The notes below the pieces were generated by a model. That model was not told the origin of the DNA and did not search any database. It saw nothing but the letters and a program-made list of their open reading frames with translations. A program made the position numbers and the translations under genes. From Meghimatium bilineatum (taxonomy: Eukaryota > Mollusca > Gastropoda > Stylommatophora > Philomycidae): a stretch of DNA of 64,000 nucleotides. The stretch is from positions 28,984,483 through 29,048,482 of the forward strand of contig CM067298.1 of assembly GCA_034231615.1 (NCBI GenBank), in the 5' to 3' direction. Shown here in pieces: positions 1 to 64,000 of the stretch; the stretch's first letter is position 1; each line of letters starts with the position of its first letter.

Positions 1-60
1 TTCAGGATACAGAATTACAGATTTAAATATTTTAAGTGAACGAAAGATGAAGAAGAAGAA
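1..60 (+). mobile_element. 3' terminus of an RNase H-bearing LINE
   Basis: The first bases translate as QDTELQI followed by a stop, then GTGAACGAAAGATGAAGAAGAAG. The same ending occurs at 47500-47556 (ETELQI, then GGACGAAAGAAGAAGAAG) and, reversed, at 36643-36690. It is therefore the last codons, short 3' UTR and AAG-type tail of the same LINE family. The rest lies outside the window. Confidence 0.7.
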
Positions 61-189
61 GTGGACTGCCTCTAAAATTTCAAACTTTTCTGCGTTCGCT
101 CTGAAACTATCGTTCTCATTCTCAGCTAAAATTTCATAATTTGGAGCTTATAATGTGTAGTTTCGTGGCTTACATCTTAACTTCTCATT

Positions 190-500
190 TGTGCTGACAT
201 TCGACCCAGCTCATATCACAAGTATGGTTGTTGTAACATTCGACTAATCTCACATCACAAGTATGGTTGTTGTGACATTCGACTAATCTCACATCACAAG
301 TATGGTTGTTGTGACATTCGACCACTCTCACAACACAAGCATAGTTGTAGTGACATTCGACCAATCTCACATCACAAACATGGTTGTTGTGACATTCGAC
401 CAATCTCACATCACAAGTATGGTTGTTGTGAAATTCGACCCAGCTCATATCACAAGTATGATTGTAGTGTTTTCGAATCACCTCACATCATAGGTGTAGT
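190..500. repeat. 39-bp minisatellite, about 8 copies
   Basis: Tandem copies of a unit containing CATCACAAGTATGGTTGTTG and TGACATTCGACCAATCT. The period is 39 bp, so frames stay open and read as 13-residue repeats (HNNHTCDVRLVEC) on the minus strand. Divergence is about 10 percent, highest at the edges. Confidence 0.9.
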
Positions 501-689
501 TGTTACGGACCTGTTATTCAGCTAACTATGAACATATTCTATATCAACTTCAGGAAATTTAGTTAGAATTATGTCATTGTCTATGAGTTCGCATTTGACA
601 AAAAAAAGTCCTATGCGGATATTAACGGTTCTTGGATATATGTATGACCAAATGGTATGGTGTTTGGTATGTTCGTGTCGTTATAGCCA

Positions 690-965
690 GTCCCAGTTGT
701 GGAGCTGCTGCTGTTCTTCTTTATTAACAAGATGATGTACACACTTTGATTCCAGACTACCGTATATAGTTCTTTCTCGTGCATGAACTGTCAGACCTAG
801 ACATCCAACTTCAGCATGCAATTTTATGGTCATTCTGATCTAGGAATTGGTACATCCAATGTCGCAGTCTATCCTCCTTAGTCGCCTATTAAGACATGCA
901 AGTAGTTTAGAGTGTTACTATTGTTGCTCTTCTATCAGGTCCCTACAATACACCTGACAGTATAA
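690..965 (-). mobile_element. SINE-like repeat family B, degraded copy
   Basis: Shares landmarks with better copies at 5365-5640 and 28780-29062: ACATCCAACTTCAGCATG, CCTCCTTAGTCGCC, GACATGCA and GTTACTATTGTTGCTC, ending near a TCAGGTCCC motif. Read on the minus strand these elements end in a GAACGCAGAAGAAG-type tail, which is not preserved here. Confidence 0.55.
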
Positions 966-999
966 GTTATATATTATTGATACGTATAATATTCTCGCG

Positions 1000-3050
1000 C
1001 GCTGACTCAAGAGATATTTGCATACTCCCACAAACCTTTGTTATTCTGACTGACCTTGAACTTCAGTACTTAACATTATTTGTTAAACGTACAAACATTC
1101 TCGTTTCCTGTTCTTGTTCACCACTATCCATCTCCTTTATAAGATTTTCCCGGTCAACTTTGTTCTCCTTATTGGTCTACTTTTGTCATAGTTCTCTAAG
1201 TATACAAGTATAGAACAGCCCATTTCTACAGTGTCACATGTAATCTGGCGCCTGCCATTTCTTATTCTATTCACGTATCCGACAGTGTGTGTTTGCTTGT
1301 CAAATTTTCGCTTGTCAAAAGTCAATATACGACAGCTCAGGTTGTACTATCGATCGATTTCCAATAGCTGTGCTCTTTTCCAATTAGAGAAAAAAAAACA
1401 TTCATATAATTTCACATACGGGATTTATTTGAAGCCATTTCTATTTTGATTACTGTGATTTGTTTACGAGTTTGTATCTGATGTTTATATATTTTAGAGA
1501 AAATCTGGAATCCCAGCGTGAATCACTAAAAGTACACATGAAAAGCAACACAAAAATTGTCCTTTCTACAAAAACGGCTTTTATCAATAAGAAAAGATAA
1601 CACGAGAAATAGAAGAGATTGCTGTCTATGGATGTGAAAGAAAATCTGCGCGATAAATATAAAATAGGAATTTCTATATTACTATGTTTTTAAAACAAAA
1701 TAGATGGAATATATCTCCTGCTTTTTCTGTGCACGTAGCAAATGTTGTCTTATGTCAGATTATACTAGGATTGACTTCAATTGATATATTTTCTTATACA
1801 CTATAATTACATTTGCATTTGTGTTATGCGACCCATGCCTGATTGTTGCGTCGTCTTTGATTATTTGGTCATTTTATATATAGAGAGTATTCACATTTGA
1901 TTAATCTGAGCACGAATCCACATAACCTGAAACCCACTGAACAGATCTTCGTACGAATCCACATAACATGAAATTCACTGAACAGATCTTCAAACGGCAA
2001 ATCAGCAGAAGAAAGATATTTCTTAAAATATCAATATCAAGGATGAGAAAATCAATAAATGACATGTTTTAGCAGCAAAACGATCCAATACTATTGACAA
2101 CATGTTGACTGGATTGATTTGTAACTAGCGTGAGGTTTAACAATGCTGTAACAATGACTAAGAACGAGTGTTAACAAAATATTCAATCATCACCGGTCTT
2201 TAGTAACGAGTTGGGTACAGAAAGTAAACATAATATGAAAGACCGATTTCTTATTATTTCCGTGTTTTCGCTGGTCGGCCTTGACTTTTTTGGAATACGA
2301 CTCCAAAAATATAAATAGATGCTAACGAAATTCACGAAAATTACCGGTATATGATATATGAAGTTTAACAAGGATGTATGTGATCGTCTATTTGCTTTCA
2401 AAGTACAGTAGACATATTTCGAGTCATACACTTTAAATAACACTTTAAATAAAAAATAAAAGAAGGAGGCTGGTTTACACCAGCAATTTGTAAAATTATT
2501 GCAGTCGCGGACCTCTTTTATTGTTTTCTTCCTCGACCCCAAAATATCTTTCTATTTACATTTTATTGCAAATTTAAAGGTTCAAAATATTTCTTCAAAT
2601 TTTCGAGAACCCGCAAAGACCTCCGATTTCAGAACCAGTGGTTTTCAGTACAAATCTTTTGAGATGCTGACGAAACTGTCTTAGTAGAGAAATGCTAGAG
2701 ATAACCAGGAAATATTGATATCTATGTTGAAGAAAGTGCAAACAATAGACTGGGCTTGAACATCCAAGTGTTGAAATGTGAGTTATATCTAAGAAGTATA
2801 ATCCGGAAAGTAAGATAATAAGTCAGTGGAGGACAGTTGAGAGGAGTATGTCGAGTTAAATACGTTTCATGATAACATTAGACAGGAGATAGAACTCAGA
2901 GATAACGACCATGATAAACTTACCACAAGCAACATTCCTGAAGGTGAGCATTATCACAGCAAGTTGTTTTTTTTACTAGAGAAATTAATACACAGTGCTA
3001 CATACAATCTTTCCAATTGGAAGTGAATTTAAACAATACATAAGCAGCTA
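1000..3050. other. Upstream Islet intron, no recognised gene
   Basis: AT-rich sequence without recognisable coding homology. A 41-bp direct duplication (CGAATCCACATAACCTGAAA unit) sits at 1913-1994. I see no homeodomain or LIM exon here. Confidence 0.5.
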
Positions 3051-3065
3051 GGAAAGGTTCTAAAG

Positions 3066-3448
3066 CAGTGAATCTCAACCTGTTTTCGATTGTGGCTTCA
3101 TTCCATAGAAATTTTCTTTAGTGATACTCTGGAACCTAAAATAAAAGTTATATCAATTTACTTCAAGGTCTAATATTCATTATCTAACTAAATACTATTT
3201 ATTTATCTAACGAAATATCATCCAATTTATGTAACAAAATATGATCCACTTTATCTAACTAAATATCATCCAATTTATTTAACAAAAATTCATCCAATTT
3301 ATCTAACTAAAATGATATTTAATAAAGAACTTTCTGTGATCAATAGACGGAGTGTGGCCCCCCCACCCCAACAAAATTCTATATTTTTTATTCGCGGCAT
3401 CCCTGCACAAACATGTCTTCCTCAAATGGGCCACGTTAAGCACCGCTG
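3066..3448. mobile_element. hAT-like MITE with 8-bp target duplication
   Basis: The left end is CAGTGAATCTCAACC and the right end, reversed, is CAGCGGTGCTTAACG. These are imperfect terminal inverted repeats of the CAGTGGTTCTCAA type seen in hAT elements. The flanking 8-mers are TTCTAAAG (3058-3065) and TTCTAGAG (3449-3456), 7 of 8 identical, as expected for hAT. The interior (3175-3320) holds degenerate 23-bp tandem units based on TTTATCTAACTAAATATCAT. No transposase is present, so it is non-autonomous. Confidence 0.72.
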
Positions 3449-4253
3449 TTCTAGAGCAATGCTCCCAAATCTGGGACGTACGCCGGCAGGGACAGTACAC
3501 GAAGAGGAAAGCGGCAAATAACGTTAGAAGTCTTGTAAAAAAAAATATCCGTTCGATTTCACATTTCTTTGTCATGTACCGATCTTGTTATTGTATTTCA
3601 CACATTTAATTAAAACCAGTAACTAGCGTCAGAAACTTTAAGAAACTTGTTTGTTTTTGTATATTCCAGAGAACTAGTATAGCGTTGTTTTTGTTCTTAA
3701 GTTTCTGAATGTGCTCATATTGCAATATAATTCCAGATTTACCTAGATAACGTACAAACATGCGACATGTGGACGGAAAGATAAGCAGAGTTGTAGTTTT
3801 CGAGGAAAGTTACCGACAACGGAGAAATAAACAAAGCATTTGAATTCACCACCCCTATTTACACAGAGACTGGGACAAATACATAAGCACGACACGTTCA
3901 ATATTAGCACTACCGGGAACGTTCACAAATTTACCAAGGGGTGGAAGACAGGAACCCGAATCGCTAAACTAAGCCGTTGTGCAAGCTTCGTTACCTTTAT
4001 TTGTTGGTAGTTGACAAAATGCATCTCCGTGTAGAGTCCAGGTATCCGAGCTGGAAAGGTATGACGATACTGCTCCAAGACAGTCCGATTAGTTGATGTC
4101 GCCACTCGCTGTCTGCGGAATTTGTGTCGCTATTATGGTTTACAAGTGATCCTATCCTCACAATCTGAGTAATTTTTATCAAGGATGGAGTAATGCTTAC
4201 CAAGAGTAGATAGTGGATATATGTTTTCTTTCTTTTCGCGATATACCCCTTTA

Positions 4254-4397
<144 letters not shown>

Positions 4398-4399
4398 CA

Positions 4400-5360
4400 C
4401 ACAGGTAACCAGTTGAGCTCAACTGAACAAAGCATCAACTTGACTGCCTGATGCACTACTGGCGATCTGTCATGTATTGACTATTTCTGAAAATATCCCT
4501 GGATACGTGCGTGCAATAAGACCATTGTGTTCTATGTGTAGAGCTAACACGTCCTCTATTAGTTTATGAATGAATTGAATCATCACAATGCATCCGAAAC
4601 GATTTATTGCGGCCATTGATATCAGAAACTGGCTAGGCTAGAAACAAAAGAACAGGAGAAAAGGTAATAAATTGTAATGAACGCATGAAATAGTGCACTT
4701 CATGGCGGAGCGATTCAGGAAGTTAACGATTGGATCACATTTCTCGTATTGCTTGATTTCCGTTGCCTCCAGTATACATGACGATATTTCCATTTACTTT
4801 TTATATATTAAAATAAATTCTACATATTATTTAAGGTGAACACTTTTCGTCAGTTTGGACACACATACTCAATGAATAATGAAAGAAAAAAGAATTAATC
4901 ACACGTGAAAATAATAAGCAAGTGAGAAAAGTTGTTGAATGAGCTAAGCAAAGGTTCGATCATTAGTATCATACCATGTCCTCGAACCCAAACTTCCCAT
5001 GTCTCGCATAATAAATCCAAAATTGACGCGAAAAAGCTTTTTGTAATAATTCATTGTTTCTGTAAAACCCGGAAGAAGATCTGTATTGAGCTATGGAAAG
5101 TGTTCTTCAATTTCCTGATGTTAGCCATCGAATCTCGTACAGAAATAGACAAAGAGAATTATTCATAGAGCTCGGGGAAATACAGAATCTTGTTGTTATA
5201 ATAAAGAACAATGAAATTTGGTTAATCTTTAGGAAATCATCAAAATTAAGACTCGCAAATAGTTCTACCAGAAATAAATTCGACGATAACGAAACAATAA
5301 ATTTGAGATAGTAAATTAAAGAAAGATTTGTGAACAGTCTTACCATCTGATGTTATAGTT
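4400..5360. other. Non-coding intronic sequence
   Basis: No repeat family or protein similarity that I recognise. The small open frames here have no conserved motif. Confidence 0.45.
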
Positions 5361-5364
5361 CTTT

Positions 5365-5640
5365 CTTTGTATACGTTCTCAAACTCACGCAAATTAACAG
5401 GATGTAATCAGGAGAATGGAATGCTAATATCCTGGTTTACACCTTTGCTGCGGTATGTGCGCCTGCAGCCTCACACATACGACTTCAGCATGGCTTCTGT
5501 TTCGATTTTAACCTATATGGAATGGGAAAACCAACTCTACCTCCTTAGGGACCTCTTAAAACATGCATGGAAGGCAGTGTTACTATTATTTGCTTCTCTT
5601 TCAGGCCCCGACAATAAACGAGCGAAATTGTTGCATTCAT
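5365..5640 (-). mobile_element. SINE-like repeat family B, good copy
   Basis: Contains in order CTCAAACTC...AACAGGATGTA, GGAGAATGGAATGC, CTTTGCTGCGGTATGTGCGC, CATACGACTTCAGCATGG, GGAATGGGAAAACCAACTC, CCTCCTTAGGGACCTC, ACATGCATGGAAGGCAGTG and GCTTCTCTTTCAGGCCCC. The same order occurs at 28780-29062 and 39300-39560, defining an approximately 270-bp interspersed repeat. No pol III box is obvious, so it could be a SINE or another non-autonomous element. Confidence 0.75.
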
Positions 5641-5869
5641 ATACGGTATTTAAGTATAGTAGCTCTTAACAATTTCTTAAAACTGAGATTCTGTTTTTGG
5701 ACATTTTTTCCACATGTCCCTCCCCCAGTGTCAGTCATACACATAGAGGCCATTTCCTATCTGTAGCTCTCAGCAAGTTTTTTGTTAAGGTTTATTGAAA
5801 TCATGTTAAATTTTGCTAACTATAATATAGATTTGCATGTTTCCCTAAAAAGAATATGTGGTCCCGTAT

Positions 5870-5949
5870 GTCAAAATTGGTTCTCTGCGATCCTTACAAG
5901 TTTTTTTTACCTCCCAGCGATGTTGTACGGCCCACATTGAGGACCACTG
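5870..5949. mobile_element. hAT-like MITE right end (fragment)
   Basis: Ends GGCCCACATTGAGGACCACTG, whose reverse begins CAGTGGTCCTCAATG, matching the terminal repeats at 3066 and 44466. A convincing left end was not found. Confidence 0.45.
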
Positions 5950-6587
5950 ATTTATCTGGAAGATGCCATAATCATGTTGCTGAATGTAATCAAATAAATA
6001 CTTGCATGAGCTGACTTCCTATTTAAAATTAGCGTTTTGTGGAAATATCTGAAATATGGCTCGACATAATGAAATATTGAAAATATTCTTCTTCTAAAGC
6101 TCATCTTGTTATCTTACTAAGAATATAAAGGAAGGCCTATTAAGAAATTGGTTGTGGGCACAGTGGACAAAAATAGAAAGTTGAAGATATTATACCAGAT
6201 AATTCAAAGGAGACATTAGGATGATCACAATTTGAATTGAAGGCTTTAACTGTAATCTTGTGAACTTGTGAAGAAACTAGTCTGATCCGATTTTGTTGAA
6301 ACATAAAATTGTGAAGACAATTTGTCCAACTCTGTGAATGGTGATCTTGATCAACTTGTGACAGGAAATGATGACGATTAGTAGAACGGAAGGAAGCAGC
6401 TCGGAGAGATTGGGACAAATACACTGTTACATCAAGTAAAATCTAGTAGTTGTAATCTGTTGAATCCACGCCCACTAGTAATCTCCCCCTTCTGAAAATT
6501 CAATTTGCGGAATTTAAATTTATGGGAAACAGTCAACTTTTTAGAAAACTTCTGTATTTTGTGTTTTAATGTGGTCCTGTTTTGCGT

Positions 6588-6750
6588 TCTTTAACAAACT
6601 CCAACTGGAAAGATTGAAAAGTCTCTCTCTCTCTCTCTCTTGCAGCACGATCGCACTAGATTTCCTGAAGGATGTAGTCCAGAAAAGGAAAATGCGTCGT
6701 TTCCCCGTTTTATGTGCACAAATTGCCTGATACATCTGACTTCGGCGATG
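6588..6750 (-). mobile_element. SINE-like repeat family A with internal (TC)n expansion
   Basis: Matches the family A copy at 25705-25880: TTGCAGCA, AGATTTCCTG, GGATGTAGTCCAGA, AATGCGT and ACATCTGACTTCGGCGATG. The usual short AGATCTCTCTTGCAG segment is expanded into a run of CT dinucleotides at about 6630-6650. Confidence 0.6.
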
Positions 6751-7059
6751 GTAACTAATAAGTTCTGTGTCTATAGCACTTTCACTGAGATACTGAAGTC
6801 ATATCGCTAGTAGGACTGCCGTGCGAGAGAACTGGTTCCCGTACTACGTGCTGGTCACAATTCTCAAATCTAACAACGGTCAAACTTACTTGATCTCCTT
6901 CTTTCTGTCTGTGTCACTACCGATATCCGCTAGACATCCGCTTTGATACTTTATGTGTCTACAACTGTTACCACTCTGAAATATGTCGCAATCTCTTACA
7001 CTTCTATTATGTCCATTTTTCCAAATCTAGACATGACTTTCTTATTCTTCATATTATTC

Positions 7060-7190
7060 CTTCTGTCAGTTCTCAAACTCCAGCAGATTACCAATGAACA
7101 TTCCGGAGAATGAGTTGAGTCGTGGTTTAGAGTTCATCTGCGATTTTTCTTATGCCTATATCTTTTTGGACCGACACATCAGATTTTATA
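7060..7190 (-). mobile_element. SINE-like repeat family B, partial
   Basis: Begins GTTCTCAAACTCCAGCAGAT and keeps the ATTCCGGAGAATG and GACCGACACATCAGA landmarks, then loses similarity just before the palindrome at 7265. Confidence 0.5.
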
Positions 7191-7264
7191 TAAATAACCA
7201 AAATGACGATGTCCGACAAAATGAAAAGTGCCGCAGTAACCAGACAAATAATAGGTAAATAATA

Positions 7265-7562
7265 AATAAAATATGAATGTTACTAGATAAATGTCAATAT
7301 AAAATAATCAGAAATAACAACAAAACATAGAACGCATACAATTATCGTCGTGTCGGTCCTATTGGGACCTTTTTGTCAAACCATTGTCAAAGTCTTGGCT
7401 GTGTTTTTTTATAGTTGTGTTGTCTTAATTAATTTTTGTTTCGTGATAAAGGTACCAATAGGACCCATACGTTGATAATTGTCTTTGTTCTATGTTTTAT
7501 TGTTATTTCTGATCATTTTCTATTGATAGTTATCTAGTAACCTTCTTACTTTATTTAGTGTT
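7265..7562. repeat. Long inverted repeat (about 116-bp arms, 58-bp loop)
   Basis: The left arm 7265-7380 and right arm 7439-7562 are reverse complements with a few differences. Shared blocks read from the outside are GTTACTAGATAA, ATCAGAAATAACAA, AAAACATAGAAC, ACAATTATC and GGTCCTATTGG(G/T)ACCTTT. No protein is encoded. It is probably a palindromic MITE (foldback element). I did not find a clear target duplication. Confidence 0.75.
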
Positions 7563-7619
7563 TACATCTGATTTTAACACATGTGGTTTTTACTTTGACG
7601 ACATATTGGACGTGATAGC

Positions 7620-7680
7620 CTGCAGCACTTCCAAAATTCCTTAGTCGTCTTATGCGACATGCATGTAAAGTCGAAACATT
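7620..7680 (-). mobile_element. Fragment of SINE-like family B
   Basis: CCTTAGTCGTCTTATGCGAC followed by ATGCATG matches the 3' third of family B. Too short for certainty. Confidence 0.3.
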
Positions 7681-7744
7681 TATATATGTTGTCTTCTCTT
7701 ATCTCTATATTATGTAACTTTCAATGTCCATGTATTATTTAAGT

Positions 7745-8345
7745 CTGTATTCATCATCAAGTGACATATTCTTTCCAGAACGTAGTCTTTCCTATTGATC
7801 TCTTGAATTCTCCGCGGTCTTGAGCAAGTTGCCCTGCATCTTCCAATGACATGCGCAGGCATTCTTGAATGTCTTTTGTCCAACGGCGTCTTGGTCGGCC
7901 TTTGCCCCTGTTGCCTTCTATCATCCCCTCCATTAACACTCTCTCCATGCCGTCGATCTCTTAATAATGACCGAAAAAAGCTAGCTTTTTAAAAAATATA
8001 TTGTTCAGAAGCCAGCCTTCCTGGACGTTAATTGTTCGTAACACCTACTGGTTTGTTTTCTTCGCTGTCCATGGTATTCTCAAAACTCTTCTATAACACT
8101 TTAATTCAAATTATGTTATTCTCTTGGCCACTGTTTTATTTAGTGTCCATGCTTCACATCCATATGTCGCCACAGGAAATACACATGTTCGTAGTAAAAA
8201 GAATTTGGTTCTTATGTTAGTACCTTGCCATAGTTTCTTTATCTGTTTTAATTTGGCCAGCGCCATTGCCGTTCTTCTTGATCTCAACTGCGCAGTCCCC
8301 GCATTGTTTATATTAGTTCCTAAATAATGAAAATGTGTCACTTCT
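7745..8345 (-). pseudogene. LINE reverse transcriptase C-terminal fragment (TFWKEYVT family)
   Basis: Two minus-strand pieces belong to one decayed non-LTR retrotransposon ORF. The upstream piece (8341-8111) reads HFHYLGTNINNAGTAQLRSR ... LKQIKKLWQGTNI ... VFPVATYGCEAWTL, the typical thumb region after the RT active site, with YGCEAWTL diagnostic. The downstream piece (7948-7757) reads EGNRGKGRPRRRWTKDIQEC...TTFWKEYVT, the basic GRPRRRW linker and C-terminus. Frame is lost between them. Homologous pieces occur at 27815-28140, 33055-33370 and 58440-58600. The active-site region is missing, so it is dead. Confidence 0.8.
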
Positions 8346-8379
8346 TACAAATTGCAGTTCTCAATCCATAGAAAATTTC

Positions 8380-8660
8380 TTGGCATAATACTTCTGTAGT
8401 TTGCCGTTGCTTTCAGGAGGAACATCCGATTTAACTGACACCGAGGAAAACACATACATTCTCACTCGCTATTTTGACCGGAAGTCCTAAGTCTGTATAA
8501 TTCTTACAGCTGACGGGAATTGAACCAGGTCTGTTCTAGCAGCCTTATAAGGGATGTGGTTGGTCAAGTACGGAAAACCTGTTTACATGTGTTGCAAAGC
8601 GATTCGGTGCTGCTAGAACAGACTTGGTTCAATTGCCGTCAGCTGTAAGAATTATTTTCA
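8380..8660. mobile_element. Head-to-head tRNA-like SINE pair forming an inverted repeat
   Basis: Arms 8497-8543 and 8609-8655 are inverted copies with 2 differences in 47 bp. Each arm, read outward, carries CTGGTTCAATTCCCGTC or TTGGTTCAATTGCCGTC, a good pol III B-box (GGTTCAANTCC type). Left of the hairpin, 8398-8420 (GTAGTTTGCCGTTGCTTTCA) is the core module also found in the SINE at 10344. The left half thus looks like a minus-strand SINE, with a second head attached in the opposite direction. Confidence 0.6.
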
Positions 8661-8745
8661 TTTGTTCTCATGCTTCCTACTTGAATTTATTTGTATAAGT
8701 CTGTATAGCAGATCATTATGCCTTTTGTATATGTCAACAACCGAA

Positions 8746-8895
8746 GTCAAATGTGTTGGTCCATCCATTATTTCAAATAAAACGGCGACACAATAATCTC
8801 CTATCTCTGGATAACATCCTACTGGACACAATGTGTAGGACCATTGCCATGCTATAAGATAGATCCAGAGGGAGTTAGAGTAATTAATGTGTAAA
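8746..8895 (+). mobile_element. SINE-like repeat family A
   Basis: AAATAAAACGGCGACACAA, ACATCCTACTGGA, GGACCATTGCCATGCTA and AGATAGATCCAGAGGGAGTT match the copies at 21601 and 42207 in order. The usual GAGAATGAACGC tail is degraded. Confidence 0.65.
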
Positions 8896-8999
8896 AAAGT
8901 TATGTCAGTTTTTTTATATACGGTATATATACATATGACCTTTACCGTACAATACGAGAAATGCATATGAGTATTTGACATAATCTCTAAATATGATAC

Positions 9000-9436
9000 A
9001 TACACACATTTTCATTACATTTTATGGATATATAAATGAACGCTCGCGGATTAAGGGGGGGGGGGAGAGTTTGGAGTGTTCAACCTCTCCTCCCCTCGCC
9101 CTCCCCCCTCTTAGCAAAATGACTTTTAGAACTACGAAATAGGTCAAAAGTCAAAAGTACCCTCCTCTCCAACACGCCCCCACTCTCCCTTTCTTGAGAT
9201 TTTTCACAAAAATATCATAAATACCTTCTATAAATGAGGAGGTTCTGTCACACGATAACGCACACATGACGAATCTGTAATGTATATAAGTATCGCGGTA
9301 GGCAGAGATATTGAGTATGATTTTATAAGCTTAATTATGAATGACATTATTCATAAGTGGTAATGATATTCAATATAATTTTATAAGCTGAATTATAAAT
9401 GACATTATACAGTAATAATGATATTTTTGCTTACAG
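9000..9436. other. Intron end before the Islet exon
   Basis: Contains an 11-G run near 9055-9065 with an adjoining C/T-rich stretch to about 9195, then AT-rich sequence with a short duplication (TATGATTTTATAAGCTTAAT, about 9317 and 9375). No coding signal appears until the acceptor at 9436. Confidence 0.45.
9424..9436 (+). promoter_or_regulatory. Splice acceptor of the Islet penultimate exon
   Basis: TTTTTGCTTACAG is a pyrimidine-rich tract ending in CAG. It places the exon start at 9437, with AAT as the first complete codon of the conserved frame. Confidence 0.85.
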
Positions 9437-9628
9437 AATGGTGGAGGACTTAATCGACCTTTGCAAGGTGTTCCTATGGTTGCATCCAGTCCTGTACGCC
9501 ACGAACCCCCTGTTGGCATGCAAGGAAACCCAGTGGAGGTGCAGAGCTACCAAACACCCTGGAAAGCGCTCTCAGAATTTGCCATGCAGGGAGACATGGA
9601 CCAGCCTCACGCGCCGTTTCAACAACTG
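9437..9628 (+). CDS. isl: Islet LIM-homeobox protein, penultimate coding exon (partial gene)
   Basis: This 64-codon exon encodes part of the C-terminal half of an Islet transcription factor, a nuclear LIM-homeodomain protein that specifies motor neurons and other cell types. Its translation contains [31 protein letters not shown] and [12 protein letters not shown], which line up with vertebrate ISL1/ISL2 ([41 protein letters not shown]). In vertebrates this stretch is the segment that binds the LIM domains of LHX3/LHX4. The start is set by a polypyrimidine tract and acceptor TTTTTGCTTACAG ending at 9436. The end is set by a strong donor, CTG|GTGAGC, at 9628/9629. Both borders are phase 0. No LIM domain or homeodomain is visible upstream in the window, so those exons lie beyond position 1. 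Family assignment is firm; ISL1 versus ISL2 is not meaningful for an invertebrate. Confidence 0.93.
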
Positions 9629-9910
9629 GTGAGCACCATGAACATCATGAATAACAACAATAATAACAACTCATTCCTACTGCAGCAACAGCATAACTTT
9701 CAACAGTTAGTGGAGTTTGCGCACTATAACAGCGACAACAGCTTCTTCGGCTGCTACACTCAGCAGGAGCAGCTAAACGAGCATCTTCGTCAGAAGCATC
9801 ACCATCGGCGTCAAATCACTCTAAACGACATGGACGATGATGATGATGATAGCACCAAGATGATGGTGGACGAGGAAGACGATACAGTGGTTTATCTTGA
9901 GGACCAGTGA
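9629..9910 (+). CDS. isl: Islet alternative C-terminal extension (retained-intron reading frame)
   Basis: If the donor at 9628/9629 is not used, the Islet frame stays open for 93 more codons and stops at TGA 9908-9910. The added peptide has an Asn run (seven in a row after NIM), a Gln/His-rich stretch, a second FQQLV motif ([17 protein letters not shown]) and a strongly acidic end with a six-Asp run. Its Gln, Asn and Asp codons are mixed rather than monotonous and it keeps no stop over 279 bases in an AT-rich intron, which hints at real coding use. It could be an alternative last exon or an ancestral part of the gene now usually spliced out. Alternatively it is a chance open frame. No transcript evidence is available to me. 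Confidence 0.5.
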
Positions 9911-10343
9911 AGCTCTTCACAAAAGTGAGGAACATTTCCAACCTATTTTCCTTGACTTAAGACGCCTTTTAAAAAATCCTATGTTACTAGTAATAACCAT
10001 ATTTTTTAGTTTCATATAAGCAGGTACAATGTGAAACATTTATTATTTTTTGGTTCTTAACAAAATCAAATCAAATTGTAATCTCTCTTGTTATTTTTAA
10101 ATTAAATTAAATGTTCTTTTGTTTCTGCCTTGGCAATTCCTTCTTCGTATTAGACACCCCTTCCACCCCACCCCTCCCCCTCCATTGATGTCCAGTTATG
10201 CAATTAGTAAAATTGAACGGTCTTTTCTTTAATCATGCTATTTGGGCTTGGTTGATTTACATGTGTTTTTCAATTTTATAAAATATTGGAAGCATATCCT
10301 TTACAGGACTTAGCTATCAACCCAGCATTTGTTGGCTGTGGTG

Positions 10344-10487
10344 ATTTTCTAGGCAATATAAATACGTTCAGTAGTTTGCCATTGCTTTCTGAATGGTCCG
10401 GATGCACAATTGCCTGTGGCGGGGATCGAACTCGGTACCTTGGCCGTCACAGACGAGCTCTGTACCACTTCGCCACAGAGCCGGATA
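10344..10487 (-). mobile_element. tRNA-derived SINE family C in the last Islet intron
   Basis: On the minus strand the head reads GGCTCTGTGGCGAAGTGGTA (A-box-like), then CGAGTTCGATCCCCGCC (B-box), then CAGGCAATTGTGCATCCGGA and GCAATGGCAAACTACTGAAC. The same body is at 18305-18430, 28600-28727 and 39575-39705. A short (AT)n/(TATA) tract flanks its head at 10500-10530. It lies between the two Islet exons, antisense to the gene. Confidence 0.75.
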
Positions 10488-11413
10488 TATATTATAAAAT
10501 ATACCCAATATATATATATATATATATATACTTATATAAATAGAAGAGAGGTGTTGAAAAAAAATCGAAGAACAGCGAAAAGAGGAGACCAGAATATTGG
10601 GACCTCCCAGATGGAGCTGATGAAGATAACACAGAACGTAATCGTGGGAAAGAAAACGCTGCACTTCTCATTTCAAAAAAGAAGCTGGAAGGAACGAATA
10701 AAAAAAATAATAATAAACATTTCAAAAACTAATTGCTAAATCTGATAAATGTTTCTAGTCAATTCTAAACAATTCTTGTTTTCGTAATATATAACGAATT
10801 ATATTGATTTAAATCTTCATTTATCAAACTGTGCATAATTTCTTCCTGTAAAATATGTGCCTCATATGTGCATCTGTGTTGTGAAGTGTATACATATAAT
10901 GTTCGCCTCACAATAAATTCTCGCGTTTGTGAATAGTAAACTTTAAGAAATTATAGCATACCCATTCTAAGATAGAAGAGTTCTGACACCCAACTCGCAG
11001 TCTTTAAGAAGATTTATGTTTACTTCATACTCTCTTGACAAGAACTACACTGAAACCAAAATAGAAGATAAACGATTATCGGGACAAATTTTCAATTTAC
11101 GAAGGCTGAAAAAGTTTTGAAATTATTTTTAAAAGCGAGTAATTTAATTTCTTTTTGTCATCCTATATTACACTAATTTGCTCGATTATGGCTTTTTATT
11201 CCAAATGTCCATTTAGCCTTTATTGCACTTTTTAAATTACATAATTTTTGCTTTGAACTTTTGCTCTTGTAAATTGTTTCTCTGTGGTCTCACATTATAT
11301 CATACATTATTAAGATGTACAGCTTGTAATGCGTTTTTTAATAATCACAACAACAACAAAAAATGTTAAAAATTAAACATGCTGTCATATGTTGACTATA
11401 TACTAATGTTGTG

Positions 11414-11434
11414 CCAACTTTCTTACTTCCATAG
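11414..11434 (+). promoter_or_regulatory. Splice acceptor of the Islet terminal exon
   Basis: CAACTTTCTTACTTCCATAG is a good polypyrimidine tract plus TAG acceptor. Phase 0 agrees with the donor at 9629. Confidence 0.82.
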
Positions 11435-11644
11435 ATGTCATCTTTTGATCACATGGATACCAGCATTTCCAGTCCTCCACACCACCCAGAAATGATGATT
11501 CAGTCTGGGCTTAGAGATAGTCCAGTTCGGATGGGATTGATGATGCATCGTCGGTACCTGCATTCTGAAGACATGATTGGCTCTGTAGGGTCAGACTTTT
11601 CTGGTACAACGTCTGAGCTCTCACATAGTCCCATCTCTCACTGA
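11435..11644 (+). CDS. isl: Islet terminal coding exon
   Basis: This is the final coding exon of the Islet gene, 69 codons plus TGA. It is preceded by a clear polypyrimidine tract and acceptor (CAACTTTCTTACTTCCATAG ending at 11434) and begins in phase 0, matching the donor at 9628 across a 1,806-bp intron. The peptide is rich in Ser, Met and His (MSSFDHMDTSISSPPHH at its start) and ends GSDFSGTTSELSHSPISH. That tail resembles the Ser/Thr-rich end of vertebrate Islet proteins ([20 protein letters not shown]), although the central part is not conserved with vertebrates. Reading the first ATG as a translation start would be wrong, because it is an internal Met next to the splice site. The assignment rests on splice signals, phase and the tail similarity. 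Confidence 0.82.
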   Translation: MSSFDHMDTSISSPPHHPEMMIQSGLRDSPVRMGLMMHRRYLHSEDMIGSVGSDFSGTTSELSHSPISH

Positions 11645-12135
11645 TAATCGACTGATTTTGATAGCTTTCACCCGCAGATATATCTAACGGACACTCTAGA
11701 TCAGCAGTATAACAGTCATGTTCCTCAACCAGTGCATCTTAATCTCGGACAATGATTTCTACTGTGTTGTTGACAGAGACAATCAAGTCATGGACACACA
11801 ACTTCAGCCATATACAATTTTGAAAACATATGTACTGATGCTTGAATAGACAAAAGTCACGTACAGGATGGTACAATTCTGAGCTAACATCATTGTTCTA
11901 ACTGACGTGTTTGCACCGCTGAACAGGAATGATAGACAGTTACGTTAACCTTTGGTCGGTGGTTTAGCAGATAAGATTTGTTTACAAAGTCGGCTTCGTA
12001 TGTAAAACACTCATTATTGATTTGTGCCAGTCATCCCGTGTCACTAAATGTTAGTATCTCATTCTGGAATAGAGACCTATGTGATTATACATTATGAATT
12101 ATTGATACAGTCAATAAACGGCAAATATAATATTA
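11645..12135 (+). other. Islet 3' untranslated region with poly(A) signal
   Basis: After the TGA at 11642-11644 there is about 470 bp of non-repetitive sequence with many stops. AATAAA occurs at 12113-12118, followed by an AT-rich stretch, so cleavage would fall near 12130-12140. If the extended reading frame ending at 9910 is used, its message could end at AATAAA 10712-10717 or 10914-10919. The 3' end is inferred, not observed. Confidence 0.5.
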
Positions 12136-12234
12136 TTTCAGAGTTCGATGTGACTGAATTACCTGAATCTGATCCTCCCGGATGTTATGCGCTATGATAT
12201 AACCAATGAGAACTATGGTCCATAGTTGAAAATA

Positions 12235-12570
12235 CGTACCTCATCAAAATAGATACACACATGTACACACGTTGACAATAGATATACAATACACACATGT
12301 ACACACGTTGACAATAGATATACAATACACAAATATATTCGTTGACATTAGATATATAATACACACATGTACACGTTGACAATTGATATGCCATACGTAT
12401 ATGTACACGTTGACAATATATATATATATATCATACATGTGTACACGTTGACAATAGATATACAGTGCACATATGTACACACGTTGACAATATATATACC
12501 ATAAAGATATGTACACACACTAAATATATGTACCATACACACATGTACGCGCTGATAAAATGTCATACGT
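12235..12570. repeat. Degenerate minisatellite, 36-40 bp units
   Basis: About nine units based on ACACATGTACACACGTTGAC and AATAGATATACAATACACA. It sits just downstream of the likely Islet poly(A) site. Confidence 0.85.
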
Positions 12571-12574
12571 TAAA

Positions 12575-13400
12575 AAGAGATCTCGAAAACACAATTTCAT
12601 ACACGTGCACACTGCTAAGGATACATGAGACACACATGCAGCACATTCTACAAACAATAAAACATTTGAAGAGATGCACATTTCATCAATTTCAAACACA
12701 GAGATCTTTGATTATTACGACAGTGATTGGTGTGAATTCAGAGGAGCTACTTAGTTAATAATGATAAACGAGTGACAGTTAATATAGACCAGTGGTGAAA
12801 GGAATAAGGTCAACTTCTACCCGCCAATCCATTTTTACTGATACGTCATACTGATTTACAGATACTGTAAGCACCGACCTTGATTCCACAAAATATCAAA
12901 TAGCAAGCTATCGCAGAAGAGCTGTAAACATCCAGACATTGGACATTTTAATACGTGTTGAAGACTATCGTTTCTTACATTCAATCATATCCTTTATCTT
13001 ATGAATTAAACATGCGTTCAGAACGAACTGAGATTTGGAAATATATTAAGTGATCTGTACCTTTGATGATGCGAATACAAAGTGACAAAAAACTGTCTTT
13101 GATTGGCTACCTTTTGATGAAGAGTAAAACAACATTGCAGAGAAATACAAACTCAGATTTTGTGTTTTAAGGAACTAGAAAAAGAACTATATTCTCGACG
13201 CAACAGTCTTTAATTTAAGTAAATGCCCAAACCTAATTTTGAGCCTCTGCGTAGTATGAATGTGATACTTGGACCAAAACAAGGTTTCCCAGGTCGGATT
13301 TATGCGAACAACTCAATATTCTCTATATCCATTATTGTCGAATAGATTGTTTTGTATGTGCATTGAAAAACACATGCTTGAACGTAATCACTTAGACTAT
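12575..13400. other. Unannotated intergenic sequence
   Basis: No repeat or coding similarity recognised. Confidence 0.4.
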
Positions 13401-13733
13401 AAGGGGTTGTCCATAAATTACGTCAACATTATTTTGACTATTCTTAGCCCCACCCCACTCTGTCAACAACCTGTGGAGAATTCAGATGCTTCCTCATGCT
13501 TAATTATATCCAAAAATGTTTACCCTTGAATTTTGTTAGCAGTGAAAGTACACAAATATATAATGTGTTTCAAATGATGTGAAAATTATTTCAAGTTCAA
13601 AAAATTAAATTGGTGTATGAAAAAGGTATTGTTGACATTAACTTTTGTCAAACCCCCATACCCCCTATGTTAAATTTTTCAAAGTTTTTCATTCACAACT
13701 ACATTATTGACGTAATTTACGAACCCCCCCCCC
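13401..13733. mobile_element. Non-autonomous DNA transposon (MITE)
   Basis: Left end AAGGGGTTGTCCATAAATTA continuing into CGTCAACATTATT. The right end reversed begins with a G run, then GGTTCGTAAATTACGTCAAT. The ends are inverted repeats of about 35 bp around the shared TAAATTACGTCAA. The interior has no transposase. Superfamily not assigned. Confidence 0.65.
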
Positions 13734-13984
13734 ATCCACCCCCTCCACCACATAACATGCATATAACAGGCTGATATAAATCACTGTAAGAAGTATTAAA
13801 GTGTTGAAATTAGGGCGCCATGTTATCTTTTCGTTATTTTCCTCCAAAAGTATATAGCATATTGTTACTTACATGTGTCTGCTACAAACTGTTTCAGAAT
13901 TTGTTGACTGTGACGGGGAAAACTTTAATTAATAGACTGAAACTCATTCGATGTACACACTGATTCATTGTCTTTGCTTCTTAT

Positions 13985-14125
13985 TCTGTGCCCCATTCTC
14001 AAACTTCTGTAGATTAGTAGGATGTAGTATGAGGAACAGAGAGATTTGTGTCAAGTTTTACAGCTTGGCTTCGATATCTTCGGCCTGAGACATCCGACTT
14101 AATAATGACTGAATAAGCTCTGTAT
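13985..14125 (-). mobile_element. SINE-like repeat family B, partial
   Basis: ATTCTCAAACTTCTGTAGAT, AGTAGGATGTAGT, CAGCTTGGCTTCGATATCT and CGGCCTGAGACATCCGACTT match the family B order. Confidence 0.6.
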
Positions 14126-14129
14126 GTAT

Positions 14130-14670
14130 TTGGCTTGAATAAATGTTGTATCTACGTGACGGAAAAAGTCATGTTTCCTCTTGACTGTATAAGCTCTGTA
14201 TTCTCGGCTGTATAAGAGCTGCATCTTCTTGGCTGAATAATCGGTTGTATCATCTTGACTGAATAAGCTATGTATCTACTTGATTTAATAAGCGCTGTAT
14301 CCTTGGCTGAATAATCGTTGTATCATCTTGACTGAATAGTCGTTGCAACTTCTTGACTGAATAATAGTTGCATCCTCTTGACTGAAAAAACGTTGCATCT
14401 ACTCTGACTGAATAAGCTATGTTCCCTTTTAACTTAATGAACTATGTATCCTCTTGACTGAATAAGCATTGTATCATCTTGATTTAATAAACTATGTATC
14501 CTCCTGATTGAATAAGCGATTGATCATCTTGATTGAATAAGCTTTATATCTACTTGACTCAATAAGCGCTGTATTTTCTCGATTGAATAAGCTCTGTATA
14601 AACTTCACTGAATAAGCTCTTTATTTTCTTGATTTAATAAGCTCTATATCTTGATTCTTGAATCTTGATT
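14130..14670. repeat. Degenerate minisatellite, about 24-27 bp units
   Basis: About 20 diverged units of the form TCTTGACTGAATAAGCTCTG plus TAT. Unit length drifts, which suggests an old, inactive array. Confidence 0.85.
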
Positions 14671-14720
14671 AGGAACAAGCGTCGCAGCACAGGGGTCATT
14701 CCCATATATGCTCTGTTTTC

Positions 14721-15070
14721 TGTTACGTCAGCCTTCCTAGCCTTCCTGGTCACGTAGGAGTCTGTCACGAATGTAATGTTCAATGTTTGCCGTAACGTCA
14801 GCCTACCTAGCCTTCCTGGTCACGTAGGAGTCTGTCACGAATGTGATGTTCAATGTTTGCCGTAACGTCAGCCTACCTAGCCTTCCTGGTCACGTAGGAG
14901 TCTGTCACGAATGTGATGTTCAATGTTTGCCGTAACGTCAGCCTACCTAGCCTTCCTGGTCACGTAGGAGTCTGTCACGAATGTGATGTTCAATGTTTGC
15001 CGTAACGTCAGCCTACCTAGCCTTCCTGGTCACGTAGGAGTCTGTCACGAATGTAATGTTCAATGTTTGC
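14721..15070. repeat. 70-bp tandem repeat, 5 copies
   Basis: Five near-identical units starting TGTTACGTCAGCC or CGTAACGTCAGCC at 14721, 14791, 14861, 14931 and 15001. Only a handful of bases differ (for example GTAATGTT versus GTGATGTT, and CCTTCC versus CCTACC in the first unit), so the array is young or recently homogenised. Confidence 0.95.
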
Positions 15071-15099
15071 CGGGCTGCATCTCTTCGTCATACGTGAAT

Positions 15100-15510
15100 A
15101 ATTCTTCTTCTGCAATCAGCATCTGTGGTCATGTTATATTGTCAGGTCTGTCATCAGGGCGACGTCCGCTGTTTTCTCCACGTCAGAGCGGCTGCCCCAT
15201 AGTTTTTGCCTCGTCTATATTCTCTGGCCAGGTCTACTTTCTCTGCTCTTTGTATGTTGGGCAATCCTGAAGTATGTGTTCCGAAGTCTGGGTTCGAGAT
15301 CGACATGAACATTCATCTGTGTATGAGATTCTCAATCGATAAAGGTGACCCAACCGTCTGCAGAGGCCTGTTCTAAGGCGAAATATTGTAGTATGTTGAT
15401 ATCTTTGAAGGTGATGTATTGCATCATGTTTGTCTTCCACTTCTGTTTGTTTGTTCCACTTTCCGTGAGTACTGTTTGACAAGATAAAAGTCAGAAATCG
15501 AGACAAAACA
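15100..15510 (-). pseudogene. LINE C-terminal zinc-knuckle fragment (RNase H LINE family)
   Basis: The minus-strand frame 15506-15234 reads HHLQRYQHTTIFRLRTGLCR, LGHLYRLRISYTDECSCRSR and TSEHILQDCPTYKEQ. This is the C-terminal FRLRTG...C.C......EHIL..C zinc-knuckle module that follows the RNase H domain in this LINE family (see 46370-47556). Its AAG-type tail is TTCTTCTTC at about 15102. 5'-truncated and decayed. Confidence 0.78.
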
Positions 15511-15514
15511 TACA

Positions 15515-16735
15515 GTAAAAGCTAATTTTGTTCACATGAAATAAGTTGCCAATCTATCCCAACTTTCCTTAGTCGCCATCTACAACATTCCTTGGAAAGA
15601 AGACTGGGGCTATTCCTATAACTGTCAAGAATTCAAAGACTTACCATCACCTAAAGACTTTTCTCCACTCCCTATCACCACCAATTGTGTCTCTTTGTAA
15701 GATTTGTTTACTGTGGTATTTTGTTTGTCCTGATTAAGGCATTTTAGTCGGAACGTCGTCGTCACTGTGTGTCGTTGTTAGGTTGTTTTATCGACTTATT
15801 TTGTAACACGCATACCTATGTATGTTCATTTTGACATGTCACTAGTAAGTAATGTTGAGACAAGAAAAACCGAGAGCTATTATTTTAGTTAGCAGTATTT
15901 CACAGTGAAATGCGCATGTGGTTGCGTCTGTGGGTATCACCAATGGCTCACTAGACAAATTACCCATGTAACGGAAACCTTAGTAGATAACATGCCTTTA
16001 TATTGAGGTTATCTTCTTATAGAAGCCTCATGGCACGTCATCTATGCAATCCCGTAGTTGTAACCTTCAATAACAGTTACCATGTTGTTCCGACAGGCCA
16101 ATGTTGTGCTTGAACTAGGACGGGCACAGCATGCGTGGGCGGAATAACACAGTAACCTGTCGCAAGGGCCAGAGTTGTGCCCTGATGTCGACGTTTGTTA
16201 CGGCGGCATTAGACTAGAAACGCCCTCGCGTTGGATAGCTGCTGGAACAGAGGGCGAATCACTTATGGGAATGTTCCACGTTCTGTGAGGCCAGTTTCTA
16301 TTAAAGAATCCAGAAGAATCACAGTGAGGTAACAATGTCCAGACTGAAAGCATGTACTGTCTATACACTGGAGATACGTTTATTGAGATCCATGTATACC
16401 TTTCCTTGATGAATGGCACTTGATGCTGGTGATATATAGTTACATGTGCTGTTTGTATGAGTAAAATATATTATTTTATATGCGAACTTCAATAAATTAT
16501 TGATGATTACATAAGAGTACATATTTCTTGTACATAAGCTATACATATGAGATGATTCACACATATCACTTGTTGAAATCCAAGGAGAGTTGTCTCGTAT
16601 GGAACAGACAGAAGTTGTAGATGACTCAAAAAAAGTAGTTGGATTGAGATAGTATTTGAATTGGTTGGGTGGCACAGGGAAAACTGTCACTGGATGGATG
16701 ATTGGTTATTTGTACAAAGCTTTAATGTTTAAGTA
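15515..16735. other. Unannotated intergenic sequence with one short shared repeat
   Basis: 15640-15790 contains CCTGATTAAGGCATTTTAGT then CGGAACGTCGTC, shared with 54325-54365 (CCTGATGAAGGCATTTCGTC then GAAACGTTGTC). This is an unclassified interspersed repeat. No gene recognised in the remainder. Confidence 0.4.
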
Positions 16736-16739
16736 AGAA

Positions 16740-17255
16740 CTGATTGTTTGTACGGATGATTGAGACACTGACTTGTAAACTGGACAAATGATTAATATAA
16801 TTCTATACTGGAACATTTGATTGAGTTAGTACATGTATTTAGTAGACTGGGGAAGTACATGTACTTGAACATATTATTGATTGAATACTTGTACTTGGGC
16901 AGATAGCTGTGTGAATGCTTGTTTTTTTGAAGAAATGATTGTGTGAATACTTGTACTTTGACAGATTATTGAGTTAGTTCTGACTTTGATGATTGAGTCA
17001 ATACTTGTAACTTTGTACTTGTATTTTTAATTAAACATATTTTTGAGTGAATGTTTATACTTAAAATTGAGGGAACACTTGTACTTAGGCAAATGATTTT
17101 GTGAATAGTTGTACGTGGACAGATTATTGAGTGCATGCTTGTACTTGGACAGATTATTGAGTGCATGCTTGTACTTGGACAGAAGATTGAGTGAATACTT
17201 GTACTTGGACAGAAGATTGAGTGAATACATGTACTTGGATAAAAATACAGCAAAG
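16740..17255. repeat. Degenerate 30-bp minisatellite
   Basis: Units of about 30 bp based on ACTTGTACTTGGACAGATTA and TTGAGTGAATG. Best preserved between 17070 and 17240; earlier units are increasingly diverged. Confidence 0.85.
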
Positions 17256-17289
17256 CGACATCATAGTTAAATGATGGAACAAATGAGTG

Positions 17290-17960
17290 GCTGATATAAG
17301 TAAATGAGGCGGTATGTAATATTCAGTGGCAGATTTAAGTCAATGAAACGGTTTACATGACTGAGTGGCTGATTTAAGTCAATGAAACGGTTTACATGAC
17401 TGAGTGGCTGATTTAAGTCAATGAAACGGTTTACATGACTGAGTGGCAGATTTAAGTCAATGAAACGGTTTACATGACTGAGTGGCTGATTTAAGTCAAT
17501 GAAACGGTTTACATGACTGAGTGGCTGATTTAAGTCACTGAAACGGTTTACATGACTGAGTGGCTGATTTAAGTCAATGAAACGGTTTACATGACTGAGT
17601 GGCTGATTTAAGTCAATGAAACGGTTTACATGACTGAGTGGCTGATTTAAGTAAATGAAACGGTTTACATGACTGAGTGACTTAAAAGTAAATGAAACGG
17701 TCTGTAATACTGAGTGGCGATTGAAGTCACGGAAACGGCCTATTTGAATGAGTGACATATTTACGTCAATAAAGAGGTATGAATGAATGAGTGACTGATT
17801 TAATTCAATGAAGCGGTCTGAATGACTGAGTGATTGATTTAATTCAATGAATCGGCCTGAATGACTTAATATCAATGAATTGGTCAGTGACTGATGTAAT
17901 TCAGTGAAGCAGTCTGAAAAAACCGAGTGGCTGCTTGCAGTCAATGGAGCAATCAATTGC
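17290..17960. repeat. 39-bp minisatellite, about 16 copies
   Basis: The core (about 17310-17680) is made of near-identical 39-bp units, GAGTGGCTGATTTAAGTCAA then TGAAACGGTTTACATGACT. It is flanked to 17960 by decaying units. The 243-residue minus-strand open frame it creates (13-residue NRFIDLNQPLSHV repeats) is a by-product of the period being divisible by three. Confidence 0.93.
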
Positions 17961-18304
17961 ATTTTATACCCCGTTATTTTAACCCATGCAGTATGCAAGC
18001 AAGGCGATGTGTATTGGATTCAATAGAGCTATATCTACATCTGTCCACCGACTATTTGCTCAACTATTGTGAAACGAACGTTAAAATAAATGAGCAAATG
18101 TTTGGTTAATCTGAACGAGGATAACTCGACATGACATAATCTGTATTTGTTTTATGTTTAGTTACGTTGTACTTTACTAGTTACCTATCATAACCGATGG
18201 TATTCCGAACATTTTACTTGAGTCAGAGTCTATCTGGAACGGACTCAACGATGTCTCTACCTTAGAGTATAGTTAAGGCTACCAAGTATTTAGTTGGGGG
18301 CTAG

Positions 18305-18430
18305 CCAGCTCTGTGGAGAAGAGAAACAGAGCAAGTCTTGGACAGTCAAGATAATAGTTTCAATCTACACCTCAGGCAATTGTGCATCAGGACTGCCCAG
18401 AAAGAAATGGCATCCTACTGAACGTAAACC
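18305..18430 (+). mobile_element. tRNA-derived SINE family C
   Basis: CAGCTCTGTGGAGAAG at the head and CAGGCAATTGTGCATCAGGA then GAAATGGCATCCTACTGAAC at the body match the reverse of the copy at 10344-10487. The B-box region is degraded. Confidence 0.6.
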
Positions 18431-18664
18431 ATAGTTATAAAAAATACAGGCCAAAATAATACTAGAATGTCCTAAACAAGTTACCTACGTTGAACACAGG
18501 TTTTTGAAGTTTCACTTGAACTTGTGTTCTACGTGGGTACTATTGTTGTTCCGTTTCACAGCAGTATTACTGTATATTAAACACGTTACACACTCTTAAT
18601 TATTTGAAGTAGGCAGCATTTAATTTAGATTATGGACTAGATATACACATTTTTTTAAACTGTG

Positions 18665-19338
18665 ATAATCAGCAAAGGCACAGAAGAGCATGTGCTAAAC
18701 ATAACAATACATGGAGAGAAACTGCAACAAGTAGAACATTATCGTTATCGTGGATACATAATCACAAATGATGGTAGAGGTGAAGCACAAGTTAAAAGGA
18801 GAATATAAATGATTAATAGTACTTTCAATGGCATGAGGAAAATATTAACATCTAAACAAATTACAAACAAGATAAAAATAACCATTATAAAATGCTACAT
18901 CTATTCTATATTAAACTATGGCTCAGAAACATGGACAACAAACAAACAATTAGAAGAAGGAATCGATGCCTTTGAGATATGGATATATAGAAGAATAGGG
19001 AGAACATCTTGGAAAGAAAATAAATCAAAGAAAGAAAGAGGTTCTAACAATGCTTAAAAATATTATAAAGAAAGAATTATTATCGGGAAAAAAGATCAAG
19101 CGAATCAAATATTCTGAACACATTAAACACATGATACCGTGTTGAATACCTTATTTGAAAAAAAAGTCGAAGGGAGGTGAGCAAGAAGTAGACAGAGATA
19201 CAAGTGGGAGAGTAACATCACAAGATGTACAGGTTATAGTCTAACGAGTGCACCCCGAAAACAAGAGATAGATGATGTTGGAGGTTTGCTACAGCCAACT
19301 CTCAGTGCGGATATGGCACTTGATGATGATGATGATGA
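18665..19338 (+). pseudogene. LINE RT C-terminal fragment with (TGA)n tail
   Basis: In broken plus-strand frames: HGEKLQQVEHYRYRGYIITN, then MRKILTSKQITNKIKI...YSILNYGSETWTT, then RRIGRTSWKENK. These are the connection/thumb motifs of a non-LTR reverse transcriptase. The 3' end reads CAACTCTCAGTGCGGATATGGCACTTGA followed by a TGATGATG tail to 19338. The same 3' end is found reversed at 60436 and partly at 45960. Microsatellite-like tails are typical of RTE-like LINEs, but the clade is not proven. Confidence 0.78.
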
Positions 19339-22300
19339 GCATTTAGATGGAAGTGGACAGCATTTAGTTGGAAGTAATCAGCATTTAGCTTGGAGCATGT
19401 AGCATTTTGTTGAGAGTAGACAGCATTTTGTTGAGAGTAGACAGCATTTTGTTGAGAGTAGACAGCATTTTGTTGAGAGTAGACAGCATTTTGTTGAGAG
19501 TAGACAGCATTTTGTTGAGAGTAGACAGCATTTTGTTGAGAGTAGACAGCATTTTGTTGAGAGTAGACAGCATTTTGTTGAGAGTAGACAGAATTTTGTT
19601 GAGAGTAGACAGCATTTTGTTGAGAGTAGACAGCATTTTGTTGAGAGTAGACAGCATTTTGTTGAGAGTAGACAGCATTTTGTTGAGAGTAGACAGCATT
19701 TTGTTGAGAGTAGACAGCATTTTGTTGAGAGTAGACAGCATTTTGTTGAGAGTAGACAGCATTTTGTTGAGAGTAGACAGAATTTTGTTGAGAGTAGACA
19801 GCATTTTGTTGAGAGTAGACAGCATTTTGTTGAGAGTAGACAGCATTTTGTTGAGAGTAGACAGCATTTTGTTGAGAGTAGACAGCATTTTGTTGAGAGT
19901 AGACAGCATTTTGTTGAGAGTAGACAGCATTTTGTTGAGAGTAGACAGCATTTTGTTGAGAGTAGACAGCATTTTGTTGAGAGTAGACAGAATTTTGTTG
20001 AGAGTAGACAGCATTTTGTTGAGAGTAGACAGCATTTTGTTGAGAGTAGACAGCATTTTGTTGAGAGTAGACAGCATTTTGTTGAGAGTAGACAGCATTT
20101 TGTTGAGAGTAGACAGCATTTTGTTGAGAGTAGACAGCATTTTGTTGAGAGTAGACAGCATTTTGTTGAGAGTAGACAGCATATTGTTGAGAGTAGACAG
20201 CATTTTGTTGAGAGTAGAAAGAATTTTGTTGAGAGTAGACAGCATTTTGTTGAGAGTAGACAGCATTTTGTTGAGAGTAGACAGCATTTTGTTGAGAGTA
20301 GACAGCATTTTGTTGAAAGTAGACAACATTTTGTTGAGAGTAGACAGCATTTTGTTGAGAGTAGACAGCATTTTGTTGAGAGTAGACAGCATTTTGTTGA
20401 GAGTAGACAGCATTTTGTTGAGAGTAGACAGCATTTTGTTGAGAGTAGACAGCATTTTGTTGAGAGTAGACAGCATTTTGTTGAGAGTAGACAGCATTTT
20501 GTTGAGAGTAGACAGCATTTTGTTGAGAGTAGACAGCATTTTGTTGAGAGTAGACAGCATTTTGTTGAGAGTAGACAGCATTTTGTTGAGAGTAGACAGC
20601 ATTTTGTTGAGAGTAGACAGCATTTTGTTGAGAGTAGACAGCATTTTGTTGAGAGTAGACAGCATTTTGTTGAGAGTAGACAGCATTTTGTTGAGAGTAG
20701 ACAGCATTTTGTTGAGAGTAGACAGCATTTTGTTGAGAGTAGACAGCATTTTGTTGAGAGTAGAAAGAATTTTGTTGAGAGTAGACAGCATTTTGTTGAG
20801 AGTAGACAGCATTTTGTTGAGAGTAGACAGCATTTTGTTGAGAGTAGACAGCATTTTGTTGAGAGTAGACAACATTTTGTTGAGAGTAGACAGCATTTTG
20901 TTGAGAGTAGACAGCATTTTGTTGAGAGTAGACAGCATTTTGTTGAGAGTAGACAGCATTTTGTTGAGAGTAGACAGCATTTTGTTGAGAGTAGACAGCA
21001 TTTTGTTGAGAGTAGACAGCATTTTGTTGAGAGTAGACAGCATTTTGTTGAGAGTAGACAGCATTTTGTTGAGAGTAGACAGCATTTTGTTGAGAGTAGA
21101 CAGCATTTTGTTGAGAGTAGACAGCATTTTGTTGAGAGTAGACAGCATTTTGTTGAGAGTAGACAGCATTTTGTTGAGAGTAGACAGCATTTTGTTGAGA
21201 GTAGACAGCATTTTGTTGAGAGTAGACAGCATTTTGTTGAGAGTAGACAGCATTTTGTTGAGAGTAGACAGCATTTTGTTGAGAGTAGACAGCATTTTGT
21301 TGAGAGTAGACAGCATTTTGTTGAGAGTAGACAGCATTTTGTTGAGAGTAGACAGCATTTTGTTGAGAGTAGACAGCATTTTGTTGAGAGTAGACAGCAT
21401 TTTGTTGAGAGTAGACAGCATTTTGTTGAGAGTAGACAGCATTTTGTTGAGAGTAGACAGAATTTTGTTGAGAGTAGACAGCATTTTGTTGAGAGTAGAC
21501 AGAATTTTGTTGAGAGTAGACAGCTGTTAGTTTGAAGTAGGCATTATTTAGTTGGAAATAGGCAACATTTAGTTGGGAGTAAGCAGTATTTAGTTGGAAG
21601 TCCCGCCGAAGACGGATGTATCGGGCCATTGGTGCAAATAAAACGGCGACACAACGAATTACCATTATCTGAACTATATCCTTCTGGAAATCTAGTAGGG
21701 CAATGGTCCTGCTACAAGAGAGATCTAGCGGGAGTTTGAGAATGAACGCTGAAGAAGGTGTTAAAAGTAAGCAGCATTTAGTTGGTAGCAAGCAGCATTT
21801 AGTTGGAAGTAGGCAGCATTTAGTTAGAAGTAGGCATAGTTAGTTGGAAGTAGGCAGCATTTAGTTGAAAGTAGGCAGCATTTAGTTGAAAGTAGGCAGC
21901 ATTTAGTTTGGAGTAAGAAGAATTTAGGTGGAAGTAAACAGCATTTAGTTAGCCATAAGCAGCATTTAATTGGAAGTAAGCATCATTTAATTGAAGTAGA
22001 CAGCATTTAGTTAGAAGCACGAATTATTTATATTGGAGTAGGCAGCAGTTAGTTGGGAGTAGGCAGCATTTAGTTGGAAGTAGGCAAGATTTAGTTGGAA
22101 GTAGGCAACATTTAGTTGGAAGTAGGCAACATTTAGTTGGAAGTAGGCAACATTTAGTTGGGAGTAGGCAGCAGTTAGTTGGGAGTAGGCAACAGTTAGT
22201 TGTGAGTAGGCAGCAGTTAGTTGGGAGTAGGCAGCAGTTTGTTGGAAGTAGGCAGCATTTAGTTGGAAGTAGGCAACATTTAGTTGGAAGTAGGCAACAT

Positions 22301-22640
22301 TTAGTTGGAAGTAGGCAACATTTAGTTGGAAGTAGGCAAATTTAGTTGAGAGTAGGCAGCAGTTAGTTGGGAGTAGGCAGCAGTTAGTTGGAAGTAGGCA
22401 GCAGTTAGTTGGAAGTAGGCAACATTTAGTTGGAAGTAGGAAACATTTAGTTGGAAGTAGGCAACATTTAGTTGGAAGTAGGCAACATTTAGTTGGGAGT
22501 AGGCAGCAGTTAGTTGGGAGTAGGCGGAAGTTAGTTGGAAGTAAACAATATTTAATTGGAATTGGCAGCATTTAGTTAGTACTAGGCATCATTTAGGTGG
22601 GAAAAGGCAGCATGTAATTGGGACTAGGCAGCATTTAAGT
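19339..22640. repeat. 21-bp satellite block (about 3.3 kb)
   Basis: The core 19400-21523 is about 101 nearly identical copies of AGCATTTTGTTGAGAGTAGAC. Flanks at 19339-19399 and 21530-22640 consist of older, diverged units (AGCATTTAGTTGGAAGTAGGC) of the same length, interrupted by a SINE at 21601-21768. Because 21 is divisible by three and the unit lacks stops in several frames, open frames of 829, 699 and 707 codons appear on both strands; none is a plausible gene. Rare variants (CAGAATTTTG, AAAGAATTTTG, CAACATTTTG) mark positions useful for tracing duplications. Confidence 0.97.
21601..21768 (+). mobile_element. SINE-like repeat family A inside the 21-bp satellite
   Basis: Starts CCGCCGAAGACGGATGTATC, continues AAATAAAACGGCGACACAAC, ATATCCTTCTGGAAATC, GCAATGGTCCTGCTACAAGA, and ends GGGAGTTTGAGAATGAACGC then TGAAGAAG. 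Diverged 21-bp units lie on both sides, so it inserted into the satellite. Confidence 0.8.
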
Positions 22641-22784
22641 GTGGTTCATCACTATTAGATAAACTAGTCAGGATATTATTGGAATGGAGCAACGTTTACT
22701 TTCAGCATAACAGCAGCATTTAACATGTAGGATGTACCAGTCTACTATAAACTGATCACGTGTGTACCTAGGATTTTTCAGAGT

Positions 22785-22985
22785 GCACTTTAACAGTGCA
22801 CTCCCTTGTCAAGCTTTGATGTCACCAAAGGGCAAGAGAAAAAGAGGAAGACCAAAAGAAACTTTTACTAGAGCTATTACAAGAGAACGTTTCACAATCT
22901 GTATCAGAAACAATGAAGATCTAAAGCAAATTGCAATGAAACGAGACATATGTTTGACCAAAGTTTACTTTGAGTCGACAAGCGT
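22785..22985 (+). pseudogene. LINE C-terminal basic linker fragment
   Basis: The plus-strand frame reads LMSPKGKRKRGRPKETFTRA then LKQIAMKRD. A GKRKRGRPKETW-like basic run followed by a W/I...A..R segment is the usual end of RT ORFs in RTE/Jockey-like LINEs. Very short and isolated. Confidence 0.5.
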
Positions 22986-23374
22986 GTACCTCAAGTTAAA
23001 CAGCATCTACATTTATGACATAGTTTAAGACATATAATTCTTCTCAGAATAGTGTGCCATTGCCACATATTATTGTAATGAAGCTCAGCTCATATTGTGC
23101 AATGAATACAGATGCAATTTAACATATATTTATTTGAATGAATTCTCAAATACGGAGCATGCATTTTGCCAACAAAAACAGTGATCTGCGTTTGTGGCTT
23201 CCGACTATTGAAACAGAATCAACACCAGTTATTGTATGTTAACTATAGTAAGAATGATTTTAGTTATTTCTATGGAACTGTGGTAGTTCACGCAGTCCAG
23301 TGGTCAAGAGGTTCAATTACTAATTTAAATGGAAATAGTTTATAATCACTAACGTCTTTTAGGTTATCCAAGTC

Positions 23375-23650
23375 TAAAGGGTACCCGGTCTCTTGGAAAA
23401 AAAATTAAGTCTGCGGACCTGATGCTAGCCACATCATCCCTAGGTATGCCATTGCTCATTGACAAATACGGGCCAATATGACCCAATTGCGTAGAAATGG
23501 GAACTTTACTACTAACTTACTATTAGATAGATTACGGTTTTAGACCCTTATTTTTCGTTGACCATCGGCATACCAACGGATGATGTGATCAGCATCACGC
23601 CCTCAGTTTTTACTATCCCAGAAAATCTGGTACACATTTTCTTAGGCTAG
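23375..23650. repeat. Head-to-head repeat pair (degenerate inverted repeat)
   Basis: The left copy (23375-23515) contains GGACCTGATGCTAGCCACAT, CATCCCTAGGTATGCCATTG and CAAATACGGGCCAATATGAC. The right copy, reversed (23650-23530), contains GGCGTGATGCTGATCACATC, ATCCGTTGGTATGCCGATGG and AAATAAGGGTCTAAAACC. The two arms share order and spacing at roughly 65-70 percent identity. This resembles the body of a SINE or MITE inserted twice in opposite directions. Confidence 0.6.
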
Positions 23651-24259
23651 GAGGCCATAGGGGCGATATTTAAAAATATTTCAATAACTGAGAATTGACC
23701 ATTGAATCACCTGACTAGGATGCCAGTACACTAGCCCTTGAATTACGTGACAGCAATGAGACGAATAACATTCTCTAACCGGTACTAAGAAGAAATGAAA
23801 CAAATAATAATAGAACAGTTTATTTAACTCTTTATTTGTAAAAACCTAAATCAATTATAGATAAATCCTCTACACTCTATACGTACGACAGGACGGGAAA
23901 GTCGTTACGGGGCTAAAGTTTAAGATTATGGGAAACGGTATCAAGATCATACACTGATGAAGTACAATTAGGAAGCTATATATAAGATGTACTTACGTTA
24001 CTATTTATTTCCTATTAAGTTAACTTTTCTCAATTTCTGCATATATATATATATATATATATGCGTGTGTTTGATTCGGTGATAATTAATAAAATACAGT
24101 ATGAGTGCAGATCAAGGACTTGTGTATCGGTTCCCGAAATGGGAACATAGAATCGCAAAGCTGAGACTTGTTATGCATGTTGTAAACCAAAGGTGGGCAA
24201 AATGATTTTGTGAGTTGGGTTGGCTATAAAGAGTCAATGTGACAGAAACTTATGAAGTG

Positions 24260-24375
24260 CTGTATGTAAGGCTGAAAGTCGCAGATAAACTAATAGACAA
24301 TATCATAACTATGTCGCTCTCCAGATTACATCCTGATAATCTATAGGAGTTTGAAAATGAACAGAGGACAATGTT
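24260..24375 (+). mobile_element. SINE-like repeat family B, 3' part
   Basis: CCAGATTACATCCTGATAAT then CTATAGGAGTTTGAAAATGA and ACAGAGG is the plus-strand tail of family B. Confidence 0.55.
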
Positions 24376-24863
24376 CAGGAATTCATTGTGTTCATATCAT
24401 AAAATACAGAATTCTAAAATTATGTGGTGAATGTGGGTCTCTACGTTTTGAATGAATAATGCAATAATGTTGACAGGATTTGTGAATAAAATATGTGTTT
24501 TTATGTAGATTTGAGTTTCTGTTTTTAATATTGACTCTATAAGTTTCTACATGTTGACTATAAATATGTATACGTTTATTCTGTTTGTTATCTTGCACAA
24601 AATTTATACGAACAATGCAAAGAAAATGGGAAGTAGAAATGAAGCAATAGTAAAATGTATACCCCAATATAAAGTAAAAATCAATGAATCTACATGTAAT
24701 ACTAACGTAAAACTCAGGGTTGGTCAGCTTTAGAATGAACGCTAGGATTTTCATTCAGTGTTATAAGTAAATACTATTGTTATACAGTCTTACACAAGTC
24801 TCTCTTCAAACTGAATGCACATGCAATTGCAAAAATCCCAGTGAAGATTGGCTTCGCACGCAG

Positions 24864-25050
24864 TTCACTTACAAAGATCTTCCTGGCATAGTGATTAAAC
24901 ATTGTGGTCAAGACGTGGCTGGTTCGAACACCGCTGGTGATGTCTTTTTTACAAGTTCACATACAAAGATCTTCCTGGCGTAGTGATTAGACATTGTGGT
25001 CAAGAGGTGGCTGGTTCGAACACCGCTGATGATGTCTTTTTTACAAGAAT
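24864..25050 (+). mobile_element. Tandem pair of tRNA-like sequences
   Basis: Two 92-bp units start at 24864 and 24956. Each has an A-box-like TGGCRTAGTGATTARACATT, a B-box-like GCTGGTTCGAACACC, and ends in GATGTC then TTTTTT, a pol III terminator. The units are about 95 percent identical. The B-box has an extra base relative to GGTTCGANNCC, so a functional tRNA is unlikely. A tandem SINE-head duplication is more likely. Confidence 0.6.
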
Positions 25051-25054
25051 AATT

Positions 25055-25700
25055 TTGTTTTCGGAGATCCTTGGGGATTATCGCAAGAAGCTTTGAAGTG
25101 ACGTTCTATGAGTGATATCTCCGGATAAATGTTCCAGTGTAGGTTAACAACCCTAAACAGGAAGTAGGTGGCTGGAGTAACACAGGGCAAATGTCAATAT
25201 AAAAAATAGATAGATGTGTTACTAAATTAAACCGAAAACAACCTAACAACGAGATACAGGGATATCTCGGTATGCTTGCAGCTACGGAGTTACGTGCTAT
25301 GGGTGGATATCTCGGAAGGTGGCGTGCCACTTCATTAAGAAAAACGGAGTACATATGGGGTAACCCGAGTACAATGAATATCGTCTACAGTAAAGACATC
25401 CGTACAGACAGTAAACAAGACTTCATTCGTGGTGTTTTTGGTTATTGGCGGGATTTTCGTTTGGTCATTATTCATAAACTTGGAGTCGCATCCAAATAAT
25501 GCAAGGTTGACCAGCAAGGAAATAATAATTATTTTTAATCAGATTTTAAGGTTATGTTTACTTTCTGTACACAGGTCTTTACTGGAGTACGGTTAGGAAT
25601 GAAACATCTATAATTTTGTACGTCTCTCAAAAACAGCGGATACAAGGCATAGTTACCGAGGAAACGGGCGGAGGGTGAACAGACGTTGGGTATCATATCG
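25055..25700. other. Unannotated intergenic sequence
   Basis: Contains a short internal echo (GATATCTCGG at 25260 and 25306). No recognised coding sequence. Confidence 0.35.
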
Positions 25701-25704
25701 TATG

Positions 25705-25880
25705 CTTCTTATTCTTCTTCAGTGTTCATTCTCAAACTCCCACTAGATCTCTCTTGCAGCAGGACAATGGCCTTATTATTTTCCAGATTTCCAGCAGGAT
25801 GTAGTCCAGAGAATGGGAATGCGTTGTGTCACAGGTTTATGTAGCGCCAATGGCTCGACACATCCGTCTTCGGCAGTATA
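25705..25880 (-). mobile_element. SINE-like repeat family A, best minus-strand copy
   Basis: CTTCTTCAGTGTTCATTCTC, AAACTCCCACTAGATCTCTC, TTGCAGCAGGACAATGGCC, TTCCAGCAGGATGTAGTCCA, GAATGCGTTGTGTCA, GCGCCAATGGCTCGACACAT and CCGTCTTCGGC define the family, about 165 bp long. Confidence 0.8.
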
Positions 25881-26394
25881 TCATATTCAGGACGTATCGA
25901 TTAATTCAGAATTTGTGGACTACAGTAATTTTCAAATCAATATTTGTATCCAGTATGTTGTCAATAATTTCTGAATCTTCTTCTTTCGTTAACTAATTGT
26001 GTTTTGTGCTTGGCAACCTAATTAACTGTGCGCCTTTTGGCTGGTTGACTCCGTCTTCAGCACATTGCTTACTTGCGCATTGACTGTGGTTCTACTCGAG
26101 TGGGACTGCCCGACCAGTCTTAGTTTCCAGCCACTGATAGCTGAACTAAGCCCCATCACCACTTCACGGTACTGACCTCGATGGGGATTTCTGAATCCAA
26201 TGCGCAATTGCCTGCGTCGAAAATTGGACCTAATACATAAACCGTCTTAACCGTGCTCTACAGCGTTATAGTGTTGGGAAAACATAGAAGAAACGCTATT
26301 GTTATCAGTGATTCACAGTTCCTTTGTACATGATCAGCAACCTTTGTGAGTCGAGAATCCAAATCGGTCTTTTTTGTATGTGTGGTATTGGGCC

Positions 26395-26750
26395 AACAAG
26401 CCATTGCGTTTCTTTCGCTCCATATGTCAGTTAGTGGAGTTTCATTGTCAGGTCATGATTGCATTACATTTGTTCCATATATCAGTTAGTGAAGTTTTAC
26501 TGTCAGCTCCAGATTGTGTTTCTTTTGTTCCATATGTCAGTTAGTGGAGTTTCACTGTCAGCTCCAGATTGTGTTACTTTTGTTCCATATTTCAGTTAGT
26601 GGAGTTTCACTGTCAGCTCCAGATTGTGTTTCTTTTGTTGTTCCATATGTCAGTTAGTGGTGTTTCACCGTCAGCTCCAGATTGTGTTTCTTTTGCTCCA
26701 TATGTCAGTTAGTGGAGTTTCACTGTCAGCTCCAGATTGTGATTCATAAC
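26395..26750. repeat. 55-bp minisatellite, about 6 copies
   Basis: Units contain TTCCATATGTCAGTTAGTGG, AGTTTCACTGTCAGCTCCAG and ATTGTGTTTCTTTTG. The first unit is most diverged; one unit carries an extra TTG. Confidence 0.92.
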
Positions 26751-27079
26751 ATTTTATTTTTAAAGAGGAATATTTTTGAAGCTTTTCTGAATTTTCTAGA
26801 TAACTGTCTGACTCAAATGTTGCTGTCGGTTGGAATGTCCTGAGTTCTACAGTCTTTTACTCCGGATTGAACTGGCGTGATTTTCTTTCAATCTCATAGC
26901 AAGCTGCAGACAAAAGGGTTAATTGTGTACATGCAGTCCAGAAATATGTGTTTATTAGACTTTATTACAACGCAGATCATGAGATATATCAACACCACAC
27001 CAACCTTATGAGTCACCTCCTATGACATGCATGACATACACAGTTACTATTTTTTGCTTCACTTTCCAGCTCGACAAGA

Positions 27080-27810
27080 CAAAGGTGGGTATATTCATAA
27101 TCAATCCTACACACTTCTTCACTCAAATATTTATCATATTTCAGATTAATATACTTTCAGAATAATTACAAATTAATTCACTAAGATCGGGATCATTGAG
27201 AGGTTCATTATCTTCAGCCTGTGTGTGTGTTACACCAACTATCATGAGTGTGTATGTGATCATCAGAGGCGAAACAACAACACGCCAAAGTTATCGGTGT
27301 CCACTCCCATGTTTAACAACTTAAATACCAGCCATAAAATTATAATTATTTACTATAATAATTAGTGAACTTGTAAAAAAAAGAATTCATATATTTAAAA
27401 TTTAAAAGTAAGCAATAAGACATGATTCTGCAAGACATACTAAGGAATAAATCGACAAGAAGACAGAAAGACTATAATCATTACAGAAAGATAATCGCAG
27501 GTTTATTCATTTTTTGAAAATTATTCTGCCCTTAACGCCGAAACATTACATTACATCGTATGCTCGTATTCGGAGCTGCAACGTTCATTCGCTGCAGAAG
27601 ACGTGATTTTTTAAACTTTTAATAGTGATGTAATGGTTTTTTGAGACTCTGACTTCAGACAAATCATACGATTAGAAACAATGTATGATATGTATTTCTC
27701 AGAATTGCAAACGGAAATTCCCGAATCTGTTACAATATGTTATCTTCGTTTAATTTTGTTAATGTGTAATTAAATTATAACTAATAATATATAAAAATTT
27801 TTACCTATAC
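27080..27810. other. Unannotated sequence
   Basis: A short family B remnant (CACCTCCTATGACATGCATG) lies just before at 27015. No gene recognised. Confidence 0.35.
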
Positions 27811-27814
27811 CATG

Positions 27815-28140
27815 GGCAGCTAAAAAGACAAACCAAGCAGTGTTAAGATCAATAAATGTTGAAGCGTACTGACAACATCATCCTAACAACATCCTAATAA
27901 GACAGATGTGTTATTTTGGTCATATAAAGAGGCATAACAGCATGAAAAGAGTAATAGCTGAAGGCAAAGTTAATGGCAATAGGGAGTGATGTCGCCTAAG
28001 ACGACGATGGCGTAGTGATATATCAGAATGCGTAAACATTTCTCTAGCTGCGGCAGGTCAACTTGGCCAGAATCACGGAGTGTTCAGAGAATAAGGAAGA
28101 CGACGTTCTGGAAAGAATGTTTCACATAATTATGAATAAT
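27815..28140 (+). pseudogene. LINE C-terminal fragment (TFWKEYVT family)
   Basis: Contains TATTTTGGTCATATAAAGAG then GCATAACAGCATG (YFGHIKRHNSM when frame-corrected), TAGCTGAAGGCAAAGTTAAT, CGACGATGGCGTAGTGATAT and ACGACGTTCTGGAAAGAATG (TFWKE). Homologous to 33055-33370 and to the minus-strand copy at 7745. Several frameshifts and stops. Confidence 0.72.
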
Positions 28141-28599
28141 ATCTCAGAAATTTCATAAACCACAATCGTCTGTCATGTTTGAATTCCTTGGCGATTGCGA
28201 AGAATATATTACATACTCTTTCATCAGAATCAATATTTACTGAGAGTGTACTAAGCATTTTCACAGAAAAGAAGAACAGACGCATGAAACTGCATTACAA
28301 GATTATATAAAGTGCGTAAAAAAACTTTGTTAGTATTTTATGTAGGACCGTAACTATGTGTTTCTACTGGGAGGGGGGGGGGAACTACCTACGAAAAGAA
28401 AGATCACTCTGCATCACCAGTCTAAACATTCAGCCACATCACATGTCAGCATCGTCAGTTCTCTCCAAATTGTACGTGCGCAATGAATATCTCTCAAACA
28501 TTGATGCTCATACATTCCTCAATAATATATTTTTTAATTGGTAGTTTTTCCTATTCAAGATGCAGTTTAACAAAGCATTTTTAGTTGTAGTGACTTTTT

Positions 28600-28727
28600 G
28601 GCAGTATTTACGTCTAGTAAATTACCATTGATTTCTGACAGGATGCACAATTATCTGCGGTGAAATTGAACCAGGCATCTTGTTCATCACAATCGTGCTC
28701 TATACCACTCTACCACAGAGTCGGACA
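28600..28727 (-). mobile_element. tRNA-derived SINE family C
   Basis: Reversed, the head is GACTCTGTGGTAGAGTGGTA with a good A-box, then an eroded B-box (GGTTCAATTTC), then GATAATTGTGCATCCTGTC and GAAATCAATGGTAATTTACT. The A-box is the best preserved of the copies. Confidence 0.7.
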
Positions 28728-28774
28728 CATGAGATCTAAGAGTATGGAAATAAGATTCACATATTTGGTTTAAG

Positions 28775-29062
28775 ACTTCTTCTTCTTCTTCTTCTGCGTT
28801 CGTTCTCAAACTCCTGCAGATTAGCAGGATGTAGTCCGGAGAAAGGAATGCGTTGTGTCATGGTTTACAGCAATGCTGCGATATCTGCGCTTTTCGGCCT
28901 GACACATCCGACTTCAGCATGGCTTTGGGTCACTGATCCTATATGGGATGGGAAAGCCAACTCCATCCCATAACCTCCTTAGTCGTATTTTATGACATAC
29001 GTGGAAGGTAAACAGTGTTGCTACTCTTTGCTCCTCTTTCAGACATCGGTAACATACAGGCA
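28775..29062 (-). mobile_element. SINE-like repeat family B, longest copy with (TTC)n
   Basis: Starts with (TTC)n then GCGTTCGTTCTCAAACTCCT, GCAGATTAGCAGGATGTAGT, GGAATGCGTTGTGTCATGG, GCTGCGATATCTGCGC, CGGCCTGACACATCCGACTT, GGATGGGAAAGCCAACTCC and CTCCTCTTTCAGAC. This is the reference copy for family B. On the minus strand the tail is GAACGCAGAAGAAGAAG. Confidence 0.8.
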
Positions 29063-29689
29063 GGTTTAAGACTTGACTTATAGTAACAATATTTATGTAT
29101 TTATATATCATTTTAAGTTACAATGTTCGCTTCTCTATTGGAAAATTTAGCATAATGTTACCTCCCATGTTATCATAATGTTACCTCCTTTTAAATTCCA
29201 TGAATAGATAAACCCAATTACTAGAATCACATTATAACTTTCAATCTTCATTACTTCATGTATTGACTTATCTCTATGTGAACGTTCAATTTAAAATCAT
29301 TCCCAAATATGTGTTCTTTCATGGTGTGGTACATGCTTTCCTTAGGTACATTCTTTGGTGAGGTAAATGTTGTTTATTTTTACCCTCGAAGTGAGAACAA
29401 ATTGTTTATATGAGAGCTTTTTATTAATTAAAAAATCATGCAGGAAGCAGTTCTGGTAATTCAGTCACCATGACGTCCGAAGTAGAAAATTCAACTCTTT
29501 GTAAAATATTAAAGTCTTCAATTGCGGAGGCACGACCCTTTTAAGACAAGACAGGATTCAAGTTTGGTTATATTAGGCCATATTGACTTTTAAAAAATCT
29601 TTGCACGACCTTATGGTCAGGGATAAAATTAGATTATAGCGCATACAATTACTGCTGAAAAAATTCCATGCATTGAGAGACGATGCTAT

Positions 29690-30115
29690 TCGCGGGCCTG
29701 GAAAAATTGAACAGACGGCCGGCCATTATAATATTGAGAACGGGACAGGGCAGGCTCAGACATTACACATGTAGAGAATTTGGAGTTGGCGACACTGATT
29801 TCTGCTCATGTAGAGAGTTTGGAGTTGGCGACACTGATTTCTGCTCATGTAGAGAGTTTGGAGTTGGCGACACTGATTTCTGCTCATGTAGAGAGTTTGG
29901 AGTTGGCGACACTGATTTCTGCTCATGTAGACAATCTGCAGAAAACACACAACATATTTTATAGAACTGTCCGCTGCACCTTACAAGAAGAATAAAACTT
30001 TGGTCATCTGAAAAATCTCTACGGCCATGTCTCGTGGCTTTTGACCACAGTTCAGTTCATTGAAGAAATCTATATCAGCTTATGCCTTCGAGTTGAGAAT
30101 GAGGAAGAAGAAGAA
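29690..30115 (+). pseudogene. LINE C-terminal fragment with internal 39-bp expansion
   Basis: Plus-strand frame: IILRTGQGRLRHYTCREFGV (the IFRLRTGH.RL module), then four copies of a 13-residue CREFGVGDTDFCS repeat (39 bp each, 29769-29930), then CRQSAENTQHIL (the EHIL part of the knuckle). It continues with ILQNCPLHLQEE-like sequence and ends TTGAGAATGAGGAAGAAGAA near 30112. The normal module has one such cysteine unit. Confidence 0.78.
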
Positions 30116-30354
30116 TGACTTTGTAGTGGTTGTTATTATAAAGTAGGTGTTCATTTAAAAATGTACATGCAGACCAATAGTTTGACCTGAGCACTGAGTT
30201 TACGCCATATTGTGATTCAAATTTAATTTTAAATGTATCTAGGCTCTGGTGAAGAATTCACAGATCGCGTTTGATTTGTTCAGAGAATCAGATGGCCACA
30301 GTTTTATCAATCAATTATTTGATTATTATAAACAAAATGGGTATTGTCTTTTAT

Positions 30355-30665
30355 TTCCTTCTGTTGTTCGCTACAAGTCTACACTATCGGACACGTCTTA
30401 TGGAATACCTCCATCGTTTTCTGAAGTTTTGTTTGGTTCCATATATCTTTGCCTGCAGGGTTACGCCGTTGGTCCTGTACGTCTCTCTCATTTGTTCATA
30501 CTGGGGACAGTTCTGCAGAATATGTTATCTGCATCTGTTATGTCTGTTCATTTGTTTCATAAGTGCACAGGGTGTGAAATATAGTCGCATCCTGTGTATG
30601 TGTTTGTTCAGTCTATCGTGTCCTGTCTTCAAGTATTGTTACCTGTCTCTGTCGATTTAGAAGTG
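30355..30665 (-). pseudogene. LINE C-terminal fragment (RNase H LINE family)
   Basis: The reverse strand, allowing frameshifts, reads LKTGHDRLNKHIHRM, HILQNCPQYEQMRETYR, LQAKIYGTKQNFRKTMEVF. These match the fragment at 36643 (HILQECANYNTFRCTYR, MNVKLYGTKQEMENTVQF). The plus-strand hydrophobic open frames over this stretch are its antisense shadow. Confidence 0.72.
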
Positions 30666-31021
30666 GTAAGCGTCTTTCGCCTTGCTATGTTCATTTCTGA
30701 TGATATGTATAGCTTTATTTTTTTCATCTTTTCTTGTGAGTTCATTGTCTTCTTGCATACATTCTTCTCCTTCTTCGGTAAACTCGTCAGCTCTCTAATT
30801 TCAATGACACCACAATGTGATGATAAGCACTAAGTACATATCTACTCTGTTCATCAGTTGGTATTGTAACTTGCTCAGAAAATGACTTCTAGAAGGCTTC
30901 TTCAATAGACACAGCACTAAGGGAAAAAAAGGTGAAATCTCCTGGGTATAAAAGAAAGCTCAGAAAAACCACCTCACTGCACTTAGGAAGTAGGAGCAAG
31001 GTGCTCGTAATTTCTGGGGTT

Positions 31022-31052
31022 AGCAAACAAACAAACAAACAAACAAACAAAC
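31022..31052. repeat. (AAAC)n microsatellite
   Basis: About eight AAAC units in a row. Confidence 0.95.
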
Positions 31053-31059
31053 GAGTTCG

Positions 31060-32300
31060 CATAATTCGAGCCAAGTAGTTATCAAAACTAGTTCTGCTCA
31101 CTGATATAAACTCATTGGTCACTTAGCTTATGCTCTGCTTCACCAGTCAATGAAAATAGGGAAATATCGGAATAGCCAAGATACATGACACTGTTTGGGA
31201 TCAGCTCGCAAGACTGTTTGAAAACCAGCTCAGATTCAATGTCATGTGTATGTATTGAACCAAATGTCGTCAAACATGAACAATAGTAGAGGGGAAGTAT
31301 GCAGTAGAACACATGATCCACACATGTCGCCCTGATTAAAGGGGCGAAGCACGCATGTACCTCTCCCAGACATAAGAAAAGACAAAACTTTATAACGATT
31401 AGGCAATCCTGAGAAAGACATTCATCATTGTAATGTAGATAAATGTGGTTAAATAAGCGAACAAAGAGGAGGAGTTTTATTATACAAATCTTTTTTTAAA
31501 AAGGAGGTTACCACCACCTCCACAGGAAATAGGAAATCAGAACATGTCATTCAGTACTATGGAGCATGCTAAAAGCGCCTCAACACCACCACCACCCTTC
31601 GCCTCCCTCCTAGTTTTTGAAAAAAAAAAAGTCACCAAAATCTCACGAAAATTAAGGAAATGCTCACGAATACGGAAAACGGCTTTTTTTTTATTAGGTA
31701 ACCCCTTCTCGCCCAAGATGTATCTACGGTTCCGTGTCTATCTTTCACATCATACCAATATCGATGCTAATAGTGCAGCTAATCTTGACGAGACTTAGGT
31801 CCGAAATCACCCTCGTTACTAGCCTTCGTCCATCATTTATCAACGCTAATGGAAGAATCGGCCGCACGTTCTTAGTACGGACATCAACACGTTACGCGTA
31901 AGCTCTTGGGAAAATGGCAAGAATCAAGGGACGAGCGATTACGGAGGGCTCATCGGGAGTGATCTATTATTTATGTAAAAAGTCTGGGTTTCGTTTTTCT
32001 CTCAACTTGACAGATTCTCCTGGGACTTGAGATCTTACAGAAACATCTCCAGAGAAAAGCTGATTCGCTGCCAGTGGTGAGAGTCGGAAGATAAAAAATT
32101 TGCCGCGGAAAATGGGGGACAGTCTAAGCACCACATGATAAGTATAGATTTTGTAAGTTCATAGAATCTTGACATCGTTACGTCGGCACAGTAAAGTAAC
32201 GATTTGATATAGGCACCGTATATATACAAAACAGAAATGAGAAAAAACAACCATGATTAGGGTGAAGGAAAGAAGATAGGATTATTGTTACGTACAAGAC
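31060..32300. other. Mostly single-copy-looking sequence
   Basis: No family recognised. A CpG-richer, repeat-poor stretch at 31800-32110 (with palindromic TTACGCGTAA near 31894) stands out from the AT-rich background and could be a regulatory element; this is only a composition impression. Confidence 0.35.
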
Positions 32301-32304
32301 AAAA

Positions 32305-32402
32305 GTATTTCTTAATGTAGACAATTTCTGAGATGTATTTCGTAATGTAGACAATGTCTGAGATGTATTTCTTAATGTAGACAATGTCTGAGATGTATTT
32401 CG
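32305..32402. repeat. 30-bp tandem repeat, 3 copies
   Basis: GTATTTCTTAATGTAGACAA then TGTCTGAGAT, three times. Confidence 0.92.
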
Positions 32403-32694
32403 CACATACCATCACAGATTCTAGCATACACATGCACTAATAAACTTTGTCTCATTTTGTATTTTATCTCGCACTCCAGAAGTTTTCAGTGTAGCCAAAA
32501 ATTAAAATGAGGTGCACCAAGCATTGAAATTGCGTAGCTTAACTTTGCTTTTCGGTCCAACACATGCGACTTCAACATGGTTTTGCGTAATTTTGACCAT
32601 CTATGGCAGTGATGAATCACGCATGCGTCAATGGTGGCGCATTACAAATTTTAAATAGTGCATTATATCTCAGTGCCTGCCAACAATCAAAAAT

Positions 32695-32985
32695 AGAGCC
32701 ATAGCCATACAGGTCCTACTCGGGTGTAGCATGGAAATGATATAAGTCCTTCTGTGGTGTAGCATGGGGATAATACACGTCCTTATGTGGTGTAGCATGG
32801 GGATAATACACATCTTACTCTGGTGTAGCATGAGTACACAATTCCTACTCTGGTGTAGACATGTGTCATCTGGAAGGACACATTTCCTACTTGGGTGTAG
32901 CATTGGATGACATACGTCCTACCCTGGTGTATCATGAGGATGATATACATGGGGATGACGCACGTCCTACTCTGGATTGTCTGGT
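32695..32985. repeat. 33-bp minisatellite, about 9 copies
   Basis: Units like GGTGTAGCATGGGGATAATA then CACGTCCTTATGT, with length variants. A lone unit (GGAGATGACACACGTCCTAC) lies 1.5 kb away at 34497-34525. Confidence 0.88.
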
Positions 32986-33054
32986 AAATATATCAATCAA
33001 TTTAAAGGAATATAAACATGAACTACAAAAGATTTTTACGCATACCCTGGACAA

Positions 33055-33370
33055 CTAAAATGAAAAATCTAGAAGTGTTAAGATCAATGATCGTCGAAGA
33101 AGGCTGCTCCTTAACAGTATCTTAACTAGAAAACTGAGTATTTTGGGTCATATAAAGAGACATAACAGCATGGAAGGATTAATAGCTGAAGGCAGAGTTA
33201 ACGATAACATGTAAGATGGCGCCCAAGGCGACGATGGTACAGTGATATATCAGATTGTTTAAACATGTCTCAAGCTGTGGCATGTCAATTCGTCCAGAAT
33301 CGCGAGAGTGTTCAGAGAATCCATAAGAAAGACCACGTTCTGGAAAAGATATGTCACTTTGATGACGATG
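33055..33370 (+). pseudogene. LINE C-terminal fragment (TFWKEYVT family)
   Basis: TTTTGGGTCATATAAAGAGA then CATAACAGCATGG, TAGCTGAAGGCAGAGTTAAC, GATCGTCGAAG and ACCACGTTCTGGAAAAGATA match 27815-28140. Stops and frameshifts throughout. Confidence 0.72.
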
Positions 33371-33374
33371 AAAC

Positions 33375-34150
33375 ATGATGTTCGTATTTTTTTTATTGAA
33401 ATGAATGTGGATACTTGTATCGATTTCCACAATTGACTTAAAGCTATTTGAGCTAAATCGTGGAACAAATTGCGGCATTTGAGTTAACTCGCACATTTTA
33501 TTAAAAATGTTGTCATTTCTGATCTATAGAATGGGTTAACTAATCTTACTTAGCTATCGTTTACAACATTCATAGCACGTGCTACAATGTTGTTATTATG
33601 TGCTATCTTTTTTAACCCCGGCAACACGTCGACGATTGACACACATCAATGTTTTTAAAAAAAACAATACCTTTCTCAATTTTCTATTGTAAGAGGTAAT
33701 GCAAAATTCTCTAATTTGTTCTTTTACAATGGCAGAGGCATATCTGGAATAAAGTATTCTCCTGTATTTTTCTGTAATTCGCGGTACGATAGAGATGAGA
33801 TCATAAAAAAATGCTATACGTAAACAGTTTCCAATATTGTACCCGTTACCTGTTTATGAAACTGGATCGATTAGAAGCACTTTGTGATCTGCACACTTCG
33901 ATCATTTTGGTGGATCGATGGATTGATTACCAGAACAGGAAGTCACTTTACTAACCACAGTAAAAGTTCAAACTCCCCCGTCTCTTCTCCTTCCCCATTT
34001 ACCAAAATAAATCGTTAATATATAACAAGATTCTGCCTTTCTTCTCGTCATTTGTACTGTGATATTCAAGTGTGCATGTATCTGAAAAATAGGTAGGGGG
34101 GGGGAACCTATTGTGTCGTTGATTGAGAGTCTGTTATTTGGAACATAAAT
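33375..34150. other. Unannotated sequence
   Basis: AT-rich, no recognised gene or repeat. Confidence 0.35.
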
Positions 34151-34159
34151 TGTGCCTTC

Positions 34160-34295
34160 TTCGTATGCTTAAATGGCAGAATTGACATGGAGACTATCGA
34201 CTCGTACAGAATGATTAAATGGGAGAATTGACATGGAGACTATCGACTCGTACAGAATGATTAAATGGGAGAATTGACATGGAGACTATGGTCAC
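34160..34295. repeat. 46-bp tandem repeat, about 3 copies
   Basis: Units TTAAATGGGAGAATTGACAT, GGAGACTATCGACTCGTACA, GAATGA. Confidence 0.9.
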
Positions 34296-34314
34296 GTTCG
34301 GTATGAATAAATGA

Positions 34315-34482
34315 CAACATGACATTGTTTTCCGCTCGTTCTCAAACTCCTGTTGGGACTATCTTTTAGTAGGAATATGATCTTATTAGATTTCTGGCAT
34401 GATATAGTCCAGAGAACTGACATAAATTGCATCGCTCTTTCATTGTCAACGGAACGACACATCATATTTCGGTAGTTGTTTG
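34315..34482 (-). mobile_element. SINE-like repeat family A
   Basis: GCTCGTTCTCAAACTCCTGT, TTAGATTTCTGGCATGATAT, AGTCCAGAGAACTG and CGGAACGACACATCATATTT then CGG match family A in order. Confidence 0.65.
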
Positions 34483-34796
34483 ACAATGACAGTTATGGAG
34501 ATGACACACGTCCTACTCTGGCGTGTGTCGTAAAATAATTCTAATGCATGTATTCATAGTAACTCACAGGATATGACCTGTATCTGTTTGTTCATATCTG
34601 GACAAGACATGCTGAAAGAAATACCGAAATCGTTTCCGGAAATTACGTCTTCATCAAGTTTGACATAAATATGGAATGGATGTCATCTCACTCATACAAC
34701 CAAAAAAAAAAAAAAAATACTATACACACGCTTACAAGGAAGAACAAATTATCATTTTTTTATATTGAGAACTGTCAACAGCATGTTCAACAAATG

Positions 34797-35050
34797 TAGA
34801 TGATGTTTGAAGTTGGCGACACCGTTAATTTCCTTCGCGAACAGTCCCCAGGAAGATCTAAACTATTCTGCAGAACTGTCCGCTGTAACACAACACAAGC
34901 AGAAAAAGATGACTCCAGAAACAGTTCTGATGGACAAGCTCCGCATCTTATCTCAGAACTGGTGACCACATTACAATGCAATGATGAAATCCATATCAGC
35001 GCTGGACTATGGCTGGAGAAAGATGAAGGAATAGAAACTCCGATTTCGTA
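34797..35050 (+). pseudogene. Decayed LINE 3' end (RNase H family)
   Basis: FEVGDTVNF, SKLFCRTVRC and CNDEIHISAGLWLEKDEG parallel the fragment at 29780-30115 (LELATLISAH frame, NIFYRTVRC, EEIYISLCLRVEN). Short and degraded. Confidence 0.5.
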
Positions 35051-35059
35051 TATTTGTGT

Positions 35060-36210
35060 TATACATAAACTACATTTAACCTTCTCGTTTTGCATATATT
35101 AATTTTAGTATGATCACCAATGTAGAAGCAGGCTCTATGCCATATCCTTTCGCAGATTTGCTCTGTTTTCATTTCCTGGTGTCTGTTAATAGCAACGAAG
35201 TGTTATCATAAATATGACGAAAAATAAATAAAAATATTGCTTCAGTTGATTTAAAATGACTACTAAACTAAATACTTCAAGAATGTCTTGAATATAAATA
35301 TGAGACGCTAAGACAAACATGAAAAATAGGAACAACAATAGAATGAATCCGAACTCTTATGAAAGCTGATAAACTACCACAAGTTTATTAAAATTTTAAA
35401 ATTACAGTATAGAAATATTTTATGCGATCGAATGAATCAGATCACTAACTTGTTATTGATCATTACTTTTTAAACAACGTGAAGAATCATCTACGTTCGC
35501 ATTTGTTTATGGATAAGAACACATACTATCACAGAGTTCAATTAATTAGTGCACAATTTTTCGTAACGCCATGAGAAAGATATATTGAAAGCAGGTATTT
35601 ATTCTCAACAAGAATGGTAACCTTGTGAAAGAGCTCAATTGGCAGCTTGCAACGCTGTAGAGTTATTCGTTACTTGTACCACCTGATGAGATTGCCAACC
35701 CAACACACAGCGATACGGAATTCCTATTTACCATATTCATTATATGTTGTTCTATGCCTCCCATCATCGAAACCCCCATGATTCATATGCATGAGTGAAC
35801 GCGTGACCATAGACATTGATTTTGAAAACTGCTCATTTTCCAGTTTTTGCTTTTTCTACATTACGCTGTCTCTTATCTTAAGTTTGATTTTATTTGACAA
35901 ACAAAAGGCGATCATTTTAATTACAGATTCAATCAGGATTACAAAAGAACAATGCGGTCTCCATTACAGTTCTCGATATGTCAATGTCAAAACAATGCAG
36001 TATCGTTATCCGGTTGAATTCACGTTGGGTTATGTGTAAATAGAAGTACGTGAGTCTAATCGTTATGTCGTCACAGCCTGCGAATTTTGTGTACTTAACT
36101 ATCGGCCACTCAGTTTTACTGCATAATAGTATCGACCACACAAACAGTACGTCTACCTTAGCGCCCTATGTTTACTGTCGCTCCAATATCATATTGTTCA
36201 GGAATATAAT
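35060..36210. other. Unannotated sequence
   Basis: No recognised gene. Small open frames have no motifs. Confidence 0.35.
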
Positions 36211-36217
36211 TTTGGCA

Positions 36218-36240
36218 CAGTGGTTCTCAACGCTTTAATC
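36218..36240 (+). mobile_element. Lone hAT-like terminal repeat
   Basis: CAGTGGTTCTCAACGCTTTA matches the ends at 3066 and 44466. No matching right end was found. Confidence 0.4.
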
Positions 36241-36589
36241 AGAATGGGGCCATTGAAATAGAACATACATTTACACCCCTTTTGTCATAAAAGTATATTC
36301 ACTGATGACATAAGCGCAGACAACCTGAATTTCGAAATGAAAATATATGTTCACTTTGCGAGATACAAAATAATCCGCGAAATCTATGTGTCTACCAAAA
36401 AGTTAAACAAGACAGTCTAGCAAAACTCCATATAGCCACGTGTATATTTTATCTCAACTTTCTGTGAAGCAAGAAGACCAATACTTCTTATACAGTTGCG
36501 TTCTCAGACTTCGAATCTGGTACTCATTCCAAACCCAAGTCAACTGGAAAATATATATTCCTGCACTTGAACAAAGTATGTGATTTTCT

Positions 36590-37265
36590 GAACATAACAT
36601 GAAACTTTCTGAATAGAACATTAAACTTTATAAACATAACATTCTTCTTCTTCTTCTTTCGTTCGCTAATAATGTCTATATCTGCAGTGTTGTTTCTTGT
36701 ATAAATTGGACAGTGTTTTCCATTTCTTGTTTTGTACCATAAAGTTTAACATTCATCGGTGTATCAGAAGGCCGGTATGTGCATCGAAATGTGTTATAGT
36801 TTGCACATTCTTGAAGGATATGTTCTAAATTCTGGTTGGCTTGTCCACAAATACACTTTGATGTTGTGCCAATTTTAAATTTTGTATACTTATGGCTGTT
36901 TAGTCTATTGTGTCCAGTTCTGAGTCTAAATATGATGACCTGTTCTTGTCTGTTAAGTAGGTGGTAGTCGTCCCGTGGAGGTAAGTTAGGCTTTCGTTGT
37001 GCCTTTATCATGGATTTTTTTTTTGCGTGATAGCTGATTAGTACATCCGGTTATAAACATAACATGAAACTCAATAAACCGAAAATGAAACTTTTTTAAC
37101 ATAACATGAAACGTTATAAACATAACATGAAACGTTATAAATATAACATGAAACGCTGTAAACCTAGCATGAAACTTTATAAACAGAACATGAAACGTAA
37201 ACATAACATGCACCTTTATAAACAGAACATGAAACGTTATAAGCATAACATGAAACTTTATAAAT
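36590..37265. repeat. 21-bp minisatellite split by a LINE
   Basis: Units like GAAACGTTATAAACATAACA T occur at 36590-36642 and again at 37051-37265. The intervening 36643-37050 is a LINE fragment, so one array was broken by the insertion. Confidence 0.85.
36643..37050 (-). pseudogene. 5'-truncated LINE C-terminus inserted in a minisatellite
   Basis: The minus-strand frame 37011-36676 reads YHLLNRQEQVIIFRLRTGHN, RLNSHKYTKFKIGTTSKCIC, GQANQNLEHILQECANY, MNVKLYGTKQEMENTVQFIQ and ETTLQI stop. Its tail is (TTC)n reversed at 36643-36660. A 15-bp repeat TTATAAACATAACAT flanks it at 36628-36642 and 37051-37065. It is the cleanest C-terminus of this LINE family in the window. Confidence 0.88.
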
Positions 37266-37441
37266 AAATATAATAAGTTCTGTGTAAAGCAAAAATATTC
37301 TGTGGACTATTTAAATAAAGATGTATATAAGTGTCGTGGATGTATTATTGCAGAAAAAAAATTATAAAGCAGCACAATGAATTTGAACTAGGTCCATTCA
37401 AGTAGCACATATTCCACTATTGAGAGAGATACACCATGGTT

Positions 37442-37520
37442 TAATACAGAAAACATGTGAGCTCTAATTGCGAGGTGAAGAAGTGCCAGCTGAACAGACA
37501 TGGTTCGAATCCCGTTTGAT
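37442..37520 (+). mobile_element. Possible tRNA-like SINE head
   Basis: CATGGTTCGAATCCCGTTTG is a perfect pol III B-box, followed 15 bp on by a T run. The A-box is not convincing. Confidence 0.3.
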
Positions 37521-37817
37521 GCCATATTATTTTTTTTCTGAAGGCTATTCATAAACGGCGGCATAACGTGCCCACAATAAAATATATCAATGTATAGGCG
37601 TGAACTTCTTAGATCTGTAACCCAATATCAATGTATGTCGACTTTGGTATTAGTTAAGGAGTTTGCCTCTCTTCTGAAGAGGCGTGCCACTTTCAACCAG
37701 CGGATAAATTCCAATTAGGTTATAGCAGGACACACTACCATAAAATATTAGAGGTAACAAAGACCCCAAAGTACAGATTTAGCACATATGTCAGTATGTC
37801 AACTTTATCCAAGGTTA

Positions 37818-37877
37818 TCTGTATATATGTATATATGTATATATGTATATATGTATATATGTATATATGTATATATG
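37818..37877. repeat. (TGTATATA)n microsatellite
   Basis: Seven perfect octamer units. Confidence 0.97.
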
Positions 37878-38129
37878 GTCCTTTCCCGGAATGCGTACAT
37901 ACCGTTATATATTTTTTTAAATTATTTCTTATTATTATATTTATCAGACAACAGGTATTTATTTATTAACTCAAACCGTAACCCAAACTTACACAACTCT
38001 CACAACCACTCATACAACCGTTCTAAAAATAAATATTTAAATTAATAAAGATAGATAAGCAAATTTATAAACATAACGAAGGGAAATAATCCAAATATAG
38101 CGGTAGGCAGGCATTCAAGGAAAGCTCCA

Positions 38130-38200
38130 TATATATATGCGTGTGTGTGTGTATATGTGTGTGTGTGCGTGTGTGCGGACATGCGCAGGCGCGCGCGCAT
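38130..38200. repeat. (TG)n with GC-rich extension
   Basis: ATATATGCGTGTGTGTGTG, then TGTGCGTGTGTGCGG and GCGCGCGCGC. Alternating purine-pyrimidine throughout, so Z-DNA-prone. Confidence 0.9.
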
Positions 38201-38204
38201 GAAT

Positions 38205-39290
38205 TTTTGTGTTTACACATTTTTTCTTTATCGCACCATAGGTCACTAATCACACATTTAAATATGTAGAGCCATCAGCTATCTTCTCTAAAATGCACTA
38301 AGTTTATTCTGCCTTCAAATATTACTATTGAATCAATAAGTTACCTTAATTTATCTGCGCTAGTCTTACAAATTGAGCGCAGGCTGATTCTAGTTTTCAG
38401 AAAAAAAAATATTGCTTACATGAATTGTATAATTCAATGTGTAACCTATTCTGCGTGAACAAACTTGAAAAGTATTACTTATATTATAAGTATTTATATG
38501 TGCAAGTCGGAGACGTTGCTTACAAGATACACTACCATGTCCTAGAAAGAAAAGACTTCTCTCTCCTTCCCACGCACAAATTATATTAAATTTATCACAT
38601 TATGAACAACATTTATTCGCCATTCAAATTACTGCTGACTGATATAATTTTATACATTTTGTTATTTTGTCAGAAATACTGTATAATCAAATTAAAATGT
38701 GCAAGCATTGCTTAATAGCCCATATGGACGCCTCGCCATTGAAATATAAACATTCTGTGTAGTTTTAAATAATGTGTGATGGATGACATGTGCTATTCAG
38801 ATGTAGCGATCAACCTCAAAGTTTGATGTAGTTAGCAACCCAGCACTTTGTGTATGTAGTGCTGATGTAATTAAAATGTATTTATCAGTAGTGATTAAAA
38901 ATATATATCACAGATACAAAAATGTATGACAAGTGATAAATTGAAAACAAAAGTACAACTGTTAAGAAGATATATCTTTGCAGCGGCTGCATATAACTGT
39001 TAAATTTGAAAATGACAACCGAATTGGAAAATGAAATATCAGTGGTTGGAAATGAATTAATATATAATTGTTGGAAGAATATGATGGTGGGTGATTTCTA
39101 ATCACTGGAAAGATTAATGATGAGAGATATAGGCCAGGAAAGATAAGCAATTCAAAACGTTTATGGTCTCGTGGATATCGAAGACCTTTTGAACATGGCT
39201 TTGGAAGATGCAATATGCTTGTAATGAACCAAGAAACTAGCATTTGGCAGTGAGAATAGGGTTCTGAAACGCACACATCTCATAGAAGTA
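38205..39290. other. Unannotated sequence
   Basis: AT-rich, no gene recognised. Confidence 0.35.
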
Positions 39291-39299
39291 CTTCTTCCA

Positions 39300-39560
39300 T
39301 GTTTGATCTCAAGCTGTTGCGGGGAAGTATGATATAGTCCAGAGAATGGAATGCGCCGGGTCATAACGTAGCTACGATATCTGCGCATTTTGGTCTGCCA
39401 AATAGAACTTCAGCATAGCTTCTGTGAGGTTTCATTTTGACACCATATTGGATGGGTTAGCCATGTCCACTTCGGTGCCTTCTTAGCCACCTCTTACGAC
39501 ATGCATGGAAGATAACAGTATTACCAATTTTGCTCCCATTTCAAATCCCAGAAACAGTCA
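39300..39560 (-). mobile_element. SINE-like repeat family B
   Basis: GATATAGTCCAGAGAATGGA, ATGCGCCGGGTCATAACG, GCTACGATATCTGCGCATTT, AACTTCAGCATAGCTTC, GGATGGGTTAGCCATGTCC, CACCTCTTACGACATGCATG and TTTTGCTCCCATTTCA follow family B order. Confidence 0.75.
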
Positions 39561-39574
39561 GGCTAAATGATTAG

Positions 39575-39705
39575 CAATTTTAGGCAATATTTACGTTAAG
39601 TATGTTGTCATTTCCGTTATAAAAAGTCTAGAAAAACAATTATCTGCGAAGGTAATTGAAACTGGCAACTTTTCAGTCCCAGAAATGTTCTGTCATAGAA
39701 CATGC
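39575..39705 (-). mobile_element. SINE family C, degraded
   Basis: GGCAATATTTACGTTAAGTA, TTGTCATTTCCG, CAATTATCTGCGAAGG and AATTGAAACTGGCAACTTTT parallel 28600-28727. It directly abuts the family B copy. Confidence 0.55.
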
Positions 39706-40144
39706 ACGCGCACACACACATACACACGCGCACACACATTCTGGTTACGCAGGTCTAAATATTTCCAGCACATGACAGGCCACATTATCAGGAAGAATAA
39801 GAGAACTGTGATCTCAAATGTTTCATAGAAATGTTGTCTGCTTTGAACATTTTCTATTTAACCGATATAGGAAAAAAAACCTCAACATCCGGTAATCAGT
39901 CCTATTGTTGAATATAGCTCGGAATGAATCTGATTGATGTCCGGGTGGACACGTTTACGGACAACACATTACATGGAGAGAGCTCACACACGAGGATTGA
40001 CATCAGTAATGGTGGTATTGTTCCTCATTCTGCAGCGTTCTGGTGTTTCAATAGACAAGGTTTACTTTCACAGCCATTCTGAGATGAAGGTCCATGTTGG
40101 ATACAGGAAATCATTGGAAGTCCTTTACATACACAGTTTCCATA

Positions 40145-40194
<50 letters not shown>

Positions 40195-40200
40195 TCTCTT
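40145..40200. repeat. (CT)n with TTTC interruptions
   Basis: CTCTCTCTCTCTTTCTCTCT-type low complexity. Confidence 0.95.
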
Positions 40201-40406
40201 TTCTATCTCTTTCTGTCTTTCAATTTCTTTCTCAATCTGCCTCTCCCTGTCACTCTTTATTTCACTCTTATACTTGCTAATTCATTACGCTATTTCTATT
40301 AGGATGTACATTTAGACTGAAGGTTCACTCTCTGTTAGGAAGTTTGCAGTAGTTCTTGTACTGTAATAAAGATGACTACGCAAGAACGTATATCTTTTTC
40401 CAATAA

Positions 40407-40905
40407 TGTTATAGCATCTCAGTGCCGAATGTCAATAATTGTGAACATTACCAAATACATCTCAGTGCCGAATGTCAATAATTGTGAACATTACCAAGTA
40501 CATCTCAGTGCCGAATGTCAATAATTGTGAACATTACCAAGTACATCTCAGTGCCGAATGTCAATAATTGTGAACATTACCAAATACATATCAGTGCCGA
40601 ATGTCAATAATTGTGAACATTACCAAGCACATCTCAGTGCCGAATATCAATAACTGTGAACATTACCAAATACATCTCAGTGCCGAATATCAATAACTGT
40701 GAACATTACCAAATACATCTCAGTGCCGAATATCAATAATTGTGAACATTACCAAGCACATCTCAGTGCCGAATGTCAATAATTGTGAACATTACCAAGT
40801 ACATCTCAGTGCCGAATGTCAATAATTGTGAACATTACCAAGTACATCTCAGTGCCGAATGTCAATAATTGTGAACATTATCAAGCACATCTCAGTGCTG
40901 AATGT
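40407..40905. repeat. 43-bp minisatellite, about 11-12 copies
   Basis: Units ACATCTCAGTGCCGAATGTC, AATAATTGTGAACATTACCA, AGT. Variants (AATATCAATAACTG, CAAATA versus CAAGTA or CAAGCA) are arranged in blocks, showing local duplication. No unique spacers lie between units, so it is not CRISPR-like. Confidence 0.95.
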
Positions 40906-40909
40906 CAAT

Positions 40910-41580
40910 CTGAGTGACTCAACCAGTTCCCTGCTTCCAAACTAAGATAATATGAAACTAGAGTAAAACTGTAGAAGGCGGAGCTCGAAGGAAATAACAA
41001 GATGGATGTCATCACTCTGAGATATTTGAATATGATTATGTATTTGAGAAAACTATTGAGACATTTCAGAATCTAGGACGTGAACAAGTTAACAAATGGA
41101 ACTGATTGTTGAACATCTTTGCTCTACCACTCGATGTTGAACATGTTCATGTACAGCGTACAACAACTTTTAAAGCTTGTATTATTTTTAATATACGTGC
41201 GGAAGCTTTGTTGAAGATGTGCGTGAAGAACACTGTCTACATTGAAGTGCACACAGAGTCGACTGTGCTCCAGATTGATCGACTTCAAGCGTGAAAAGTA
41301 GCTGCAGTTGATATATCATCAATACCAGCTAACATCACTACCCGCCATTACAATCAGGGTGAGGTGAGTTCATTACAGATTGCATATATGCTACTCATTT
41401 TTAAGTTGATAATATTGTACGGCTCGCCATCGTTGCGAACAAAGTACGTGATGGTGATTTTATGATAACGAATGATGGTGTAAAAAAGCAAATGGCCTTT
41501 GTCAGAAAACTAAGGCTCACCGCCCTTGCTGTAGAAGGTCCCTTATATCTTTGCAAAACTAATCAGAATCATAATTTCAT
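40910..41580. other. Unannotated sequence
   Basis: No recognised gene; contains a stop-free 62-codon frame at 41106-41294 without motifs. Confidence 0.35.
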
Positions 41581-41582
41581 GG

Positions 41583-41670
41583 TGTGCCGCATGACCGAGA
41601 GGTTATAACGTTAGTCTCACACCTGTGAGGTCAAGAGTTCGATCCCCAGTTAAAACTGGGTTTTTTTCTG
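41583..41670 (+). mobile_element. tRNA-like element (SINE head)
   Basis: GCCGCATGACCGAGAGGTTA (A-box region), CTCACACCTGTGAG (anticodon-arm-like palindrome), AAGAGTTCGATCCCCAGTTA (B-box), then CTGGGTTTTTTT (pol III terminator). The box spacing fits a tRNA, but acceptor-stem pairing is poor, so I call it tRNA-derived rather than a tRNA gene. Confidence 0.55.
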
Positions 41671-42206
41671 ATTTTTTTTCGTAGGTTAAATTTATAAACT
41701 CACCCTGTACATTACATGGCGCCAGCAAAAGCATGCGGCCTTTATCACACAGCTACAAAATCCCTACATGTAATTCCATAACTGGAAAAATGCAGTACTA
41801 GTTTTTTTGTTGTTGTTGCTGTTAACCTACTTGAGTTGATATTTACTAAATATAGCAGGAACGATTGTAGTAATGACGCAAACTAATCCACTGAAAGTGA
41901 CACCTATTATTTTAAAGTTACAAATCACAGAGAATACTGAACTTTATCCGTCAATGATCATTTTTAGTCTTAATCTCGGACCTAGTGTTCGAGAAGATGC
42001 ACTAGCAAGAACATCCTTAATAACAGTCCCAGTTGTCCCTCCTCCGACAGGGTTACGGGTGTCTTCATCTTTCATCTCCATATAGTTCTATTAGCTGTAT
42101 AGTCTTGTTTTGTATCTTTACATTCCACCATGACCAGTATAGTTTTCTAATGTCTCTGGTTGCCTGTAATTGTGATATGAACCTTGTTTCTTAGTTTCAA
42201 ACCACC

Positions 42207-42375
42207 GCCGAAAACGGATGAATCGCGCCATTGGCGCAAATACAACGGCAACACAACGCATTTTTGAACTACATCCTGCTGGAAATCAAGTTTGACCATT
42301 ATCCTGCTACAAGAGAGATCCAGTGGAAGTTTGAGAATGAACGCAGAAGAAGAAGAAGAAGAAGAAGAAGAAGTT
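42207..42375 (+). mobile_element. SINE-like repeat family A with (AAG)n tail
   Basis: CGCCGAAAACGGATGAATCG, GCCATTGGCGCAAATACAAC, CATCCTGCTGGAAATCAAG, ATCCTGCTACAAGAGAGATC, GGAAGTTTGAGAATGAACGC, then about nine AGA units. Complete plus-strand copy. Confidence 0.82.
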
Positions 42376-42803
42376 TCAATCCGAAGAAATTGTGAGAAAT
42401 GCAGCTATTGTGTCCCATTGTATATATGGTGGTGGTAGTTTCTCCGAAAATTTAATCCATTAGCAAAAATATTTAAGAATAACAGTCTCCACGAAGATAG
42501 CAAAGTAGACGACATATGTCAACAAACGTGAATTGTTCGTCTCCGATAGTGGAGATGCATTCGGTCAGGTATTAATATACCAGATAAAAAGTATCGTTAG
42601 AAATTGGTTATTTAACGAGAAAACAAAAAGGTAAAGCGTTGAGGCGCGTCTGTCATCTCTGGATGGAAACAATACATGCCAGTAGCTTGAACACAAGAGT
42701 TGCAGACGGAATGTTTTGGATATGTGAACTCCGACAGAAAATTGACAGGTAAGAATTGTTTTTATGTACGTAGCTTGCACTCTTCAATTAAATGACGAAG
42801 AGG

Positions 42804-43260
42804 GTGTGACTTTAAAACGGATGTGAGAATGTCCGATGAAAGCATTTTGATTGGTCAGACACTTTTCTCAAATACTGGGAAAATCTACATTTTCAGGAGT
42901 AAGCCGGGAGACTAGTTGCAGGACCAGACTTGGTCGGAGGCTAGAAGGAGGTTTGAACTAGGCTTGTGTCTCAGGTTGAGACAAGAGCTAGAAAGTGCAG
43001 TTAGATGTCATAGTTAGGGAAGTTTTGTTTCAAAGTTGTAGTTAGGAAGTTTTAGTAGAGTTTGAAAAACTCCCAGTTGAGAAACGGATTATGTCTCTAG
43101 GTATATCTGTGAATTAAGAGATGTTTAATATTTCCTAAGATGCTGTACATTGAATTATTGATGTCATAGTTCTATATGTTGTATACTAGATGTTGTAACT
43201 TGGACGTTTCGATGAAGTAATAAACATATTATACATTTGAGAACTCTGGTTGTCGCTACA
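42804..43260 (+). mobile_element. Candidate solo LTR
   Basis: Begins TGTGACTTTAAAACGG and ends GGTTGTCGCTACA, with TTTTGATTGGTCAGA near the 5' end and a late poly(A) signal (GTAATAAACATATTATAC, about 43219) about 40 bp from the end. This matches LTR anatomy (U3, R with AATAAA, TG...CA ends). No 5-bp target duplication was found and no internal genes are nearby. Confidence 0.4.
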
Positions 43261-43349
43261 TATTTGCTATCATCCTCAACAAAACACTGTCACAACTAGA
43301 AGGCATGACTCTATCACTCATATTCACCAAGCAAACACTGTTATAAAAG

Positions 43350-43510
43350 TGACCCAGAAGCCATGCGGAGGTAGGATGTGTAAGGCTGAAAGGAGCATAA
43401 TATCGCAACAAAGCTGCAAACCACGACATGATGCAATCGGTTCTGCCGACTAAATTATGATTATTTGCAGGAGTTTGAGAACAAGCGCTGAAGAAGAAGA
43501 TGAAGAAGGT
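43350..43510 (+). mobile_element. SINE-like repeat family B, 3' part
   Basis: AAGCCATGCGG, AGGATGTGTAAGGCTGAAAG, ATATCGCAACAAAGCTGCAA, ACCACGACATGATGCA, TTGCAGGAGTTTGAGAACAA then GCGCTGAAGAAGAAG. Confidence 0.65.
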
Positions 43511-43521
43511 AACACGTATAC

Positions 43522-43802
43522 CCTTTTCCGTTTATAGCGATACGACAAATGGTAGTTTGTACTGTTTATAGATATACGACACATGATAGTTTGTTACTGT
43601 TTATAACTATACGACAAATGATAGTTTGTTATTGGTTATAGCTATACGACAAATGATAGTTTGTTACTGTTTATAGCTATACGGCGCATGATAGTTTGTT
43701 ATTGTTTATAGCTGTACGATAAATGATAGTTTGTTACTGCTTATAGCTATACGACATATGCTAGTTTGTTACTGTTTATAGCTATACGACATAAGTCATA
43801 GT
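43522..43802. repeat. 35-bp minisatellite, 8 copies
   Basis: GTTTATAGCTATACGACAAA then TGATAGTTTGTTACT, eight times with point variants. Confidence 0.95.
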
Positions 43803-43804
43803 TC

Positions 43805-44457
43805 ACGAAATCAAAACAATATTTAAAGAATATACTCCTTATCATGTATGCTTTGGGTGATGAAAGGAAGAAATATTTCAGTGTTAATTTAAAAAAAAAA
43901 AGATAAGTTCTAACAAAAGATTAATGTATTGGATCAGTTGTCATCTTCATGTTCCGTGATTGAATTACAGTCAATAACTTAGTAACACGTGTCGTCCTTT
44001 GTTGGACAAACCGACAACAGTTTTCTCATTTGAATACTGATTGTTCAACTCAAACCTGTGTTTGCCAAGTCAGACATTGTTAGCTTGAATTAGCTTCAAA
44101 GTTCATGTTCTCTGGTTTCAACTATATTTTCAACCGCAGACTTTTAAACCTGAACTTTAACTGAATGGTGATCGATATGTGAACGCTGATCACTCACGTC
44201 CGCTTCCAAAGCATCCTGTATAATTGTTGACATTGTACTATGGTTTGTGGAGTTTAGTGAAGTGAGAACGGAAACTCACTCTATGCAACACAGCTTATAT
44301 CCAGGCAACCGTTCACTGGCTAAGCAGTCTTAGTCTCTCTGTGGCATAACCATCCAATATTTTGTAGACTGACTTTCAAAGATATCATGCTTTCAGTTGT
44401 CTATTGTTTGAGAACGATGTCCTGATATTGACTGACAAATGCGTTTGTCGATCATTC
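43805..44457. other. Unannotated sequence
   Basis: No gene or repeat recognised. Confidence 0.35.
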
Positions 44458-44465
44458 TTCCATAT

Positions 44466-44988
44466 CAGTGGTTCTCAAACCCCGAACTCTCGGACTCTTT
44501 TGTTGTCACATTTTATTCTTCGGTACCTAAAAAAACATCATTTCCTGTCTTCACAAATCACTACGACCTTTTAAGCGATACCGTTATACATCTTTGCCTG
44601 GCTCAGTACAAGCAGACGACATGTGTAATTGAGTTATTTTCCTTGTCTATGTTTGTAAATTTCGTGTTCATCATTTAATAATTTAAATATTATTTTATTT
44701 TAGATTTTGTGTTACTGTTAGAATTAGGATAGTTGTGTTTTACATAACTAACCATAATTGCAATAAATATTGCAATTATTAAATGATGAAAATGAAATTT
44801 AGAAACCTAGATAAGGGAAATAAGTAAACAATGAGGTAGCGTCTATTTGTACATTTGCTGTTTATCGTTAAAATAATTACCTTCCAATTGTCCCCTAGAC
44901 TGGTTTGTGAGCCACCAAACTTCAATATTTTTCTTCAAGGCTTGGCATTCTCCAGGGGGTGGCATATGACTCACATTAAGCACCACTG
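44466..44988. mobile_element. hAT-like foldback MITE
   Basis: TIRs CAGTGGTTCTCAAAC and (reversed) CAGTGGTGCTTAATG. Flanking 8-mers TTCCATAT (44458-44465) and TTTTATAT (44989-44996) match at 6 of 8. Inside, 44634-44704 and 44755-44822 are long inverted arms sharing GTTTNTAAATTTC and TCATCATTTAATAATT, so most of the 523 bp can fold on itself. No transposase. Confidence 0.7.
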
Positions 44989-44996
44989 TTTTATAT

Positions 44997-45950
44997 AATG
45001 CACTTTTGCAGATCAAAATGGGTGCATGTCACGGTATCAAGTAAGAGAGATTGAAGACAGAAAATAAGAGTAAGAAAGGGATACACTTTCGTTACTGCAT
45101 ATTTTCATGTGAAGGAGTGCAGGGAGGTTTTCTATGGGCTGTGGAAATAAAGGCCGCTTTGCAATAGCAGATGCCGTGACATGTACAGGAAGGATTTTGA
45201 TAGAAAGTGATAGAGACTAAAAAGTGGCTCGGATATGTTAACGAAAAGCGCATATGTTACAATAGCCCAAGAGGGATGTAAATAATAGTACTACTGCCAC
45301 CAGTAATGCGTGTTGTAAGAAGTGAAGTATGTGGTTTAAGTGTAGTGACGACTACCAAAATGTATGATCTCTAAGGAAGTCTGGCGGAGATACATACATA
45401 TCCTATCAGAAGGGAATAATCATGTGTATTTGCAGCATGCCTTGACATTGCAAAGAAATCTCGCTAAAGTTCTCATTTGTGGAAGGCTGTCCAGCTCATT
45501 GCATTTCTCATTATAGTCAATTTTAGTATAACAATAATCTTAGCTTGCAAAAGAATTGGAAAATTCAAGAATGACAAAGAAACACCAATCTGGAGCTTAA
45601 AGTAAAACTCCACTTCTTGCATATTTATCACGAATGGCAACATTGTACTTCTTTGTGTAACTTTAACACCATCATCACTATCATAATCGTAATCAACAAC
45701 TACAGCATTGCTGACTTGTATTCAATAAAATTATAGCTTATTAGAGAGAATACTCGGCGTTGTCCGGGTGACAATATGAATATATTAGTATTACGAAACA
45801 TGCAAGTAGCAAAACGATAACACACAGTATTAGTTTTTCAATGAAATTTGAATGATACGTTTATTTTCTAAACGCAGACGAATAGACGCAACAAAATAAT
45901 TTTATGCTGTAGGGACGACTTCGTTGTAATTTTTTTTAATACATATCTAA
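44997..45950. other. Unannotated sequence
   Basis: No gene or repeat recognised. Confidence 0.35.
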
Positions 45951-45954
45951 ATTT

Positions 45955-46090
45955 AAAAAATCCCAACGTCTCCTGCATTACTCTCCAACTTGTATCTCTG
46001 TCTACCTCTAGCTCGCTTCCCGTCGACTTTATCCTTTAGTAGGGTCTTCAACAAAGTGTCGAAAAAAAGTCAAAAGCATAAGCGAAGACA
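45955..46090 (-). pseudogene. Short LINE fragment (GHIKRHDTL family)
   Basis: CTTGTATCTCTGTCTACCTC, TAGCTCGCTTCCCGTCGACT and TAGTAGGGTCTTCAACA match 60552-60640 closely (RGRQRYKWDS and LLKTLLEGKVKG when read on the minus strand). Confidence 0.65.
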
Positions 46091-46369
46091 ACCAAACGTC
46101 AAGATCATCAACTAGGACAAACAGAAGTCAGAGCATCAGCACAGACAAACACAAGTAAAGAACATTAGCATAGTACAAGCACACGCTCAATAATTCGACT
46201 CCTAAAACTGTCACTAATTGGAACTTCTTCTGGTGTTAATCCTTTTGATTTTGAAAAAGAAAACCACAATTTATTCCATTGAGTAATGACCTTGACTAAA
46301 ATAGCCACATAGAGATTGCATAACATAGAATACGTTATAGAGAACATCTTGCATTAGAATAATAGGAGT

Positions 46370-47556
46370 AATGAAATTAACACCTATAGTAGAGATGCAC
46401 AAAGTACAAAGAACGCAAACACCTGGCGAAAGGAGAGACACAAAGGTACTAATACAAGCAGAAAAGTTTCAGTGTATGTAAAATCATCCAATTAAGGAAA
46501 GATTCCAAAATCTAGCAATAAGGTGGTTTACGTTTAATCCATCAAGTTAAACGACTCCGTAGACAATTTACAGACCTGCCTAAAGTTGACAGCCCCTTAA
46601 GGTCTGTACCAGAACAAACTCCTTGGCGTGAAAGGCGTGGAATATCAATATATACATTCAGACCAAGGTGAAAGGAATACTAAGCGAGAGGAACAGAACA
46701 ATGTGCAGCGAAGGACAATCACGCTCAGTTTCCTGGACGACGAATATCCACAAGAAATATGGGTCAGAGCATACACAGATGGGTCAGCACAGAATGCAGT
46801 GAGGAATGGAGATGCAGGTGTATATATAGAATATTCACACAAGCCTAGAGATACGATCAGAACACCAAAAGGGAAATTCTGCAATAATTATATTGCAGAA
46901 ATCCAGGCAATTATGGTGGAAACTGAAAAACTGCTGAACTACAAACCTGGCACATAGCCTGTGGTAATCTTGACAGAAGCAATTTGTACTGCTTCAAGCT
47001 CTCCTGTCTGGAAAACTAACAGAATTACAAAATCTACTTAATGAACTGTCTTACCAGTATAGGATAACTATGCAGTGGACATCCTCACACTATGAAATAC
47101 GAGTAAAGGAAAAAGCAGACCAACTAGCTAAGGAAGGTGCTGCCGAAGACCAACCAGATGCACCAATTACCTACCATAAAAAACCCCAGATAATCAAGTC
47201 AATAAGAACGCCACAAAAATCAACACATGTTGACGATCACATCATGAACAGATCATAATAAGCCGTAACTCTACGCCTCAGAACGGGACACAATACATTC
47301 CGCAGTCACATGTACACAAATTTCAAGATTGACAACACGGTCGTGTGCACATACAGGCAGCACATAGTGTCTAACATATACGTCAAGAATGTTCTGAGTA
47401 TGAAACGCTGAGGCAAACATATTGGTCAGATGAATCAACACTGGCATCAAAGCTTTACGGACCACTGTGTGAACTACAAAAGACAGAGAGTTATTCACGG
47501 AGACAGAATTACAGATAATAGACATGTTTCAAGTGGACGAAAGAAGAAGAAGCATA
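46370..47556 (+). pseudogene. LINE RT thumb, RNase H and zinc-knuckle region (longest copy)
   Basis: About 1.2 kb of one non-LTR retrotransposon ORF in order. 46380-46620 has VEMHKVQRTQTPGERRDTKV then LIQAEKF, the region after the RT thumb. 46628-46957 contains VRAYTDGSAQNAVRNGDAGV and KFCNNYIAEIQAIMVETEKL, a type I RNase H with the first catalytic Asp (YTDGSA) and Glu (AEIQAI). Frame-corrected VVILTE and MQWTSSH follow; the usual third Asp (LTDS) reads LTE. 47070-47258 gives VKEKADQLAKEGAAEDQPDA with the last Asp. 47275-47350 gives LRLRTGHNTFRSHMYTNFKI. It ends ETELQI, then an AAG tail at about 47550. RNase H after RT fits I-like LINE groups. Frameshifts and stops make it dead. Confidence 0.88.
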
Positions 47557-47559
47557 ACC

Positions 47560-47990
47560 TAAATTATGCTATTGAAAACGTATTGGACTAGAATATCTCG
47601 ATTGAGATCGCCAAACCTAGAATACTTTATAGAGAAAGACCTTCATTTTTTTCTTTAAATAACCTAATTTTAAAAAATTCTAAATTTTGAAATATATTTC
47701 TAGTGCAATTAGGTCTTGTATTCGGTAACTGAGTCTCACGTCAAATATAATCTCTGGTTGGAGGAAGTTTGGTCCGGCTGCGATTTCCAACAATCTGCAC
47801 CTTATCTTTCTGTGGCAATTCTGAAAAACTGGTAATTAGATGCGGTACACGACGCCTGTGAGTAGTTGATGTGAGCATGACTGCCCGTGTGTCAGGTAAT
47901 ACCGGATCTCCTAATGAAAGAGCCATGCATTATAGAATTAACGTCGGTATTGATCAACATTTGAAGATTGTGTATTATGTACGCACAGCG
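47560..47990. other. Short unannotated gap before the satellites
   Basis: No gene recognised. Confidence 0.35.
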
Positions 47991-47994
47991 ACCA

Positions 47995-50115
47995 TACATC
48001 TCATATTTTCTCTCGACTTTCTCTCACATTCTATGTGATCCTTTCTCTAGTCTTCCATATTCTATGCGATTCTCTCTCTAGTTTTTATCTCACATTCTCT
48101 GTGGTACTCTCTCTAGTTTTACTCTCACATTCTCTGTGGTACTCTCTCTAGTTTTTCTCTCACTTTCTCTGTGGTACTATCTCTAGTTTTTCTCAATTCT
48201 CTGTGGTACTCTCTCTAGTTTTTCTCTCACATTCTCTGTGGTACTCTCTCTAGTTTTTCTCTCACATTCTCTGTGGTCTCTAGTTTTTCTCTCACATTCT
48301 ATGCGATTCTCTCTCTAGTTTTCTCTCTCATTCTATGCGATTCTCTCTCTAGTTTATCTCTCACATTCTCTGTGGTACTCTCTCTAGTTTTTCTCTCACA
48401 TTCTCTGTGGTACTCTCTCTAGTTTTTCTCTCACATTCTATGCGATTCTCTCTCTAGTTTTTCTCTCACATTCTTTGTGGTACTCTCTCTAATTTTTCTC
48501 TCACATTCTCTGTGGTACTCTCTCTAGTTTATCTTTCACATTTTCTGTGGTACTCTCTCTCATTTTTCTCTCACATTCTCTGTGGTACTCTCTCTAGATT
48601 TTCTCTCACATTCTATGCGATTCTCTCTCTAGTTTTTTTCTCACATTCTTTGTGGTACTCTCTCTAATTTTTCTCTCACATTCTCTGTGGTACTCTCTCT
48701 AGTTTTTTTCTCACATTCTCTGTGGTACTCTCTCTAGTTTTTCGCTCACATTCTATGCTATTCTCTCTCTAGTTTTTCTCTCACATTCTCTGTGGTACTC
48801 TCTCTAGTTTTTCTCTCACATTCTCTGTGGTACTCTCTCTAGTGTTTCTCTCACATTCTATGCGATTCTCTCTCTAGTTTTTCTCTCACATTCTCTGTGG
48901 TACTCTCTCTAGTTTTTCTCTCACATTCTCTGTGGTACTCTCTCTAGTTTTTCTCTCACATTCTCTGTGGTACTCTCTCTAGTTTATCTCTCACATTCTC
49001 TGTGGTACTCTCTCTGGTTTTTCTCTCACATTCTCTGTGGTACTCTCTCTAGTTTATCTCTCACATTCTCTGTGGTACTCTCTCTAGTTTTTCTCTCACA
49101 TTCTCTGTGGTACTCTCTCTAGTTTTTCTCTCACATTCTCTGTGGTACTCTCTCTAGTTTATCTCTCACATTCTCTGTGGTACTCTCTCTGGTTTTTCTC
49201 TCACATTCTCTGTGGTACTATCTCTAGTTTTTCTCTCACATTCTATGCTATTCTCTCTCTAGTTTTTCTCTCACATTATCTGTGGTACTCTCTCTAGTTT
49301 TTCTCTCACATTCTCTGTGGTACTCTCTATAGTTTTTCTCTCACATTCTCTGTGGTACTCTCTCTAGTTTTTCTCTCACATTCTCTGTGGTACTCTCTCT
49401 AGTTTTTCTCTCACATTCTCTGTGGTACTCTCTCTAGTGTTTCTCTCACATTCTCTGTGGTACTATCTCTAGTTTTTCTCTCACATTCTCTGTGGTACTC
49501 TCTCTAGTTTTTCTCTCACATTCTCTGTGGTACTATCTCTAGTTTTTCACTCGCATTCTCTATGATCACTTTTCTAGTATTCCTCTCACATTCTATGTGA
49601 CACTCTCTCTAGTCTTCCTCTCACATTCTCTGTGACACTCTCTCATCTCTTCCTCTCATATTCTCTGTGATACCCTCTCTAGTCTTCCACTCATATTCTC
49701 TGTGACACCCTCTCTAGTCTTCCTCTCACATTCTATGTGACACTCTCTCTAGTCTTCCTCTCACATTCTCTGTGACACTCTCTCATCTCTTCCTCTCATA
49801 TTCTCTGTGATACCCTCTCTAGTCTTCCACTCATATTCTCTGTGACACCCTCTCTAGTCTTCCTCTCACATTCTATGTGACACTCTCTCTAGTCTTCCTC
49901 TCACATTCTCTGTGACACTCTCTCATCTCTTCCTCTCATATTCTCTGTGATACCCTCTCTAGTCTTCCACTCATATTCTCTGTGACACCCTCTCTAGTCT
50001 TCCTCTCATATTCTCTGCGACACCCTCTCTAGGCTTCCTCTCATATTCTATGTGACATTTTCAAATCTTTCTCTCACATTCTCTGTGTTTTTCTAGTATT
50101 TCTCTAACATTCTCT
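47995..50115. repeat. 35-bp CT-rich satellite, about 60 copies
   Basis: Main unit CTCTCTCTAGTTTTTCTCTC then ACATTCTCTGTGGTA. Minor unit type has CTATGCGATT in place of CTGTGGTA. From 49560 the units shift to a TAGTCTTCCTCTCA, TGTGACAC type and form a 140-bp (4 x 35) higher-order repeat, three copies starting near 49577. Strand-asymmetric (pyrimidine on the plus strand). Confidence 0.97.
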
Positions 50116-50149
50116 GTGATCCTCTCTCCAGTCGTCTTCCTCTATGCAA

Positions 50150-51905
50150 ACCTTAGTGTTTTCGGTGAGAGTCCAGAATAGAAACTTTGGTGTGTTTGGT
50201 GAGGTGGAGAGTCCGGTATGAAAATCTTAGTGCGTTCTGCGAGATGGAGAATCTGGTACGGAAACCTTAGTGTGCTCAGTGTGCTTGAGACTTGAATACA
50301 TATGCACAAGTACGGTATGCAAACCGTAGCGTGTTTGGTAAAATGGAGAGTCTGTTACGCAAACCATAGTGTTAGGTGAGATGGAGAGTCCGGTATTGAA
50401 ACCTTAATGTGATCGGTGAGATGGAGAGTCCGGTATTGAAACCTTAATGTGATCGGTGAGATGGAGAGTCCGGTATTGAAACCTTAATGTGATCGGTGAG
50501 GTGGAGAGTCCGGTATTGAAACCTTAATGTGATCGGTGAGGTGGAGAGTCCGGTATTGAAACCTTAATGTGATCGGTGAGATGGAGAGTCCGGTATTGAA
50601 ACCTTAATGTGATCGGTGAGATGGAGAGTCCGGTATTGAAACCTTAATGTGATCGGTGAGGTGGAGAGTCCGGTATTGAAAACTTAATGTGATCGGTGAG
50701 ATGGAGAGTCCGGTATTGAAAACTTAATGTGATCGGTGAGATGGAGAGTCCGGTATTGAAAACTTAATGTGATCGGTGAGATGGAGAGTCCGGTATTGAA
50801 ACCTTAATGTGATCGGTGAGGTGGAGAGTCCGGTATTGAAAACTTAATGTGATCGGTGAGATGGAGAGTCCGGTATTGAAAACTTAATGTGATCGGTGAG
50901 ATGGAGAGTCCGGTATTGAAACCTTAATGTGATCGGTGAGATGGAGAGTCCGGTATTGAAACCTTAATGTGATCGGTGAGGTGGAGAGTCCGGTATTGAA
51001 AACTTAATGTGATCGGTGAGATGGAGAGTCCGGTATTGAAAACTTAATGTGATCGGTGAGATGGAGAGTCCGGTATTGAAAACTTAATGTGATCGGTGAG
51101 ATGGAGAGTCCGGTATTGAAACCTTAATGTGATCGGTGAGGTGGAGAGTCCGGTATTGAAAACTTAATGTGATCGGTGAGATGGAGAGTCCGGTATTGAA
51201 AACTTAATGTGATCGGTGAGGTGGAGAGTCCGGTATTGAAACCTTAATGTGATCGGTGAGATGGAGAGTCCGGTATTGAAACCTTAATGTGATCGGTGAG
51301 ATGGAGAGTCCGGTATTGAAACCTTAATGTGATCGGTGAGGTGGAGAGTCCGGTATTGAAAACTTAATGTGATCGGTGAGATGGAGAGTCCGGTATTGAA
51401 AACTTAATGTGATCGGTGAGATGGAGAGTCCGGTATTGAAAACTTAATGTGATCGGTGAGATGGAGAGTCCGGTATTGAAACCTTAATGTGATCGGTGAG
51501 GTGGAGAGTCCGGTATTGAAAACTTAATGTGATCGGTGAGATGGAGAGTCCGGTATTGAAAACTTAATGTGATCGGTGAGATGGAGAGTCCGGTATTGAA
51601 ACCTTAATGTGATCGGTGAGATGGAGAGTCCGGTATTGAAACCTTAATGTGATCGGTGAGGTGGAGAGTCCGGTATTGAAAACTTAATGTGATCGGTGAG
51701 ATGGAGAGTCCGGTATTGAAAACTTAATGTGATCGGTGAGATGGAGAGTCCGGTATTGAAAACTTAATGTGATCGGTGAGATGGAGAGTCCGGTATTGAA
51801 AACTTAATGTGATCGGTGAGATGGAGAGTCCGGTATTGAAAACTTAATGTGATCGGTGAGATGGAGTGTTTGGTTTGGAAAACTTAGTATGTGCCGTGAG
51901 ATAGA
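50150..51905. repeat. 40-bp satellite, about 43 copies, with 320-bp higher-order repeat
   Basis: Unit GATCGGTGAGATGGAGAGTC then CGGTATTGAAACCTTAATGT. Two variable sites (GAGATGG or GAGGTGG; AACCTT or AAACTT) define unit types. From 50571 an eight-unit pattern repeats three times with one extra unit inserted at 51211. Left-edge units (50150-50400) and the last two units are diverged. Confidence 0.97.
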
Positions 51906-52655
51906 GACTTGATTATATATGCGCAAGTCCAGCGTGCGAAAATAATAATTTTCATACTTTAACAACTGCAATCCACCCCAGTCTGCAATTTCAAAACTAA
52001 ACACAATCATCGACCACATGTTCCCACTTATATTTGTATATTTCTTGTTATTGTTACCCGCGAATGTCTGCTACATTGACACATTGTTTTCACATCATAT
52101 TCTCTTGTTTCTCTAATGTACTTCTGCACGTAGTAACGCCAAGGATTTGACCAAATTTCGTCTTCTTTCTCTTTTTCTTAGTTCTCTCTGTCATATTTCT
52201 ACTTACTATATGACTTTACTGACATTAGATTCTAGTATTTCAAACATTACATTACATTGTTTTGTTTATTTAAAGGAAGTCATATTACCATATCGTAATC
52301 TTGTGAATATTCAATAGCCTTTACATCTGCAGAAATAATCTGACAGTTGTAGAATCTAAATCACAATGTCGATAATCTGTTGCCGTGGAAGCATACAGGA
52401 GGCAGGAATAGTAATACTTGCATTTTATATTTATGCTCCTATAAGGAGACTAAAGAGGGATGAGCGTGGTGTTTGGCTATCAAATCTTAAAAAGGCATAT
52501 GCAACTCACGTCATTCCGAAGACTTATATGTTGCTAAAAGGCACAGACATTGCAGCGATGATGTAAAACACAATACACATTTCTCCGTTCCCTGTACTAC
52601 AATATACGTAATAGACGATGTTTGGGAATAAACGTAGAAAAATAAGAACAAGAAC
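51906..52655. other. Unannotated sequence
   Basis: No motif found in the 66-codon frame 52366-52566; probably chance. Confidence 0.35.
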
Positions 52656-52659
52656 GTAA

Positions 52660-52755
52660 AGTATACCGTAACAACTGGTCATAAAGCAGACAGTAACAAC
52701 TGGTCATAAAGCAGGCCGTAACAACTAGTCATAAAGCAGTCCGTAACAATTGATC
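52660..52755. repeat. About 27-bp tandem repeat, 3-4 copies
   Basis: CCGTAACAACTGGTCATAAA then GCAG repeated. Confidence 0.88.
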
Positions 52756-52984
52756 AATAGTTTATGAAAGCGATAATATGTACTCATTGCGTAAAACTCA
52801 AATCCAAATTGTAAAGCCAGGAAAAGGATAATGACTTTCTGCTAATCACTGGAAACACACAAAGTGACACACAAACAAATCAACGTTTCCACCTTAAGGT
52901 CTTTATAAAGACTACATACATAACAAAAAACGATCAGCAGGAACTACAGTTGACGTTCACGTGACCGGTTCACATTCTAAAACC

Positions 52985-53235
52985 GAAGGTAAAATTTAAT
53001 AATTCTGAGAGCACTATTATATAACTATTTGTTGTAAACTGTTGAGTGGTATTGAATTATTTTTGAGATCACTGTATTGTAACACTTTCTGAAATGTTGG
53101 GTAGAGTGTAGTTATAACTGAGAGCATTGTAACTTCTTTATTGTGAGAATAAGTACTAGAATTCGGGTAGAATTTAGTTATGTCTCAGAGCATGGTAACA
53201 TAACTATTTGTTGTGAAATATCAGGTGAAATGTAG
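52985..53235. repeat. Degenerate minisatellite, about 60-bp units
   Basis: Four diverged units with AGAGCATTGTAAC, ACTATTTGTTGTGA, and GGGTAGAATTTAGTTAT. Confidence 0.75.
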
Positions 53236-53239
53236 CATT

Positions 53240-54500
53240 TGTCATAGAATGTGTGTCAAGAAGAAAACGCTTCTAATGATATCTGCCATGTACTCAGAAT
53301 AGATAAGAACAAACTTCATAAACAGGCCTTCGTGTGGAAAGCAAAGGTGGAGAAATGTAGGTCAACCATGTAGAAACTCCACGCAGAAGAATCAACAGAG
53401 AAAGTTCAATATTGGGCATAAAAAATACACTAGATCTTCAGAAACTTGCAACTGGAGCTCAACATGGAAATGAATACTGCCCTTTATGCCATCTATGGCA
53501 CAAGAGGAGAAAACTAACATGACGTTACTGGTTACTTATGTCAAGGATCTTACACGAGTTCAGTGCCGTTGATTTCGTTGATCAGGTAAACCAAGCTAAT
53601 ACTTGGTTGAGCATTAATATTTATAATACCTGGCTAAAGTAACGCCCCTCACAACATTAAGTGTTAGGAACACCAGCCTGGTACACGTTCAAAGGCGTTC
53701 AAATCTTGCTCGACCTGTTTATAAAACTGTGTAAGTGGATTACAGAAGTCAAGAGCAGCAATTTATGCAATGTGCTAAGTGTTATGAATATTTTCTAATC
53801 CTTATGGTTAAATGATTGCTTTAATTAAAATATGGAAGTCATTTCCAAAATTGCAACCATCGTGATTGTTCTCAATCACATCTTCAGTGTTTGTAATCCG
53901 TGATAAGCTGTTGATGGAATTGTGAAGTGGATTTTTCAAGATGACAAAGAAATTATATTCTATCTGAACGTAGTATCTGTTTTTCAATAATAATATTGAA
54001 TATTTAAACTTAGAATTATGTCACAAATATGATCTTGGTCTTTTTGTGAGATTATTGTGTGTTCGTCCAGGTCCGTAGATGCGCTTTTGGTAAAAAGAAG
54101 GGGGATGGGTTGCATTATATTACTATATATTGTAGATCACAATACGTCCACCATTTCGTCTCGTTTTGCTATATTTGTTTTCTCCTACTTTGCTGGACCT
54201 CTCCAGCTTTGAGCTTTTTTCTTTCCTGTGACGCGTTTCCTACCACAATTTAACACTTTCCTCCTACCACCATCATATGTGCTTTCCCGGGTTTTGTAAA
54301 ATGTTTATTTCGTGTGTTATCATTTATCCTGATGAAGGCATTTCGTCGAAACGTTGTCTGTTAAATATTGATATAGAGTAATATAGTGTATGTTGTTTGA
54401 ATACAATATAAACACGCTGCTTGTCTACAGAATATGAGCATATTTTTCGATTGTTGTTGTTGTTTCGATCCCCATGAAATACAAGAAAGTTATTAGCTCT
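53240..54500. other. Unannotated sequence, one short shared repeat
   Basis: 54325-54365 carries CCTGATGAAGGCATTTCGTC then GAAACGTTGTC, shared with 15725-15765. Otherwise nothing recognised. Confidence 0.35.
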
Positions 54501-54539
54501 TATTTCCTGTGCGGATCTTTCATAAATTCTATGTGCATC

Positions 54540-54745
54540 TCTTTTATTTCCTATGCCCACCTCTCTCATTCCCAATGTACACCTCTCTCATTCCCAATGT
54601 ACACCTCTCTCATTCCCAATGTACACCTCTCTCATTCCCAATGTACACCTCTCTCATTCCCAATGTACACCTCTCTCATTCCCAATGTACACCTCTCTCA
54701 TTCCCAATGTACACCTCTCTTCTTCCATATGTGCATCTCTCTTAT
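54540..54745. repeat. 22-bp minisatellite, about 8-9 copies
   Basis: CCTCTCTCATTCCCAATGTA then CA, with seven near-perfect units in the centre and diverged units at the edges. Confidence 0.95.
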
Positions 54746-54839
54746 TTCCTATGTGCAATAGTATGATTTCTCTTAAATTTAATTTCGTACCGAGATGACA
54801 CTTAATTCGCATCATTTTGTAATGATTTCATAAGTATAA

Positions 54840-55200
54840 CTCAATGGGGTACATTCTTGGAACTTCTCAGCTTTTCTGCCTTACCGTGAACGTGCAGAAA
54901 TGGACCCTTGAGGAGATTCAGGCCTACTGTCTCTACTTCAAGGGCTCTTTCTTTCCGGAGGTGCCTCATAGCAACCCAAGTCTGTACCATTCTCACGGGG
55001 ATGCAGCCAGCTCTGCATTCCTCGCCATCACAGGAGAATTACGCAGGGCTAACATATTTCTCTGATTCTGAAATCTCACAGGGATTTGGTATATACTGAG
55101 CAAAGCTGCTTCTAACCCCATCCCATATGCCGCATGTTCATAGCTACGACACCACGTACAAGTTGGAAGCTGGGGCATTGGTCAGAGATAGTGTTCATAT
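54840..55200. other. GC-richer stretch, unidentified
   Basis: Higher GC than its surroundings and open on both strands for 60-73 codons (54844-55065 +, 54993-55178 -). I see no family motif. It may be a transposon coding remnant. Confidence 0.3.
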
Positions 55201-55309
55201 GGTTCCCCCCAGCTAATGTATAATGATGTTGTCTCTGAATGTTGCACCACACAAGAGGAAAACTACATAATTTAACTATTTTAATTTGAAGTACAGAATA
55301 ACCTCCGGT

Positions 55310-55450
55310 AAGTTATCATATATGTTTCCACATTTAACACGCTCGTAATAGTTTTTGAAAGTTAACATATCTGTGTTTCAACACTGAACACGCTACTGAT
55401 AGTTTTTAACATTTAACATATCTGTGTTTGAACACTGAATGTAACAGTAA
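55310..55450. repeat. 51-bp repeat, partial array (outlier of 56755-56990)
   Basis: Two to three units of ATAGTTTTTGAAAGTTAACA, TATCTGTGTTTCAACACTGA, ACACGCTACTG. Confidence 0.85.
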
Positions 55451-55499
55451 CAAGATCTGCACTTTGTGTGACAGAAACAAACTTGTTACCGAAAACATA

Positions 55500-56305
55500 T
55501 AGTTGACTGTCTGTCCTGGGCAGACTAGTGTGACAATAAGAAGATCTGCAGTGTCGCAATAATTTACGACGGAAGAAACGCCTTTTAGGACTTACTGGAA
55601 TACTGGAGCTGTGACGAGGTCTAAATCTGCGTAATACTGCTCGACATCAATCAATTAACCAAAGCACTCCTTGTCTCACAAGAATATGAAGTTTATTTAC
55701 ACAAGTTGAAATACATCAATTAATATCATCATACTCATAAGAGAGGCAAATAAACACTAGTCACAAGTCCCAGTCTTGTCTTATTCGAGTCTGTCCTCAA
55801 CTCTGTAGACTAATCCTAAATTGTCTGCAACTGGACAATAATATAATAATCGCAAATTACAAATTACGCTAACACATCCAGGAATTGTTTCACTCGGATT
55901 ATAAGCTAAGTCTTAGAGATTATACACCGACTGACTATCTGGCTCTGACTCTTCGTCTCTCCTGGGAGACCGAAGACTGACTGTCTCAGCTGCGAAACTA
56001 AAACTAGGACTTGTCTCTCCTGGGAGACAAGCACTGACTGTCTGGGACAAGCACTGATGGAGACTGACTTCTGACCCGGGGATTACTGACTCTCCAAGCC
56101 AAGTCCTTCTAACTTATCTGGCTGCTCCTCCTAAAAGACTTCCGCCAATCAGAACTTATGGTTTTCTGTCTCCGGCTATCCTCTTCCGTTTCCTCCAGAT
56201 GAAAACCTCTAATTAATTAGGACGTGATCCCTCTGGTCATACAACAACACACGTTGTCCATTCTCTGCGTGGGCAATACGCCCCTACTTCTGTCGTATAC
56301 AAACT
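55500..56305 (-). mobile_element. Candidate LTR or LTR-like region (minus strand)
   Basis: On the minus strand: TGTATACGACAGAAGTAGG near 56303, CTGATTGGCGGAAGTC, duplicated CAGTCAGTGCTTGTC and TCTCCCAGGAGAGAC modules, then GTAAATAAACTTCATATTCT (poly(A)-like), and several candidate CA ends such as ATTGCGACA at 55554. The layout resembles the candidate LTR at 42804-43260. Borders and target duplication are not established. Confidence 0.33.
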
Positions 56306-56604
56306 CCGCCTTCCTACTTATTCATTGTGCCTCTATGCTAAACATATTTCGTTGCAATGGAAAAACAGAGTGTCAAGAAATCTTTTCATCACTTCATTCC
56401 TTCTGACCACTAAGGTACTGCGTAATCGACGTGTCAATAACACATGCGGGCCTGGATGAATTCATCGGTGGCGACCAATATTCTTTTGAATGCTTCGTAG
56501 ACTTTGTGTCGTCTCCTTTTTATTTGAGCAAGTGAGATGCAGACTTGTGATACTAATATTTGCCTTACCTAAAGCGTACTAGCTTGTGTCAGACTGGTCT
56601 CTGT

Positions 56605-56752
56605 GCAAACAATACTTTTTTGCTTGTAGCCATATCGTCTGGTGTTATTACAAACAATCCGTTTGCCACGCTAGTATTATACAACAAACCGTCTGCCATC
56701 CAGTATTAGTACAAACAAAACCGTCTGCCACCCCCGATACTATTACATGAAT
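56605..56752. repeat. About 35-bp repeat, 3-4 diverged units
   Basis: Units with ACAAACAATCCGTTTGCCAC, ACAACAAACCGTCTGCCATC, AAACAAAACCGTCTGCCACC. Confidence 0.75.
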
Positions 56753-56754
56753 AC

Positions 56755-56990
56755 GCTCATGATAGTTTTTTGAAATTTAACATATCTGTGTTTCAACACT
56801 CAACACGCTCATGATAGTTTTTGAAAGTTAACATATCTGAGTTTCAACACTCAACACGCTCATGATAGTTTTTGAAAGTTAACATATCTGAGTTTCAACA
56901 CTCAACACGCTCATGATAGTTTTTGAAATTTAACATATCTGAGTTTCAACACTCAACACGCTCATGATAGTTTTTGAAATACAACTTGTT
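56755..56990. repeat. 51-bp minisatellite, about 5 copies
   Basis: GATAGTTTTTGAAAGTTAAC, ATATCTGAGTTTCAACACTC, AACACGCTCAT. Related units appear 1.4 kb upstream at 55310-55450, so the LTR-like region may have split one array. Confidence 0.93.
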
Positions 56991-56999
56991 AGTTCAAAT

Positions 57000-58435
57000 G
57001 TACAGAAACTATATTAAAAAATAACAATTTGCAACAAATCCCTTGATTGAAATATTGTCCTAAGATATTTGAAAGAATTTCCCTAACATCATTACTCGTG
57101 TCTTAAGATAGGACAGAAAATAATCGAAAACTTATTCCTTTAATTACTACTAAAATTAATTCCTTTGTTTTAATCTATATTGTAGCTATGATTTCTTTAC
57201 ACAGCTACTACTCCATCAAACAACAACAATGGTTATATTAAGATGCTTTCCCCGAGGCAATGATTTGTGTCCGGGTAACATTGTATATTCATCTTAGAAA
57301 AATATTGTGCGCGATGTATTTCGTTAACGATGTATTTGTTAGCGATGCCCATTAATTGCAAGAAGGACATTTTAAAAATAAATAAAAATAAACGTATCCA
57401 ATTTCCGTAAAACGTGGAAGTTAAAAATGAAATCTCAAACGTTAACGCTTAATTACTGCTTGTAAAGTAATGTGTTCATTCAAGACCTGGGTTCAATAAA
57501 AAGATATCAAGATGATGTGAGTTTCACTAAATCCATTTTAAAATATGTTTAGTAGAAACCAGAAATATTTGATTGGCTAGTTAAGTTTGAAGATTAAATT
57601 ATCTAATTGGCATTTCAGAAACAGAAGTGGGTCCATCTTGTTTATACAATATCTGTGACCCGGAACCGTCTGAGTTAACTTACACTTTAGCACTGTCTTA
57701 GAATATACCCAAAGCCGTATAAATTGAATTTGGCTAAAGAAAGGAACTTTGAATATTTTTGATATGTATCTCGCTGCGCCTTACATGGTATTGTCAGCTT
57801 ACTTGAGGGTGCATCTCGAGCACAGCAAAGGAAAGGTGTTATGCGGACATTCTTGCCTCAACTTGATCATCCTGTCGTAGGGGTTTAGCGGTGTGATTTG
57901 TACTAAAGAGATCGCAAGTTGCTCGGGAAGTTTTCTTTGCAAAAGGGAACTTTCGGGTATTCATGGGGTTTATCTCTTTAAGCTAAGGAGTTAAATGCTA
58001 TGGGTGGCACTCTCCCCATGGAGGCAAACTTCTTGACTGGAGATTAGTCCAGCCAACAGAGATTGGAAACTAATATTGGTCGGACCATTCTATATATTGA
58101 GCTGTCCACAGACCCGCACATCAAACACAGGTACTGAAGTTGAAGATATCAGGACGAGAGACGCACCAACAATCATGGTATCATGCAACCCGTCTATCTA
58201 ACATATCTGCAAGACAAATTACGTACTGTGTAGACATGTTAAACTACCAACAAGAAGAAGGATGACGTCCTCTTCCCATGTTACCGCTAACTCTGCCTTC
58301 CACTATTAATCTTTCCCTGCTGTTATATCTCTTTATATGACCATAGAAAACAACAACAACACAGCTTTCTACTTAAGATATTGTTAAAGAGATAAGATAT
58401 TGTTATTTTATTTGCCTCTTCGACGTTTATTGATT
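57000..58435. other. Unannotated sequence
   Basis: No gene or repeat family recognised. 58220-58360 has faint resemblance to the TFWKEYVT LINE (GACATGTTAAACTA then CATGTTACCGC), below the level I would call. Confidence 0.35.
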
Positions 58436-58439
58436 TTAA

Positions 58440-58600
58440 CACACCTCGAGATGTCTTTTTAGCTGTCCATGGTATACGTAAAATTCTTCTGTAGCATCTC
58501 ATTTCGAAAGCAGCGATTCTCTTTGCTATTGTTTTATTTAGTGTCCATGTCTCACATCTGTATATTGCCGTTGGAAATACGAAATACGCATGTTCTGATC
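58440..58600 (-). pseudogene. LINE RT fragment (TFWKEYVT family)
   Basis: GCTGTCCATGGTATACGTAA, GTTTTATTTAGTGTCCATG and CACATCTGTATATTGCCGTT match 8055-8175 of the minus-strand copy at 7745-8345, the YGCEAWTL region. Confidence 0.65.
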
Positions 58601-58639
58601 ATACATAGTTTGGCTATGCATGAGTAAGACAGCGCGTTA

Positions 58640-58995
58640 TTAGCTGGACATAGTAAAATAGCTCGTCATCAGATATCTTTCTACCTTAGCATTGGTCTAC
58701 ACGGGCTTAATGGCCTTCAGCCAGTCCCCGAATATAACTTTTTTTGGGATGCGGCAGTTTGGGCATTCTTCTGACGTGACGCAGCCAACGAAATTATTTA
58801 TATTAAGTTTTTCCATGGCAGATGGTAGCTGGGTGCAGCGGAACACTTCCATGTTGGTGATTTTGACGTGCAATTAGAAATTTAAGATATTGCAGAGATA
58901 TCTTAGATGAGAGATGTTAAGTCTCCTCTCATGTTTGGTGTTGGTTGTCCATGTTTCAGTGCGTAGTATAGTGGACTCAGCACGCATGTTTGATA
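58640..58995 (-). pseudogene. LINE RT C-terminal fragment (different family)
   Basis: On the minus strand: ETWTTNTKHERRLNISHLRY (58970-58910), then VKITNMEVFRCTQLPSAMEK (58875-58815), then after a frameshift FRWLRHVRRMPKL and LAEGH. The order E.W......ERRL..FHLR..R, N.EVL..A..PS, RWLGHVRRM is the standard end of a group of LINE RT ORFs. Confidence 0.75.
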
Positions 58996-59044
58996 ATCTG
59001 GTTTGTTTTCAATTTTAGCTTATGGTGTTTCTAAGCTAAAAAGC

Positions 59045-59265
59045 AACTGTAAACATTGATGTTAAACAAGTAATAAATGAAACTGTAAACATTCACAAGA
59101 AATTAGTAATCAATGTAACGACAAACATATGAAACTGGTATTTGATGCAACAATAAACATTCAGATGAAGCTACCATTCAATGTAACTATAAATATATGA
59201 AACTAGTAATTAATGCAACTATAAACACTCAGATGAAACGAGTAATCAATGTATTTGTCATAACG
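59045..59265. repeat. Degenerate repeat, about 28-30 bp units
   Basis: AGTAATCAATGTAACTATAA and ACATATGAAACTGGT-type units, strongly diverged. Confidence 0.7.
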
Positions 59266-59539
59266 AATTGGAACATGACAATACAGAACCGAGATAGGCT
59301 TTCAAGAGCGATGTAAAGGGAGCTTGAAGGAGAGCAACTGACCGAGTCAGACAGGCTGGCAGAGATGTTACATCAGACAGAGAGATAGTGCAGCGTTATT
59401 GTTATTCTGTCTATAGGCCCACGTAGAGTTGAACAAAGTTCACAGTGAACGGTGCTAACAATAGCCACTCGCGGCAGATCAAGCTTTGGTTATTACCGTT
59501 TACTGGGCAAAACGAGAAACACTGCAGCGAATTACGTCT

Positions 59540-60060
59540 ATTGTTGGGTGCTAAATACAGGAGTGTTGTGACAATTACCGTTGGGAAATAGAGGTCCTAA
59601 CGACGGCCGCCATTGTTGGGCAGTTTCTATAAAGGTAGACGTAGGCACCAGTTCTCGGAACAGGTGAAACAAAGAAGATCTCACCGTCTCCACTTCCGGT
59701 GGGAATTCAGAGAAGTTGTCAGTGCGGACTTTTCTTTCACGTGTCGCGTGCGGAATTTGTTCACCCCGGTCACATGACAAAGCGTCCCTGGCAACGCAGT
59801 ATGTGTCCGCCAGGCATGATGATGATTTGATTCTCTCCACGAGGACAAGTAGCCTGCCCTGCGTGAAAGACTGCCATCTTTAAATGCCTGGCTCTGAGCA
59901 CGTGTTTCCCCACGCGTGTCTACTTCCATCAAGTCGTTCGTCAGTCATGCACGGACCCCCTGATGGCCAGAACGCCGCTACCTTTGATCACAGATCAAGA
60001 GCTTCGACAGTCACCTCCCCGCCCAGACTAAAAACCAGATTAAGGTAGGAATGAGTAGAA
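59540..60060. promoter_or_regulatory. Candidate promoter or enhancer island
   Basis: Repeat-free, CpG-richer than the surroundings. It has GCCGCCATTGTTGGG (YY1/SOX-like, 59607-59621), a TATA-like TCTATAAAGG (59626-59635), GTCACATGAC (59769-59778) and three CACGTG E-boxes (59738, 59899, 60073). AAG|GTAGGA near 60044 could be a splice donor. Orientation and activity are unknown. Two stop-free minus-strand frames here (59538-59932) have no motifs. Confidence 0.35.
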
Positions 60061-60334
60061 TGAAAATTCTTTCACGTGATCAATGAGTGCCATGAATACA
60101 CTGGATTGTATTACTTCTTGGATTTTCTCCTCTGCTAGACACTGTTTCGGTTCGATTCTTGCTCAAGAAGATTTACACTATATGTTAAGTGCGTTGCACG
60201 TGCATTTAATGTTGCACCACCTGAACTACAGATAACTAACACGTCGACTATGATCATCTGCTATGTTATAGTATATACATTTGATTTATAGAAACTTCAT
60301 GTTAAAGATTTCACAATCTATCATACAGACAGTT

Positions 60335-61150
60335 CAAGTGGAAGTTCTCACAATCTAGTCTACATACATTTTAAATAAATGATCTCAGAGTCAAGTCTAC
60401 ATACACTTTAAATAAATAATCTCAGAGTCAAGTCTCATCATCAAGTGCCGTCTCCACAACGAAGGTTGGCTGCAACGTATCTCCAACATCTCCTGTCTCT
60501 TGTCTTGGTGGTGCACTCTGCTAGACTGTAACCTGTCCATCGTGTAATGTTACTATCCCACTTGTATCTCTGCCTACCTCTTGCTCGCTTCCCTTTGACT
60601 TTACCCTCAAGTAAGGTCTTCAATAGGGTGTCATGTCTTTTAATGTGTCCAAAGTATTTTATTTGCCTGATCTTTATTTCTCTTAGTAGTTCTTTCTTCA
60701 TATTAAGTGTCTTTAGCACCTCTTTATTTGTTTTCTTCTCTTTCCATGATGTTCTCCCTATTCTTCTATATACCCACATCTCAAAGGCATCAATTTTGTC
60801 TTCTAATTGTTTATTTAGTCAAGTCTACATACACTTTAAATGAATGATCTCAGTCTAGTCTACATACGCTTTAAGTGAATGATTTCAGTCTAGTCTACAT
60901 ACATTTTAAGTGAATGACCTCACAGTCTAGTCTACATACATTTTAAGTGAATGACCTCACAGTCTAGTCTATATATACTTTAAATGAATGATCTCAGAGT
61001 CTAGTCTACATACACTTTAAGTGAATGACCTCACAGTCTGGTCTACATACACTTTAAGTGAATGACATAACAGTCTAGTCTACATACACTTTAAGTGAAT
61101 GACCTCACAGTCTAGTCTACATACATTTTAAGTGAATGACCTCACAGTCT
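60335..61150. repeat. 37-bp minisatellite split by a LINE
   Basis: Units TCTACATACACTTTAAGTGA, ATGACCTCACAGTCTAG at 60335-60435 and 60817-61150 (period 37 bp, for example 60931 to 60968). The left part is more diverged. Confidence 0.93.
60436..60816 (-). pseudogene. 5'-truncated LINE with 10-bp target duplication
   Basis: The minus-strand frame 60779-60441 reads MWVYRRIGRTSWKEKKTNKE, IKIRQIKYFGHIKRHDTLLK, TLLEGKVKGKRARGRQRYKW, DSNITRWTGYSLAE and WRYVAANLRCGDGT. That is a clean RT C-terminus ending near a TGATGATG tail (60436). AGTCAAGTCT flanks it at 60426-60435 and 60817-60826. The intact frame suggests a comparatively recent insertion. Same family as 18665-19338. Confidence 0.9.
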
Positions 61151-61153
61151 GAT

Positions 61154-61390
61154 TTAATAATAATAATATTAAACCCATAACCCGTCAGGGTCGTAGGAGT
61201 GTCACAATGAGTCATTTGGAATAGAAAAATCTCCACGAATCTCTATCCTCTACCATCCTGATGAGTTTTGGAAAACTCACACTCTATCCATTCTTTAATA
61301 TTATTCAGCCATGTCTTCATGTTTCCATCTCGTTTTCTTACTCCCTGCATTGTAATTTCAAGAACAAATTGCAAACAAGAACACAAGTCT
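61154..61390 (-). pseudogene. LINE 3' end with (AAT)n tail
   Basis: ATTAAACCCATAACCCGTCA then GGGTCGTAGGAGTGTCACA matches the 3' UTR and C-terminus at 63663-63700. The tail is (AAT)n (61154-61170). Upstream coding matches (CTATCCATTCTTTAAT, GCCATGTCTTCATG) follow. It abuts the end of the 37-bp array. Confidence 0.72.
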
Positions 61391-61394
61391 GATT

Positions 61395-62110
61395 TTATAG
61401 ACATGTCAAGTGAAAGATTTTAAAATTGGTTCTACGGGCAATTTGAATGAACAATTCATTTAGTTTGTCATAGTTAAACTACCTTACTTCGGGTTTAACA
61501 TTTGACCTAGAAATGTGATTGTTATTTTAAAAAATACATGTTCAACCAAGAAGTTACTTAGTCGAGAATCAGCTCCATGTACGTAAGCAAAAGTAGAGAA
61601 CGCATAAAGATATCGCCCAGCATAGCAGCAAACATATAGAAGAAATTAGGGAAGTCGTTAAGATGTCTCTATACACAGCAGCAAACACTTTAAAAATGTT
61701 ATTGAGTCCGTCAAGATGCCTCTCGGTTGCACAGCAGCAAGCATATTGAAGTTAGTTAAGATATTGATCTATCCTCATTGATGCTCTGAACATCTACTGG
61801 TTTCAGTTGCGCAAATGCGATAACAGAGACCAATCATATAAACGTACGTGATAAATTAAAGATAAAGTACATCCTATGAACGGTATATAAATACTATAAT
61901 GTAAATCAAGCATTGATGACACAATAACAGGGTTACCAGATAATTAAAACTGTACATGGTAAAATTGTGAATGTAAAATTATTCACAATATAGCCAAAGT
62001 GACAACCCTTCGCCACAATTTTCTTTACTTTACTATAACTTTGTGAATCGACGTTGCCCACTCTGAGCAAACCTATAGGTGCTTCGTCTTTTCCAGCACA
62101 TGTAAAGAGT
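61395..62110. other. Unannotated sequence
   Basis: Faint duplication of GTTAAGATGTCTCTATACAC and GTCAAGATGCCTCTCGGTTG near 61655 and 61708. Nothing else recognised. Confidence 0.35.
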
Positions 62111-62117
62111 ATACATA

Positions 62118-62850
62118 ATGGCTGTTCCCGTTGCTACCAGGTTTAGCGCACATTTTAAATGCTACCTCAATTGCCTTCTCATGGGGAAATATTCTTGCAG
62201 TCACAAAATCACATTTATTCCAGTCTTGTGTCCACAATATCACATTTCTTACAGACGTGTGTCCTCATTTAGATGCTTTAGATGGTCTACATGTAGTCCC
62301 ATTGATATCTTATTCTTGTCCATAATTAATTCTCCTATTATTAGCTTTCGAAGTCAATATCTCTACTCGTTCATTTCCGTGGACTCCTGCATATCAGGGA
62401 AAATAAATCAATATAATTCTCCACAAATTATCTTACGCAATGAATTCCACCCACACACTGCAGCATCCATTTTTAAAAATTCTTTTAAAGCATGGACTAA
62501 GAACTTGTCATTTTTACCAACTTTCAAACCAGAGCAAAGCAAACCAGAGTCTCACATTCCAACTAAGAACAGGCCACGCCCCCGTTAATAAACACTTGAA
62601 CAGAATAAACCCATTACACGAACCACATTGCAGACACTGCAACGCACAAGAAGAGACTGTTGAACACCTACTACGCAGTGCCCAGAATTAACAGACATCC
62701 GACAAGAACTATTACCACTACTTCCAGCTATACACAACACACTCTACACAACTGCACCACAACTGAGGAAAACCTGTGCATTCACCAGAAGGGCTATGGG
62801 CTGTCAAGAGCTGCCTGCTCACAGCGAAAGGGATTGAATCATCATCATCA
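62118..62850 (+). pseudogene. LINE C-terminal region with (ATC)n tail
   Basis: LTFQLRTGHAPVNKHLNRIN then CRHCNAQEETVEHLL (62530-62680) is the zinc-knuckle module of a second LINE family. After a frameshift it runs ELTDIRQELLPLLPAIHNTL and CAFTRRAMGCQELPAH, then GGGATTGAATCATCATCATC at about 62830-62848. The region 62118-62440 upstream is open but not recognised. Decayed. Confidence 0.68.
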
Positions 62851-62854
62851 GCAA

Positions 62855-63290
62855 CATTCAATACTTGTGTGCTGGAAATTTATTTTAGTACCGCCATAAC
62901 TGCCTCAGTTTCCATTCTCATGCTGGACACCACAAGTAAAATGTGTTTCACTGATTACAAACAATTTTAAAACAAAATTATTGAATGCCACCAGAATATA
63001 GATCAGAAAAGACATTAAAATTGAACAATAGCTCGTATATTCCACATAGAGTAACATATTGAAAACGTATAGCAACATATACAAAATGACTAAAACTATA
63101 CTGTGTGGATTGGCCCCAAGAGTTTGTATAAGAAAATTCCCAATGTGTAGTTTTAAATTGTAAAGTCATGTTCAAACAGCAAGTGTTTCTTTTCTCAACA
63201 TTAACACGTGTGAGGAACAGTTTTACGTGAAAATGTGTCGTCAGCAACACACAATGTCTCTCTTTAATTTCATAGATTTGTTCTGGCACT
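62855..63290. other. Unannotated sequence between LINEs
   Basis: No gene recognised. Confidence 0.35.
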
Positions 63291-63299
63291 CAAATAGCA

Positions 63300-63651
63300 A
63301 AGAAAGAAAGAAATATCACCATCTCCATCGATGATAAACACCTTAAACAAGTAAATGAGTCCACTTACTTAGGAAGCATTATATCGAGTGAGGGGAAAAC
63401 CAGTAAAGAGATACAAAATAGATGCAACAAAACATACCAGATCCTAGGACAGATGACACGCATTTTCAAGAACAAAAATTTAAACATAGACACTAAAGTT
63501 GCATTATACAAGACTATTATTATTCCATCACTATGCTACCAGTGCCAAACCTGGACAATGACAGCACAAGACAAACGAAAAATAGTGACAACAGAAATGA
63601 CATGTCTACGACGAATACTCGGAGTGTCATTAAGAGATAGAATTAGAAACG
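63300..63651 (+). pseudogene. LINE RT thumb fragment interrupted by another LINE
   Basis: Plus frame: ISITIDDKHLKQVNESTYLG, SIISSEGKTSKEIQNRCNKT, MTRIFKNKNLNIDTKVALYK, SLCYQCQTWTMTAQDKRKI and CLRRILGVSLRDRIRND. These are the YLGS, YGCETW-like and R.L.....DR.RN motifs after the RT catalytic core. The frame ends abruptly at RND, where the (TCAA)n tail of the next element starts. Confidence 0.82.
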
Positions 63652-64000
63652 ATCAATCAATCAATCAATAAACCCATAACCCTTCAGGGTCGTAGGGGTA
63701 CCACATTGGATGCTTCAGCACACAGAGTCCTCCAGCGAATTCTATCGTCAGCGATGCGGATGAGTGTGGAAATATCTAGCCCTGTCCATTCCTTGATGTT
63801 GTCTGTCCATGTCTTTATTTGTCCTCCTCTGCTTCTTCCACCCTCGACAGTTCCCTGCAGTATTGTTTTTGATAAGGAATCGTGCCTGCATACATGTCCG
63901 AACCATGCTAGTTTTCGTCGTTTCACTATTGAAAGCAATGGCTCCTGGACACCTGCACACATCTCTACTTTATTTCTTACGTACACATTGGTCTTATGTT
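63652..64000 (-). pseudogene. LINE C-terminus with (ATTG)n tail, runs off the window
   Basis: Minus frame 63986-63684: VKRRKLAWFGHVCRHDSLSK, TILQGTVEGGRSRGGQIKTW, TDNIKEWTGLDISTLIRIAD, WRTLCAEASNVVPLRP, then the 3' UTR CCTGAAGGGTTATGGGTTTA and an ATTGATTGATTG tail ending at 63652. This is an intact-looking RT C-terminus. A second copy with an AAT tail is at 61154-61390. Confidence 0.88.

Follow-up and report, generated by a model that had tools for sequence, protein, structure and literature searches.

A candidate second, acidic C-terminus for an Islet gene of Meghimatium bilineatum, encoded beyond an internal splice donor

Islet exons and their surroundings

In the window, by which we mean the whole 64,000-nucleotide stretch of DNA that was analysed, an Islet gene has two of its coding exons, both on the plus strand, at 9437-9628 and 11435-11644. 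The first of these follows an acceptor (..cttacag, last base 9436) and translates as NGGG...PFQQL. The features of the two exons are as follows.

9437-9628, plus strand: Islet exon, penultimate coding exon within the window; 64 codons, with the Lhx3/4-binding segment and the first FQQL
9443-9562, plus strand: equivalent of the Lhx3-binding domain of ISL1 (phmmer alignment, exon residues 3-42)
9488-9499, plus strand: SPVR, corresponding to S269-P270, where CDK1 acts on human ISL1 (ISL1 tblastn alignment)
9617-9631, plus strand: first FQQL(V), from the reading frame
9629-9634, plus strand: donor 1, CTG/GTGAGC, the best of 90 GT in 9437-11434 by both weight matrix and U1 duplex energy
11435-11644, plus strand: final coding exon when donor 9629 is used; 69 codons plus TGA 11642-11644, in phase 0 with that donor

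Using phmmer, exon residues 3-42 were matched to the ISL1 part of 2rgt, a solved fusion (E 4.1e-6), and the exon was also matched to ISL2 in 6cme (E 9.7e-5). A tblastn search of the window with human ISL1 gave 37 identical residues of 58 at 9461-9634 (E 2e-17). By both programs, the exon holds the Lhx3/4-binding segment that follows the homeodomain in the Isl group. Besides 9461-9634, the ISL1 query had no tblastn match in the window with E < 0.4, so the exons for the LIM domains and the homeodomain lie outside it. CDK1 phosphorylates human ISL1 at S269, with the consensus (S/T)PX(R/K), according to PMC8106192; such a site is retained here as SPVR, within the Lhx-binding segment. Acceptor look-alikes occur inside the exon at 9489 and 9589.

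The conserved FQQL had been said to end at a strong donor and the spliced form to join in phase to 11435; both statements hold, with 69 codons running from the junction to the TGA. The pyrimidine tract of the 11435 acceptor scores 0.76, the top value, tied with 10153 and 10195, and the end of the last exon, SVGSDFSGTTSELSHSPIS, resembles the human ISL1 end STGSEVASMSSQLPDTPNS, a likeness equalled by 206 of 5000 shuffles. Stretches of 69 open codons begin at 609 of 25300 positions in 22700-48000. There is modest support for taking the 11435 exon to be the ordinary Islet ending, whose net charge would be -4.5. The presumed main 3' UTR was taken as 11645-12118, its end set by the AATAAA at 12113.

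Much of the remaining window is rich in minisatellites, at 19338-21596 and elsewhere (57 tandem-repeat rows, some describing the same array); the arrays include a 21-bp unit present about 108 times, and others at 48018-50132 and 50375-51907. A repeat element at 10285-10490, within the last Islet intron, has a second copy on the minus strand at 18426-18302 (75% over 125 nt). Its minus strand reads GTTCGATCC, which by eye is like a tRNA box B, and the element may be a tRNA-derived SINE; ARAGORN found no tRNA genes in the window, and an Rfam scan of the window gave 0 matches. Two weak matches below the Pfam cut-off, one RNase H-like at 46601-46954 (plus strand, E 0.0013) and one like a reverse-transcriptase zinc finger at 36679-37050 (minus strand, E 0.03), are possibly retroelement remnants. 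At 41840-42082 on the plus strand, an open frame of 81 codons shows pronounced three-base periodicity.

Make-up and coding character of the frame beyond donor 9629

If donor 9629 is passed over, the frame stays open for the 93 further codons that the original prediction had noted.

9629-9907, plus strand: putative alternative C-terminal tail; 93 codons, acidic, rich in N, Q, H and D
9698-9712, plus strand: second FQQLV, within the tail
9833-9850, plus strand: D6 run in the sequence, the start of the tail's acidic end
9908-9910, plus strand: TGA, stop of the tail form, from the reading frame

The tail begins VSTMNIM followed by N7 and later reads DM followed by D6; with Q3 and H3, these are the Asn, Gln/His and Asp-rich runs that had been described. 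They are encoded by mixed synonymous codons, e.g. AAT AAC AAC AAT AAT AAC AAC. Its acidity is borne out by a net charge of -13.3, with -13.8 in its last 30 residues, and the Lhx-binding region that it was said to adjoin is intact upstream in the same exon. Third positions in the tail are C 32, G 27, T 24 and A 10, as compared with T 42, G 33, A 30 and C 28 in the two other exons.

No Pfam family matches the tail up to E 1, and the idea that it is a known domain was rejected on that ground. It is probably disordered; a single-sequence structure model (mean pLDDT 47.2, pTM 0.21, no residue at 70 or above) was too poor for use. An origin from a repeat or transposon was also rejected: with low-complexity masking, and within the window only, the tail's other matches are few and read as chance, namely 37 bp at 19322-19358 at the edge of a minisatellite (81%, E 0.007) and a 15-bp word found at four places in another minisatellite (E 0.086). 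Searches for relatives in prokaryote and viral contig collections gave 309 and 47 pattern matches with 0 confirmed, as is expected since the collections are prokaryote and viral. Read-through of TGA 9908-9910 was considered and set aside; the next base is A, and nothing seen pointed to recoding.

The second FQQLV is present where it had been predicted, and shuffling the residues of the tail yields FQQLV in 63 of 200000 trials and FQQL in 959 of 200000. It had been called a duplication. The five-residue repeat is there, but descent of one copy from the other is unproven: by eye, 12 of 15 nt are identical and the three differences are synonymous, and blastn of 9437-9910 against the window finds no match between exon and tail, that is, no likeness in the flanking DNA. 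The motif was also examined as a relic of a vertebrate-type FQQLVNF ending, and this was rejected; eleven residues compared with human ISL1 are equalled by 46 of 5000 shuffles, and by 4390 of 5000 once the FQQL part is left out. The likeness between the last exon and the tail is equalled by 1132 of 5000 shuffles. Since FQQLM and MGLMM give the ordinary form a pair of FxxLV-type motifs as well, the acidic end and not the number of motifs is the clearer difference between the two endings.

Openness by itself is weak evidence of coding. The tail stays open in 182 of 20000 dinucleotide shuffles, and runs of 93 open codons begin at 174 of 25022 positions in 22700-48000, at 19 of 4642 in 4500-9420, at 36 of 1241 in 9911-11430 (the same intron as the tail) and at 1808 of 63721 over the whole window with its repeats, which makes openness a 0.4-2.9% event. 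Length was discarded as evidence as well: among the 202 non-repetitive ORFs that have 60 aa or more, the Islet ORF (162 aa) is the longest, but the conserved exon makes up part of it and the runner-up has 160 aa.

Three-base periodicity is strong evidence for a coding tail. Its chi-square is 60.5, with a background mean of 7.1, a value reached by none of 820 overlapping background windows from five chosen stretches and by none of 1500 random open frames of the tail's dinucleotide make-up, whose maximum was 27.6. Trinucleotide runs contribute to it: with residue runs of at least 3 removed the value is 37.9, matched by 1 of 1117 windows, and with all N, Q, H and D codons removed it is 18.8, matched by 18 of 1132. 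The accepted exons score lower, 13.0 for 9437-9628 and 6.5 for 11435-11641, and the unusual residue make-up of the tail therefore drives part of the 60.5. Ranked by its best 279-nt stretch, the Islet ORF heads the 75 non-repetitive ORFs that are 80 aa or longer, with 32.6 as the second-highest value; scaled over whole ORFs it stands at 29.8, second to the 41840-42082 frame mentioned above (30.8 scaled to 279 nt).

The end of the tail is marked in composition too. GC is 0.45 in the tail and 0.26 in 9925-10130, and the change point, at 9934 (support 9929-9945, search range 9629-10280), falls shortly past the stop, where the composition turns intron-like. Over the wider range 9629-11000 the best split moves to 10484, at the edge of the repeat (11.4), and 9934 comes close behind it (10.8).

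Were the frame noncoding, it would have remained open past a normal donor by chance, with trinucleotide repeats mimicking periodicity and a coincidental FQQLV. The modest rarity of open frames, the fall of the periodicity to 18.8 and the brevity of the motif all leave room for this, but the full periodicity, the motif and the composition boundary just after the stop would have to coincide, as would a donor near the stop by one of three measures, and we think such a coincidence improbable. The original suspicion, that the open frame is more than chance, is upheld by the periodicity, the motif and the boundary taken together, and 9629-9907 is, in our judgement from the sequence, very probably coding in some form.

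Donor-like sites and the 3' end of the proposed tail exon

Two further features lie downstream of the tail's stop.

9925-9930, plus strand: proposed donor 2, AAA/GTGAGG, second of the 90 GT in 9437-11434 by weight matrix
10101-10111, plus strand: two overlapping ATTAAA in the sequence, like poly(A) signals, then a T-rich stretch

The donor-like site at 9925 sits 14 nt past the TGA. By the weight matrix, only 9629 and 9925 within 8000-13000 score at least as high as 9925, as do 24 of the 4042 GT in the window, and the chance of such a site within the next 25 nt is 1.0% (from 22700-48000) or 0% (from 4500-9400). The U1 duplex energies are -8.1 for 9629, the best of the 90, and -5.1 for 9925; six of the 90 pair better than 9925, the strongest after 9629 being 10024 (-7.1). 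Across the window, 225 of 4042 GT are as strong as 9925 by U1 duplex energy and 927 of 4042 by complementarity count, giving near-stop chances of 8.7% and 30.8%. The site is thus good by weight matrix and unremarkable by U1 pairing. GC of the 206 nt that follow (9925-10130) is 26%, while stretches of the same length in the presumed main 3' UTR have 36-41% and the intron stretch 8900-9436 has 34.5%; the segment fits intron better than UTR, though it also falls below the upstream intron and is not decisive.

We propose that 9437-9628 belongs to an exon with two 3' ends. Use of donor 9629 would join FQQL to the 69-residue ending from 11435, the ordinary form; if that donor is skipped, the frame would run through the 93 codons to the TGA, the tail exon most likely ending at donor 9925 and being spliced to the 11435 exon, which would then serve as 3' UTR. 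Taken whole, with the coding tail ending at donor 9925, this statement has in our estimation about an even chance of being right. The ending had been described as unspliced. A coding-like frame past the donor is indeed present, but an unspliced form is not required: either form could come from selecting donor 9629 or the site at 9925, 14 nt beyond the TGA, with no intron retained. Retention as the sole route to the tail is unneeded given donor 9925, and is kept as a rival.

That rival would have a real coding tail reached either by intronic polyadenylation, as a composite terminal exon cleaved after the ATTAAA pair at 10101-10111, or by intron retention, and we regard it as a lesser but serious possibility. 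The two hexamers with their T-rich sequence some 190 nt past the stop are consistent with polyadenylation, though poly(A)-like hexamers are common throughout the AT-rich DNA here and the GC of 9925-10130 lies under that of the tested UTR stretches. Retention requires no second donor and would still leave the stop within the last exon, but it would carry the repeat 10285-10490 into the mRNA; the ordinary U1 pairing of 9925 speaks for both routes. Far less probable, in our view, is a short intron within the tail, from donor 9629 to an acceptor after 9685, 9706 or 9763, which would remove the N-rich run (and, with 9763, the second FQQLV) and keep the acidic end. Each of these acceptor look-alikes would join the donor in phase 0, and their pyrimidine tracts score 0.65, 0.47 and 0.71 respectively; set against this, the tract at 11434 is better (0.76), the introns would be only 57, 78 or 135 nt long, and Q-rich coding DNA yields CAG look-alikes of itself.

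Two proposed Islet endings and their relation to known isoforms

On the proposed exon with two 3' ends, the stop of the tail form would precede the final junction by 14 nt; under intron retention it would fall in the terminal exon. Under the 50-nt rule of nonsense-mediated decay, an mRNA with its stop so placed is predicted to escape decay, presuming that there is no intron within the 3' UTR. In the alternative protein the ending would change from mildly to strongly acidic (-4.5 to -13.3), with the LIM, homeodomain and Lhx-binding parts left as they are. An acidic end together with a hydrophobic-x-x-hydrophobic-hydrophobic motif is a make-up known from activation domains, and the tail may give the DNA-binding complex, otherwise the same, a further surface for transactivation or co-factors, as had been suggested. 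What the DNA itself shows is the open frame, its periodicity, the composition boundary, the donor-like sites and the motif; the transcript, its translation, its escape from decay, the disorder of the tail and an activating role are inferred.

Up to the junction the gene is like human ISL1, sharing the Lhx-binding segment, WKxLSxFAxQxDxDQP and FQQLV, and the end of the spliced last exon is weakly like the ISL1 end; the human ISL1 sequence used as query differs in having FQQLV once and no 93-residue acidic tail. Alternative splicing of Islet is itself known, the mammalian alpha and beta forms of Isl1 being listed in PMC12318918 under an alternative 3' splice site in exon 5; of the two, beta activates the insulin promoter more strongly. 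The cDNAs of the two forms, 1050 and 981 bp in PMC2447832, were amplified with the same end primers, so the difference between them is internal. The slug gene would resemble this case in Islet splicing, there accompanied by changed transactivation, but the switch proposed here is on the donor side and would replace the whole C-terminus. LHX9 offers another LIM-homeodomain parallel: its alpha and beta isoforms still enter complexes with ISL1, as PMC2447832 has it, though the alpha form is said there to have no homeodomain, while here both the DNA- and Lhx-binding parts would be kept. Activity-changing splicing of Islet is accordingly already known, and a donor-side exchange of the C-terminus would be a variation on it.

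No report of an alternative Islet C-terminus in an invertebrate appeared among the matches listed, which is not proof of absence in print. A cuttlefish paper of 2014 states that no islet expression data were then available for cephalopods (PMC4186843). The tail isoform may already be included in a public gene model for this species.

A bolder and rather doubtful extension is that in this animal lineage the donor switch is regulated, the strongly acidic tail with its repeated FQQLV letting Islet/Lhx3/Ldb activate more strongly, or recruit differently, in some neurons. If true, splicing would form a further layer of the LIM code for neuron identity, one undescribed for vertebrate Islet among the matches listed. 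In both flies and vertebrates, Islet acts with its partners in helping to establish what motor neurons become. Use of the second ending would let a single gene make a pair of Islet proteins alike in their DNA- and Lhx-binding parts and unlike in their effector ends, and splicing alone could then alter what the LIM code brings about.
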